Part shown: positions 1 through 64,000 of the stretch, one piece after another
How the letters are laid out: each line of letters opens with the position of its first letter
Position numbering within the stretch: the stretch's first letter is position 1
Assembly: GCA_026120035.1 (NCBI GenBank)
Contig: JALRME010000037.1
Span: 284,001-348,000 of the forward strand
DNA from: Coleophoma eucalyptorum
Lineage: Eukaryota > Ascomycota > Leotiomycetes > Helotiales > Dermateaceae
Reading direction: 5' to 3'
Length of the DNA stretch: 64,000 nt
Translations under genes and position numbers: made by a program
The notes under the pieces: generated by a model
Databases searched by the model: none
Seen by the model: only the letters and a program-made list of their open reading frames with translations
Told to the model about the DNA's origin: nothing

Positions 1-1238
1 TTGTATGTGCGGAATAAAAAAGACAAAGACCCCGAGCAATCACTTCTCTTGTGTTGGTCTGGCGTCTAGTATTCGAGGTTCAATGGCACAACTGGTCTTG
101 CAGTCTTGGTCTGAGTTTGCACCCCTTCGAGCACCGACTTACTTAGCATCGATCAAGCTGCATCGGCAATACTGAAGATGTGATGCTTCTCCCTACTGGC
201 CAATGATGATATTCTCGAAAGACCCCTTCCAGTAGATTATCCCCCGCACTCAAGCCGTAATCATGAGGCACAAAAAGCACATACCGGAGACCGTCAAGAT
301 GAATTAATGGATCCACGATGCTAGAACGGGAACGGGGGTGGTTTTACGTAGACCTCCGTCTCACGTTGATGCACAGCATTGTCCATACCGTCCATCATCA
401 ATCACTATACCTACGGATCGAATCTATGCCGTTTCCAGTACGGGTGATACTTTTAACCCTTTCAACAAACGACGGCACAAGGCACTCCACATCGAACGTA
501 AATGGGGCGCTCGCATAAGCCGGTTGACAGTTGCCGTAGCGGGCAACATTCTTGCGCCCCACTACAGCCAGGGCTCTCCGCTGCCTGAAGCATAGGGCTG
601 ATGCTTCGGTCCCCGAAACCCCTGAAAGCTTATGAAAGCTTAGCAAGCAGCCAAAAGCTTAAACAAACACCACAGCCAGGATGGGATGGCTGCAGCTCGC
701 ACTTTCAACTACTGGCTACTTAGCCATCCACCATTGAATCAAATCGCAACTCCTGCTTACGGCATGCATTCGGTGACCTTGCACTACATGCAATGGTGAG
801 ACAACGAGGGCTTCTTCCGTTCCCGTCGTAGTTTTATTAATGTCGTGTTGCCCACGTAAAAAAAACAGGAGCTATTCCATCGGACGGGCATTCCGTCCCG
901 TGCGCCCTCATGATGTACTGCTAACTCATAGCTTTTAGCTTCATCGGGTCTTTAGCTCGGGAAGTGGCTCCTGGAAGCTGACATCCGATGAACAGCTTCG
1001 CATCCCTTCCCTTCGCTTCTCGTTTGTATCATTCCCCTCCTTATCATATGGGCCATGATGATCGTGTTGAAAACCCCACGAGATCCACTGCGCCCCTCCA
1101 TTGCGTCTCGTGCCTCTTTCAGCTCGTTTCGCTTGCTCAAAAAGCCGCCGTGGTATCATCCTGCTCTTGTTTGAATCCTTCCACCATTCCACCACCTTCG
1201 AAGCCACACATCTACATTGCAAACCACTACTGCCAATC
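1..1238. other. Intergenic, left edge
   Basis: I see no gene here. Open frames in this stretch are short, overlap each other on both strands and match no family I know. The last 250 bases are pyrimidine-rich (many CCTTCC/CTCC runs), as expected for the promoter and 5' leader of the gene that starts at 1239. Confidence 0.6.
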
Positions 1239-2350
1239 ATGAATCCAAGCAAGGTAGCATCGGAATCAGCTCCGGACATCTTTGTAAGCTGCTAACTGAT
1301 CTGTGCTCAAGGCTTGCTGCAACGTCCCACCTGTCAAGGCTGATTACACAGCCAAGGGAAGCCATGAAAAGTTCCAGGGTATTAACACATGTGAGCCCCC
1401 ATTACGCCTTCGCACTTTTGGCGAGACCCGCCCTAAAACCCTGTACAGACCGAACTGGTCCATCTTCTGCCTCATCCGCTATCTTGATAGTCGGTGACAT
1501 CTTTGGGGCTGGGGCCCAAGTTCTCCAGGTAATTTGGTGTTCAATGAGTGTGAGTCTTGGCTCTATCGACACTGACTTGGGGACAGGGAGCCGATATCCT
1601 CGCATTTGGAGGCGAGAAGCAGTATCAAGTCTTCGTTCCTGACTTCTTGCGCGGTGAGTATGCTGACCATGCTTGGTTTCCTCCCGATACCCCTGAGAAG
1701 GGTGCCGCAATGGGTGCTTATTTCCAGGGCCCCGCCAATCCAGCCAAGGCCCTGGGCGAGATTCCAGGTGTGATCAAAGAGATTGAATTGAAAAGCAATG
1801 GGGCCATCATGAAGTGGGGTGCTGTTGGACTCTGCTGGGGTGGCAAGGTATGTACTTTCAAAGTGGTAGGTGGCATTGTTGCTACCTATCATTGAACTTA
1901 TGGCACAATATGCTTAGAATCTTGACAGGTTGTGACACTCAACGGCGGAGCCGGAACCCCTTTCTCTGCCATTATCTCAGCCCACCCAGCCATGGTCGAT
2001 CCCGCAGATGCAGCAAATATCACTGTTCCATTTGCTCTGCTCGCTTCCAAGGATGAAGACCCTGCAGCCGTAGAGGGGTTCTCCAAAGAACTCAAGATTG
2101 ACAACTATATCGAGACCTTTCCAGATATGATCCACGTAAGCATCACTAGCTACCTTATATCCACATCTTGGTTTTGGAACTAATATATTTTAGGGTTGGA
2201 TGGCTGCTCGGTAGGATGCCCAGATTGCTTATTCGGGATATTTGTTGATGGCTTGCTGACATGGTATTACTACACAGTGGCAACCTTAGTGATGAGCGCG
2301 TTAAGGCGGAGTACAAGCGTGCTTATGAGAAGTGCCTGGAATTTTTGTAA
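1239..2350 (+). CDS. Dienelactone hydrolase family protein, 243 aa
   Basis: Alpha/beta hydrolase of the dienelactone hydrolase (DLH) family, cytosolic, which hydrolyses dienelactones or related cyclic esters in aromatic-ring catabolism or as a tailoring step. Seven exons: 1239-1253, 1312-1390, 1449-1528, 1587-1847, 1929-2135, 2194-2210, 2278-2350; the sum is 732 nt with consistent phases. The protein begins MNPSKACCNVPP, a typical fungal DLH start, followed by the strand segment AILIVGDIFG. The catalytic Cys lies in GLCWGGK near residue 140, the Asp in the KDEDP segment and the His in MIHGWMAAR near the C-terminus, so the triad is complete. The length fits the family (about 245 aa). It is the leftmost member of the metabolic block. 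Six introns in 1.1 kb is dense even for a fungus. The specific substrate is unknown. Confidence 0.9.
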
Positions 2351-2948
2351 GCCTTCCCAAATTCAACCACCCATCCCATGGCTGTGTAATTGACAAAGCT
2401 ACACCGTCTAGCCACAAGTACTTGTAGAGATTGCCCAATGCCGTATGTACGAGCAATTGAGGACACACTTACATCGAGATTAGGATGCAACCATGTCGGT
2501 AAGATGAGGGCATGATAACGGAGTCGCCAAATCTCTTGAATTCTTTTAGTGGTGTACTAGGTTATCTTAGATGTTCAACTTAAATGAGCCACTTTCTGCA
2601 GCATGACGTATCCCATTCTGCAATTAGATACATGTAGTTACATTGTGACACGCATTTATAATGTCATACAATGTGATACAATCTGATAACCTTGAAATAG
2701 CTACCGGGTTTAACGTGCGTGTAAGATAAGATCACTAATTTAGCTGGAAGAGATATGGAAGTTAGGATATTGCAATCTGGATGAATAGTAATGCATAATG
2801 ATAAAGCACTAGAATTTAAAGATATCAAATTCAGAAAGTCATTTCAGCTGCGCCAAACTCTACTCCCAACTAAGAAATTGTCTTACGAATTAGAACATTC
2901 CAGCCCATCACCCTACTCAAACCTCCCACGAGTTCTGCAGTATGTCCA
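2351..2948. other. Intergenic between convergent genes
   Basis: AT-rich 3' flanks of the DLH gene and the propeller gene. I see no gene or repeat in it. Confidence 0.6.
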
Positions 2949-3962
2949 TCAAGGAGTAACTTTAACCACTCTTCCCGGCACAGTAAATACTTTTGTCTCA
3001 AACTGAGCAGCGCCACCATTGGTTGTCACATATGCACTAGTCTTATCAGTTGCGCCTCGTCCAAATTCCACAGCCGTCGATCCCGTCAGCAACGTGTCGT
3101 TCGACACGGTTGTAATCCTATTTTTGCCCACTCGTTTGACTCTCAGCTCGTTATTCCCAGCAAAGTACACGTCCCCGGCTGAATCAAAAACAAGACCGTC
3201 AGCGGCGGTCACATTAGATGAAACTATGACCGCTGGGCCTGCACACTTCGCCTTTGCATTGATAGGCTGACTTGCAAACAATCCCTTGTCCGTATTCGTA
3301 AAGTAGAGAGCTCCATCTTTAACCTTCAGATCATTGATACCGATATCCTCTCCAGTGGTAAGGCCAGCCATGAGCGAACTAGTGTCTGCTTTGTTTATCG
3401 CCCCAGTAGCAACGTTCACAGTCCAAACATCCGTTCCACGCGAGTCGGCGATAAGCAGTAAGTTGCTAGATGAGCTCAATGAAGTCATGCCATTGAAGAA
3501 GATGCTCTCGGGAAAATCCGCGATGTGGACAGCTTTTGGAGAGGCCCCCCCAGGAACGAAACCCTTCATATTCAGTTTCCAGACCGAGTAGGAGCCAGGG
3601 CCAGTAGTGATAGTAACGGTAGAGAAGTTGCCAACCACCACGTAGAAAATATCGGTACCGAGCTCGGTGATGCCGGCGCAGGAAAGGTAATCAGGGAAAG
3701 AATGCACGAGGGTAGCCGGCGTGGTCAGCGTGGGATCAACTTGATAGACGTCAGGAGCATTGAGAAGCGTCACTAGAATCTGACCGTTGGACCGCACCGC
3801 CAAATTCTCAACCCACGTTCCGACGGGGAAATCCCATACATCCGTCACGGTTGCAGCAGCATCCGTCCGAGGCTCAAGTGTGTCCCACTGAGCTGCAGGT
3901 GCCGCGAACGACGAACCTAACACTGCAGAGAGTGCAAATAGGGCTGGGCCGCGGAGATGCAT
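2949..3962 (-). CDS. Secreted six-bladed beta-propeller (SMP-30/gluconolactonase-like), 337 aa
   Basis: Single-exon protein with an N-terminal signal peptide (starts MHLRGPALFALSAVLG, predicted cleavage after AFAAPA-like residues near 18-20), so probably secreted or passing through the ER. The rest is a string of propeller-blade repeats with aromatic/Gly and Asp-Gly turns (ENLAVRSNGQILVT, CAGITELGTDIFYVVVGN, GINDLKVKDGALYFTN, ADGLVFDSAGDVYFAGN). This is the SMP-30/TolB-like fold found in many fungal secreted proteins. Members of this wider family include the hetero-Diels-Alderases of fungal tropolone-sesquiterpenoid pathways (AsR5, EupF), so a pericyclase role is possible but unproven; a lactonase or a non-enzymatic role is equally open. 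I chose the ATG at 3962 because the signal peptide follows at once; the frame also has an in-frame ATG at 3989. It is convergent with the DLH gene. Confidence 0.85.
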   Translation of the reverse strand: MHLRGPALFALSAVLGSSFAAPAAQWDTLEPRTDAAATVTDVWDFPVGTWVENLAVRSNGQILVTLLNAPDVYQVDPTLTTPATLVHSFPDYLSCAGITELGTDIFYVVVGNFSTVTITTGPGSYSVWKLNMKGFVPGGASPKAVHIADFPESIFFNGMTSLSSSSNLLLIADSRGTDVWTVNVATGAINKADTSSLMAGLTTGEDIGINDLKVKDGALYFTNTDKGLFASQPINAKAKCAGPAVIVSSNVTAADGLVFDSAGDVYFAGNNELRVKRVGKNRITTVSNDTLLTGSTAVEFGRGATDKTSAYVTTNGGAAQFETKVFTVPGRVVKVTP

Positions 3963-3989
3963 CGGATAGAGCAGTACAATGCAATGCAA

Positions 3990-5359
3990 GAACTAAGAAA
4001 GTTTAAGCTGTTAGGTAGGGACGAGTAACGTGAAAGAGCGGTTTTCTGCAGAGAGAAATCGTGGGATGGTGTTTCAATTTATGTCTGGCGGCGGCGACTG
4101 AAGAAGGAACCCCAAGCTGGATTCAATATTGCGCCTGCTACGCCGCAGAGGTATTTTCGTATCCATCGATAGCTTCAGATACAAGCAATTGCCAAGAGAT
4201 CTCATTCCCGATGGCCGAACGTAAGCTGAGCGGACAGGCAGACTGGGAGGAACTATTGAGACTGTTGCCAGCCAGGCTAGCAATGCGGCCCTGGACCAGG
4301 GTAGAGATCCCTGAAGATGCCCAAAAGCTTACCTTCGTAAAATATCATCATCCTTGGAGTTTCCCATGTCGTACATTCTCTCTAGGCGCCACTGATCATG
4401 GCGTCAGCCACAATTGAGACGATCGGGGTTTACGCAACACCGGGAGGTCTTCGCTGCGAGCTGGTCGATGATAAATTCTAGTTCCTTGCACAACTAATCC
4501 CTAAGTCATTAGGCAGTGCAGGCACCAGTAATTCGCGGCTGAAAGATACATCAGCGGCCGATACAGCCGGTGGAGGAATTATAAAGCCGTGTTGCTGATT
4601 TGAATCGAGGATAGAATACCATAATGCATTTGAGCTAACTATTCTCGGCCATTAACATACTTGCTTCTTATACCACCTTACGTACATAAGGGATGGTACT
4701 GCCTTTTTAGGATTGGATCTGAGAATCTCGTATATGCGTCTAGAATCGTACGGTTGGAATCATATTTCGAGGACTCGTCACGTCTACAAAACTCAGTTTG
4801 GTAGCAAGCGTCCAGCAGATCAAAATCGCAGAGTAAGTTGTATATTTACGGTTAAGGAAATAAGGCGCTAGCAGATCCAATGAACTCACTCAATCTCACG
4901 CATGCAGGGAGCGCATGCAGAAGTCGGCATCTTGATTTGACATAATTCAATCAGCAAGATACAGTCAGCGAGCTGAAGGACGGACGGCACTGTACAGAAA
5001 CGCGGAATTGCCAGCCAGTTCTCGCCGGGAAAGGTTCTCCTGGAATAAATACCTACCTAGTTGCACCTAGTCAGCCCAAGATATAGAGAGTTAAAATAAG
5101 TCGGAAGTACCGTACCTACCCCTTCCCTCCCGACCACCTGTAGCGCGACTTGGCATGCTTACTGAGAGGATCGTTGTTAGTGCATTTTAGCGATCGCATC
5201 ACTATTCTTGTGGGGTCCTGATCGCTAAAAGACCAACCCGTGCGTGCCCCACAGGCCAGTATGGAGTCGGGTCCGTTGGCCAAGGACGGGAGTTTAAACT
5301 TATTTCACCTCTCTGTATGATAACAGATCTAATACTCCATTTGGCTGCAGAATGCCAAG
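3990..5359. other. Intergenic, divergent promoters of the propeller gene and AflR-like regulator
   Basis: The stretch has a 118-codon open frame at 4061-4417 (+) with no recognisable family features, which I do not call. Two other things are visible: scattered direct copies of GCATGCAG around 4900-4920, and the perfect inverted repeat listed at 5185-5230. Otherwise nothing. Confidence 0.5.
5185..5230. promoter_or_regulatory. 11-bp perfect inverted repeat upstream of the AflR-like gene
   Basis: TTTTAGCGATC at 5185-5195 and its exact reverse complement GATCGCTAAAA at 5220-5230, separated by 24 nt, about 130-175 bp before the regulator's ATG. It could be an operator for a dimeric regulator or an RNA hairpin in the leader; the sequence alone does not decide. 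Confidence 0.45.
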
Positions 5360-6910
5360 ATGGATGTTGAACCTTTGCAACCGACGACTACGCAACGTAC
5401 CCGCCCGTTTGCAAGCAATGGCCAGCCTGAACGCCGAACCCCCAAACTACGCGCATCGTGTGACAACTGCTCCAACGCCAAGGTCCGCTGTGACCAAGAG
5501 CGGCCATCGTGCCAGCGATGCTTTTACGCGGGCGTTCAATGCATTTATAGCATCTCCAGGCGGATGGGCAAACCTCCCAGTTCTGGCCGAAATGGCAATA
5601 CCAACGGAAATGGGAGTGGGAATGGGAATGGAAACCGGAACGGTCGTGGAAGTGCCAGTGGGAGTTTGAGTGGGAATGAAGAAGCCAAACAGATGACAGC
5701 CAGAAATACTACAGCGACTACGGCGCAGGCTGTGAATATACCCTCTCCGAGATTCAATCGTGGAAGCAGCGCCAAGGTCTCTCCCCCACAGCTGACAGAC
5801 AACACGACCCTCGACAATTTCTGCCAAGACTATGATATTACGGACGTGGACAACATGTCTTCGAACTTCATGACAGAACAGCTACTATCTGCCTCCGTGG
5901 ACATGTCACTAGACGACCAGATGAGCTTCACCAACGTATCCAGCGCCGGCCATGAAAACCAGGCACAGCTTGCTCAGGCCAAAGATTTCAACGAGCAGAT
6001 GCTTTCCATCAACAGCATGGAACTTTTGGATCAGAACGGCAGCTACCACAGTGGCTCTAGCTCCAATACTATTGGAAATCGCGCCGACGAAGTGCAATCG
6101 GGCTTCCATTTGCTTTCGACCTCAATAAAGAGTTCCAATACGACGTCAGACCAGCTTCACAAAACAGCTTCTTGTGTCCATCTCACATCCTCTACCTTGC
6201 ACAGCCTTTCCGTTCATTTCAACGTCTGTACCACTTCTCCCAGTCAAGTTCCGTTCAGTACCATCGACCGAGTTCTAGACACGAGCCGGCAAGCCATGAC
6301 CGCTTTCCAGACACTGCTACAATGTCCCTGCTCGCAAACTAGTAGTTCTGCCATGTCCCTGGCCCTGATAATCCTCAAGATTCTAGACTGCTATTGCGCC
6401 ATTACTCATTGTTTATCGTCTCTTTCTTCCGGGACCAATTTTCCCGGACCACCATCGTTAACAAACGATAATAGTAGAGATCAACATTTTTCACAGTCAA
6501 TACCAGTCTCGACATCCACAACCCCACCTCTGAACTCTTCGTCAAGACCAGCGCAGAAGATGGTGTTAGGCACGCCGATCACAATTGGGGCGTACAAAAT
6601 CGATGCCGACGATGAGCACCCCTTCATCCTCCACCTGCTGCTAAGCGAGCTACGCAAGGTCGGGAGGCTGGTCGAGGCATTTACAGCCCGGTACTGCCCG
6701 GCAAGCGCAAGCTCCCATCGGAATGGCGACATGGTTGGGGGCCGTAGTCGAGACGGGGATTTTCTGGGCTCCAATAGCAGCAGTAGTAGAGAGGAGCCTA
6801 TCTATTCTGCACTTAAGCAATTCCTGTCATCGAAGGTGAATGCGACGAGGCGGGAAGTGAGTGTTGTGTTGTCAAGAAGCGAGGAGGGGGCCATAGACTT
6901 TGGATCGTAA
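5360..6910 (+). CDS. AflR-type Zn2Cys6 transcription factor, 516 aa
   Basis: Nuclear DNA-binding regulator of the fungal binuclear zinc-cluster class. Cysteines at residues 34, 37, 44, 51, 54 and 61 follow the C-X2-C-X6-C-X6-C-X2-C-X6-C pattern, starting LRASCDNCSNAKVRC, which is very close to AflR and its relatives in polyketide clusters. Basic residues and a linker (SRRMGKPPSSGRN) follow, then a low-complexity Asn-Gly tract (about residues 77-100) and Ser/Thr-rich stretches. The C-terminal half has the AflR-family features: CPCSQTSSSAMSLALIILKILDCY near 328-350 and a helix-rich end after ITIGAYKIDADDEHPF. Such proteins usually bind TCG-N5-CGA type sites and switch on neighbouring biosynthetic genes, so this is the likely pathway-specific regulator of region 1. 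Coded in one open frame without introns. Confidence 0.92.
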   Translation: MDVEPLQPTTTQRTRPFASNGQPERRTPKLRASCDNCSNAKVRCDQERPSCQRCFYAGVQCIYSISRRMGKPPSSGRNGNTNGNGSGNGNGNRNGRGSASGSLSGNEEAKQMTARNTTATTAQAVNIPSPRFNRGSSAKVSPPQLTDNTTLDNFCQDYDITDVDNMSSNFMTEQLLSASVDMSLDDQMSFTNVSSAGHENQAQLAQAKDFNEQMLSINSMELLDQNGSYHSGSSSNTIGNRADEVQSGFHLLSTSIKSSNTTSDQLHKTASCVHLTSSTLHSLSVHFNVCTTSPSQVPFSTIDRVLDTSRQAMTAFQTLLQCPCSQTSSSAMSLALIILKILDCYCAITHCLSSLSSGTNFPGPPSLTNDNSRDQHFSQSIPVSTSTTPPLNSSSRPAQKMVLGTPITIGAYKIDADDEHPFILHLLLSELRKVGRLVEAFTARYCPASASSHRNGDMVGGRSRDGDFLGSNSSSSREEPIYSALKQFLSSKVNATRREVSVVLSRSEEGAIDFGS

Positions 6911-7825
6911 GGACTTCTTTAGCTAAAATTAGACGTTCGTAGGTAAGAACAGTGGAGTTTTATTTATATCTACTATGGCGTCACTATTCAAGAGGTAAAG
7001 TGTATCTCTTGAACAAAATTTAGCATTTGAATGGTGTTAACGTTGTGAAGGGACTAGCTAGAGAAATATCTTTACACTGGAACTTAAGTATAAAGACATG
7101 TAATCTCTAGGTTTAAAAATCAGAAGAATTTTGTACTCTTGATTCCAATATTTAAGCCTTTGATCTTAGGCTAATGTCATGGATAGAGAATTAGATACGA
7201 TGGAGACCAGGGCTACTAAAATCTACTTCTGTTCTCTAAACTAGTATAATTCTTGCTACAACATCCATAAGATATTTAGACTATAACTAGATCATGGAGA
7301 ATATCTAAAAGGATATCATGGTATAAAGGAACAAGAAGATTTCATATTTACGGTACTTGGCAATAGCTTAAGTATTGGGCTAAGTGATTTCAATACCGTT
7401 TCACATTTCTTAGCAGTAGAAACAATAGTACTGCACAATTTATAGTTATATATGCTTGTTCACACTAGCTGTTTTGGCTTTTCAATCCTTACTACTAAAG
7501 ACGGCGCAGTTCGCCTTGTACCCCCTAGCACCAACCAAAGGCTTATGCTTATGCGCCCTCTCACCCCTGAATACCTCCCCGCAGATCTCACGGCGATCGA
7601 CAGAGTTAGCCAATCAAGATGCAGAGTTTCCGAACAGACGACCAATCGATCAGCTACCCTAGCATAGAGCTTCAGTCATTAAATGTTTACAGCAGACCGT
7701 TTTCACACCACGTTGGTCTTGTTTCTTCCAAGTGTCGCCCTTTAAAAGTAGAGTTCCCCTCAAAAACGACAAAATGCTTACGCTCAACTCTTCTATTCTA
7801 TCTGACCCTCTCCAAACTGCAAATC
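6911..7825. other. Intergenic
   Basis: AT-rich 3' flank of the regulator (6911-7440) followed by the promoter and leader of the SDR gene. The SDR frame is open back to 7619 but the conserved protein begins at the ATG at 7826. I see no other gene. Confidence 0.55.
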
Positions 7826-8913
7826 ATGGCTCCTAGCTCCTCCTTCAAGAGTTCCTGGACACAGTTCTTCCCACCAAAGCCCCATTTCACCGACGAGGAC
7901 ATACCAAGTGATCTGAATGGCAAGGTCTACATAGTTACGGGTGCTAACTGTGGCATGGGCGCGGAACTCTCGCGGGTCCTCTACGCTAAGAATGCTACGG
8001 TCTACGTCGCTTGTCGTTCTGAGGAAAAGGCAGCGCAAGCCATTGCAAACATCAAAAGGGCTGTGCCAAAGTCAAACGGTGAACTAGTTTTCTTGTCTCT
8101 CGACCTCGCCGACCTGACCAAGGTCAAAGCCGCTGCGCAGAACTTCCTCGCGCAGGAGTCCAAGCTGCACGTCCTCTTCAATAATGCTGGCGTTATGGTG
8201 GGGCCAGCCGACCCGCCACTCAAGACAGTACAGGGCTACGAGCTTGCCCTGGGCGTGAATTGTGTTGGGACTTTCCTCTTTACCAAGCTGCTGACCCCTA
8301 TGCTAATCGCGACGGCCCGATCCGAGCCCGCCGATACTGTCCGCATCGTGTGGCTTTCGTCGTTCGGACTGGGGCAATACGCGCCGGAAAACCGCGGTAT
8401 TGACCTGGACAACCTGGACTACCACATACCCAAGCCGCACGTGGACCGCTATGGAATCAGCAAGTGCGGCGACTGGCTGCTGGGCGTGGAATATGCTCGT
8501 CGACACAAGTTCGATGGCATCGTGAGTGCCCCGATTAATCCTGGCAATCTCCGGACGGAGTTGGCGAGGCACCAAACTTTGGGGCTCAAACTTATCGCGC
8601 AATCGGTCGTCTACCCGGTCATCAACGGGGTGTATACTCAGCTCTTTGCCGCCTTTTCCCCCGAAGTCACGGTCGAAAAGGCAGACTGGACCACAAAGTG
8701 GAGTAAGTAATATCTTTATATAGGTGGAGTGGTTTATTATCAGCATTTTGGGCGAACATGGTCCTAACCTCTACTATAGTTATTCCATGGGGAAGATTCG
8801 CCCTGTTGCGACCAGATCTGCCCAAGGCAACCAAACCAGAGGAGGACGGAGGAAATGGAAACGCCCAACAGTTTTGGGAATGGAATGAGGAACAAGTCAA
8901 GGCCTACCTCTGA
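7826..8913 (+). CDS. Short-chain dehydrogenase/reductase, 336 aa
   Basis: NAD(P)(H)-dependent classical-fold SDR. Exons 7826-8702 and 8780-8913, joined across a GTAAGT...CTATAG intron (77 nt) to give W-I-IPWGRFALLRPDL. The cofactor loop TGANCGMG lies at residues 38-45, CRS follows the second strand (NADPH preference is likely), NNAG is near 120, and the catalytic YGISK motif near residue 210 supplies Tyr and Lys. The C-terminal segment PWGRF is typical of fungal SDRs of about 330 aa in secondary metabolism and of the WW-oxidoreductase/retinol-dehydrogenase-like group. I chose the ATG at 7826 because it is followed by the conserved SSFKSSWTQFFPP start; the upstream in-frame extension to 7619 looks like leader. 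Substrate unknown. Confidence 0.88.
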
Positions 8914-9683
8914 TCTATATAACTGAAACTAGTGCTTGTCTGGGTTGTCTTACGTGGTTGGCGTATAGTTTCTATCAATGTTACTGCTATAACCTTCTCG
9001 TTATCTGGCTTACACTAAAAGCCGTATGTTTCCTAAGTGTAAATATTTGTATCCTGTAGAATTGAACGGTACTGTATAATTAGAGTCATAACTTTCTTTT
9101 ACTCCATAATAAAACTAAGGCTTTAATAATAATTGCCTTTTAGTTCTTTAAATCTTTTATACGCTGCGGAAGATATAGAATAAGAGAAAATTCACAGTTG
9201 GTATAGAAAAGATACTACTATTGCCACCAAATTTCCATCTTACACCATGCTTTCTAATTACCATCTTTGACTCATGAAAGTGGATGTGTGACTAACCCTA
9301 AAACAGTCATCTTTATTCACATTCCATCAACAATGAAGAACTAAGCGAGATATACCACAATGATCGAAGGGATGGGTTTACATATTCGAGTCCGATACTA
9401 AGCCATAGAAAACAAAAACAGATCACAGAACTGTAGTCTATTTTCTTTTACTAGCTTATGACTTTGATTATTAAGATCTTGCCAAATAGGTATTAGGAGG
9501 TGGTCCAATCATCGCCCTAACCTCGTATATCACGCCAAGCTTGATCACTTCCGTGTCAGCACTAGCCACTCATCCGCGCTCTAATTCCGCTGCAACTGTC
9601 ATCAGTCACGTTATAACAATTCGATATTTATTGTCTCTATAACCATAACCCAAGGCTATTTGCAGAACAAAGAATCAAGCAAT
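8914..9683. other. Intergenic
   Basis: AT-rich spacer with no recognisable coding segment or repeat; holds the promoter of the downstream hydrolase. Confidence 0.6.
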
Positions 9684-10824
9684 ATGGTGTCCTTCACAGA
9701 GAGCACGATAAAATATACTTCCAATGGAGAGAAAGAACTCTACTATATCGAGGCTGGACCTTACAATGGGCCGCTTCTAATCTTTATCCACGGCTGGCCT
9801 GGTATGGCACGCATGTGGACACCACAACTCAATACCTTCGCTCAACTCGGATTCCGAGTCGTTGCTCCAGACATGCCCGTATGTAGCCCACCACATCAAA
9901 TCTGAACAATTGACTAAATACGAATTATAGGGATATGGCAAATCCACCGTCACAAAAGTAGCCAAAGACTACAGCCATGAAGTCATAATCCCCGGTCTCC
10001 TCGCTATGCTCAATGATGTAGGCTGTGACCAAGCTGTCTGGATCGGTCACGACTGGGGAGCAAGCGTTGTATCCTCTCTCGCAGCTACACACCCAGAAGT
10101 TTGCCGCGCGGTTTGTCTTCTTAACGTCCCCTACCGCATCACCGAACTCGGAAGAGAGGAGCTGATGAAGTACGCAAACCGTGAGATGTACCCAGCTGAC
10201 AAATACCCATGGGGTCAGTGGGGCCACATGCATTGGTACGAGATGGAATTCGAGAAAGCAACCAGGTTTCTGGAGAACAACGGACATATTTTCTTGAAGA
10301 TGATTTCTGCGCCTGGTGACCCCGCAGGATGGGGGAAGCCGTCTTTTACTGCGGATATTGTGCAGCAGGGTGGCTGGTTCGGTGGTATTGAGAAGCTCCC
10401 AGCAGAATTTGATGTCGTGCCTCCTAACAACATTTACGAGAGAGCTGGATGCCCCGAGGTATTGAACGACTTGATTACAGCCATGACTAAGAATGGATGG
10501 TGGAGCGCTGACGCATACTATCTCAATCACGACGCAAATCGGGGATTCAACCTCTCTAAATCTGTTAATAACGGGGTTTTGGAATTCCCCTTCTTGTATG
10601 TCCATGCGGACTGGGACGCAGCGTGCGATAGTCATAATTCTAGATTGGCGGAGCCTATGAGGAAACACTGCAAGAAACTGACACAAGTCAGTATTCCGGC
10701 GGGCCATTGGGTGAATTTGGAGCAGGCGGCTGCTACGAATGCGGCGTTGTCGAGATGGTTGGTTGAGGAGGTTAAGGATTATTGGCCTGGGTTCTGGAGC
10801 CAGCCCTTTGTAAAGAACGTGTGA
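9684..10824 (+). CDS. Epoxide-hydrolase-like alpha/beta hydrolase, 362 aa
   Basis: Cytosolic alpha/beta hydrolase with the soluble epoxide hydrolase layout. Exons 9684-9878 and 9931-10824 are joined by a 52-nt GTATGT...TATAG intron. The oxyanion motif HGWPG is at residues 36-40, and the nucleophile is Asp in GHDWGAS (about residue 106; Asp, not Ser, as in epoxide hydrolases and haloalkane dehalogenases). A lid domain follows (DKYPWGQWGHMHWYE), then an acidic residue in HADWDAACD and the catalytic His in GHWVNLEQ. Epoxide opening during processing of a ring-oxidised intermediate would fit the neighbouring SDR, DLH and ABM genes. The ATG at 9684 (MVSFTES) is preferred over the in-frame ATG at 9660. 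Confidence 0.88.
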
Positions 10825-12181
10825 GCGGGTCTTTGTTCGATTTTCAAACGAAAAAATTATTTTCATTTGGGCGAGGTGAACTACTAAATGTGAGGATATC
10901 ACAAAATAGGTAATGCTTATTCAATAGCTACCTTCCAGACTACTATACAAATGTTTAGAAGAACGCTACGAGAGGAATATATCTAAGCTCCTTTGAACTA
11001 ACTCAAATGATACTACTCTGTTATATGCACCAACTCAGAATGGCACCGGCTCTCTAACATCTAGAAAGTCTCTATTCTCTATTAAATATTGAAGTCAAGA
11101 AGGTTGTTTCATAAATCCTGAGACTTATAGTTGTGAATTCCCACAGACTTCTTATATCCAACTAAAGCTTTGTAATGCACTATGCTAGTACTTGTAAATC
11201 GCTCTAACATTCGAAAAGGTCGCTAAAACTCTGGTTCTATTAGATGCAAGGATATAAGAGTTAACATTGTTACGCTAAGCACTTTCTTACATCTTTAATT
11301 TGCGCTCGGATATCTTCTTAACCTCTTCTACATCAACTAAGTCTATGTAGAGCAGCTTAAACTGTTAGCTATTTCAAGTGGTAACCTATGCTTTGGGCCT
11401 TATATCTTCCTGAACCAGTGACGATGGAAGTCGATAAAACAACTTCATTTGAAACACTGCAGCTGTTTTGAATTTTGAAGAAATATCTGGTCCGAATTTG
11501 ACCTACATTAATGTAAATTCAGGACAAGATGGACTGACGTCCGTCCCTGCGTCCCGAGACACACCCTGTAACGAGAAGAACCATAGGTACTTCGAGCTCA
11601 AGGAATTATAAACCTGTGGACGCATCAGAATTTCTCTATATTTGTATTTCAACTGAGTCATATATTTTTAACGAGCACCCCTGACCTATTAATTCTGAAA
11701 ATTATCAGCGCGTCGTCGCCGTCCCCTTGAATTTACAAAGGACCTCCCTTTACACCATTATAGGCCTACCAACTTACGACACTACCACCAAACTTTTCTT
11801 CCCTTTTAAACCTATAGAAAAATTAGATATAGATATACAGGCTTTATTATAATGCTAAAAAGCTTTGCCCACTCTTGCGGCAGCCGGGGCGTGCTCTGTC
11901 ATACGCCGTCGCCATATAGACTGATACCTCCTCCAATCAAGCGAGTTACGACCCTGGTTAGTTACGTTGTGATCATAGTAATCTCGGTAAATCTTATTAC
12001 TGCTTGTTGCTGCCTTGCGCTAAAGCTAATGGCATTCATCAAGTTTGTCCCTTCGATAGGCATTCATATATTAATTAATCGTGCTCCTCCGAATGCTTCT
12101 TCATTTAATAAGAACTAACCGACGTTCACACACTGCCAGATACCCGTCCGACATACTCTAGCTTGCATAACACGAGACAAC
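10825..12181. other. Intergenic, 1.36 kb
   Basis: No gene recognised; a frame at 11852-12118 (+) has no family features. Holds one arm of a diverged inverted repeat (11535-11557) described separately. Confidence 0.5.
11535..11557 (+). repeat. Left arm of a diverged 23-bp inverted repeat around the GFA gene
   Basis: The core CCGTCCCTGCGTCC here recurs, reverse-complemented, at 12979-13001. The 23-bp arms match at 20 positions and all three differences are transitions, which suits RIP of a repeat. The arms face each other about 1.4 kb apart and enclose the GFA-domain gene. They may be ends of an old element or merely two insertions of the same short sequence. Confidence 0.35.
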
Positions 12182-12666
12182 ATGGCTGCGACAGATACCT
12201 CGATCCGCTCCAGCTGCCACTGCGGCGCCATCACGGTCACAGTTCCCCGACTCCCCGAGTATATCAACATATGCCAATGCACGATTTGTAGACGCTACGG
12301 CGCTGCTTGGGGCTACTACCATCCCGACGAAGTAAAGATCGAAACGAAGCCGAACGCAGTGACCAAGCAGTATATCTGGGGCGATCGAGACCTGTCTTTC
12401 AACTTCTGCGATAGCTGCGGTTGCGTGTAAGTCAACCAAATTTCCGCTCTATTCGATCGAAGACTGATGTTGTGTACGTTAGATGTTATTGGTGGCCCAT
12501 TGGACCTACGCCTACAGACGGAGGAGAATACCAAATGGGGCTCAACACAAACAATGTCAATCCCGAGCTCCTAAGGTTCGTCGATCGAAAGTTTGAGTAT
12601 TCGCAATTGATCGTCCCGCTGCGGTCAAAGGACATGGCGCATCCTGATGATCTAGCTAAGTATTGA
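12182..12666 (+). CDS. GFA/CENP-V domain protein, 142 aa
   Basis: Small zinc protein of the glutathione-dependent formaldehyde-activating enzyme (GFA)/CENP-V family. Exons 12182-12426 and 12483-12666 are joined by a 56-nt GTAAGT...TTAG intron (codon GT|A). The zinc ligands are in SCHCGAI (residues 11-14), CQCTICRRYGAAWG (31-45) and FCDSCGCVCYWW (76-86). The fold binds two zinc ions; many fungal members have no proven reaction and the name comes from distant homology to bacterial Gfa. Similar genes are common beside SDRs and dehydrogenases in metabolite clusters, consistent with handling of thiol adducts, but this is inference. Confidence 0.85.
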
Positions 12667-13264
12667 ACACTGTCTCGAATCAGTGCAATACGTAGATACC
12701 TTATAGATTGACCCATGAAACTTGTTGTCTTATATCTGAACGAATATTGGACCAATTGCCTTATCGTTCTGTGCTCATGATAGTCGTTACTGCTATCCCA
12801 ATGCCTGCCTCGGAACTATGACAACCGTTGCAAACTCTAAGGCTTTATCAACAACATCACTTCTTTAACTCCCTTCTCCGGCAACGCGATATCATACCCA
12901 AACGCACTCAGCAGCCCATAGCTACAGTAGCAATCACTAAGCAAGTTGATCTGTTTGCTATTGTTCTTTAGCTATTCGTCAGGACGCAGGGACAGACGTT
13001 AGAAGTGTTTGTAGGCGTTGTTCCACGTGATCGTCGGATATGAACAACCCCGCCCACGCCCTGCGCCTGATTCTCCTCCTTATTAGAGAAGGTGCCAAGG
13101 AAACCAGCAATTTCTTGCAGTCATACCTTAATCTTGTCAAAAGGACGGTTGAAATACTAAACCTGCTTAAACTTTCAAAATCTTCACATCCCAATCTTAC
13201 TGTTACCCTCTTATAAAACTACAAACCTTTTTGTCTCTGGTATGCTTCATCGATCATCATCAAA
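12667..13264. other. Intergenic; carries the right arm of the inverted repeat (12979-13001)
   Basis: Spacer holding the terminator region of the GFA gene and the promoter of the MFS gene. The sequence at 12979-13001 is the partner of 11535-11557. Nothing else recognised. Confidence 0.5.
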
Positions 13265-14925
13265 ATGAGTAGTAAACAGCTTGGCTTCATATTGACGACC
13301 ACCGAAATCGGTAAAATCGCAGAGCCACAACGTATATATCGAGCAGAGCAAGGCCCTACCAAGAATCTGCCACCCCGCCTTATCTCGCCCCATGTTCTAG
13401 TACCACCAGTTGCTTCTGCGCCCCCAGCTAAGAATGGGCACGGGTCGCTTATACCACAAGCCCCACAGGAACTGGAGTCATTCACGGTGCAGGAACCACC
13501 AGAGAGTGGATTTACAGCAGCAGAATCTGCTCCTAGTGTCTGGGAACCGTATAAGAATCGCTTCCGGTTCGTTGCAGCATGTCTTGTAGGTTTCATTGGG
13601 GGTCTCAACGATTCAGCCCCAGGAGCCTTGCTTCCATACATCGAGAAGCAAGTCTTACATTATTCCCGACTTCAAAAGACTCCACTAATTGTGTTGAAAG
13701 GAACTACTCCATTGGCTATGCTATTGTCTCTACTATCTTCGTGGCCAATGCTTTTGGGTTTATCTGCGCCGCATTCTTTATCAACGCAATTACCAACAAA
13801 TTCGGTCGTAGTATTGCTCTTATCCTTGCTGAGATTTTATTAGTAGCCAGTTATGTCACAGTAGTGAACAAGCCTCCCTTCCCCGTGCTTGTTGTATCGT
13901 AAGTATTATCCTCAAATTATAAATCCAGGGCACATTATAACAATGACTTCCGTTATTAATGCAAAACCGCGACTGACAGCATAGATTTTTCCTCACGGGA
14001 TTAGGAGCAGCTATCCACTTGGCCATATGTAATGTGTTTGTAGCGAACTTGCGAAATGGACCATTCTTCAGTGGAATCTTCCAAGGGATGTACGGCGTTG
14101 GAGGAACCATTGGGCCATTGATCGCCACATCTCTAGTGCGAAACGGGCTTCATTGGAGCACTTTCTACTTCATAACCCTTGGTATTGCCGTGTTCAATAT
14201 TGGCTGGTGCGGATGGTCTTTCTGGGGGTATGAGAAGGATTCACCCCAGCACCACGATGGCCCAACAGTGGCAGGCACTACTGTATCCCCACTGGCTCGA
14301 GTAAGGAAACTAGTTACCAATAAGCCGACTATTTTCGGAGCAATGTTTATATTTGCATATCAAGGTATCGAGGTCGCCATCTCCGGCTGGGTAGTTTCAT
14401 TCCTAGTATCATATAGGGGTGGAGACCTAACGAAAGTTGGATACGTTTCTGCAGGATTCTGGGGCGGTATTACACTCGGTGAGCGCTTTATAGTCCATAT
14501 CCGCTTGACCATCACTAATAGAGGCAGGACGTTTTTTCCTTTCTTATCTAGGCTCCAAGATAGGAGAGCGTATCTTCGTCTTCAGCATAATTGCCGGCAC
14601 ATTAGTTCTTCAACTCCTCGTCTGGTTCGTGCCATCAGTTATAGGAGATTCCATTGCGGTATCACTAGCGGGATTTTTACTCGGCCCAATCTATCCAGCT
14701 GCAACAGCGACTTTTGTTCGATTGATTCCGAAGCGAATGCAGGTATCCAGCTTCTCGTTTATTGCTGGCGTTGGTAGTTCAGGCGGTGCTTTTATTCCAT
14801 TCTTGACAGGTATATTGGCTCAACAGGCTGGGACGTGGGTCTTGCATCCTATCTGTATTTGCTTGTTTGCTGCTATGGGAGGAACTTGGTACATGCTCTC
14901 AGAAAAGCACCAGAGCACGGAATAA
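13265..14925 (+). CDS. MFS transporter (fucose-permease/Bsc6-like group), 482 aa
   Basis: Integral membrane carrier of the major facilitator superfamily, probably plasma-membrane export or uptake of a small molecule. Exons 13265-13647, 13701-13898, 13985-14478, 14552-14925. A long hydrophilic N-terminus (about 95 aa) precedes about twelve hydrophobic segments, beginning FRFVAACLVGFIGGLNDSAP, a phrase typical of fungal fucose-permease-like carriers related to yeast Bsc6. The cytoplasmic loop motif is NKFGRS. The first intron (13648-13700, 53 nt) is GC-AG: only a GCAAGT donor gives the conserved PYIEKNYSIGYAIVS junction, whereas any GT donor breaks the frame. This carrier is the natural transport partner of region 1. 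Confidence 0.88.
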
Positions 14926-15626
14926 ACAACAATAAAGGTACTCAGGAGATGGTAATGTTCCGGGCTTTGGTTTGGCCTAGAGTTCGGAAAGAATACTTAA
15001 ATGTTTGTTTTAGATAAGGTGTCGGTTAAATTTTAGGATTTAGATACAGGGAGTAACAGATGCGCCGAAAATATTTATCAATCAGCATTGGGGTGTGGAA
15101 GTCATGGTAATTTATTGAGTTTTCTGGCGGATTCCAAATTCTTATTTACAGCCAAACGTTTGAGATACGTAGCTTGCTAATTTGAAATCTTCATCTTGAT
15201 GGAAAACCAAAATCACATCACGGCTGTCTCAAAGTTCGGGGTGGGGGGAGAAGGGAAACCTAGCAATACCATACAATAAAAGTCAAACTCTTTCAGAAGT
15301 GCATTTATAGGAACTGCGAATATCTTACCGAAAATAAACCCGAGTTTTCTCTACAGAACCACTATAAATTTAGCAAAAATCGTAGAAATAAAGCATAAGT
15401 AATTCTTATCTCGTTAGCTGGCTCGTCGCACTTGTCATGTATTGGTAACTAGTGAGGTTTGATTTATAAGTTGCGATTTGTAAGTCGGCGTCATAACCGG
15501 AGTAACCCCGCACCTGACTTCCACCAACTTTCTAACCCGACAAACTATCATTAAACTACCTCGCTTCTTTTTGAGTTGAACATAATGATATTACTCCTAT
15601 ATTGCTGACTGAGTTGGTCTACTGCG
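14926..15626. other. Intergenic
   Basis: AT-rich spacer; I see nothing beyond the flanks of the MFS and epimerase genes. Confidence 0.6.
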
Positions 15627-16863
15627 ATGTCTCCCAAGATCTTTGCAACTGGTACTGTCAGTGGTTTCTTTTGTAGTTAGTCATTTCCAAGTAATCTAGT
15701 ATATGAATTCTATTTCCAACTTGGTTCATGTAATACTTCAAGATAAACTGCAATCTCTATTGCTAACACACAATTTACAGACAGGCTACGTCGGAGGCGA
15801 CGTTCTCTATACTCTTCTCCAAACCTATCCAGGATGGGAGTCCAATATAACATGTCTGGTTCGCAGCCCCACCCGTGGTGCGGCCCTTTCGGCCGTCTAC
15901 CCTAACATCAAAATCGTGTATGGAACTCTGGAAGACAGCCAAGTGCTCGAAGAAGAAGCCTCAAAAGCAGATATAGTGCTCCATTGGGCAAGCTCAGATC
16001 ATGTGGGAGCTGCTACTGCTATTAAGAAAGGAATGGAGATGGGTTATGGAGGGTACTGGATCCATACTAGTGGCACAAATATTCTACTCAACCCCGAGCT
16101 TCTTTCTGGGAAGAAAGATATATCCGGGCGGACGAACGAGGTTAAGATTTATGATGATTGGGATAATATCAAAGAAGTTATCTCATTCCCTGGTATGAAC
16201 ACAACCCACCTATTCTCCATCCACTTTGTGAAAGACTACATATTAATTTATCGCAAAGATGAACATTCCCACCGGCCCTGCGACAAAGTCCCGCTCTCGC
16301 TCGCCAACTCCCAAAAGATTAAAACAGCCATAATCTGTCCTCCTACTATCTGGGGCCGCGGTCGAGGCACCGGCTCGACTCGCTCGCAACAAATCTACGA
16401 GCTTGCTCGTCTCACGCTTGACCGTGGAGCTGAAATCATTGCCGACCCCCCTGGCGCACCTAAAACTTTCTGGCCAAATGTTCACTTACATGATTTAGCG
16501 AGACTGTACCTGGACATCATCAACTCAGCAGCGACAGAGTTGGAAGGCGGAAAGGGTGCCGCGACTTGGGGGAGCGAGGGGTATTATTTTGCGGAGAATG
16601 GAATGCACTATTGGCAGGATGTTGCTAAGTTAATTGCTGAGGAGGCTGAGAAGCAAGGCTGCCTCAAGAGCAGAAATATCTCGACACTCCGGTCTGACCA
16701 TGAAGAGATCTTTAATCGGGCTGGACCTGCGCTGCTAAATTCTGGGGCTAGTTGTAAGTCTATTAGAGCGAAGAAATTGTTTGGCTGGAGTTGCGTAGAG
16801 GGAGAGTTGAAAGATGAGATTCCAGAGATAGTGCGAGGAGAGGCAGAGCGTATAGAAATATGA
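15627..16863 (+). CDS. NAD-dependent epimerase/dehydratase (extended SDR), 348 aa
   Basis: Extended SDR of the NAD-dependent epimerase/dehydratase group with a Rossmann fold. Exons 15627-15656, 15781-16192, 16259-16863. The tiny first exon matters: MSPKIFATGT plus TGYVGGDV restores the nucleotide loop TGTTGYVGG. The second intron (16193-16258, 66 nt) is a multiple of three without a stop, so the unspliced frame also reads through; removing it gives SFPDEHSHRPCDKV, which fits the family far better than the 22 extra residues. Later landmarks are ICPPTIWGRGRG and WPNVHLHDLARLY. The pathway substrate is unknown; such enzymes reduce or epimerise ketones and sugars. Confidence 0.85.
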
Positions 16864-17546
16864 GGGCGGAATCATACTGTGATTTTGGCTGGGAAATTGG
16901 CACATTATCAAGTCGGAAGCTGTAAAGCTACTCGGTGAAGAATTTCTTGTCGAGAAAGAATTTAAAGGCTAAATATAACTTTTGTAACAGTCGAGCAACC
17001 GTTGTTCTATTGTCACTATTTGGATCTCTAAATTATCAAGGGACAGCTAGTTGACCAGGACTAAAGCTTGAACGTTGAGCAATTAAATAATCTCTCAAGT
17101 GTTATGTAATTGAGCTTTGATACATGCTTGTTTAGCACAGATAATGAAGCAGAGCTGACCGCGAATCCAAATTTCCATCTTCGGCTTTGAAGCCTACTCA
17201 ATCGTAAAAGTCTGACAAAGTCAAAGAACTTCACTCGGATATGCGATCTAATCTTGTGATCTCGCAAGCTTCATATTCACTACACGGACAAGCGTAATCA
17301 CTTCTTTTCAAGATCAAGTTTGATGTGGTTAAAGGGATCAAGTGGTTTATAGATCTCAAAAATTCCTAGGTCTTTATCAGATATCTTCGATGTTTGCAAA
17401 AGACTTCTGATGGCTTACGTTCACCTGTAAACAACGGCTCGGTTGCCTTCAAGTATGGCACATAGTAGCTTTTGGTGGCTTGTTCCTAATGCACGACTTT
17501 CATTAGTCTTTATTAAATGTTCAGAGTTCACCTGAAAATCATCTGC
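16864..17546. other. Intergenic between convergent genes
   Basis: 3' flanks of the epimerase and ABM genes. An unsupported 36-codon continuation of the ABM frame could lie at about 17410-17530 (-). Nothing else is seen. Confidence 0.5.
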
Positions 17547-17801
17547 TCAAGCTTGCTTGTATAGCATGTCGCTTACACTCATGAACCAGTTAAAATCTTT
17601 TGCCCACCCCTCAGTCCATCGAAACGTTCCAGGCTCTTGTAGATTCTCTCCAACGAAAAAATAAATACACTCAGGCTCCTTAATTACTAAGTCGTAGGCG
17701 GTTTGAAAGTGGGAGAGGAAGGTCTCGCGGTCCTTAGGGTCGAAGGTCACTCTGACTTGGGCGATGAATGCTACCTCCGGTGCTTTGATTAAAGTTGCCA
17801 T
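17547..17801 (-). CDS. ABM-domain (antibiotic biosynthesis monooxygenase-like) protein, about 84 aa
   Basis: Small ferredoxin-like-fold protein of the ABM superfamily, whose members act as cofactor-free quinone-forming monooxygenases or heme-degrading enzymes. Landmarks: MATLIKAPEVAFIAQVRVTF, an acidic/aromatic helix with FLSHFQTAYDLVIKEPEC, then YFFVGENLQEPGTFRWTEGW and DFNWFMS. Family members are usually 100-120 aa, so this copy is short at the C-terminus. A GTAAGC donor lies right after WFMS and a TTTTCAG acceptor 45 nt later, so a second exon is possible, but the residues it would add do not resemble the family end. I chose the ATG at 17801; another in-frame ATG is at 17825. Anthraquinone and similar clusters often hold such a gene. 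Confidence 0.7.
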   Translation of the reverse strand: MATLIKAPEVAFIAQVRVTFDPKDRETFLSHFQTAYDLVIKEPECIYFFVGENLQEPGTFRWTEGWAKDFNWFMSVSDMLYKQA

Positions 17802-17825
17802 TTTGCTTGGTGTAACTTGGCCCAA

Positions 17826-18337
17826 GAGTGATGATGTTTTTGAGCTGTTTATGAGATTGGAGCCAGAGTACCATCACTTGTTATATTCTTCTGGTACGTC
17901 GTAAACGTTTCCACTTAGGTATCGTTCCAAGAAGGCCAAGGCCACGGCTTACGTCAGATGAAGTCATGCCATCCTGGTCTGGAGAACCTGGAAATAGGTT
18001 CCCTAGACAGTAAATTGGCACAGTAGAAACGGTGACGCATTGTTCTAATCTTACTTGCGGGAGAAAGTCACCTTAAAAACGTACCCTGAATTGATGGGAG
18101 GAAGCATGCATTATTAAGCAGCAATGTAGAAAGCAGAAACCGGAGAAACCTACAGTTTAAGTTCCAAGGAAAGTCAATATTGATCGGATATCATATGTTG
18201 ACGAAGGGGCAACTAAGAATCAAATAGCCGGTAGCTTTCGATGTGGTGGTTTTGTGGTAGTTATTAAGGTAAGATATCAGCCGGGGACTCCAATTAAAGC
18301 ACCAATGGTTCAGATGGACCAGCAGCTTCAAATCCAA
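17826..18337. other. Intergenic, upstream of the tRNA
   Basis: Promoter side of the ABM gene and 5' flank of the tRNA gene. No coding segment seen. Confidence 0.55.
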
Positions 18338-18465
18338 TCCGCTATGGCGCAATTGGCTAGCGCGGTAAGCATTTAAAGATGATCAATTTATCACAATTCA
18401 TAAGCTAATTCAATACAGTTCGACTGTTAATCGAGAGGTTGGAAGTTCAAGCCTTCCTAGCGGAG
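18338..18465 (+). tRNA. tRNA-Asn(GTT) interrupted by a 54-nt insert between D-arm and anticodon arm
   Basis: A full cloverleaf can be drawn if bases 18365-18418 are removed. Acceptor stem TCCGCTA (18338-18344) pairs 7/7 with TAGCGGA (18458-18464), followed by discriminator G. The D-arm is GCGC-AATTGGCTA-GCGC. The anticodon arm is TTCGA-CTGTTAA-TCGAG with anticodon GTT (Asn). The T-arm is GGAAG-TTCAAGC-CTTCC, perfectly paired. The joined RNA would be 74 nt. The A box (TGGCGCAATTGG) and B-box region (GTTCAAGCC) are in place and a T6 terminator follows. Eukaryotic nuclear tRNA introns sit after position 37; this one sits at 26/27, so the tRNA endonuclease would not be expected to recognise it. 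The acceptor stem is unusual (U1-A72) but pairs perfectly, which argues against simple decay. Confidence 0.85.
18365..18418 (+). other. Spliceosomal-type intron inside the tRNA gene
   Basis: The 54-nt insert starts GTAAGC, ends TACAG and contains GCTAATT (CTAAT branch-like site) 10-16 nt before the 3' end. In length and signals it matches the short protein-gene introns in this window. I see no bulge-helix-bulge or position-37 context of a classical tRNA intron. Confidence 0.7.
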
Positions 18466-18469
18466 TTCC

Positions 18470-18475
18470 TTTTTT
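18470..18475 (+). terminator. Pol III terminator (T6)
   Basis: Six T residues begin five bases after the discriminator base of the tRNA, as for a normal RNA polymerase III gene. Confidence 0.75.
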
Positions 18476-19264
18476 GCAATTTTTTGATGCCTAACCTTGG
18501 TGACTAATACACCTTTACATATAGGAAGCCGAAAATAGTGGAACCGATTGTACCCACAGACCTTTGCTCCGCGACCCGAAGCGACCTCACTAAATACCCA
18601 GAATTTGCAGACCAAGGTGGATCTCTAACTCTAGTTTTTGTGTTCATTGTACATCTTGACCAATGCGCTCTGGTCATTTCCCTACGGGCAGGTGGTTGCG
18701 GCTGGGAAAATAAGCCCATTTCGAGAGCAAAACTAAAATGCAGAAAACATGCAACAGTATGTATTCGCTAGTTGTCACCCACCCAACTGCTAATCTACCG
18801 ATCTGAAGCTTTCCTTAGCTTAATACTTAGAACGGCCGCTTCTAGCTTAGATTTTAAGTACGTTATCCTACCAAATTGAGTAGGCTATGTAAGTAGAGGG
18901 TAAAGTAAAACCTCACTAGATGATAATAGTAAGTCGTAGTAATCCGAGTTAATCTAAGGTGATCTAAAGTAATTCTTTCGTATGTATGATATATAGATAG
19001 GTAGACCTATACCTACGGGTTATAGAGACGATTCGGGGGAACGTAAGTAACTAATGCTAGTTTCTATACGTATAAATATATATCCTATAGATAGATAGTA
19101 GCTTCTTACTTGTCGAACATCTAGGATTGTCCCCGAGTACTGAACGCAAGTAAACGCTAATCTACTAAGCCCTTGACTTTTGTGCTGATTCTAAAATATG
19201 AAGATTGACCTGATTTTAAAAAACGATCCGATATAGCACTCCTCCGAAGGATATTGACGAGCCA
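18476..19264. other. Intergenic, repeat-relic sequence
   Basis: Low-complexity, AT-rich, with many GTAGTAA/GATCTAA-like near-repeats around 18900-19030. The segment at about 18755-18795 resembles one at about 51712-51755 (see that entry). Probably old, mutated repeats; no gene seen. Confidence 0.4.
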
Positions 19265-19587
19265 CTAGCCACTATAAATCGTCAACTAGAAGATGGAGTG
19301 CACTCACAAAACATCCTTGCACATGTTACTGCAAGAAATCAAGCTCTTGAGAATGAGCTTCAAATCGAAAGAGGCGAAGCGTTGCTGGCAGCGAGAAACG
19401 AGTAGAATGCGCAGAAATGAAGACAATGAAGGCTCGGTTCAAATATATGGAGCGCGAGCTCAGTGAGACGAGAGAGGAAAACCGACAATTGAAAATTAAC
19501 ATTGAAAAGTACCGCAAGAAGATCAACGATCTGGAAGCTTGGAAGCTGCGCATGAAGGCTATGATTGACGGGGATCCAGAAGGTTAG
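19265..19587 (+). pseudogene. Broken coiled-coil ORF
   Basis: Two in-line segments in different frames both read as a charged heptad-like coiled coil: an upstream part (INRQLEDGVHSQNILAHV, then ENELQIERGEALLAARNE) that meets a TAG, and a downstream part of 56 codons (19417-19587) beginning MKTMKARFKYMERELSE and ending GDPEG. A stop and a frameshift separate them. The family is not recognised. It may instead be a short gene starting at 19417. Confidence 0.45.
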
Positions 19588-19754
19588 CTGGTATCAAAAT
19601 ACATATTTATTCATGTCGTATATCTGTTGTGTAATCTATCATACATTTTGACTTGTCTTTGCTTCACTTCCATGTCTACACCATTCATTAACAACAATAT
19701 ATTCCTCTCCTATATTAAGTGAATCTATCACCACTCACTTGGGGATATCACTTC

Positions 19755-21273
19755 TCAGGCACTAGGGATGGGAGGAATCATGCCAAGTTCTGCAAAAGTC
19801 TCGAAGGCCTGCCGCATAGACTCCACAGAATCGACATAACCGTGCCAGCCTAACTTTCGGGCCTTATCCATGCTGAAAGTAGGCGGCAATCATTAGAGCT
19901 CAATTCAACCAAAGAAAGTATATATTGACAACACTTACCTTACAGACCAAGGCCATGAAATAGTACAGGAGAACTGAAGTGGCGCAAAAAGCTCCGGAAT
20001 ATTCTCGAACGGGTTGGTTTGGAGGTGATGCTCTTTCGACAACACTCTCCACGCGTGGAGAACATCTAGCGCCGTGGCCCAATCCACCAAATCGAACGAG
20101 TAACGTAGTCTACCCGAAGGTCCATACCTGTCACGAAATTGTTAGAAGATATCCTTACTGGCTAGTAGCAAAGGAAATATTGGAGAAGACATGCCCACGA
20201 GGTGTTACCGGCATTTCCATCTCCGTATACTCGGCATCTACTCGCGGTAGCTCCCAGTCCAACTCGTACCAGCGGGCGAGAACGGGCCAAAACTTTCCCC
20301 AGGTAAACTCCGAGCCGTCCCAGATATTGAGCGATTGGTTTCCTGCATCGGGATTGAGTACTAGCCATTCATGAAAGAGGCTATTTAGCGTGCCACTGGA
20401 AATTGGTTGCACCTTATCCCAAGCAGCAAGATCCCCGGGAAATAAGAGCGGCCGTTTGTGGTACTTCTGAACCGAAGCGTAGACAGCAAGGGGATAGAAT
20501 ATGTTCATTAACGAACCTCGGACGGCACCTAGAATCCAGGATGGGTGTGTGATGTTATACTCTAGCATTCGAGGCTGGCAATATTTGATGAGTATGTCCT
20601 CTTGCGTGTAGTAGAAGTTAGGCTCGACATTGGTCCGTGGGTCGGACTCCACCATGGGTATACTAACAGGTCCTAAGTGGACACCGTATGTCTTCAGTCC
20701 CGTTTGAAGAAGAATCCGCTGAGGTACAATTGAGCACAGATCTAATGCCCTGAGAAGGTTTTGTAGAAGCCGGCCTCATAGAAAAGCCATAGCATTAGCT
20801 TTAGTAGTCTACTAGGGAAGAAAGGTATATCTCTACCATTAACCTCGCACAAGCGTTCCGCACTACCAAAGACTGGCTCACCTGGCTCGGGGCGAAGTTG
20901 GACATAGGAGAAGAAAAAGACAACATCTCTACATAATCAGTTTTCAGTTCTACGATAATCATCAGATAATAATTGTGACTTACGCGACGACGCAGTTGTC
21001 TCGTAGAGCAGTGGCTATGTCCTCTGGGTGGGAAAGTAGGTCTACGGAGATATGCTTTGTGTTCTCTGCCTTCACAGACGGTGGGGACCGTGATACAGCG
21101 TACACTTTCTCCCAGCGCTGTGGAGATTGACCTAGGACTTGGAGCATGTGCTGGCCAGACATACCGCTTGCGCCTGCGACGATTGCTCGTAACCCTTTGA
21201 ATGGTACGGGTATAGTGGGAAGACCATGGAAAATGCCCTTCGACTGGATTGTTAGAGCTGTTTGCGACGACAT
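19755..21273 (-). CDS. PRISE-type SDR (progesterone 5-beta-reductase/iridoid synthase-like), 422 aa
   Basis: Extended SDR of the PRISE group, reducing enones with NADPH. Exons (transcript order) 21273-20984, 20928-20837, 20774-20195, 20127-19939, 19872-19755; the 1269 nt are in phase. The nucleotide loop AIVAGASGMSGQHML is at about residues 30-45, SRSPP after the second strand suggests NADPH, then ADVVFFFSYVQ, the PRISE signature NFYYTQEDIL with the conserved Tyr, HPSWILGAVRGS, and the C-terminal WPWSVSMDKARKLGWHGY. The third intron (20128-20194) gives the family junction PRGYGPSGRLRYSF only with a GC donor (GCATGT). A GT alternative starting 36 nt later would leave a 31-nt intron and add 12 residues. 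Fungal members act in terpenoid and polyketide tailoring; substrate unknown. Confidence 0.87.
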
Positions 21274-22180
21274 AGTTGCAGATTTTGAAGATGAAATGTT
21301 CCGCGTTATTATGGTAAAGTGTAGTCTCTCGTTGGAAGTATTGAAGATAATATCCGTAGAATATATGTACAAAACTAAAGGTGTGAGCTCGTTAGATTTA
21401 GCCCTGGACTCACTAACTCATAACAAACCATGCCTTCGAAGTCGCTTCAAACCTCTTTTGCGCCGTTTCCGAGAATATCAACAATTGTTCCACCTTCAGT
21501 TTTAGTGCGGATTGACTTCTCATTACCGGAAATCGTGATGAAATGACATCAAGTTCTGTATAATGGCAGGCTGATTACTAAATATCATACTTTTATCACT
21601 GGGTTTCATAAATGCACGCTTCGAACTCTGAGCATCTAACCAAAAACACGCCAGAGCTTATCAATAAACGGACCGCTTCCACTCAAGGCATGGATATGCA
21701 ACAGTCGCCGTGCATTGTATAAGTAGGCATGTGAAGCTTCATGGTACCCGGTGTCTGTTGTCGACTCGTCACAAAGTGAGTTTCTGCGTTCCGTCTATAA
21801 TAGCCTACGAATATAAGCCAACACACACATCGGCGACATTAGTCCAGCCAAAGGCGCTTCTGACCCGCTTCGCTGTCTTCTCATCACCCACAGGAGCATC
21901 ACCATCGCTGAACTCTGCATGCAAGAGCATGTGCTTTGTATGGGTGCGGGTGCGGGTGCGGGTTGGGTCCTACAATGCGTGGAAGGTGGGATCGCGCACC
22001 CGGACATCCATATTCATGCACAACTGCATATGGCGCGCTTTACTTATACTACTCGGACATCTGAAAGCTCACTCGTGGTTGAAATTTGAAATAGACACAG
22101 GTACAAGATAAATCAGTAATCATGGAGTAGAAACAAAGCACCCTAGCACTGCAGCTCATGCTTTCTACGACGATTATCCT
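21274..22180. other. Intergenic with a possible gene-tail remnant
   Basis: On the minus strand at about 22042-21808 a frame reads MQLCMNMDVRVRDPTFHAL, a TAG, a Thr-Arg repeat coded by a GGGTGC hexamer repeat (about 21943-21962), then HMLLHAEFSDGDAPVGDEKT and a tail ending VCVGLYS. It looks protein-like but I do not recognise it, and the TAG suggests a broken gene end. No other content seen. Confidence 0.3.
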
Positions 22181-23393
22181 TCAAACATTGGTTTCTGCAA
22201 TCCTGTAGAGGTACTTCAAGCCGCTGTTCTTACCATCTTTGACCGCCTTCAGACCTTGCTCAACACCTCCTAGCCCGCCTGGAACAACTTCCAAGGGATG
22301 GGGCTTGATCAGCTCATTTGCGAGCGCATACTCCAAATAGCGGAAAAATATGAACCCGACTTCCCGATTCGTGATGGAATCTCTCTTGTCGACCTGTGGA
22401 GCAAGAGCCCACAACTCTGGGGCAAATACGAGACTCATCTGCACGCTGCTCGAGATATCGATACCCTCCTCGTGCTTCAAAACCGTACCAAGAACTCCAC
22501 TCTCAGAGTCTATAGCGCGGCCCAAGAGGTTAAGTGTACTGGAGTTGCTGATGGCATCGAATGCATACTTGATCTTTTCATTTGGGAGGATAGCCTTCGA
22601 AATAGAGGCTAAGAGCTTCTCTTCGCCTTGTCTGTAGTCAATGACAACGTCTCCTTTGCCTGGATCGGTAATGGTTTTGACATAATCCGAGCCTTGGCCG
22701 GCCACTGCGATGATTGGATGAAGATTTGAAAGAATCGCAAGCTTCACGGCAAACGCCCCAACTGCAGAACTTGCGCCATAGATCAGAATTGGAGTGCGGG
22801 TTTTGCTAGGAGCCCACGGCGCAGGAAGTTGCATATGATGGTATAGACCGAGAGCTGCAGTAATATATGGCAGTCCGTATGTCGCGGTATCTGCAAGCAA
22901 AAGTCAATATGCACCCCTTCAGGATCAAGTTCTTAATATATATACCTTCGAAAGACATAGAATCAGGAATTCGGAAGGTAGTATGAGAGGGGCCGACAGA
23001 ATATTCAGCATAGCCTGAGCCGTGATTGGTAGCCCCAACACGGTCACCCACCTTGAACTCTGTTACTCCTGGACCTACAAAGAAGAATCAGTATGAATTG
23101 GACTTGCAGTGCTATTTATTAATATGGGTTCTTTCCCAAGCCGAGCAGATGATGGCATCCTTACCAACTGAGTGGACGAACCCAGTCACGTCCTTGCCAG
23201 TGCTATTGTATCCTTTGTTTTCAATCTCACCATGGAGCTGTATCTCCTCCTGTCTAGTTGTAGATTTCCAATCAATAGGGTTTGTGGCAGCGATGACAAC
23301 CCTGATGATCACCTCATGTGGCCCAGGAATTGGAATTGGGCTGTCGTCAATAACTCTGACTTTTAATCCTTCATAAATGACTGCTTCCTTCAT
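22181..23393 (-). CDS. Zinc-type MDR oxidoreductase, trans-enoyl-reductase-like, 355 aa
   Basis: Medium-chain dehydrogenase/reductase. Exons in transcript order 23393-23165, 23074-22946, 22890-22181, total 1068 nt, GT-AG introns. The N-terminal GroES-like domain starts MKEAVIYEGLKVRVID and has NPIDWK and GKDVTGFV. FKVGDRVGATNHGSG and DTATYGLPYITAALGLYHHM follow, and the Rossmann motif is ILIYGASSAVGAFAVKLA (GxSxxVG type). The catalytic-zinc cysteine of true alcohol dehydrogenases is not seen at the NPIDWK site, as in stand-alone enoyl reductases (ToxD/LovC-like) and quinone reductases. Such enzymes often work in trans with a highly reducing PKS, but none lies in this window. Confidence 0.87.
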
Positions 23394-24225
23394 CCTGGTT
23401 AGAATGGAGCACAAAAAGTTTCATGTACGTGTTGTGTTTGTGGTGTGATATGCTGTGGGTCTCCAAAATAAAGAAAGCGAAACAATCGGAATTTGCGAAT
23501 AGCAGCCAAATGACGAGTCTTTAAACCGGCAGTTGAACTCCTGGTATGGCATAGAAGCACGTAATAACGCAAGTCACTGAAAAGTAGCTGGTCCTTCCTT
23601 TTTGTTGGCAGGAGTTGAATGATTCATAATCTATGCAATCTCATACACACCCACACTGGATCTTACATCCCACTCATTTCGTGAAACGGTTTCGTACGGA
23701 TTTATCAGCAGACTGATAAGTCCAAATGAAGCGACGTCACACACCACTGTAGCCAAACTCGCATTGCTAGAATACTCAGTGGGCGTGAAAATCTACTAAA
23801 TCATACGGAACCACAGATAAAAAGTGATATATGATGGTGTAAAGTTTGATAAATGGAGCATCATCGACATCACGAAATCCAACGTTCAGCTGTTAGGATG
23901 ACGACTTGGCAAACTCTCGTTGCGTAACTAATCAACACGACCGAGGATGTAATCTTTTTCGATGCTACCAATGACATCTGGTCTAGTCACCAGATCTGGG
24001 GTATAATACGATATATGATTTCAAATCAATCTGACAGTGAAAACAGGAATATATAGGATAAGTGTCACACACTAAGTAGTAGAGTATAGCATTGAGTATT
24101 GTAAACTTGTATTTTCTATAGTGTGAGTGTAAGGTACCTTCCAGTGAGTGATTGATCATGTGAGCCATTGGTCATGTGATGTTGGTTGCTAAGATATGAG
24201 CATATCTCATCCAGAATGAAAGCAG
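23394..24225. other. Intergenic
   Basis: AT-rich, no gene recognised; promoter of the MDR gene at the left, and the degraded 3' side of the GNAT fragment at the right. Confidence 0.5.
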
Positions 24226-24510
24226 CTATCCTAGATCAGGTGGGAAGCCATCTTTGCGGTGGGCTATGGATATGAACCCGATTTCTGGCCCTGTCACACT
24301 GCCCAGGGGGATGATGTACCTAGCGGGACCAGGGGGGTTATGTCCCTTCAGTAGTGAGCGGTGGAGGATAGTGCGACTGAGTAGACTATGTAACCGCTCT
24401 TCAGGCATGCCCGTTACCTCGGACGTGAAGGAGAGATCATCTGGGAATCTATAAACGCAGAGGGTAAGACGCGAGGTAAAGAGTAAAGGGGCAATCTTTG
24501 GTTGAGACAT
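24226..24510 (-). pseudogene. Truncated GNAT acetyltransferase
   Basis: 94 codons match the N-terminal half of a fungal GNAT N-acetyltransferase: KIAPLLFTSRLTLCVYRF (beta-strand 'TSRL-L' start) and GPEIGFISIAHRKDGFPPDLG. In family members DLG is followed by Trp or Tyr and then a run like ALL-EFWGKGYATEA; here the next codon is TAG, followed in frame by LLSFWMRYAHILATN, a degraded echo of that acetyl-CoA-binding segment. TGG-to-TAG is a G-to-A change as RIP would make. The rest of the acetyl-CoA site is missing, so I call it broken. Confidence 0.6.
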
Positions 24511-25502
24511 AAGAAACTTGATTGCAAACTCTGGATTTGAGTGGAGTGCTTATCTATCTACTAATTCCTATGCAAGGTGGCAGAGACCTATATAGAGGGA
24601 TGAAACTTCGCAGATAGGATTACTTGGGCCGATTGCAACTGATGCTGACTAATGGTGACCTTCCTTAACTGCGATTGATTTTCCTTTTCTAGCCATCCGG
24701 ACTCTGTCAGCTTTAGTCTTACCGTACCACAGTGACCGCATCTGTAAGCCCGCAGGACTGGATAGGCAACGACTGCGAAGACAAGTGGGCTTTGACAGGC
24801 TGTCCGATAACTTCGCTGAGAACTTTCAATTCGTAAGGGTAATCGATTAAAACAGATAGATATACAAAGCACTAGGTCGCCTTTGATGGCGATTCGTCAA
24901 CTTTTCAAAACAAACACCCACTTCTTTTGAATTAGTTATAGCTCTACAACCACCCAATCCTATAACCTCTTATTACATAGTATAATAGAAAACTAGCCAG
25001 ATTCTACATCTGGGTTTTTCTAGCTCCCTAATATCTCGTATACTACCTCTTGATGGCGAAGCCACTGTCTGGCTGCCCGTGTCGGCGTTTCCACAATCGA
25101 CGACGATCGGTAACTTGACAACACTTGGTGCCTTTACTCTCACCACCATGGGACTCTTAGAACTCTTTATGCTCTATCTATTTCTGGTAACCTAGTATCT
25201 TGGTATTTTAGAAACAGTATGGGTCGTGGACATAATATAAGTATCTCCGATAGGTCCAACCAATGCTGCGTTTGGATTGAAGGGGCCTTAGACTGCATCA
25301 AAAATGCCTATAAAAGATGGTCAGGACTTTCCATATAATGACTCGTGTTTCTAGGTCACAGTTACTTTTTTCGTCATGTGCATTGTGTGAAGAGAGCAAA
25401 TCTGATCAATTTCACAATCTTCCTTCTCTCAGCCGTAGTACTCTAAACCAAACCAAACCAAATCAAACCGAAAGCTTTCAAACAAGATACCTTCCATAGA
25501 TT
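24511..25502. other. Intergenic
   Basis: No gene recognised. A TATAAAAG-like box at about 25309-25316 and a CT/CA-rich leader precede the amidase relic. Confidence 0.5.
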
Positions 25503-26294
25503 TGGAGGAGCTTACAGTCCATGAAGTGCATGATAGCCATATAAACGGCTTGTATAACGCGGAAACACTTGTTGCTGCGTATCAGCAGTGTATACAGCAG
25601 CTGGACTGCAATGAAGATGGCCCTTGCCTACACTCCATACTTTTTGTTAAATCCTGGAACGTTGACCGAGGCCAAGAAATTGGAAGATGCATTCAAAACT
25701 GAGGGAAAGTTTGTGGAGCCGCTGCATGGTAACCCCATTGTGGTGAAGGATGACGTGCAGGTGAAAGGGTTGCATACTACCTTTGGCTTCATGGTAGCCA
25801 AAATCTTCGTCTCCAAGGAAGATGCAACCGTTACAAAGAAGTTGAGAGAAGCGGGGGCCAGCATCCTCGAGAATCTCTCCATGCCAGGTAGGACCACAAT
25901 TCAGCCAGGGCAGGAGTACATCGTTGAAGTAGATCAGCGTGATCGGTTCCAGCTCGTTGTCATGTCCGCAATGTCTATGGCAAACGTATCAGCGCTGAAT
26001 TTTCCTACGACCAAGCTCCCTGCGCCTCGCTATACTGACATTGACATAAAGCTGCGTACATCTTTTCCTACCAATACGGGCTTTGCAAGCTCGCTGCGTT
26101 GCCTGGCCATAACGGGACTTTTAGGCTTCATGGTCACATCAGCTATGCCCGTGGGTCTAGTAATTGTCGGATTACCTCTCTCTGACCAGCTTCTGCTCAG
26201 TATATCATACGCCACCGCGAACGTTGTTCAAGGACACCGGGCTCCGGAACTTTCACCGTCGTGCTGGGCTCCCACAAAGCACGGTTCAGGATAA
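25503..26294 (+). pseudogene. Amidase (AS family) pseudogene with internal deletion and frameshift
   Basis: Segments of an amidase-signature enzyme are in order but incomplete. The N-terminal helix (LYNAETLVAAYQQCIQQLDC) is in one frame. After a frameshift near 25640, NPGTLTEAKKLEDAF and PLHGNPIVVKDDVQVKG with DATVTKKLREAGASILENLS follow; the Lys in VVKDD corresponds to the catalytic Lys. The C-terminal core follows almost directly (TDIDIKLRTSFPTNTGFASS, then GLVIVGLPLSDQLLLSISYA). The Gly/Ser-rich stretch with both catalytic serines and most of the central domain, about 250-300 residues, is absent. No active protein can be made. Confidence 0.75.
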
Positions 26295-26457
26295 CGCTCA
26301 AACGAAGAAATCCAATGCTTTCATTACCACTGCTAGTTGGGTAAATAAGGTATCATACACAAAAACATCACTTAGGGCAACACTGTGAAGAGATAAAAGT
26401 TTAATTAAAGAGAAACTGCTTTATTGTTTCGCATACCTAGGACTTGAACCTTTCCCG

Positions 26458-29330
26458 CTAGTCAACAAACCAGACCTGATCATCGTCTAACCTCTGTGCA
26501 AGAAAAATCTCCTGCCTGTACCAATTCGCAATCTTTTTCCATACATGATCCAGAAAATCGTCAGGCCACATGTAGTTGATGGCATCGACAAGCTTCTGGT
26601 CAGTATTTTGAGCACTCTTCATCAAAGACTGCATCTCCTGCTTCAATATGCCCATGATCTGTTTATATTCTTCGTTCTCTACATCGCCAATTTGACACAT
26701 CCGCCGTGTCAATTCGTGCTTTCGAAGTTGCATTGCAATTTGCTCGATAGCATTCACCACTAGTCTTTCCTCGGGACCACATCGCGAAACTATCACAAAC
26801 CCTTCAGACCTAACAGCAATTCCTTTATTATTGTCGCGTTTTCTATCGGCTGGAGACACATGACTATCTGTAGGAACTTTTGCTGATTGTATCATTGTAG
26901 CCGCCTCCACCATCTGTACGATAAGACCTGGACAATCTTCCTCAGCAGACTTTTGTTTTGATGTAGGAATCTTCTGTGATAGTAAGGCACAATGTCCGAT
27001 AGATGCTATATAATGTAGCGGATGGGTCATTCCAATTTGCCAAGCTCTTTCATTATTGTCCCCCTCAATCCGATTTTCATATTCCGCATCTGCACGAAAA
27101 AACTTGAACAAGGAGTTGTCTGGCGTTTGAAAGTATATAAAATCTTCTGGTAGAGATTTTATAGTCCCATCTTTCGTTCTTAAGCTTCCTGCAAAGGGAT
27201 CACGAGAGAGACCATCATTGTAGACGGGTGGATGTAAGTGAAATCCTGGAAACTGTACCCGCAGGCCCAGAGGAGTTCGGGACTCAGCACGGGGTGTTCC
27301 AAAGTATACTTGTCTTCCGCCAGGGCCGCCATCTCGTGCGGCAAATCCAAGCATACTTTTAGGTGCCCATCGAAAGCCAGGCGTGTTTGAGCGAGGTTCA
27401 GGGAGGAATATAATTCCACTTGGAACTCCACATCGGGATTTAATGAGTAGGTCCCAAGCTTGACACATTCTCGACTGCTCTGCAACCGAGGTGATAGCAG
27501 ACATGTCTAAGGACATCAAGGTTCCAATGCAAAGCGGCTCGTCGGTGGCTACTGTAACGGACCGATTCTTGAGAGCAGAATCAAGAATAGATAGGTTGGC
27601 TTGGGGTCTTCTATACTCTTCATTGTAAAAAAAGGATCGTAAGAGGCTTATTTCGTGCAGTATTGCAGAAGTTGGTCCTCGATGCCAGACGTCACTTGTC
27701 CATAGCTTCAGAACTCTGAGGTAGATATAATTAAGGGCAATTGCTTTATCGAATTGAAATAGGAGAACTTTGGCAAGTGCTGCTTCTTGTAACGTCCACA
27801 ATCGACGCATCCAGCTACAATTGAGGATCCTTGCCATGACTTCGAACGCTGACATTGTACCAACTGTATAAGGTCTTAAACTTGAATCAAGGACAAGGAC
27901 TCCAGCCGCTCCTTTGTACACGTTCTGGATTTTTTGAAGTGAGATATCTTTCGCCGATCGTGGCTCAATAGGACAACATAGAGTGTCCAACCAAACAAGT
28001 ACGCTGAACTCGTCGTCATTAGCTCCATCGTTCTCGTGTTTTGGGGCAAAATCCGAAATTGCTTTAATCCAATCACGGACGCGCGCCAATTGACAACAAT
28101 AAAGAGAATTAGATGTTGGGTTTCCCATTCCATCTGCCCATACCTATAATTCTTTTGGTCAGCAGAGTAATAGAAAAGATTGTATACATGGCTACTAGCT
28201 CTAACCTCTCAAATGTATACACTTACATGAGAAATAGCCATATACTTTGCTTCTGGAGCCGATTCTATCACCTCAACCTTCAAATTATTAATATCTTTAT
28301 CGCCACCGGTAATTTTCAGAATTGGAACCAAGTCCTTCTTTTGAAGGATTTTAATCACGGCCTTATTATCAATTGTTAGCAGCTCACATCGGCAACCCTC
28401 TGCGGTGTGCTCAACGGTATAGCTTTTTATGTCGATCTGACCAGCTGCACAACGCTGTCTGGTGCAAACGGTATGATCCCGTTCGGGCAAAGATTTATTT
28501 ATCCTGCTAATGAGGTACGCCATATGCGCCGAGTCGATCGTGTTGGCACATTTCTCTATTTCACTTGGACACCAACCTAAGCCAGTCATTGCCCCCCTGA
28601 CTTCGTCATCCCAGAAATACTTTGCCCACAAACCCCATGGCTTTGTATCAATATCCAACTCGCTGGCGCAGTGAGCCACAAAATGCATCAGGATTTCTCC
28701 GATTCCGCCTATGGATAGTTTGATCAACGGATCGAAGCTTTCCACCGCCCCAGAGTGGACTTGGGAGGCATATTGGATGCAGTAAGACAAATGTCTCGTC
28801 CGTATCTTCTTCTGTTCGATATCAACCGGTTGATCCTTGAACTCCTTCAATCCAGACTGGACAAGGGGAAGGAGCAGTTCGGTTGTGAGGAAGCTCTTTC
28901 CATCTTCTTCATATCGGAAACAATGGTAAAGCGCATCAAGGTCCTCTTTCCTCTTCTTCACCTTCTCATTCTCATCCCCTTCAAAATCGGACAAGGAAGC
29001 TTCCTCGCCAAAAAACTCTAGAAGGAGGCCGAAGACTAACCATGTCTGGAAGAAAGCAGCTTGTTCTCTGGGGTCAGGGACTGGGCGAGTAGATCGACCC
29101 CGAACGGGTACGGGGTGGTAGTCGGGAGACGGGTAATTAACGAAGGCTACCTTTCGACGCTGGGCATATTGTAAAAAGGACAGCCCATCATAGCGTTGGT
29201 CGGCCACATAAGGCACTCGGGGAATGGTGTAAACCGAGCTGTTGGGATGAAGAAAATGCTCCATTTCGAGGAATTCGGAGTCATAGGAAAGAATTCCATC
29301 ACAGGTGCGGCTGAGTACAAGTCGACACAT
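26458..29330 (-). CDS. HET-domain protein (heterokaryon incompatibility type), 929 aa
   Basis: Large intracellular protein with the HET domain, which in ascomycetes triggers cell death after fusion of unlike hyphae. Two exons in transcript order, 29330-28227 and 28143-26458, joined by an 83-nt GTAAGT...TATAG intron exactly inside the first HET block. Residues 1-350 have no domain I recognise. HET block 1 is AISHVWADGMGNP (about 365-377), block 2 VLVWLDTLCCPIE followed by IQNVYKGAAGVLVLD, and block 3 WMRRLWTLQEAALAKVLLF; all three are intact. The remaining 400 residues are helical, including a coiled-coil-like end (ENEEYKQIMGILKQEMQSL). Divergent from the TLC gene across about 540 bp. Allelic self/non-self function is inferred from the family only. 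Confidence 0.9.
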
Positions 29331-29377
29331 TCGATGGCTGCTCCAGATCTAGTCTGGGTCGAACTTAATGTTGATGT

Positions 29378-29584
29378 CACGTGGCATTCACGTGGTGACA
29401 CACTGCATCAAGTGGAAACATGTTAAACTCCACGTCACCTGATTCATCGATTCAATTTGTCTTGGGTTCAAAGGGTCCCGCTGTCTTTAGCTGAATTTTG
29501 TCCAATCCAATCTCATGACTCGGACGAACCCGATTGTGCCGCAGCTTGACACACGACTAACCAACATGACTCGACCATCACGTG
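29378..29584. promoter_or_regulatory. Three CACGTG E-boxes in the HET/TLC divergent promoter
   Basis: CACGTG occurs at 29378-29383, 29389-29394 and 29579-29584 in the space between the HET gene (start 29330, minus) and the TLC gene (start 29869, plus). The first two are 11 bp apart, one helical turn, which suits paired bHLH binding (Cbf1/SREBP-like). Basis is the motif only. Confidence 0.45.
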
Positions 29585-29868
29585 AGCAGCCCCCAAGGTT
29601 GGCTCCACAGAAGATGGGTAGAATCGAATTCGGGATGTCTGCGCCAGGTTAAGCGCTGCCGCCGCCACCTCAACGAGAACATAACGGTGCTGACTATTAC
29701 TGGGGCCGTCTAAACGAACTCACTTAGGCTATCAATCATGGTGGCTCTGTCCACGTCAGCAGCGGTTGAGCGCCGACCTCCCAACAACCCCTTCTCATCG
29801 TTGCGGTTCCCCTCTACTCCCCAACTTTCCTTTGGCAGCACGCTTCTCATAAGGCAGTCATCGTGACT

Positions 29869-30902
29869 ATGAGAGACCCGTTCATCTCTCCACCAGCGGC
29901 CTTGATTAGCTTGGTACAGCCGGTGGCCGACTCGCTGTCCTTGCCCGCGCTCGCCTTCCACTTCCATGAGGTCTTCATCGGCTGGGCCATCTATCACGCC
30001 TTGGACCGCTATATTTCTCCCGTGTTGTCACGGCGCCTCTTTCCGCGGACTTATGGTGCCATCGATGCGCGCACTCGCATCAACTGGGACATGCGTGTGG
30101 CGTCCTTAACGCAAGCCGTGTGCGTGAGCGCCCTGGCCGGGTGGGTGAAATATGTTGACCACGACGTGGCCGCTATGACGGCGATCAAACGATTGTACGG
30201 TTATAGTGGCAGCATTGGCATGGTGCAAGGCTTTGCCGCAGGTTATTTCGTATGGGACTTGAGTGTGTGTGTCATTCACTACCGGCTCTTAGGGCCCGAG
30301 ACATTGGTGCATGCGATCAGTGCACTGGGCATGATCCTTCTGGCCTTTGTAAGTTCTTCCTCAAAACCTATGGTTGCGTGTTTTCTCTAGTATTGAAGGA
30401 CCCAGTGGAATAGTTGTATTTGGGACTCTGAGCTGACACAAAATGCTTCAAGCGCCCTTTCATGCAATATTATGGACTCAGTTTCATCATGTATGAGCTT
30501 AGCACCCCATTTCTCAACATCCATTGGTTTCTAGACAAGTTCAACATGACAGGAACTAAGGTCCAGCTTTACAATGGGCTACTTCTAGTGTCGACGTTCG
30601 TCCTCAGCCGCCTTCTCTGGGGCAGCTACAATATTATCCGCATGACGTATGATGTGTGGACTGCAGCCCGCAGTACTGGTATTGATCTTGACTTTAGAAA
30701 CGCAACTAACTGGAGCTCCGACGAACTATTAAGTGGGAAAGAAAGTTCCGGAGAGCCTAGGTCCTTTGAGACCTGGTTGGTTGGCATTTTTATAGGAGGA
30801 AATATGGTTTTGTGGTCATTGAATGTATTTTGGCTCGGACAGATGATCAAAGCATTAAAGAAGAGGTTCACCCCAGCACAGGATAGCAAGAAGGACAATT
30901 AA
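29869..30902 (+). CDS. TLC-domain membrane protein, 309 aa
   Basis: Multi-pass membrane protein of the TRAM/LAG1/CLN8 (TLC) superfamily, TMEM56/TLCD-like rather than ceramide synthase. Exons 29869-30348 and 30453-30902, 104-nt intron, phase 0. About six or seven hydrophobic segments are seen, with the conserved FAAGYFVWDLSVCVIHY and GPETLVHAISALGMILLAF stretches and the His-containing core, then RPFMQYYGLSFIMYELSTPF and NIHWFLDK, typical of the family. It ends in a charged cytoplasmic tail (KKRFTPAQDSKKDN). Likely located in the ER or plasma membrane and concerned with lipid composition. The first ATG is at 29869. Confidence 0.87.
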
Positions 30903-32004
30903 TCCACTGGATGTGTCGTTAAGAGAACTCGCGTTATCCAGACTAAACAAAAGTGGAAAAATCAAGGCGGATTGAGAATCCCTTGTCACCACCTGTATAG
31001 TTTTAAAAGGCCTTCCCAACTTTTAAACATAGTTTGTAGCGGTTGGTTTATTAGATCAAGATTGTAGTGCTGCAGCTACTATTTTTAGCTGGTACCCAGC
31101 CTCGAAGCCTCAGACGCTAGGTTATTGGCTAGTCCTCGTACATAACTGAATCACACAAAGATATTGAAGCGCGTGCATAGCACGTTCTACTTATTTGTAT
31201 ATATATTCTTAGATAGTATATCAATATAGGCTTTCCATATATATAGTTGACTGATTGGACTAGAGTAGGGTATATTCAACCAGCATATAACTAATTGAGA
31301 TGGATATCTGAGATTCTAAAATATCCTACTACATCATAGGATATGCAACTTAACATTGAAACGAGCAATCATTTTCGTCGGATACATTCGGTTTAATGGT
31401 CGGAATTGATGGCAGCATTTCCTTATCATTGCATATTAATTTTCAACCCTCGACGCGAGGGTGGACACGAAGGCTGACCATCCCGAGGAGTGTCATTTCG
31501 CTCATCTGCAGATTGAACTACTTGCACCGCTCATTTATAATCATTTAAAATCTGCCTTACAGAATTTTGGTGGGTTGTCTTCGGTGGGTGTTACGCAATA
31601 TTTTAATTTGAGCCAGGAAAAGTCTTGGCCCATGGCCCATTCAAAAAAGGACCCCCCGAAGTTAGCAAAGTACGTATGAATAGATGATTGCAAAAGCTCT
31701 AGCTGCTATTAGGTCCAAGACTATTTGACAGATCTAAAATAGGAATTCTCCTTCCCAGACCTCTCAACCTCTACTGTTGGTCTTTTACTACTATGGATAG
31801 CTATATTTGCACAGCTTCCCAGGCAAACTAGTAGTATTTTTGGGGATGGATTAAGTCCTTTTAAATCCATCCGAAGCCCTGCTTAGAACTGTTCAAATGT
31901 TGACGTATGTTTGGCGTTCAAGTGATTCCACTCATATCAACCAAGAACCCTATCGCTAAAGCCTGTAATCCTCTATCCACCAACAAACACCTCGGTGTAT
32001 AGAT
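30903..32004. other. Intergenic between convergent genes
   Basis: AT-rich spacer, no gene recognised; a 72-codon frame at 31461-31679 has no family features. Confidence 0.5.
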
Positions 32005-32748
32005 CTACACTCGCAAATCCTCTAACTTTTTCAATTGAAACATATCCTGATCAAAATTCCGGGGATCTAGCCAGTTTTCAAAGCCTCTCTTCACAAGTGG
32101 CCACTCCGAATCCAGCATTGAGAACCAGGCAGTATCGCGATTCGCTCCCTTCACTATTAAATGTTGTCGGAAGATGCCTTCAAATATAAATCCAAATCTC
32201 TCCGCTGCGCGTTTCGAAGGCGTATTTAGGTTATCGCACTTCCACTCATACCGTCTATACCCCAAGTTTTCGAAGACGTGTTTTGCTATAAGGTACATGG
32301 CTTCTGTCCCGGCTGTAGAGCGGGATAAGAGAGGCGAGAACATGATGTTACCAACTTCTATGACGCGATTCGAAGGATCAGTTCTCATTAATGAAGCAAA
32401 GCCGATAGCTCGTTCCGTCTGATTATCGGTGATAGCGAAATAGAGTGGGTCAGTAGACGCAACGAGGGATGAAATATAAGCTGGAAATGATTCTGGTAGC
32501 AAAAAAGGTCCTTTGAACATGTATTTCCACAAGGCTGCGTGCTCTACACCAGCTAGCACAGGAGCAAGGTCATAGGCATGCTGTTGCTGTAGTGGTTCCA
32601 CTGTGATGGTGCGGCCAGGGAGGTGGCAGCGTTCGGGGATTTTGGCGGCAACGGTAGAGAGCATTCTGGACGAGCTCAACAAGGGAACCTTTGCCTTCGC
32701 AAAAATTCCTGGTGATCGGACTCGTGCGAAAAACATTGCGATGTTCAA
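32005..32748 (-). CDS. GNAT acetyltransferase (RimJ/RimL-like), 247 aa
   Basis: Single-exon N-acetyltransferase of the RimJ/RimL-like subgroup. Segments in order: RTITVEPLQQQHAYDLAPVL, LYFAITDNQTERAIGFASL, the beta4/beta5 region VIEVGNIMFSPLLSRSTAGT with the acetyl-CoA-binding turn, EAMYLIAKHVFENLGYRRYEW, KCDNLNTPSKRAAERFGF (the conserved N-x-x-S-x-x-x-A-x-x-x-G-F motif) and FEGIFRQHLIVKG. The N-terminal 30 residues are Arg/Ser-rich without acids (MNIAMFFARVRSPG), so mitochondrial targeting is possible; the in-frame Met at residue 29 is an alternative start. The substrate is probably a small amine or a protein N-terminus. Confidence 0.85.
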   Translation of the reverse strand: MNIAMFFARVRSPGIFAKAKVPLLSSSRMLSTVAAKIPERCHLPGRTITVEPLQQQHAYDLAPVLAGVEHAALWKYMFKGPFLLPESFPAYISSLVASTDPLYFAITDNQTERAIGFASLMRTDPSNRVIEVGNIMFSPLLSRSTAGTEAMYLIAKHVFENLGYRRYEWKCDNLNTPSKRAAERFGFIFEGIFRQHLIVKGANRDTAWFSMLDSEWPLVKRGFENWLDPRNFDQDMFQLKKLEDLRV

Positions 32749-34205
32749 AGGTGGTGGAAAGGCTGTTAATCAAGATGTACGGGACAAACAGGCAAGAAAG
32801 AAATGACCAAGTATAAGCCGAGGAGTATCCCGGCATCTCCGACAGATAACGCTCTAACCCACGGTATTTTGTCGGCGATACCGTCAACCCGATGTTGTAT
32901 TGCACTTTTCGCAACCGGAAGATGAAATTATTCTTCTTTAAATATTATGAGGTGGGACAGCGGAGTAGCTATGCTCGCCAGGGATGTTAGTGATAGAACG
33001 ATTTTCGTAGGATGAATGTTGGATAGAAAGGGTAGTAATGATGCACCATTGCCTATATTCATATTGGAAAGATTAGAGGTATATACATAGAAAAAGTACT
33101 CCTCAATTCTGAAGTGCCATGATAAGTAGCTGATGTACCAACAAGCAAAGAAGCTCCAACCATTTCCAGCTGCCCGATTTGCCTACTGACTGCGAAAGGT
33201 GGAGGTAACTAAGCACCATGATTTGTTGCATTTGAAAACGCCTTCTTTCAGCGACGTCCAACTAAAGGATAACGTCTGTCTAAAAATCATTTCGAAGGAA
33301 AGACCCTAGTCATCTAGTTTTCATCCGCCTTCATACGCCAGCTAGGCTGATTCTGAGATGTTTTCGGTCCATCACTAGCGTAGCGCCAAAATATGCCCTC
33401 TAAACACTTGCGTTAATTAGTCTAGCCTACTCAGGTATTAAGGCTGGAAGTGGGCGCATGAAAGGGATTTGATAGTCTAGTAATATTGGGTCCTTGCATC
33501 TAAAGTGATAGGCATTTGGGGTGTGTAACTATTTTAGATAGGCTATAAATGACTGGAATTATATTCAATAGACCCAACACATCATGGCTAATCTACCTAC
33601 CTAGGTGGAATTTATTTATGACGCTGTCATTTGCCAGCCAGACCTTGAAGATCCACAGTCGAGTAGTTTACATTGACATGATGGTCTAGAAGCAAGACCT
33701 TACTTCGGGCCCTCATATGTACGAAGCTATAAGACGTGGCTTGTGGGAATTTGCTGTTGATCGAAGAAATGTTGATCCAAAGTCCACGGAGAGATAGTAA
33801 CACCACCAACATCAAATCAAAAGGCCAACGAAAAGTTGGAAGAAATACCATACCGTTCCAGATATATCTGATCTATGGCAAGGCGTCTTTGCTTTGTGAC
33901 AAAGCCATTAGCGATATCAGACAGCATCATTCTTGAGTGGGCAAGAAAGATGGAAAGACGAAAAGTCTACGGTGCCTTGTTACGATACGTAATAAGTCTT
34001 AACTTATGAACTTTAGCGCTTGGTAATGAATTGTACAAAATGAAAGAAACCTAACGAACAGGAATGAGGATCCAGGAGAGACAAAATACCAGGCAGTCTC
34101 GTACCGTTGGAACTCTTTTGAGAATGAACCGCAAGCCAATCTGCCTTAGAGCAACCAGAAAACCCAGGGCGTGCGACCCAGCAGGGCGCCTAGAAGCGTC
34201 CCAGA
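32749..34205. other. Intergenic, 1.45 kb
   Basis: No gene recognised. AT-rich, with short unsupported frames at 33627-33936. Confidence 0.5.
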
Positions 34206-34740
34206 GAGTTCATTATTGACTGCACTGGATTAACCTTTTCATCTTGTAAGATTCTTTTTTTTTTTAGCTCTTCTATTGTATTATAGACTCTTTTTGGAAC
34301 TCTTTTCTTTTATATATTCCAAACACCTTCCATTGGATTTAGATCCGGTGATTGGGAAGGATGCTTTAGATTGACTATTCAATTTGCCTCTTTTAGGTGA
34401 TATGCTAACCCTTTCTTTCGTATACCATAAGAGGGATCTCCGTCTTTTTACGATAACCAATTTTGAGAGTCATTAAGGCGTGCCTTCTGAATTGCTTCAA
34501 TAAAAACAGGGAGGAGTCTTTCAAAATAGTCCTTTTGTGTCATACCATTGCCTGTTGGTTGTACTTCTTTCTTGTGTGAAAGTTCAGCCTCTCATGCCTC
34601 TAATCGAGCTTGATATTCACTTTCTGGCTGATATTTACTCTTCCTTAGCTTTGGAGGACATTGAGGCTTCATAGTAGAAGTCTCTTCATCATGGTATAAT
34701 TCGAGTGTTTCAGCCTTTGAATACCAATTGATCCAAGCTG
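34206..34740 (-). mobile_element. Tc1/mariner DDE transposase remnant, stop-riddled
   Basis: On the minus strand one frame reads continuously through at least four stops. It has KPQCPPKLRKSKYQPESEYQ, KDYFERLLPVFIEAIQKARL, the second-Asp motif KDGDPSYGIRKKGL and the third-acid motif HPSQSPDLNPMEGVWNI. This is the C-terminal DDE/D catalytic part of a Tc1/mariner-type transposase. The stops (S-TAA-KDGDPS, EA-TGA-EA, AN-TGA-IV, NI-TAA-KK) fit CAA-to-TAA or TGG-to-TGA changes, the RIP pattern. No terminal repeats were found, so this is an internal fragment. Confidence 0.75.
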
Positions 34741-35070
34741 CTATACAATGATATGCTTGCTATATTCGTACGTGGAGGAGGATTCATTATCAGTGACCGA
34801 GCCTTCCGTGAGTTATTTCAGCCAGCATGACTTCTTTTGGTTTACGTCGAGTAACGTAATAAGTGATTATCAAGTCAAACTGGACTCAAGTGGTGTTCAT
34901 AAGTAGTTGGTAATAGATGTTGCTTGATATTGCATCTGGTCGACCCGGCGCGGTCCTGATGCAGCGGAAGAGGGAGGTATATCTACAGAAAAGAACATCA
35001 ACAACCAGGAAGACTAAATTTCGCCTCGAAGCATGGCAAAATGATTCGAATAGAGACAAACTGGTGGATA
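34741..35070. other. Intergenic
   Basis: Nothing recognised apart from the decayed 5' side of the transposase relic. Confidence 0.4.
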
Positions 35071-35403
35071 TTACATCACGACTAAAGTATTGGAACCAAG
35101 AACTACGTTCAGTATTGTCGCGTCCTTGGAGCTGCCCGATTCTATACCAAGGACACTCAAATTCGCGGCGAGAGCGTAGCCGAGTGTCTTGATATCACAA
35201 CTTATCTGCTGATCCGGTTTTTCAAAGCCGTACTCTTTCCGTATGGAGTCTGCTTTGGACAGTGCCGTCTGAATCCGTGCAATGATGGTGTCGATTTTCT
35301 CGCGAAGCATATCAGCCAGCAATCCTTGACCAGAGCGCTCTGGTAGTCTCGTGCATTTCTGTAATATTAAATCAATACTATACTGTAACCTTAATCCAGA
35401 CAT
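35071..35403 (-). CDS. Hypothetical protein, 110 aa
   Basis: Open frame beginning MSGLRLQYSIDLILQKCTRL, mostly helical (DMLREKIDTIIARIQTALSK). It resembles in style the helical N-terminal segments of fungal STAND/ankyrin proteins, but I do not recognise a domain. It may be a first exon or fragment of a lost gene; no continuation was found downstream. Confidence 0.3.
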   Translation of the reverse strand: MSGLRLQYSIDLILQKCTRLPERSGQGLLADMLREKIDTIIARIQTALSKADSIRKEYGFEKPDQQISCDIKTLGYALAANLSVLGIESGSSKDATILNVVLGSNTLVVM

Positions 35404-35776
35404 AGAATCTTTAGTTATGGGTACGTGGTTCGTAAAGTGTTCTAAGCTATATAGTATTAATAGCTTGTCTAGAAAACGAGTCTGATAAACTATGGAATTC
35501 GGCCAAATCCTTCGCTGAATTATATCAAGTTAATAAACGATTTCTATTTTGCTGACTATACAGTAGCGTGCGATTGCGGCTTCCTCGTTGCATACTTTGA
35601 AATTCTTAATTAACCACATTGACAAGACGCTTACATTGCCGCTTTGAGGAAGCTTCTACCAGAATACTACCATTCCGGTCTAAGGGTTAATGTTGCCTGC
35701 AAGGTTTACGTTAGACGTTTACCGCACAGACCAGAATTACAGTCGCTAAACTGACAATTGTATCTACATCTGATTA

Positions 35777-38700
35777 CTATCCTGTCTTAAACTTCTCCCG
35801 TCGGTGGGTAAGCCTCTTGTCTAGCAGCGACCAGAAGAGAATCAAAACTCCAAGTATGATAGTAATAACGACGACTGCGTTCTGAAGATCACCTGGATGG
35901 TTCTTTAACCACCATCCAATGAAGGCCCAGCCTCCTGAAGTTATAAATATGTGCCATGCTAATATAACTTTGAAACTAGGCCTATATTCAACATTAAGGC
36001 CCCAGAAGTCCTCCCTTGAGACATGAGTGGAAATCTGAAACCGCTGCACGCGCTGCGGGATTAGAGGAAGGGCTTCCAGCCTGTGCCCAGTCCTGAGACC
36101 TTGAATTCGATGACGCCATTTTTCTGGAGGAATAGGCGCAACGTAGGGTTTTAGGGGCAGTTGCTTAACATACTGGTAGTCGATATGGTCCGGAAGGTCG
36201 TTACATTTCCACGAGAGGTGATCTACAAAATAGCGCTCAAACTTGGAGAAGCTGCAGTAATCGAACCCTTCGGGATGGAACCAATAGTGCCAGAAGCCGC
36301 GCAGCTCGCGATAGTGAGACTTCAGCTTTTCGAAAAATTTGTCGTCACTCTCAAAATCTGTCACGTTCATTTGGGCAGATCTTAGTTTGCCGTGTCGATC
36401 TACACATAGTAGAATATATGTCGGTGTGGGAGCTGTCGTGCTCTGGAATGACTGGGGAGGTCCAACAGCCGTATTGGTGGAAGTACTGCCCTGAGAGCTT
36501 TCTGTAACTCCTTGATTTAGGATCGGATGCTGTGTCATAGCTACAGATACTGCTGGCGGTAAGATTGGGTCTGTACTAGAACCATTACCTCCGAAAGCTT
36601 CGTTTCCACTTGGTATGTTAGCAGGTTGTGAGGTTGGCACGCTGAAAGGTTGTGTGGTCGGCACGTCCACCATCTGAGGAGCTTGATTTTTTTGCAGTAT
36701 GTATTTCCCCAGTTTCAAGGCAAGGTTTGGGGAAACATCAGTGACCAGTCTTCTTCCGCAGGTCTACGTTGAATCAGCAAATCATATTCCACGGTCAAGG
36801 TTGATTGCATACGCACACATATCCATTTCAATCGTACTTTTCCAGATGGCATTGGGTGTACTGGAGGTGGAAGTGGGTCCCAGTTCCATGACTTGCCTGT
36901 GTATCTTTCCAGGCTCATCTGGAGGCGGTCGAGCAATCCAGGAGTCTCGGCTTCAAAGAACTCGGCATCACAGGCCGCTAAAGATTTTAATGATGGTGGT
37001 GCGATAGTTAAAAGTTCTCGCCGCCATTGTAAATCAATACTGGACCAGTCATAACGGTAACGAGTCATGAAACGACGCAAGTTAGTTGTTAGATTATCGA
37101 AGGCGTGGTTGCCGGTCAGAAACTTGGTAAGTACTTGGGGCTTAGGAGTATCCAAAGTATCCTCGTCTGATGGAGAATCGTCGCTAGTAGCATCTTCTTG
37201 GTTCGAATCACTAGCCGCTTCTATGAGAGCTTCTTGGTCATGTTGTACTGAAACAGGATTTGGCCCACGAGCTGGAACTTCTATCTGCTGATCCGGCGAT
37301 GCTATGACCTTTGAAGACAGTTCCTCCCGATCTAATCGCGAGAGCCATTGTAGGAGCCTTTCCAGCCCGTCGAATCGGTCACCTTTAATTCCAGATTGCG
37401 ATGTATCTATGGAGGTGTGCCGAGACTCCGACTCAAAAATACGGGTCGTGATATCTTTCGACAATCGTCTGGAACATCGTGCTATGAACCCTACTACTAT
37501 TCGCTGTGACAAAAGAGTTACCGTAGCTTCAAGATCCGCTGAGAATTCTTTCAGTAGTATATACATGCGCTGCTGAAATACAGCGGTTGGGAGGAGAGAG
37601 TTTTGACCTGCTTCTTGAAGCAATTCTTCAATTCTCGGCTGCTGTCTTAGAATTGCTGAAAAGCTTCAAGTGCAGCTTTTCGTTGACCTGCAGACTCGTT
37701 GGAAGTTGCTGAGCTATCAATCTCCGCACTAGCATCAGAAAAGGTGTCAGATGGAGCATCATCTTCCAGATCCGAATCCTCTTCGAGGATGCGCCCCGAG
37801 GTTGGATTAGGCACAGACGACAGTGGTTCACTATCCCAGCTCTGATCGATTGCGCCAAGTAACATTTTCCAAACATTTCCGTTAGAGTTGTCCGTATCCA
37901 CAGAGCACCTACAAACTGTGAGCTTTGTATTGAAAGGCGTAATGTAAATGTAAAAATCCACACCTCTGAAACTCCAGACTATCATCAAGGTGTCGCAGCC
38001 TTGTATGGCCGATATCATCTTGTCCAAAACTAATAAACTGAATACCTATCGATCCTGGTGAAGCGCCCAGTTGTTGAAGAGCTTCAGCGGTCTTTATGAT
38101 CACTTCGGTCGGATCTGAATCTGGCCGCCAAACGCCATCAGTCAAAACATAGATGGACAGTGGCCGATGGGGTCGCAATTTATTTCTGGATAGGACTTGG
38201 TCTTTAATGTGCCCATCCAGTATTCTGCCAAGGGAGTCTTCGATATTTGAGGTTCCGCTCAGAAGCGTTTCCTTGACGTGATGAGCCAGCGTCGTGGTGT
38301 TTTTTGCCCTATACTGTCTGTTGGAATTACTGAATTCAAGTTCTATCCCGTCTCTATCGGCTCCTTTGACCACGTAAGCAAGGACACTGAATAAGGCATG
38401 CACTTCCTCCCAATGGGGTCGCATTGAGACAGAATCATCGATCAAAAAGACCTGTTTAATGTTTAAGATCTAGAAATATGCTGGTTCGCTAATACAGCGT
38501 GGTACATACATGATCTCTGTCTTCAATTTTCTTCAGTAGGTTTTTCGATGGGGGGTTTTCAGCAGATCGTCGTCTGATGAGATTAGAACGGCTCTTTTGT
38601 TGCATTTTCCATTTCTCTAGCTCGCCAACTGAGAGAAATGGAAATCCACCCTCTTCTCGACGATTATCTGTTGGAGGTCCAACAATGTCTGCCCGCATAC

Positions 38701-38839
38701 GAATTGATGGAAGCTCAAAACCAAAACTTGGTGGCTCTGGCCTCATATTTGCCATAGAATCGGAATACTCTTGATCTTCGTCTGACCATTTAGCTGTCGA
38801 CAGCTGCTCCTTACCTGTATTCGCCTCTTCTGGCTCCAT
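35777..38839 (-). CDS. vWA-domain protein with C-terminal membrane segments
   Basis: Multi-exon gene. Firm parts in transcript order: exon ending at 38510, exon 38451-37964, exon starting 37908, and long frames at about 37650-36790 and about 36720-35777. The first junction gives RDHVFLIDDSVSMRPHWEEV, so the vWA domain opens with the MIDAS motif DDSVS and later has YVLTDGVW and IQFISFGQDD; the second junction gives RCSVDTDNSNGNVWKMLLGA. An acidic linker follows, then a helical region (ERLLQWLSRLDREEL), and the C-terminal module LLCVDRHGKLRSAQMN...DFWGLNVEYRPSFKV with two hydrophobic helices near the end. The frame changes near 37,650 and near 36,720-36,800. Candidate introns exist there (for example GTAGAC...CAAG, 86 nt), but a mutation is not excluded. 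The start is uncertain: first in-frame ATG is at 38839, and the frame is open to 38953. Confidence 0.72.
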
Positions 38840-39033
38840 TTGAGCTGGATCTGGGGAGTACTCTGGAAGGACGTTTTGTATTGAAGAAATTTCAAGATCA
38901 AGAACATGAAGGTTGCTGCTCCCACATGGATGGCCAGCCGATATACATTGCAAGGCTATAGGCAGCAGTGGCCATTAGAAATGCAATTTCATCACATGAC
39001 ATATTGGACTAATGCCAATTACGGTGCACTTTG

Positions 39034-39330
39034 TTAAATCCTTAGGCAGCAATCTGAATATCTTCGAACGTAGATGATTGATTGGAGGGTTATTTCGACT
39101 GCACTACCACAGCCCTGCCTGCGGATCACTTGGAATTTCCGGGGTATTCGTTTCACCTCTTTGATTTCCAGGCGTTCTTCTAGCTCTGTAAATGTCTCAA
39201 AAACCTCTTTTAATCAGGGTACAATTGCCAAACTTGGTATCCACATGCTACTTACACCATGCTTCTCGGTTCTCCAATTGGATCTGACAATATCAAACAA
39301 GTGCAACAAACCTGTTAAGATTAATTAATG
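39034..39330 (-). other. Possible coding remnant
   Basis: Minus-strand segments LFDIVRSNWRTEKHG and, after a GTAAGT...AAAAG candidate intron, VFETFTELEERLEIKEVKRI with FQVIRRQGCGSAVEITLQS look protein-like and resemble phrases of fungal signalling-type proteins. They could be a small gene or a lost 5' part of the vWA gene. No start is evident. Confidence 0.3.
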
Positions 39331-41280
39331 GATTTTATCCAGAGCGGGATGAATGTGAGGCGGCTCGGTGAGAGAAAAAGCCTTAGGCTGGTGGAGCTGA
39401 GAAACAAGCAACGAAGAGGCGGCATTTAGTGTATGAAGTCCCAATCGTTTATTTCTATTAAGCTTAATGCAGCTACCTATCTACCAATAAATTCCAATGT
39501 TATATGTGAGGGAGCCCAAGAATTAAAGCCCGAATGCGCACTGTGTAGATTAAATATGAGGCTGTGAAAGTATCAAACATTAGGAGTACTAGTGGAATAG
39601 CAGCGACATATCTGGCAGAAGATCTTCTGCGAGACATGTCACGACATAAATCATGTAAACTGACAACACGGATGAATCTGGCTTTTCAATTGGAACAATG
39701 AAGTCTTCTTGAATTATCATTAATTTTACAAATCGTACGAATTACGAACGCCACTCTGCGAGGCAAGAATTGGTGTCAATCAGTGAGTGTGTATGTGCAG
39801 ATGGAATCACAATTGAACCTTTCAAGGGCCAAAATGTACTACAAATCAGGTCCCCTCACTAGTTAAATAAGATTAATTAGAAGTTTCAAATGGCTCAAGA
39901 GCTTGAAATGGCTTCAGAGTTCGGAATGGTTCTGCAGCTTAAAATGACTCTGGAGCTTAAAATAGCTATAGGCTTTCGAACCACAATCGCTCGTCTCCGG
40001 TTAAAGCTCAGACATAAATATTCATGGAGTCCGACGATAACTGTGAAGTCATATTAACATTGCAAATACAGGTACTGTACTACTGTATAGCTTAGACCGT
40101 AAAAGGTGAATTGAGTGTCACTAAAATTTTTGCTTAAGGTTGTAGGATCGAATAATGTGAGAACAATTGTGTGTATATTTGTTGAATTGAATTGGACTAT
40201 TGAGCCACTCCTGGTGCTGTTTCTCATACTAATATCTGAGTTCTAGGGTGATCTCATTCAGAACTGTTGTATGTGTATTTTAAGATTGTTTCAATTGCAC
40301 CATCAGTGAGAACAAACATCGTAGATTCTAGTAAGTCAACAGTTTTAGTTAAGTCTTTTAAGTGGGCTCGACTTTTTGACCTCGTGGCTATGCATCCCTG
40401 CCCAGTTTGTACCTCAAAGTATCGTTGCTGACCGTAGCGATATAAAACTAAGTTATTTAACTTAAGTTAGTTGCTTTGCAGTGTCACGCAGGCCGCGTTT
40501 TTCCAAGAAGGAGGGGAAATCGGCGTTATACGGCAGGGACAAATGGAGGATTTCCTCCAGACCTTTTCTGCGATGATTGCTAGGGCTTGTGAAGAGAAAT
40601 ATGATAAGGGAAGTGATTTGCTTCGGTTCAGGTGTCGATTTAAGGAAATGTTCTTGACAAGACAGCTACGTTATGGTATCAAATCGATTCTCAATATAGT
40701 GGAAGTTACGGCTACAAGTCAGTACCCTCGGAATATTCTATACCACTTGCCACCAAGAAAATGCAGAATGTTCAGCCGTCTTTTCCTTAGGTTCTGTTCC
40801 CTTTCCTTCAATCGTCTCTTCCTTGTACAGTGTGTCTTCCGTGTAAAGTGAACCGTATATACGTCTAAGTTTGGAGTCATAGAAATAGTGGTAAGTGGTA
40901 AGGATGACAGTTGGAATCTTTCTGTCAGCTTGGTTAAATTGCTAGGAAAGAGTTCATTTATGTCTCTTTTTGCCCGTCCGAATTTCGCAATGGGATGAAT
41001 ATGCAGCTTCGAGGTTGTTGGCTTTCCAGAAAGCTCACCAAATCGCCGATATCATAAGCTAACAGTGCACGAAGGTCATACTGCAGATGGTATGTGTTGA
41101 ACTCAAAAGTGAGAGCTGTCTAATTGCCCTTATATTTTTGTCAATGGTATGTATCGCAAGGAATTAGACAAATCATATCATGTTGACTGGTACGGTAGCA
41201 AGACTGAATTGATTACGAAGAACCCGGTTTTGCGATAACCTGCACAAACCCTATTGGTTTTGACACGTATACACACACAC
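39331..41280. other. Intergenic, 1.95 kb
   Basis: Contains the 18-bp tandem repeat at 39889-39978 and a 126-codon frame at 40471-40851 (+) with a protein-like middle (GQMEDFLQTFSAMIARACEE, then RFKEMFLTRQLRYGIKS) that I cannot assign. The rest is AT-rich with nothing recognisable. Confidence 0.4.
39889..39978 (+). repeat. 18-bp tandem repeat, five degenerate copies
   Basis: Five consecutive 18-mers of the form AATGGCTCWRGAGCTTRA (first copy AATGGCTCAAGAGCTTGA). Copies differ mostly by transitions. It is a minisatellite; the reading frame is open in part but I see no gene. Confidence 0.7.
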
Positions 41281-41350
41281 GCTCACTCACTCACACTCAC
41301 TCACTCACACTCACTCACTCACACTCACTCACTCACACTCACTCACTCAC
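41281..41350 (+). repeat. 14-bp minisatellite, five copies
   Basis: Five head-to-tail copies of ACTCACTCACTCAC (the first begins with G), preceded by a short (AC)n tract at 41271-41280. A simple tetranucleotide-derived repeat; no function inferred. Confidence 0.9.
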
Positions 41351-41899
41351 ACATGCAAATACACATACATACATACAGACAACGTCCCTCTCTGCCCTTG
41401 ACTTCAGGCACCCTTGGTTTTTGTGTGCCCACCTAGGGTTTGGGTCGCATTCTTCACCTTCTGTGTATGGCTGCACCCCTCTCTCCACCCTCTCTTCCTT
41501 TCCCCATGTCCTACAAGAGAGCTAAGCCTCAATCTTGAACCTCTCTTCTCTTCTCCGCCCCGCATGCGATGCATCAATGGGGCCATAGTTGCACTTCTCT
41601 ACATGCGCAATGGACTCCTCCGATCTATCAGTTGCCAATTTCAAGCACCACTAATGCCCTCTGCACACCTATATATACAAGAGCTGACCTTCTTTTGTTA
41701 GAGAAAACTTCTTCAGGAGACAATGGAAGGCTACCATCCAGCAATGCGAGGCATCATTTGAGCCTGATGATTTGAAGCAGGTGGGATTAATAGCTTCATG
41801 GGATTCGGTGAGATGATATTTACGGGCAAGAGGACCCATGGCTGCTGCTTCAACGTTGGTTCACTGCTACAAATCAGGAGCTCCTGGAAACGCTAGTAA
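41351..41899. other. Intergenic
   Basis: CT-rich, low-complexity sequence without a recognisable gene; the last part may hold decayed N-terminal NLR sequence. Confidence 0.4.
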
Positions 41900-42830
41900 G
41901 GGTTAAGCTAGTTGCTGCACCCCCATCTGGGCCAGATAATCACAGATCCTCGGATACAGCTACACTTACACAGCAATTTCGTTGCATGATACTGCCAACC
42001 CAAAAGCATCCCGCTTCTTTGACAGAGTCGATACTTTTGAGAAAATAGACCAGGTTCTAGGCCGGAGAGGCTCAAACAGCTCTTTCCGATCCATAGCTTT
42101 GTTTGGTCTTGGTGGTATTGGTAAAAGCTCCATTGCGGCAAGATACATCGAGAGAAAGATTGAAGAGAATGAGTATGACGCTGTGTTCCGGGTCTATGGC
42201 GAGAAGACGGCATCTTTACGGCAGAGTTTCACAGATATAGCAATGCGGCTAAAATTACCAGGAGCAAAACTCAATTCACACGACGATAACTTGATTCTTG
42301 TCCAGAATTGGTTCCAGTCGACTGGTAGGTTACTCTAAGATGGTTTCTTTGGATATTTTTTCATCTGAACTAATGTGCTACATGGATAGCCTGTAAATGG
42401 TTGGTGGTTTATGACAATGTTGACTCTGCAGATTTATTGATGCCATATTGGCCGGAAGCAAGTCATGGAAAGGCAATCATCACCACGCGCAACAATTCTT
42501 TGGCGTACGAGCCTGCTACTTCAGGGTTGGAAATAACCTCATGGGATACAAAAACCGGGTCTGAATTTCTTCGATGAAGGTAGAGATCTACCGACCCATT
42601 CTATGACGAACCATTCGCCAATATTCAGATTGGTCGAGGCATCGGCTCGAATTGATCAATTCTACCTCAGTAGCGAAGAGCCAGGCTTTCATCCATTTGA
42701 AATGTGCCGGCGTGAAGATTTGATGCAGCCATGGCCAAAAAGAGCAGTCAAATTTATAATGAGCACAAGGCTCTTGAATCAATTCCAATTAGGGGAAGTA
42801 GAACCAATTTCTCTTTGTACTTTATAATGC
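41900..42830 (+). pseudogene. NB-ARC (NLR-type) ATPase pseudogene
   Basis: Nucleotide-binding part of a fungal NLR/STAND protein. The exon ending at 42324 holds KASRFFDRVDTFEKIDQVLG and the P-loop ALFGLGGIGKSSIAARYIE. A GTAGGT...GATAG intron (42325-42389) joins it to STACKWLVVYDNVDSADLLM (Walker B/kinase-2) and GKAIITTRNNSLAYE (the RNBS-B-like arginine motif). The frame stops at TGA (42575-42577). Beyond it, pieces such as FRLVEASARIDQFYLSSEEP and SQIYNEHKALES recall the following winged-helix/ARC segment in shifted frames. Upstream, LTQQFRC and SLHDTANP lie in different frames. No effector or repeat domain remains. It belongs with the HET gene as a trace of self/non-self loci. Confidence 0.75.
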
Positions 42831-43047
42831 ATCCCCGTGACATGACACAGGAAGGTTAGAACATGATTCATTTGATGCAACAAAGAAATTTTTAATACAT
42901 CCAGCTAGGATTTGAAGGATTTCTAATCTATCTGTACGGAGCAGAGTAGAGCAGGGCTTTTGTGCAGAAGATGATAATTTATTTGTTTGTATATTATTAC
43001 ACCTTATCCCGGCATCTGAAAGCCGTAGGTAAATAGACAGATAAATA

Positions 43048-44905
43048 ACGTATATGATAAGCGAGTGTACCATACAAGCGAGTGTACCACTTTCTTAACT
43101 ACCCTATATGAAATTACTAAATCTACTATACCAACCCTATGAATCAACTACTATAGTATCTAAAATCACTAAATCTAATGATGAACTAGCTTCTCGACAC
43201 GTACGGGCATTATGACTAGGCTTTCTATATACCCTATAGCACCTGGTCTTTGTACGAGCCCCACTTTTAGTTCTTCTACCCTAACGAACTTCTTGGGTTA
43301 CCTAATCATTTATAGCCTTCTGGTTAGCTAACGCCTGACCTTCTTCTACTGTAAGGGTTCCTCTATGCTGTAGCCTAGTTTTTTTAGTCCGTCGACGTTT
43401 ACTAAGGGCTTTATTTGCCCTTCGTAGCGTAGAGTTCTCGGCTCGAAGAAGGGCTACTTCGTGTATTATTGCCTTTGCCCCCTTTGAAAACTGGTCTATA
43501 GCATCCAAAATTGGTGTTGGTAAGCTATTCTGGTGATTTGAAATCCGTGTCTTAATAAGACCAGTCTGAGAGTCAGCTTCAATTGGATTCTAGGGTGTTC
43601 TTGTAACCTAGGTATCACCTATAGCTATAGCTAGGGGTAGTGTTGGGGTCCGTAGCTGTACGTCTAGCTTGGATAAAACTCTCTCTGGGTCGTACGGTAC
43701 TAGGCTAGCTTCAGCAAAGCCTCCCTAGATGTTTTTTTCGGTTATAGCTTTGAAGAAAGCAGCCCGGAATCTATAGAGGAATTCAAGCTTACTAATATGG
43801 TTAACATATGCTCGTATCAAGTCCTCTATCTGTCGACCATATGCTTGCTTCAGAGGCCCAAAACAGCCTACGTCTAATGGCTGTAGAAGGTAGGAAGAAT
43901 GCGAAGGCATACAGAGGGTAATAATATCATACTCCTAGCAGTAAAGCTTAAAATCCGTAGAATGGTGGCTCTTATGGCCATCTAGGACTAGTAGACGATA
44001 TCTACCTTTCGTACGACCCTATGTATACTTATTGAAATACTTAATCCAATCTAGGCCTATAGGATTGATAGTCTAGCTATTATCTATAGTTGTAAGAGCC
44101 TAGGTAGCTAGTAGGTCGTATTCTTCGTACTAGTTCTATAGGTGATACTAGGCTGCTAGAATAATAAAAGGTAGAAGAGCCTACCCTATCGTAGAAACTC
44201 CTTGTATTACTATAGCCTATTCTCTATTCCTAGGCTGGGCTAATTTAGCCCTACTACGACCTTCTATAGTTGTAACTACTATTCCAGGGAATATTATACC
44301 TATCATAAACCCCGTTTCGTCAAAGTTATATATATCCTCGTCTACGATCCCGTACTTGGCTTTTGTATTCCGTACGAGCGCAAACTATGCTTTAATAACC
44401 TTCGGATCTTCGTATAAGGCTCTCTGGTAGTTGTATTTTCGAGTAAAGCGTATACGAAGCTCTGGCTGGCGCTATACAAAGTTATAGGCCTAGCGCTTAC
44501 CAACTGGAGGCGCGTCGCGTACACGTAGGAGTTAATTTGCTATATCTTTAACACTACTTAATCGAGGAGGAAATAATCGCGTCGCTAGTTCAATTATATA
44601 ACGTAGAATAGCTTCTTCTTCGAGTATTGTAAGTTTCTTCGAGTTTGATGGAGAATCACGTCGTAGAAGAATTCCGGCGCGTCGCCGTAGGATAGTAACA
44701 TACGAGATATTATAGGTCTTTGCTATAGCCCTAAGGCTTATTTTCGGGGTCGTACGAAGTATTTCGAGTACAAGGTTAACTCTGCTTTCATATGAAAGCT
44801 CTATTATGTTTCGTTGTAGAATTATAGTCTGTTAAAGTAAAAGTAGCGTGTTATACTAGAAAGTGGTACACTCGCTTGTATGGTACACTCGCTTATCATA
44901 TACGT
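43048..44905 (-). mobile_element. Fot1/pogo-type DNA transposon, 1858 bp, decayed (element A)
   Basis: Bounded by a 48-bp perfect inverted repeat (43048-43095 and 44858-44905) and a TA target duplication on both sides. The transposase is on the minus strand. The DDE_1 motif PSHSSYLLQPLDVGCFGPLK is at about 43910-43850 and the C-terminal basic coiled part (LRRANKALSKRRRTKK) at 43302-43508. Many in-frame TAG/TAA codons interrupt the rest, for example before EYDIITLC where CAG-to-TAG explains the stop. Length and structure fit Fot1-like elements (about 1.9 kb). Perfect ITRs with a dead transposase suggest recent movement in trans or fast RIP of the coding part. Confidence 0.9.
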
Positions 44906-45140
44906 TATATAAGTGAATGCTTCTTTGCCCAGTCACAATTGTAGGATGATTATCATATTGTTGTTATATAGATATTCTATTTAATTTCTTTTTTTTTTGT
45001 TTTGGTTTGAAATCAAAAGGATGTATATGTATTTATTGGAAGTAGCAACAACGATCGATTGCCGATTTGACATCAAACAAACTAGCAAGCAAGGATTGAC
45101 TTTTTTTTTTAATCTCAACGAACAAACAACCAACTAACTA
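44906..45140. other. Spacer between element A and the DPP III relic
   Basis: AT-rich with T-runs; nothing recognised. Confidence 0.5.
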
Positions 45141-47574
45141 TTAAACCCCTCTTTCAACCCATGACTGAATAATGCCCTCATTACTCTCCTCATACACCTT
45201 CACCTCGACACTGCCCCCCCTTGACAAAAGTATTCGGCTGCACGAACTTCCATCTTGGGTTCGGTTTCGAACACACAATCTGTCGCCACTGCTCGTACAC
45301 TCCGTCAACTGCACACATAGGTTCATAAAACTGCATGCAGGAGGAAAAATCGGCTGTGCAGCGCCAGATGTGCAACCAGCAGAGGTAGCGGCCTAGAGCG
45401 GGTTTGCCGTGCGAGATGATCTTGCTGCGGTTGACTAGGACGATGAGGGCCGAGGTGGTGGGGTCATGGGAGATTTGGATGACACCGCCACCATCTTGGA
45501 GGAGGTATTTGAGAATGGAGAAGTGGGCCTGGATCAGGTCAGGTTGAGTCAGGTTAGCTCAGAGTTAGGGTTTTTCTAGGACTTTATAATCTGGGGAAGT
45601 AAGAAGGAGATAAATAGGTAAACATACCTGGTGGTGGACTTGGCCCCAAGCTTTATTTTGAAAATTGTAATGTTCGAGAGCTTGAAGATCGTCGACACCA
45701 ATATTGAGATAGGTGGTGTAAAGAACTAAAAGTTTTAGGAGCCAGTCAGCAAGTTATGTACTGTACACCAGTTGTGGCACAAACTAACGGTCTTCAGCTG
45801 TGATTTCACTAGTATCAGTGTACCCGAAAATACTCAATAACTCTTTGTTATTCATGAGATATTCTGAAACCAAGATGGCACGACATTCCTCTACCGTTCC
45901 CGCCAGCTTCCCAAAAACGCCTATCCAGGTCTGGCCGGGCACGTAGTGCGATGTTACGGCTTTCCCGCTCAAGGGACTGATTAGTGGGTTCTGCTTGTCA
46001 AAGTTGTAGTTTCCTGGTGTGGTTTCACTGAGGAGTTTACCAGTGCCGTGGCCAACCAGCTCGGGGATAGCCGTGGTGATGAATCTGACAATGTGCGTGC
46101 TACTCTTGAACCGCTTTAGCTCTGATGGATTAACCCAGTGGCATGGCAGCTTGGGGTTATTGTTCATATTAAGACGATTTGCGACAACGATATTCTTGAA
46201 GCCGAAGTTTTCTCGGATGTATTCGTACTAAATCATTCATCAGTTTCTTTCCACTGGAGATGTCTTTCTGAAACTTACATTTGGAAGATTGGCGGCTTCG
46301 AAGACGATGCTACCGCATACGGTGAGCGCTATGAGAATTAATACGTCTCCATACTTTGCTATCAGAATAGAGGAGTGCTAACCATGCACACTGGTGAAGT
46401 CAGGAGCTTCGAACAGACTCTTCTCAAAGGGTCCTTTCCCGTCATTTACATTACACCCTCAACTGCCTATGGGAGCTGTCGAATGATCACACTTGAACTC
46501 TCGACGAAGTGCTTCAATCTCGACGTCTCATCTGGATCGGCGTTTCCTATCATGGCCTCCCACTCCGACCTAATCACAGCCGGCTCACGGTAAGGCGCGA
46601 TGAACCCAATCGAGTTCTCTAGTCTTGCAGACACATCCGTCACCCATGCTTTCTGCGACTCCTGGAAAACATCTAAGCTGCCAGTGCGAAAGCACTCGAT
46701 GTAATGGTCCAGGAACAGAGCTTGCTTGCTATTGCTTGCATATTCTTATGCCTCTATCAGAGAGATGCAGACTTTTGACAATTCTCCTGAGTGATCGCCT
46801 CTGACAAGAAACATGCCATCTGCGAGTTTACGTAGATTGTTCGAGGAAACATCAGTCTCCGAAGAAGCTTGTAACAGCTGGTACACAGGTTTGCCATCCT
46901 CAACCACTTTCCGAATTCTAGTATTCTCGGGTCCAATGGAGCATTTGTTCATAACCTTCGACACCTTGGCGATCTCCTCTGGGGAAATGAGTTCAGTGCC
47001 AGGATAATAGCCCGACTGCGCGTTCTCGCTAGGATATCCCAGGTTGAATGGTGTGACTGCCAACAACGGGCCGATGAACTTCTCCAGACCAGCATTCGTC
47101 TTGGGGGAGATACTTGCAACCTTATGAAGGGCTTCGATAGTTAAATCAGGGACAAACTTTTGATCACCTTCGCCCTATTTAAAATCAGCGCTGATGCCAA
47201 CTACAACAACACCAACAACAACCGCTACTACCACAGCTTGCCGAACTTACATAAAAGTTACCTAAGTTGCAGAGGAACATGGCAGCATATTCCAAAAAGG
47301 ATTCGAGCTCTTCACATGTGATATTGCATTGCGTTACTAAGGTATCCCATTCCCCATCGCAGACATGATAGAGATCCATGATGAAGTTGAAGCTGTCGGG
47401 GCTTTCTGGCGACACCTGGCGCATAATGATCTTGCTTCCATGCCAGGCGGCTCGTGCAAGATGGTGGGCGTAAAGCTTCTCACGCAGCTTGAGACCATCA
47501 AAGATCGGCTTGATGGTAAGCTGATGGATTGTAGCACCGGGAGACGGGATTTGGGAGCTCTTAATGGGAGACAT
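45141..47574 (-). pseudogene. Dipeptidyl-peptidase III (M49) pseudogene
   Basis: Nearly full-length relic of a cytosolic zinc dipeptidyl-peptidase III. In order: DGLKLREKLYAHHLARAAWHG, exon junction NFY-GEGDQKFVP (47251/47174), GYPSENAQSGYYPGTELISP, GPENTRIRKVV, HYIECFRTGSLDVFQESQKAW, NFGFKNIVVANRLN, the zinc-site region ending ELVGHGTGKLL, EECRA, and WKFVQPNTF near the end. Lesions: TAA at 46746-46748 in an otherwise continuing frame; frame loss near 46470; a frameshift at a 7-C run (45214-45220); and the zinc motif HEXXGH reads PELVGH because CAC became CCC at 46063-46065. The Glu of EECRA is kept. The first zinc-binding His is gone, so even a spliced or corrected product would be catalytically dead. 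Confidence 0.85.
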
Positions 47575-48863
47575 GATGATGGTGGATGTTGAAAATGTCT
47601 GCAGTAAAGGAAGATAGAATTAACTGGAGGTTTGGAGAGAAAAGAGACTGTGGACGCACCCCCCTCCTTTCTCCCCCCCTTCCATCTGGTGTGCATGTCG
47701 ATGCAGATGTCATTGGGCAGACGAGGAATAGAGGCTCTCATACTTGAATAATGTACAGTACATACCACGGTGCTGTATTATAATCACATGAAGCACGTGA
47801 TGTGCATGCATTCATATCAGGACAGGACTTATGTAGTGTATTCACTTATATAAAGTCAGCCCACGTAATTCACAGCAAGCGGGGTATCACTGGCTGTACT
47901 GCACCAAGCAGCGCCAGTACCATGTGATAATGCTGCACTACAGCAGTTCGTGGGCCCTGTCTGTGCTGCACCGTACCGCAGTGATCTTTCCCCGCCCCGA
48001 TGGGACAACTATCCAGTCGGTATGAATACAGTACAGTAGTGCATCAATTTGGTTTGCCAACCGGTAAATATAGGGCGAGGGGGAACTCCCGTACTGCCGT
48101 CATCGCAAATCATGCTCCATAATAATACGGTATTGTTGTTCGCGCGCTCGCTCGGCTAATCAGAGCCATGAGCAGCCCTCCCTTTGGCCGCGAAACCTTG
48201 CGGCATGTTGTATTACTCGCAAACATCTGTGGTGGTGTTATTCGACAGAGTGAGGACTCAAAAATAACTATGCAATCAACGCATGCCCAGCTGCATTGCC
48301 TCCTTCGACAGTTAAATTGAGCAGGTAAAGAGGAGGACTACCTTCGTCCCTCCAACTCGCTCGAGCTTCTCTTTCGTCCATTATTCACATTTGCAGGGAA
48401 TGCCAACATTAGGCTTCCAAGCAAGCGATATATGGTTTGTGTATCAAACACCAGCAATTCAATGGGTTTACTACCAAATCATAACGGGGTAGAACGAGGC
48501 TCCACCGTATTCAACCTCACTTTAATTGCAAGCTTCTTTGAGTTGACATGGCTTCCACAAGAACAACCAAAAGCCTTTGGCTGTCTACTCTTTGACAGCC
48601 ACATGGAAGAAAGCTTCGCCACTCTACCACAGGCACCACAAGAATCGTGTATGGGCAGCTGGTGTTAGCATAGCCTCTGTAACTTCAGCCATTCGGTCAG
48701 CAGAATTATTGCTTTGCTTACTCCAATTCTGTCCTTCTCTTGTCTCATAAGGCTATGTTGAACTTCTGAGGCTCGTGTTTACCAGTCTAGTACAGACCTC
48801 AATAACTTTGTTTGTTGTAGTCGTAAACACGACCCATATATATATATCTTGTCCTTTACCGAC
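47575..48863. other. Intergenic, 1.3 kb
   Basis: Former promoter of the DPP III gene and GC-richer sequence; a 78-codon frame at 48432-48668 has no family features. Short GTACAGTA/TACAGTAC-like palindromic words recur between 47750 and 48035. No gene called. Confidence 0.45.
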
Positions 48864-49720
48864 ATGTCGTCTGATCCAAATCTAAAAGATCTCGAGGCCC
48901 AAGAGTGTGGGAGCCCCTCTTCAAAGGGTACAGTTTCGACACCGAGGTCTTGGTCGACCATATGGCGACATCCAACAGATATTCCACAGGTGAGATTCCT
49001 GTATTTGTGATGTTATTTACTTGCTTGTCATCCACTAAGTATAAATCCCGTAGCAATCGTTTAATATGCTTTCCCTGAAACGCAAAGCAGGTAAGTCATC
49101 GAAGTGTCAGTTGTCCAAGAGTATTCAAAAATAAAACTAATAAAATTTTCCTAGTTGCAGAGAACATGTCCTTGGATATTCGTCTCCAAGCAATAGAACT
49201 GCTCTTTGGGCTCGGAAATAAACACGCACAACAATGACCAGGAGTTCGTGTTTTCTGTAGCCTTATGGAATACAAGTTTGAAATTCTGCTACGTGAGGAG
49301 TTCGACGTCATCTGGAGAATTCTGAAGGAAAAGAGGCCAACAGAAGCTCTTGATGGCTGGCGGTGGTGCCTTGCAGTGCTCCGGACTCTGCAAGAGGATG
49401 CAAGTGCCAGTATGGAGAACGTGTACCGGGATCTGATCAAAGACAACTCAACTGAATTCAGTACTTCTGAGAAAGACTACGCTCTTCTTGCAATCTTTGC
49501 AGTATTTTGCTGGACATCAATGACGCTAGATCCGGATCTGGAACTAGATCAGACTAATAATGAATTGACGGGAAACAATCGACAATTGTCTTTCCGCGCA
49601 AAAGGAACCCGCAAGGTAGATGAGGCTCCCCAGCTTTCCCTAAGCCAAGGTTCCAAACGGCCAATCTTTAAGGTCTTCCCGTTGGTTAAGGGATTCATTA
49701 GAAGATTTTGGACATTCTAG
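48864..49720 (+). CDS. Hypothetical protein with an in-frame TGA, about 240 codons
   Basis: Three exons: 48864-48989 (MSSDPNLKDLEAQECGSPSS...), 49054-49090 (QSFNMLSLKRKA) and 49155-49720 (AENMSLDIRLQAIELLFG...), with GT-AG introns and consistent phases. The third exon runs in frame through one TGA (about 49234-49236) into MEYKFEILLREEFDVIWRIL and WRWCLAVLRTLQEDASASME, an acidic-aromatic helical protein ending GFIRRFWTF. I do not recognise the family. Either the TGA is a nonsense mutation (CGA-to-TGA, RIP-like), or the short stretch around it is frameshifted: the other frame there reads NNDQEFVFSVAL, which is also protein-like. Function unknown. Confidence 0.45.
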
Positions 49721-50109
49721 CCCAGCGGCTGGAGCCACAGATACAGGTACACTTCATGAATCGAGTGTTAACTTCTTCTCGCTGCATACGATAGGTCGGG
49801 TGCGGGTGAAGTGGGTTGAGGAACTGGCATCTCATCTTGCTTTCGACCGACAATCGCGAGCACTTTCCGTGTTCTGCTTGCCTACCTTCTGCGTTAGTAG
49901 CATTTTGCGGACCCAAGAAATCAAAGTTCTTCAGCAGTGAGTCTATATATTTCGCACACACACACACACACAATCAGTCTTCCTCCACCCCTTCACCAAG
50001 TCTAAATCCCAATCCACCTATAACCCGCCTCCAACCTCGACGTATTGAGTTGCAGAACATACATTTAAGTATTTATTTGATTATTTAACTCTTAATGTTG
50101 GTTGATCTG

Positions 50110-50192
50110 TACCTCTTATTTCAACTGTAATAGACAGGTCAAAATCGTAAGGTAAAAATGTAGATGATTCTTCTAAGTGAGTATGATGGTGG
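50110..50192 (+). repeat. Dispersed repeat, copy 1 (copy 2 at 63909-64000)
   Basis: The block beginning TACCTCTTATTTCAACTGTA and ending TTCTAAGTGAGTATGATGG recurs at the right edge of the window as TACCTCTCATTTCAGCTGTA ... TTCTAAGTGAGTGTGATGG. Most differences are transitions. Probably mutated copies of one transposable-element end. Confidence 0.55.
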
Positions 50193-50793
50193 CCATATAA
50201 ATACTCCTATTGAGTATTGATTCGACCTCCGTTACAATACAATCATAGTGTTTGCATTCGAGCACACACATGCACAGGCGTGTGGTGTAACGATATTCCA
50301 AATGTATACATATGTAGGTGGTGTGGCAATATACCCCTACATGCATGCCGTATAACGATGTTCCAAACACGTGCAGGTGATATAACTATATACCAACACT
50401 TAATTAACTAATAAAGTAAACAAAGGCAATCGTAAGCAAAGACCATGGCCTTCTGCCCAACTCCCCGCACAGGCCCATACTTGATTAATCAAAGCCGAGT
50501 AACTCACATTCCCCCACCTTTGTTGCCACACAATATACACACTGATTTATTAGGTGCTGCTTGGACATATATCAAATTTCTATGCACTGTATTAAGGAGG
50601 GGTACTGAACTCATTCAAGCAACAAATTTATCACTCTATCTACCATCCCGCCCTGTCTTTCCTCCTTCTTCATTTCATTCTACTCTGGCTAATTTCTCTT
50701 CCCCCGCCCTCTCTCTGCCCTAGCCTCCTAATCTCCCTTTCAACATGCTTTCCTCGGTCACACTCAGCCTTCACCTGCCTAGTGACCTGCTTT

Positions 50794-50823
50794 TCTTCTT
50801 CTTCTTCTTCTTCTTCTTCTTCT
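50794..50823 (+). repeat. (TTC)n microsatellite
   Basis: About ten TTC units. No other meaning seen. Confidence 0.85.
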
Positions 50824-50988
50824 CTTGCTCCTCTTCAAGGCTCTCACTAACTTATCATTATTATTATCGTGGCTTTGGCTGCGGTTGCGGCCTCGGCCAA
50901 TATCTAGATCGTGATCGTGGATTTGTAATGGGTTTTCTTGTAGTTCTTGGAGTGAAATAGGAATATTAGCAAAGATCGTGACACTATT

Positions 50989-51642
50989 TGACATGAAATC
51001 ACGTGGTTACGTGCTAATCGAGAGCTGCAGCTCGATTACACTTTATTCCGGATAAGAAGGTGTCGCGTTTCGATCTAAGCTTATCGAGGGCCGGCGTAAT
51101 GGCGCCGTAATGGTACCGTACTAGCTATACGCGTAGGTTATCCTTCTTCAATAACAATAATCCAAGTGTATTGTAGCGTCTTGAGGGCTGTAATTCTTAA
51201 ATACATTAGATATTCCCCTCGCGTAACGACGGAAGAGAATCTCCCGCGTCGACGTTACCTCTCTACCTGAAACCACCCGTACGGACATCTTATAACTGAA
51301 GGCCTCTATAGAAGTCCCTCAAGGACCTTATAGAGTTACCGGATTATCCTATCACTTATCTTTTTATCTAATTTCTGTCTTTAGCGAAGTTGTTCTTCTA
51401 GAAAGGTATAAAAGACTTTGATCAAATTATAGTTTCGTAAAACGTTTTTTTCTTTTTAAAAAATTGTTCTTAACTTCGAGCTATAAGATCAAGTAAATAG
51501 ATTGTCTTTTAAAGATAACTAGAAAAGAGTTTTCTGCTTCTTTAATATACTAATTAGAATTCAAGCTGAAGCTAGAGTTCGAAAGAATCAAGAGTGTGCT
51601 TAATTCTCCTCAGCCTATGGTCGTATGTGAAAGATAATAGCA
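50989..51642. mobile_element. Probable solo LTR, 654 bp
   Basis: Starts TGACATGAAATCACG and ends AAGATAATAGCA (TG...CA), flanked on both sides by the same five bases CTATT (50984-50988 and 51643-51647). The interior has a TATAAAAG box at about 51406-51413 and richer GC at the 5' end, as in a retrotransposon LTR. No internal gag/pol sequence and no second LTR are present, so recombination to a solo LTR is likely. The identical flank extends to 10 bp (CACTATTTGA) because the LTR ends share bases with the flanks. Confidence 0.6.
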
Positions 51643-51711
51643 CTATTTGATCTATATTCCAGGTACGATTACATCAGGCGTAAGAAATAAAAGAAAAATA
51701 GACAAAATCAT

Positions 51712-51755
51712 ACCACAGTAGGTATTCACTAGTGGTTACTCACCAAACTACTAAT
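51712..51755 (+). repeat. Short repeat shared with 18755-18795
   Basis: GTATTCACTAGTGG..ACTCACC here matches GTATTCGCTAGTTG..ACCCACC near 18758; about 33 of 40 bases agree and most differences are transitions. Similar to the end of a fungal DNA element, but no partner end was found. Confidence 0.4.
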
Positions 51756-51981
51756 AGGGAGCGAGACGCCTAGAGGAACATTATTATAGGTGCGGGGTCT
51801 CGCTCTGCCCAAGCCGCGCTTGTCACAATTATGGTCGTATAGCTGAGTGAAGTCTATAATGCAATACAGGTGCCGAATCCTATGATATATTATAATCCTT
51901 AGGTGTCACACTAATCTATTGACCTAGGACCTAAGGGTTTTGACATAACAGCTAGTCAAACTCTCATCTTTAGGCTGAGAT

Positions 51982-53081
51982 TCAAAATCCAAGCAGAGAA
52001 AACCTCTCTTTATTTTCAAACATTGCACTCAAAGTTTCTTCGAGCCCTTGAGGTGTTTCTTCCGGGAATCTGATATTATCATATGGTTTAGGTAGTAGGG
52101 TTCTTCCAGTACCTTGGATAACTTGATGTGAAGCTTCAAGTTCTGCATCCACATCACCAGAAGCAATTGCCTATATTTCAAGTCATTAACTCAACCAAGA
52201 ACTAACTTTGCTCGGAGTACTCACTCTGAACTGATTAGACCTAACCTCATCTACAGATTTGTACGTTACCGTCCATTTGACGCCCTGAATCTTTTCCAAA
52301 GTAGCGAATATCGTTTTCCAGGAGAAATTACCCCCAATGAATCGGTAGGTACGTTCTGGTGCTGTAACCGGATCTAGTAGTGTGCAAACAAGGTACTTTG
52401 CTGCACTGATTTCAATCAAAACAAGTCAACATAAATCCAACCGTCCAGAGTGGAAGAAGTACGTACTCATTGACAGAAATAAGGGACTGCTCCATCTCCG
52501 GCTTTCCTACAATTTGCGCAATATGTGTCTTTGGATTAATACCAAAGTGCGGTATAGGAGCCCACTCCGTGAATCGTCCGTTCAAGAAGTACGTATAACC
52601 AAATCCTGGGTTCTGCGCTGCTTTCATAGCCAGATGTTCCCGCGTGATGACTTTATCACGGTAATAACGCTCGCTCCAGTTTTCTCCTACTGTTAGATCG
52701 GCACCAAACTCGGAGGGATACCAATGCTTGACACCAGCTGAGATCGATGTCGAGATAAGTTCAGGTTGCTTCTTTAGAGCATGATTTCCAAGTGCCGCGA
52801 TCACTACGTCGAAACCTGATCAAATTTAGCTAGACAGTTCTTATTCTAGCGATTAACTTGCCTTTAAATGGAATAGGATCCCTAGGATATGCTTTCACAA
52901 GTTCAACTCCTTGTTTGGCATAGCTCTCTAGAATGCGAGACTTCTCAGGACACAGAGGTCTGCTCTCGTCAATAAATGCACCAATGCGGGTAAAGCTGGA
53001 TTTCTGGCGGATCAGCTCGGGGACAATGAATTGACCGAAGCCGCCTGTAGGGCCAAGCACAAGTACTGAAGTCAATACCAT
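51982..53081 (-). CDS. NmrA-like / isoflavone-reductase-like NAD(P)-binding protein, 312 aa
   Basis: Atypical SDR of the NmrA/PCBER group: NADPH-binding reductase or redox-sensing regulator, cytosolic. Exons in transcript order 53081-52862, 52815-52467, 52405-52225, 52170-51982 (939 nt, in phase). The nucleotide loop VLVLGPTGGFGQFIVPELI is at residues 6-24, then FDVVIAALGNHALKKQPELI, the motif GVKHWYPSEFG (family pattern GVKRFIPSEFG), RYYRDKVITREHL with a Lys at the catalytic position, and C-terminal RTYRFIGGNFSW and RFPEETPQGLEE. Intron 1 (52816-52861, 46 nt) is GC-AG with a consensus GCAAGT donor; only this joins PFKG to FDVV in frame. It is an intact gene between a solo LTR and a Fot1-like element. 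Confidence 0.88.
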
Positions 53082-54265
53082 CTCAAGTTATCTGCTGTTG
53101 GGATGGTTGGATAGATACTATGTTTGTAAGGGTTTAATTTGGATAGCTAGGCCCGATATTCACTTTCACTAAATGACAGTATAAGGATGTACTTATATAG
53201 AGCTTTTCACGGCCGCTTGCGGTAAGCCCCCGGTACTATTAACACTTGCCTTGGCGGAGCTGCTGATTCTTTGAATGCCTTTGTGCGCTATTCCAAGACT
53301 GCAATTGGCCGCTCAATAATAAAGGATGATTCGTAATCGTTCAACTGTAGCCTTTCCGAATGATTAGTCGCGATTGCTTTGACTTTGCACATATGGATAC
53401 CTAGGCACGGAGGATTAATGATCAAAAATCCCCTGACCAGTCCTATCATAGAGAGCTCGAGTAGCGCCGCGAATCTCACGAACTCCGCAAGCCCCGACGC
53501 CCAGATATCGTATCTTCTACGACCCAGAGATGTATCGGGGTTTGTTTTTGACACACGGCCATTCAGACTTCCACTCATGCTTGCAGCTGCGGCTGTGGCG
53601 CCCAAGTAGTATATGCCGGACCAGATCCGTACAGACCCGTACATTTCCTTGCTTAGCCGGCGTCCTTACATATGCTGAAAACTAGCCCAGGTAATTTGTC
53701 AAAGCTATCAAGATGACATGCATAATCACTCAAAATACAAACTATCTAGAGCACAACCCAACCACAGAAGTCCTGCCATTTTGGCAGACCTAAGGCATTC
53801 TCCGGGCTAAGATCCATGATATACCATGCCTAGAATATAGTCACTGAATGGCGTATAGTTATTTGCACTCGTGAGACCTTTCAAACTCATGATGACTGTG
53901 TATGTTATACTATTCCTCTAAACCTCTAGCTATCTGCTTTCTCAAATCACTGTGGCGGCTTCTTCGGCAGCCACTTTCTCACAACCGCTACGCGTCAATG
54001 GACTCGATTACATTCCACCGTCAGCCAAAATTTTGGAATCCTTGTTTGAAGGTAACCCCCTGAGGGCAAACGAATTCCATCATCTTGAGTTGAGACTGGA
54101 TATTATGTTTTGGAAAGGTTCGAAGGTAAAGACTGGCGTCAAATTATAAAGAATGCAAACTTTAATATTAATAAAGGAGAACTATATAATGTTGAGAGTA
54201 ACAATAATTTAATAGCGTATATGTTTTAGCGCGGTATCAATTGAATTCTGATTCTTAATCCTATA
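53082..54265. other. Intergenic, 1.18 kb
   Basis: Promoter of the NmrA-like gene and, at 53288-53644 (-), a 118-codon frame beginning MYGSVRIWSGIYYLG with one hydrophobic stretch and no family I know. Nothing else recognised. Confidence 0.4.
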
Positions 54266-56126
54266 ACGTGCGGGATAAGCGAATGAAACAGACAAGCGAA
54301 TGAAACAGTACTTAGGACTCTACCCTATAAAACTACAAATAACTTTGCAATCAGACCTTCAAATAACTATTCTAATATATCATTTGAATCGTACGAAGCT
54401 ACTTTATTAGCCTGGCAAGTTCGTTTATTATGACCAGTCTTTCCGTATGCTCCACAATGTCGATTATGTAATTCGCTTGGATTTCTTTTTCGTTTATTTT
54501 GACCTTGTTCGGTCGAAATTTAGGTCTGAACTACCTTATTTTCCTCTAATTCTTGGATCTCTTCTAGATTAAGGGTTCCTCCTTGCTGGAGTACCTTTCT
54601 TTTCGTACGACGGCGACGGCTTAGTTCTTTATTTGCGCCTTAAAGTCTTAATAGCTCGGCTTTAACAAGTATAAGTTTATGTCCAATCTTATTTGTACTT
54701 TTTTGTAATCGATCGATAGAGTCCAAAATTGGAGTCGGAGAGCTACTCTGATGTCGTACGATTTTACTCTTGATAAGAGTTACTTGCTTGGCTACTTCTT
54801 TAGTTGTTTGTGGTGTTTTATAGATCTATGAATGAGAGGTTGATGGACGCGAGCTTTCGAGTTCCGGAGTTAATAACTTAATATTAAGCTTCGATAGGAC
54901 CTTCTCTGGGTCGTACGGAACAAGGCCTGCCCCTCTAAAGCCTCCTTGGATATTTGCTTTAGTAAAGGTAACCTTGAATGCCTCTATAAATACTAATATA
55001 AAGGATTCCTTAGAAATATATGAAATTCGGCTACGTATAATATTCTCAATTTGATACCCGTATGACTTCTTTAAAGGCCCAAAACAACCTATATCCAATG
55101 GCTGGAGTAGGTGAGATGAATGAGGAGGTATACAAAGTGTAAGAATAGCATTCATACGAGAGTATTCTTGAAACTTAGCTGATATATGACTTTCGTAGCC
55201 ATCTAGGATAAGTAGACGATATTTCCTAATTGCCTTCGTACGAGTATACTTATCAAAGTGCTCTAGCCATTCTAGAGATAGTTCGTTCGATGTTCAGCTA
55301 TTTTCAGAGATATCGGCCCTCCAGCCAGCTGGGAATTGCTCTCGAGGGAACTAGGAATCTAGGATATTTTTGCCTTTAAAAACGATATATGGGGGAATCG
55401 CCTAGCCCTCTGAATTAACTCCCTGAATAACCGTAACCTATTCTCGATTACTAGGCTGATGTAGCTTTGGTCTAGTCGTACGGTCGGAGCTTATAACAAC
55501 TATCGTGGTTCCAATCTAGCCTATCAAAAACCCAGTCTCGTCAAAGTTATAGATATCCTCGACGCGTATCCTAAATTTCGTAATAAAATTCGCTATAAGC
55601 CTAAACCAAGCCTAAATCTTTATTGGATCTTCGTAGAGTGCTCTCTGGTTATCGTACGAACGCGTTTGGTATGTCTTAAGTCGTGATTGTCGTTTTATAA
55701 AGTTGGTAGCCTATTTCTGTCCGACCGGAGACGCGTCGCGTGCGCGAAGGAGAAGATCCGCCATATCTTTAATACTATGAATTCGAACGGGAAATCCTTG
55801 AGAATCTAGGTTAAGTAACCTCTGAATAATAGTCTCCTCTTCTAGATTCGTAAGCTTTCGTGATTTGACTGTTATATCAGCTTGAGAAGGCTTTCCTTTG
55901 ACGCGACGTGACAAGGTTACATATAAGACCTTATAGATAGCTGTAGTCTTTCGTATACTAAGACTAGGATCATTTTCGAGAGCTTGAAGGGCAAGGATTA
56001 ACTGGTTTTGATTTGAAGATAATACCATAGTTGGTTGTTAAGAAATTCGTAGTATAAGGTAAAGAAGATGATTTTAGTAGAAAGTGTTTCATTCGCTTGT
56101 CTGTTTCATTCGCTTATCCCGCACGT
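54266..56126 (-). mobile_element. Fot1/pogo-type DNA transposon, 1861 bp, decayed (element B)
   Basis: Bounded by a 42-bp perfect inverted repeat (54266-54307 and 56085-56126) with TA on both sides. The minus-strand transposase is in pieces: N-terminal psq-like HTH (LILALQALENDPSLSIRKTT, then LTNLEEETIIQRLLNLDSQG, 55711-56028) and DDE_1 end (IPPHSSHLLQPLDIGCFGPL, 54826-55155) followed by FRGAGLVPYDPEKVLSKL. Stops and shifts separate them. The protein pieces resemble element A, but the DNA is clearly a different family. It lies 120 bp from the 3' end of the beta-lactamase-like gene. Confidence 0.9.
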
Positions 56127-56245
56127 TATATAGATATTCCGACTTTATCTAAAACCCACAACACTATTGCAAACTTATAATGCTGTCGCCACCAACAAGC
56201 GAGGCTAGTAGGTGGAAACTACCGAATACTAAACAATAAGAAAGA

Positions 56246-57745
56246 TCATAATCCCAAGTAGTCGTAAATGGTTTTCTCTAATTGTTCTCGTAGTTTCAAA
56301 ACTCGATCATCTGGATACTATACGTTATTTATGAAGTTGGTGATAAGGACTAATTGCACATACCAAAGAAGGGAAAAATCTGGGTTGCCAGGATACCAGC
56401 AACCCCAGACTCAATATCAAGCCACCAAAAAAGGTTTGCGGTACCACACCAGTGAACTGTATTCTTTTTTCGCCCCGTCCTGTCATTGGCTTCGAGCGTG
56501 AGCATGCCTCCCATCGACCAACCCTGAGGTGGATTACCCGGCTGTGGATACAGCTCTTGTACAGTGTTAGTAAGGAATGGAATAGCATCCTCAAATCCTT
56601 TACGGGCAAAGTCTGGCAAATGAGGGATCTGATTTTGAACCATCAATTTGACCATGTCGCTACCGAGAATCCGTTGCTTGGTTATTGGCGAGACTCCTCC
56701 ACAAAGAACTGCAGCTAGTATTTCTAGATTTGAGAACAATGTTATTAGCGAATACATTGCAACTCAATTACAATAAAAACTATGGATATCAAATATATAA
56801 AAAACGGAGGCAACTTACTAGAGTATTCGATCATGGTCGTAAATCCCCCGCTGCCCCCCATATGCATGATCTCACGTTCGCCCTCAGCTATGACAGGGAT
56901 CGGATGCAATCCTTCATCCAGCGAGCCATCACTTCCACGATTATGCATCGCCACTAATCGTGGCAGTTTCTCTTTGGGGACATAAAAACTGAAATCTTTG
57001 ATATTGATTGGTTCGAGAATATTTTCTCGAAAATATACCTCGAGAGTTTTATTTGTCACACGCTCAATGAAGATGCCGACAATATCCGTATTTATCTAGT
57101 TTGAGAAATTTTATGATCAGTTTCATTACACCATATTCTTAACAGAGAGATAGAGATGACGTACGCCGTACTCCCAGCTTGTCCCAGGTTCAAAAAGAAT
57201 AGGGTCTGCCAGGTGAGCTTTAGCCGTCAGGGGCAGAGGGGTATCAGAGTCTCTCAAGGTCGTATTGAAGAAATGATACCCATATCCTGCGGTATGCGAT
57301 AGGAGCATTCGCAGTGTGATATCATTCTTTCTCACGTCTCCTGGTTTGCCTCTGGAGTTAATAACTCGAGTATGGCTCAGTTCTGGCAGGTACTCTTTGA
57401 CCTGTTGAAAGTGCGTTAGTACATTCATGCCTGAAGGTAGCCATACCTTGAGGACGGCATGAGACTGAAATCACGAACTTGCTCCGGGTCATCTAAGTGT
57501 AACTTGCCCTGCTCAACCAGTTGCAATGCAGCAATAGCCGTGACCAACTTCGTACAGCTTGCGATGTAGAATATAGTATCCAATGTCATCGGGACCTTCT
57601 CCTTCAGTCCCCTAACACCGGATACATTTGCTGCAATCTGAGTGCCAGTCCGATCAATGGCTACAAAAACAGCTCCAGGTATCCCGTACCTGGAATCGCT
57701 GGTTGCTTCGTCTAGGAGAGATTGGATTTTCTGATCTAGGCCCAT
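56246..57745 (-). CDS. Class C beta-lactamase-like serine hydrolase, 401 aa
   Basis: Serine hydrolase of the beta-lactamase/transesterase (PF00144-type) family, which in fungi includes esterases and LovD-like acyltransferases. Five exons in transcript order: 57745-57479, 57401-57165, 57095-56819, 56723-56364, 56310-56246 (1206 nt, in phase). The nucleophile motif SCTK (SxxK) is at residues 63-66 after LDTIFYIA, then GKLHLDDPEQ, LRMLLSHTAGYGYHF, the WEYGINTDIVGIFIERV stretch with the catalytic Tyr, and a C-terminal MHMGGSGGF (H-x-G-like). Intron 1 uses a weak GTTCGT donor but has a perfect TACTAAC branch site and gives DDPEQ-VKEYLPEL. No signal peptide, so cytosolic. It could join or remove an acyl group in a biosynthetic pathway. 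Confidence 0.87.
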
Positions 57746-58946
57746 TTTAAGCCGTTATTTAGTAGTTTTCGAGTATGCGAGAACAGGTCGTCTAACTTGA
57801 TTTAAAGGTTGCCCTTCATTGCGAATGATGACCTTTTATACACTATGATAGTTTATGAGCCTGACCTTTCTGTATGAGGTGTGAATAGATCGGCTGTTTC
57901 GCCGTAAAAAGCCGCATATCATGAAAGAGCTATTACTGCCGACTTCCCCTTACTCAACCAGCACGTTGACCGCATTTTCCCGGTGGCGCTTACCCGGAGC
58001 ACAACGAATGGCTCGTACGACCCGCATGCTGTATTCAGGGAATATAGAGTGATCTTACATGGGAAATAAGAGACCGACTAGATTCCTGCGCTAAGGACTT
58101 CTTCAGTAAATGACATGCTGAGGTGGGGTTGCTAAGAATGTCAGTCTGTAGGCAGTGGTGCTAGGCATGAATCTAGAGATATTATGAGTGTATTGCTGGA
58201 ATCGGCGCGGAGGTTGGCATTTTCCTGAGCTTCAAATCCCATTTTCAACAACGGCATCGCGGATTTACAAGCCCGGCTTTTTTTCATGACAAATAGTCAG
58301 TCGACTGCGGTACAAGGCGCATACAGTATTCCGGAGACAATAGTAGGGACAGCCAGACCGTACTGTACTATAGACTTATATGCGCCGCAATACCCGCAAT
58401 GCCCGTAAAAACCGCGAAACCCTGTTGAACCCGCACTTTGGTATCTATTATCAGGAACACTTGGCGCTCACCAAAAAGAGCAACAGCGTCGCAGATGAGA
58501 CCATCGAAGAACACGAGAGCAAAAACATGAAACGAAAGGTCTTTACTCCCGACTCGATTTTCACAAACTCTAACAGGTGCATGTGCCTAAGACAATTTTC
58601 TACTCATCTCCATATACCTTTGGGAAGCCAGGCGGCGTGAGCTGAGAAAGTGTTCGATCTCACTGATGAGAATTACGAAGGAGGGTTATACTTAGGTTGG
58701 CTTGAGGTGTGTGTTGTGGTTGCGAAGTTAAATCTACTTACTCTGTTCTAACACGATTTAGCCAATATATTACTGAACACAAACAGAAAGAAATATTAAG
58801 AAGGCCGTTTTATGATAGATATATATTGATAATATCTAAGTTGATAGTGATGACAACTTTTATATGTCATCATGGTAATAAGCATGTTGTCTCCAGTCCC
58901 CAAAGAACAACCTTCGGCTATCTTGAGTCATACCATGCTATGTCCT
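57746..58946. other. Intergenic, 1.2 kb
   Basis: Promoter of the beta-lactamase-like gene and 3' flank of the tautomerase gene. A frame at 58380-58640 (+) is not recognised. Nothing else. Confidence 0.45.
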
Positions 58947-59738
58947 CTACTGAATTAGCTTCTGTAAATCCGATCTCTCTTGGACCTCCTTCAACATCTC
59001 TCGAAACTCGTCGTCGTCATGGACGTCCACCTGCTCTTTGAAAAATGCCATATTGTCTTTAAACCACGTGCCTTCATCGCCAGGCTATTGCGTTGATAGG
59101 TCAGCTATGGTTCCTGCTCTTAGCCACATAATGCAGAATTGAGGGGAAATTCAGATCAGATAAATATTGGAGTTCTCAGTAGGCAAGGATAGATTTTGTA
59201 AAACGTAGATAAAACTCACGCCAGGAATGACAACTTCATTCTCTACCGCAGCTACCATAGGGTGGAAGACTATGGCATGCAGCTTCTTATGGCGTCTTTC
59301 CTCCTTCTCGGTGAGATTACCGAGCTGAACAGTGATGCTGGGGTCATTGACGACTTTATACCAATTTTCCTGGATCTTGACACCCATCTCGTCAAACTTT
59401 TCTTTCGTTCGTGTAGGTCCAGTGCGCACCATGGCCAGGATACGGTTTGGGGAGTTTGGCTTGCGTGGTTTCCCAGCCACATAGAAGTCACCATCTAGCT
59501 CAGGTTGAGTAAATCGTACGTTGACAAACAGGGTAGGCGTTAGGAACGTAGTCGCGTGCAAATTAGTAATGAACTCAGCGAGAGCATCTTTCTGTGGGCG
59601 ACTCAGGGGGAGAGAATGGCAAATCTATACCGTGACATGATTAGCTCAGTACACCTTGATGTCTTTTATAGTACCCTGTGAGAGAAGTAGACTATATAGG
59701 CAAGGGTTCTGGTTTGAACTCACTTCGTACAGTGGCAT
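58947..59738 (-). CDS. Tautomerase (cis-CaaD-like, Tautomerase_3), 185 aa
   Basis: Protein of the tautomerase superfamily with an N-terminal catalytic proline, acting on enol/keto substrates or haloacrylates. Exons in transcript order 59738-59724 (only MPLYE), 59624-59220, 59084-58947; 558 nt in phase. The five-residue first exon supplies Met-Pro, so the catalytic Pro1 is coded separately from the rest. Then CHSLPLSRPQKDALAEFITN, LFVNVRFTQPELDGDFYVAG with a catalytic-type Arg, RILAMVRTGPTRTKEKFDEM, and after the second intron PGDEGTWFKDN with an acidic tail. Length and order match fungal cis-CaaD-like proteins. Confidence 0.88.
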
Positions 59739-60819
59739 AGTGAAATTGTTCTTCCTGATCTTGAAAGAAAGAAATGTTGAATCGAGTTTATACGAGATGT
59801 GTTCATTCTGTCACCACAATTTATAAGAGTTTCTTCCCCTCTTCAAAAAGTCTAATATCACTCGACTACCGAGGTAGTAGAGATGAAATAGCCTCGATAC
59901 TCCGAGGAATATCTAATCACACAGCACATTCACAGCCCAAGCTAATTTATGACGTGAGCAGGGTATTCAAGACCGCCTACAAGCTGCTCTGTAGAGCCTG
60001 AATATCATTGGGTCAAGTAGCAAGTGCGCATGGTGTTCGTTCAAGTGGGTTAATCCCAGCTCAGTTGACACATTTATTGTCTCGAAGTATATGTTAAGTC
60101 TTTCAGTGGTTAACTAAACCCTGCTTTCCTTTGTGGAGTTTCCCTCCAAATTGGCCTTTCATCAAATTTTTATGGCGTTTTTAGTTTGGTAGACTTTTTA
60201 AATCTATTAAATACGAAATTTCGGCCTTATATTACCATAATTATATAGAGAGATATGTATTACAAGTATGTAACAAATAATGATATGCAAGGCTGCAATA
60301 TACAAAACAACTTTAGAGGTCTCTTGCCATTAATCATTGACGTAGTAGAAACATCTAAGCTGCTATACCTAGTATTTATACCAAGTTTGATGAAGCTTTA
60401 ATATTACCTACCAGACGTTTGGTAAATGACTGATTACTCGTCAGGATCTGTTTCTCTCAGACCTGCAGTGCTTCCTTCAACACTGACGCCATACCGCTAT
60501 TTACTTCATACATAAGATCTATGATTTGTACTCTGTGTCAGTTAGCATGGCCGGTCAATCATGCGATTGCAGTGCTTTAAACACAACTTGTAGTAAATTC
60601 GAGATCAACAATCTAACTGAGGCTTAGAGGATGACGACCGACCTTGTAAATATTTGGAACAAAAAATAGGCACTTGAGTCTAGAAGTTTTGACAACTTAA
60701 TTCTGCATGCCTACAAAGGTATAGGAGTTTCAAAAATAGTAGAGGAATACTTTTGACCTCTCGTCATACATCTGACTTTTGTTGGTTCCATAGCAGATAA
60801 TAATGATAAGGTATATTTA
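59739..60819. other. Intergenic, 1.08 kb
   Basis: AT-rich; no gene recognised. A short frame at 59774-60001 (+) has no family features. Confidence 0.5.
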
Positions 60820-62730
60820 TTACAAACCACTTGAATATATAGCTTCTCTAGCCTCAATCAACTTAAGATACACCTCTAAGTAGATGAAATATTAGCTGAA
60901 TGCAAATCAAAGGGACCACAAAACTTACCACCAAGCTTCCAACGTCTGCTAGACAAGGTTAATAGAGATTTAATTTCCTGGAGTCCTTGAAGAGGTTCCC
61001 CACTTGAATTTTTGCTAGCCATTTCCAAATAGGCAACGGCGGTATGGTAAGCAGCATGAAAAGCTAATGGACTAAACTCTTCATTATGCGGTTGGCTCGA
61101 TTCGGATGTCACTCGTTGGCTAAGTTGCATCATATCAGATGCGATCCCGCAACGTATAATTTCGCTTTCTTGAGCATCATTAATTTTCCCGATATTCCTC
61201 TCATGCCGTTGTTTGTGAAGTATAAGCAAGATGCGGGCGCTAGAGGGTAATAAATATCAAGATAGCAAGTCAAACTATCACGAGGAGCAAGAGACACTTA
61301 CCTGTGGCAGAATACAGTCGGCGTGCAGACTTCAAAACCTCTGCTCAACCCCTCCTCACGTGCTACAATTGTCAGGGCAGTCAAAGCCCGATCAAGAATT
61401 ATAGCTTCTTCGCTAGTGTGGAGTGCGGAATTTTCTATATCCCCGAGAAGACGAATTACTTGACCTAGCAGGCTTGTAGCCATAGCCGTAAGCGCAAACC
61501 TAGACATAAGCGGAGTTGGTGACGTCGAAATGGTTGCGACGTTGTCATCATTTAGTATCTACCACAGGTGACGTTAGAAGCAGCTCCTAAATATTGAATC
61601 GCAGATATTTGATACATACACCTCGATCCCATGAGACATCGTCAATAGGTAACTTTGTATCGTTACTTGGGTCTTCTGTTGACAATGAAGGAATTTGGCA
61701 ACCGAGATTCAAAAAGCTGTGAAAGTCGTTTGTTAACATGTGGGGATTCTTCCGGACAAATTCAGCTAAGCGGTATCTTAAGACGAGATCTAGCAAGCAT
61801 CTCATCACAGATTTCTCCACGCTTCAAAGGTCAATCATGATTCGGAGAGACTTACCGATCCAACATCACAACCGCCCACAAAGCTCTAGCTCTTTCCTCC
61901 GTTTCTATCCAATGATATGTCTGCCTCTGAGAATTTGACGCTTTTAAATTAATTCCAAGAGCGACGGCATATCTTGCACAAACGCCAATTGACAGGTATG
62001 CTGATGGATATATTGCATGTCCAAACTCATATATGCATAGCAAAATCCAAGCTTGGAGAATGCGAATTGAGAACACCCCCGCTATCTCTGCTTCCAGGAG
62101 CGAATCCTTGATTGTAATATATGCGTTGCTATGCACATTTTCATCATTGGGAACGCTGCAGACAAGCTTTATACAAGCAAAAAGGAGGGTGATATCTGTA
62201 CCACGAGGCGCGAAGGGACTTAAAAGACGCTCGTTGAATGCCTTTTTCGAAAGAAAGGGGATCCAAGGGTGAATTGTACAAAAATAGACTTTTGCTTGTT
62301 CTCGGATATCTTCTGTCAAAGCTTCCAGTTTTGGGCGTATGGTAGTGATGACTCTAGGAATCTCAGCAATAGTACGTTGATACAGCTCAAAATCGAGGAA
62401 GTAGGTAGGCGGGAACGCGGACGCTATACGACTACGCTCTGGCTCTGATGGCCTAATCGATATGTCGCATAGTGCCGCCGAAGGCGGAGAGTGTGCAGGG
62501 TGTTCCAAGATTGAATGGGTGCCCCGAATATCTGGGTATTGGCATTTGCAGCGGCTCCTACTTTCTCCTTAATAATGCTCTACCTAGTATTTGCGACACT
62601 CTATATTGAGGATATCTGCTTACCGGGAGCACGCGTGGCACTTTGGTAAAGCTTTGTCACATTTTCGTTTCAACAGCTTGCAACGCCTGCAGACACGAGG
62701 GGAATAGCCGGTGGAATAATCAAAGTCCAT
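60820..62730 (-). CDS. Zn2Cys6 / fungal_trans transcription factor, 509 aa
   Basis: Nuclear regulator. Six exons in transcript order: 62730-62624, 62557-61856, 61716-61620, 61558-61302, 61239-60929, 60875-60820 (1530 nt in phase). The zinc cluster is split by intron 1: CRRCKLLKRKCDKALPKCHA plus CSRSRCKCQY gives ligands at 14, 17, 24, 31, 34 and 41; Cys39 is an extra. The middle-homology (fungal_trans) domain covers about 75-330: VYFCTIHPWIPFLSKKAFNE, YEFGHAIYPSAYLSIGVCAR and YHWIETEERARALWAVVMLDR, followed by FLNLGC and LPIDDVSWDRG. The C-terminus SRRWKLGEVYLKLIEAREAI matches family members. Intron 3 needs the GTATGT donor at 61619. Probably controls neighbouring minus-strand metabolic genes. 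Confidence 0.9.
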
Positions 62731-62812
62731 GTTACTCAAATGCACCGGTAGATAGTGTAGCTAGATGAATAGCAAAGAGGGATGGTTCCCAGGAGGCTCC
62801 AACCGTCTTTGG

Positions 62813-62904
62813 ACGGCCGTGGGAATGAAGCGTGCCGCACCTTAAGTAAATCACTTCGGACGGCCGTTTGCCCGCCTCGGGTAAATAGTGCGGAGTAACG
62901 GCCG
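62813..62904. promoter_or_regulatory. Three ACGGCCG palindromes upstream of the Zn2Cys6 gene
   Basis: GGACGGCCGT occurs at 62811-62820 and again at 62858-62867, and AACGGCCGC at 62897-62905. The core CGG-CCG is an inverted pair of the CGG half-sites that zinc-cluster dimers bind, with zero spacing. They lie 80-175 bp before the ATG of the regulator, so autoregulation is the simple reading. Confidence 0.55.
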
Positions 62905-62905
62905 C

Positions 62906-64000
62906 TCTCTCGGCTTTATCCGTATCAACCCGTACAAAGCCGTATAATCTGATGATAATAGTGGGCTTTAACAACACTTCTAATTTCGACTGCCATGGGG
63001 TGACTTTCAACGTCGCACTAGCCCAGGGTATGTCTTGGTAACCCCAATTTAGCTACAAATCATACGAATTGAAGCTATTCACCATCTAGAATCGTTTCCT
63101 AAATATACCTAAGGGTATATAAGGTGAAGGAGGTGATCCAGGGTCTCAGAGGCCTATATGCCACCTCTTTACGGACTGAAGGCACATAGCTTACCCCTCT
63201 TTCTTAGCCTCCATTTCCACTTTTTATTAGCCTCCCATCTAACGCCTCTCCGAAGGCCCCCTATAGTATCTAAAGGCTATATTCCCACAGACGAAATATT
63301 CGATCTTATTGTGAAAAACACTAATAAATATACTTTGTTTGTCCTTAGGCTATAGTAACCTACAAAGAGCTTACCCGAATGTAATAGAACTCATTTTAGG
63401 ATCCAAATTTAGCCTAACAAAGATCTCGAATAGCTTTAGGTAGGATTCTATATCCAGTATGGAATATAAGCCAACTATCTTAGCATTAGGTAACATTAAG
63501 CAAAGAGATCAACTCAGACTTACGGGTGGAATATTTCTTGTGCCTCGCCTATGAAATCTCGAGGTATTATAGGCGGTTTTATAAATCATAGATTTAATGA
63601 ATCCTCGTATTAGAAGAAACAACCTTGATACATATATACGCGAATGGTCAGATGCTATTGACATATTACTACCAGTACCCCTAGACACGGTCTAACACTC
63701 ACCGTTAGATCCCTAGTAAGCAAGCAGCTATTTCAAACCACTTGAATTGATAGACTACGGTTCTTTCTACTATCGTGAAATCTTACAGTTCGAAGCAAGC
63801 CAAGCTGTAACGCAGCCTTTTAGCCACTTGGATTTTCTGTATTGAGGCCCAACTAGAAACGATAATTTATACTACAGTAAGTTTTTGTAGCATATAATTA
63901 TTGTTGGAATACCTCTCATTTCAGCTGTATCAATAACAGTCAAAATGCGTGAGGTAAAATGTGTATATTTTTCTCTGTTCTAAGTGAGTGTGATGGAGGT
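62906..64000. other. Intergenic, right edge, with repeat relics
   Basis: Contains a diverged repeat copy at 63909-64000 (partner at 50110-50192). Between 63050 and 63900 the sequence is TA-rich with many TATA/CTA words, like RIP-degraded repeat DNA. No gene seen. Confidence 0.45.

What the first reader, a model, noticed from the sequence alone, without database searches (positions are those of the whole stretch)
18338..18465. tRNA-Asn gene split by a spliceosomal-type intron between D-arm and anticodon arm
Seen: two halves of a perfect cloverleaf (7/7 acceptor pairs, full D-, anticodon- and T-arms, G73, Pol III T6 terminator) are separated at position 26/27 by 54 nt with GTAAGC at the 5' end, CTAAT inside and TACAG at the 3' end. 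Known: nuclear tRNA introns in fungi lie after position 37 and are cut by the tRNA endonuclease, whereas GT-AG introns are removed by the spliceosome from Pol II transcripts; mRNA-type introns are known in some fungal U6 (Pol III) genes. Inference: either a Pol III transcript is spliced by the spliceosome, or this locus is transcribed by Pol II, or it is a silent copy hit by intron insertion. Each would be unusual, and standard tRNA finders that expect introns only at 37/38 could miss it.
Basis: partly seen in the sequence, partly recalled or inferred. Interest (0 to 1): 0.88.

Follow-up and report, generated by a model that had tools for sequence, protein, structure and literature searches.

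The report
Spliceosomal-type introns in fungal tRNA genes
In this filamentous fungus several nuclear transfer-RNA genes, including every asparagine tRNA gene found, are interrupted by short introns that look like those of messenger RNAs, so the cell probably needs its mRNA-splicing machine to make tRNA.

Summary
At 18338-18465 (+) lies a tRNA-Asn(GUU) gene with a fully paired cloverleaf, split between positions 26 and 27 by 54 nt (18365-18418: GTAAGC...CTAAT...TACAG). It is not a lone oddity. The same genome (45.3 Mb, 101 contigs; apparently Leotiomycetes) has five nuclear tRNA-Asn genes that I could find, all with an insert at this site. Similar inserts lie in Thr(UGU) x2 (variable loop), Ser(GCU) (D-loop), Lys(UUU) (9/10) and Leu(UAG) (7/8). 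All 10 inserts are GT-AG and 52-57 nt long; 9 of 10 carry CTAAY with its A 10-12 nt before the 3' end. Of 57 canonical 37/38 tRNA introns of the same genome, 0 are GT-AG. Lys, Leu and Ser have insert-free paralogues that fix the insertion points. The Asn copies differ by compensatory stem changes, so they are not decaying. The same genome's U6 gene (a Pol III kind of gene) has a matching 54-nt GTAAGT...CTAAC...CAG intron. Best reading: Pol III pre-tRNAs spliced by the spliceosome, six of the ten genes also needing tRNA endonuclease. Splicing itself is not shown: no RNA data and no relatives' genomes were available, and the tRNA census was not exhaustive.

The parts
18338..18364 (+). tRNA-Asn exon 1: 5' acceptor strand, D-arm, position 26
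   Evidence: Sequence; identical in L002 and L003a; cloverleaf
18345..18356 (+). A-box-like internal promoter TGGCGCAATTGG
   Evidence: Sequence; the A-box motif is recalled knowledge
18365..18418 (+). 54-nt spliceosomal-type intron at tRNA position 26/27
   Evidence: registers GT-AG or GG-CA
18365..18370 (+). 5' splice site GTAAGC
   Evidence: compatible with the Fusarium 5' splice-site table (passage of PMC5677156)
18405..18409 (+). Branch-site motif CTAAT, A at 18408, 10 nt before the 3' end
   Evidence: CTRAY in 91% of Fusarium introns (passage)
18416..18418 (+). 3' splice site CAG
18419..18465 (+). tRNA-Asn exon 2: anticodon arm, variable loop, T-arm, 3' acceptor strand, G73
18426..18428 (+). 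Anticodon GTT
   Evidence: ARAGORN on joined exons
18445..18453 (+). B-box GTTCAAGCC
   Evidence: Pattern hit C32:302445; the B-box motif is recalled knowledge
18470..18475 (+). T6 run, Pol III terminator-like
   Evidence: runs of five or more T within 45 nt downstream in 9 of the 10 insert-bearing genes; L141 has only T4 runs
18248..18493 (+). Block shared with the paralogue L002 (89% over 247 nt); 18303-18485 shared with L003a (91% over 183 nt): the extent of the duplication
   Evidence: blastn

Best explanation
The insert is a U2-type spliceosomal intron in a working, Pol III-transcribed nuclear tRNA-Asn(GUU) gene. Pol III reads the whole gene from a start upstream of exon 1 to the T-run. 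In the nucleus U1/U6 recognise GTAAGC, U2 recognises CTAAT, and the spliceosome joins position 26 to 27. Paralogues that also carry a canonical 37/38 intron then go through the tRNA splicing endonuclease and ligase. The same route serves Thr(UGU), Lys(UUU), Leu(UAG) and Ser(GCU) genes with inserts at other positions. Shown here: anatomy, recurrence, insertion points, compensatory stem changes, the U6 intron sequence. Inferred: transcription by Pol III, removal by the spliceosome, order of the steps, need of the tRNA for asparagine decoding.
For: Ten tRNA genes in one genome carry such an insert, at five different positions. All 10 are GT-AG, 52-57 nt. CTAAY with A 10-12 nt from the end in 8 of 9 plus Thr L141 (letters), so 9 of 10. 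Control: of 57 distinct canonical 37/38 introns, 0 are GT-AG in any of 7 registers, 0 have CTRAY 8-20 nt from the end and 5 have CTRAY anywhere; 36 of the 57 are 25 nt or longer. The exact joined sequence around the junction exists uninterrupted in paralogues: Lys in L122, Leu in L118, Ser in L058, L059 and L105; not for Asn or Thr among the loci held. L059 and L105 are the same gene. For Leu only one register is possible, GT-AG. All five nuclear tRNA-Asn genes found have the insert. Three Asn acceptor stems (TCCGCTA, TCCTCCG, TCTCCCG) and two T-stems are each fully paired, with changes on both sides. No strict 4-bp BHB-like helix at any of 10 junctions. The same genome's U6 gene has a 54-nt GTAAGT...TTCTAAC...ACACAG intron splitting GATAC|AGAGA, single register. 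The window's SDR gene has a 77-nt GTAAGT...CTAAC...TAG intron placed by homology. S. [quoted passage not shown]
Against: No RNA evidence. No relative's genome could be searched, so conservation between species is untested. L002 has CTAAG instead of CTAAY. The two Thr introns start GTAAAT, and one ends GAAG, weaker than the Fusarium consensus. Upstream TATA-like elements are patchy: five of the ten insert-bearing genes have one 34-51 nt upstream, one only at -77, four none; insert-free comparators are as patchy. A blind ARAGORN deletion scan did not by itself pick the GT-AG registers for Asn, Ser or Thr. The patterns CTAAY...AG...B-box gave 102 and 99 hits against 151 and 161 for the reversed-pattern controls, so the patterns as such are not enriched; only hits with recognisable tRNA exons count. 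A review holds that short D- or T-arm insertions in eukaryotic tRNA genes are mostly in one of many synonymous genes and so are taken for pseudogenes (section 5 of PMC4090602); that could apply to Lys, Leu and Ser here. An insert-free tRNA-Asn with an unusual T-loop, a canonical intron longer than about 14 nt, or outside the assembly would have been missed.
Confidence: 0.85

Rival explanations
1. The inserts are removed by the tRNA splicing endonuclease (SEN) acting at non-canonical positions, as in red algae, nucleomorphs and archaea.
For: Non-canonical tRNA introns exist in Cyanidioschyzon and nucleomorphs, and eukaryotic SEN can cut archaeal-type BHB substrates (section 5 of PMC4090602). 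This genome has many ordinary 37/38 introns, so SEN must be active.
Against: No 4-bp BHB-like helix flanked by 3-nt bulges at any of 10 junctions, 16 offsets each; relaxed motifs were not tested. Ordinary SEN introns lack local sequence motifs, and 0 of 57 here are GT-AG, whereas all 10 inserts are. Insert lengths are confined to 52-57 nt, near the Fusarium mRNA-intron median of 57.
Confidence: 0.06
2. The interrupted genes are pseudogenes or silent copies hit by intron-like insertions; asparagine is decoded by another tRNA not in the assembly or not detected.
For: Lys, Leu and Ser have insert-free paralogues, so those three could be dispensable. Isolated D- or T-arm insertions in eukaryotes are usually taken for pseudogenes. 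The whole-genome searches were not exhaustive (1762 first-look candidates, 63 scored).
Against: Five Asn genes with intact, compensatorily changed stems and splice signals kept while intron interiors diverged (L001 vs L003b z 1.8, 7 of 200 shuffles as good). No insert-free nuclear tRNA-Asn by Rfam, by anticodon-arm pattern or by joined-exon search, within their limits.
Confidence: 0.06
3. The genes are transcribed by Pol II as parts of longer RNAs, spliced like mRNA, and the tRNA is released afterwards.
For: Ordinary coupling of splicing to Pol II would explain GT-AG introns without a new kind of substrate.
Against: B-box sequences in all ten genes and runs of five or more T within 45 nt downstream in 9 of 10 (letters). 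The U6 gene of the same genome shows that an mRNA-type intron in a gene of Pol III kind is tolerated.
Confidence: 0.03

Closest known systems
mRNA-type introns in fungal U6 snRNA genes (Tani and Ohshima 1989, 1991; not read, seen as cited in passages of PMC8917221)
   Same: Short GT-AG intron inside a gene of Pol III kind; the U6 gene of this very genome has one with the same length class and motifs
   Different: Here the host genes are tRNA genes, of five isoacceptor types, at five positions; no such report was found in the ten searches listed in Tried and rejected
Canonical nuclear tRNA introns (position 37/38, SEN endonuclease plus ligase; review PMC4090602, section 5 read)
   Same: Interrupt a nuclear tRNA gene; six of the ten genes carry one as well
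   Different: Position, narrow length and GT-AG/CTAAY signals; 0 of 57 canonical introns here are GT-AG
Non-canonical tRNA introns of Cyanidioschyzon, nucleomorphs and archaea (PMC4090602, passages and section 5)
   Same: Inserts at D-arm, 25/26, 45/46 and other positions, sometimes two in one gene
   Different: Red-algal and archaeal ones depend on BHB motifs and splicing endonuclease; no strict BHB-like helix was found here
U2-type spliceosomal introns of filamentous ascomycete mRNAs (Fusarium, PMC5677156, passages)
   Same: GTRWGY start in 8 of 10, CTRAY branch site in 9 of 10, AG end, 52-57 nt against a median of 57
   Different: Located in tRNA genes; the two Thr introns start GTAAAT

Membership tests
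U2-type spliceosomal intron | GT at the 5' end and AG at the 3' end | tested here: met
   10 of 10 inserts (9, L141)
U2-type spliceosomal intron | 5' splice-site consensus GTRWGY | tested here: met
   8 of 10: GTAAGC x6, GTATGT, GTAAGT; the two Thr introns have GTAAAT
U2-type spliceosomal intron | Branch motif CTRAY shortly before the 3' end | tested here: met
   9 of 10, A 10-12 nt from the end; L002 has CTAAG
U2-type spliceosomal intron | Removed by the spliceosome via a lariat | not testable with these tools
Functional nuclear tRNA-Asn(GUU) gene | Cloverleaf, anticodon GTT, A and B boxes, T-run | tested here: met
Functional nuclear tRNA-Asn(GUU) gene | Selection on the mature form: compensatory changes among copies | tested here: met
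   Acceptor pairs 3, 4, 6, 7 and T-stem pairs 3 and 4 differ between copies with both sides changed, all still paired
Functional nuclear tRNA-Asn(GUU) gene | Mature tRNA present in the cell | not testable with these tools
   No expression data
Canonical SEN-type tRNA intron | Position 37/38 | tested here: not met
   Inserts at 26/27, 9/10, 7/8, D-loop and variable loop
Non-canonical BHB intron (archaeal or red-algal kind) | Bulge-helix-bulge at the junctions | tested here: not met
   0 of 10 with a 4-bp central helix at any of 16 offsets; relaxed forms were not tested and no positive control was run
Group I or group II intron | Ribozyme core (size of several hundred nt, recalled) | tested here: not met
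   52-57 nt long; no Rfam match over gathering score in the window
Pol III gene with mRNA-type intron (U6 kind) | Pol III promoter and terminator elements around a GT-AG intron | tested here: met
   B box and T-run by sequence; use of these elements in vivo not tested

The most novel reading that the evidence does not exclude
In this fungal lineage the spliceosome is a regular, essential tRNA-processing enzyme: every nuclear tRNA-Asn must pass through it. Some tRNAs (Asn, Thr, Leu and Ser copies) are matured by two unrelated splicing machines in turn, and spliceosomal introns have been gained repeatedly inside Pol III genes at sites in and around the A box, perhaps partly by copying between tRNA genes.
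Probability: 0.65. Interest if true: 0.95.

Novelty: new variant of a known kind. Interest (0 to 1): 0.9.

Why it matters
Eukaryotic nuclear tRNA introns and spliceosomal introns are treated as separate worlds. If these inserts are spliced, translation in this fungus depends on the spliceosome through asparagine tRNA, Pol III transcripts other than U6 are regular spliceosome substrates, and single tRNA genes use two splicing systems in order. It would suggest that a cap and Pol II are not needed for such substrates, give a natural system for dating intron gain (genes with and without the insert side by side), and mean that standard tRNA finders miss essential tRNA genes in such genomes.

Tried and rejected
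Pseudogene reading: rejected for Asn because of compensatory stems and because no insert-free copy was found. BHB or SEN removal: tested with a strict motif, not found. Chance GT-AG: tested against the window's own segments and against 57 canonical introns.

U6 was first read as intron-free from the contiguous Rfam hit (and a note); corrected after reading the DNA: the model had aligned its 5' part to the intron. A second, weak U6 hit (C64:74520, 26 bits, below the cut-off) was not followed.

A blind deletion scan with ARAGORN on 60 candidate 3' ends (some are the same gene fetched twice) was a poor test: it had GT-AG among the equal-best deletions for Lys and Leu, but for four Asn genes preferred deletions 2 nt shorter, for L004 a wrong isotype, and for Ser and Thr wrong folds. 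Boundaries therefore rest on paralogues and cloverleaf geometry. My first joined Thr sequence kept one nucleotide too many and ARAGORN read an 8-nt loop; corrected, it reads tRNA-Thr(tgt).

ARAGORN with free intron placement called two genes on C10 tRNA-Asn(gtt); with the intron fixed at 37/38 they are tRNA-Met(cat), like their copy in L026, and I count them as Met.

L115 (Pro-like, C46:560551) lacks a recognisable 5' half within 300 nt; I read it as a degenerate copy, not an intron case. L139 (C58) was fetched as a possible further case and dropped: no convincing cloverleaf by eye. Viral and prokaryotic collections have no match to the exon 1|GTA junction. Literature: searches listed no paper whose title or abstract start reports spliceosomal introns in tRNA genes; the exact-phrase search had 0 hits; only open-licence papers are held and most listed papers were not opened (passages of PMC13148404, PMC8917221, PMC5677156, PMC4090602 and one section of the last were seen).

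Full report
What is there. Exon 1 (27 nt) and exon 2 (47 nt) join to a 74-nt tRNA-Asn(GTT) with all stems paired and G73. The 54-nt insert is GTAAGC...CTAAT...TACAG at 26/27. ARAGORN without introns and Rfam at gathering scores find nothing in the window.

Copies. The window lies at G000:C32:284001-348000. A search of the whole genome with the locus gave four places, and the anticodon-arm string TTCGACTGTTA gave 19, of which five are tRNA-Asn genes and 14 are not tRNA by their contexts. The five are the window gene, L002, two genes 1.1 kb apart in L003, and L004. All five have an insert at 26/27. Exons of the window gene, L002 and L003a are identical. L003b and L004 differ in acceptor and T-stem and also carry an 11-nt canonical 37/38 intron.

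No insert-free tRNA-Asn found. The Rfam tRNA search returned 62 matches, 13 of them on C56, the contig I take for mitochondrial; the only Asn I accept among them is there. Two genes on C10 that ARAGORN called Asn with free intron placement are Met(cat) with the intron fixed at 37/38. The pattern CTGTTAN{14,30}GTTCRANNC gave 38 hits (72 for the reversed control): the five genes, the C56 Asn, three stretches inside Met and Arg genes, and 29 that I judged by eye from the matched letters as not tRNA. A joined-exon query of one Asn type found only 3' exons of two genes; it missed the three type-A genes, so its reach is limited. The Rfam run itself missed many nuclear tRNAs that B-box patterns then found, so the census is a lower bound.

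Other tRNA genes. B-box patterns and partial matches led to more interrupted genes. Lys(UUU) L065: GCCCGGCTG | 54 nt GTAAGC...CTACTAAC...TATCAG | GCACAATTGG. Leu(UAG) L092: GGGAGTC | 57 nt GTAAGT...AACTAAC...CTAG | TGGCCGAG; only one register is possible, GT-AG. Ser(GCU) L134: GGCGGAG | 54 nt GTAAGC...TTCTAAC...CCAG | TGGTTAACGC. The exact joined sequences occur uninterrupted in L122 (Lys), L118 (Leu) and L058, L059 and L105 (Ser; the last two are one gene). Thr(UGU) L136 and L141, 1.4 kb apart: 52 and 57 nt in the variable loop, starting GTAAAT, with CTAAT, ending AG; the joined form reads Thr(tgt), and no insert-free Thr or Asn junction is in the loci held. L141 came from a pattern that required CTAAY and AG, so it is not an independent test of the motif. 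Leu, Ser, both Thr and two of the Asn genes, six of ten, also have a canonical intron.

Anatomy test. All ten inserts are GT-AG, 52-57 nt. In nine of ten CTAAY has its A 10-12 nt before the end; L002 has CTAAG. As control, of 57 distinct canonical 37/38 introns extracted by ARAGORN from the same genome, 0 are GT-AG in any of seven registers, 0 have CTRAY 8-20 nt from the end, 5 have CTRAY anywhere; 36 are 25 nt or longer, the longest 51. In the window 0.37% of all 52-57-nt segments are GT-AG. The Fusarium reference (passages of PMC5677156) gives a median length of 57 nt, CTRAY 91% and YAG|R 94%. A protein-coding intron in this window, placed by homology to P0009, is GTAAGT...CTAAC...TAG, 77 nt; a second candidate, in a LAG1-like gene, could not be placed cleanly.

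Function of the host gene. Three Asn acceptor stems and two T-stems differ on both strands and stay fully paired. I read that as selection on the mature tRNA in genes that all carry the insert. Intron interiors have diverged (for instance L001 against L003b, z 1.8) while splice signals stayed.

Mechanism. The U6 gene of the same genome (L140, C33) is split GATAC | GTAAGT...TTCTAAC...ACACAG | AGAGAAGATTAGC, 54 nt, one register; U6 identity rests on Rfam (53.6 bits, cut-off 44) and on the recalled ACAGAGA box. A U6 RNA with that box split should not work, so this organism presumably splices at least one Pol III transcript with the spliceosome, as S. pombe does (passage of PMC8917221). The tRNA inserts match that intron in length and motifs. 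No strict BHB-like motif was found at the ten junctions. TATA-like elements lie 34-51 nt upstream of exon 1 in five of the ten genes, including Leu and Ser whose A box is close to or split by the intron; one gene has it only at -77 and four have none (only 38 nt of upstream sequence were held for Lys); insert-free comparators are equally mixed, so this is weak evidence. I infer transcription from upstream of exon 1 to the T-run, spliceosomal removal in the nucleus, then SEN for the canonical intron where present.

Organism. The closest named homologues of one window protein are from Cudoniella acicularis and Coleophoma crateriformis at 84 and 83%, both Helotiales, Leotiomycetes; unnamed sources reach 86%. 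That is one protein, and the species is not identified.

Limits. No transcripts and no related fungal genomes could be searched; viral and prokaryotic collections have no match to the junction. Novelty rests on ten open-access literature searches (listed in Tried and rejected) and on recall; a subscription-only report could exist.

Noticed in passing
L140 (G000:C33:149694-149747): The U6 snRNA gene of this genome has a 54-nt mRNA-type intron splitting GATAC|AGAGA; the Rfam hit hides it because its 5' part aligns to the intron.
   Followed up: yes
57 distinct genes in fetched loci: Canonical 37/38 introns are very common here, for example in Glu, Gln, Ala, Ile, Lys and Leu tRNA genes; other fungi can be as rich (Cryptococcus 92%, section 5 of PMC4090602).
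   Followed up: partly
L004, L134 and L065 inserts: The inserts of Asn L004, Ser L134 and Lys L065 resemble each other more than shuffled sequence in two of three pairs (L004-Ser z 4.4, Lys-Ser z 3.7, L004-Lys z 1.4): perhaps copying between tRNA genes, or shared composition.
   Followed up: partly
18248-18337: The 5' flank shared with L002 and partly with L003a contains GGTTCAGATGG...TTCAAATCC, which looks like a further B-box-like element just upstream of the tRNA.
   Followed up: no
L115 (C46:560251-560651): tRNA-Pro(UGG)-like gene whose 3' half is intact but whose 5' half is not recognisable; the paralogue L116 is intact.
   Followed up: partly
L038 (G000:C50:145660-146035): AT-rich stretch (32% GC) with two adjacent tRNA-like genes of organellar look on a 153-kb contig separate from C56.
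   Followed up: no
26458-28143 (-) and 5333-6910 (+): A protein with a marginal HET-domain match (22.8 bits, cut-off 22.5) and one that by eye has a Zn2Cys6-type cysteine pattern, typical of filamentous ascomycetes (recalled).
   Followed up: no
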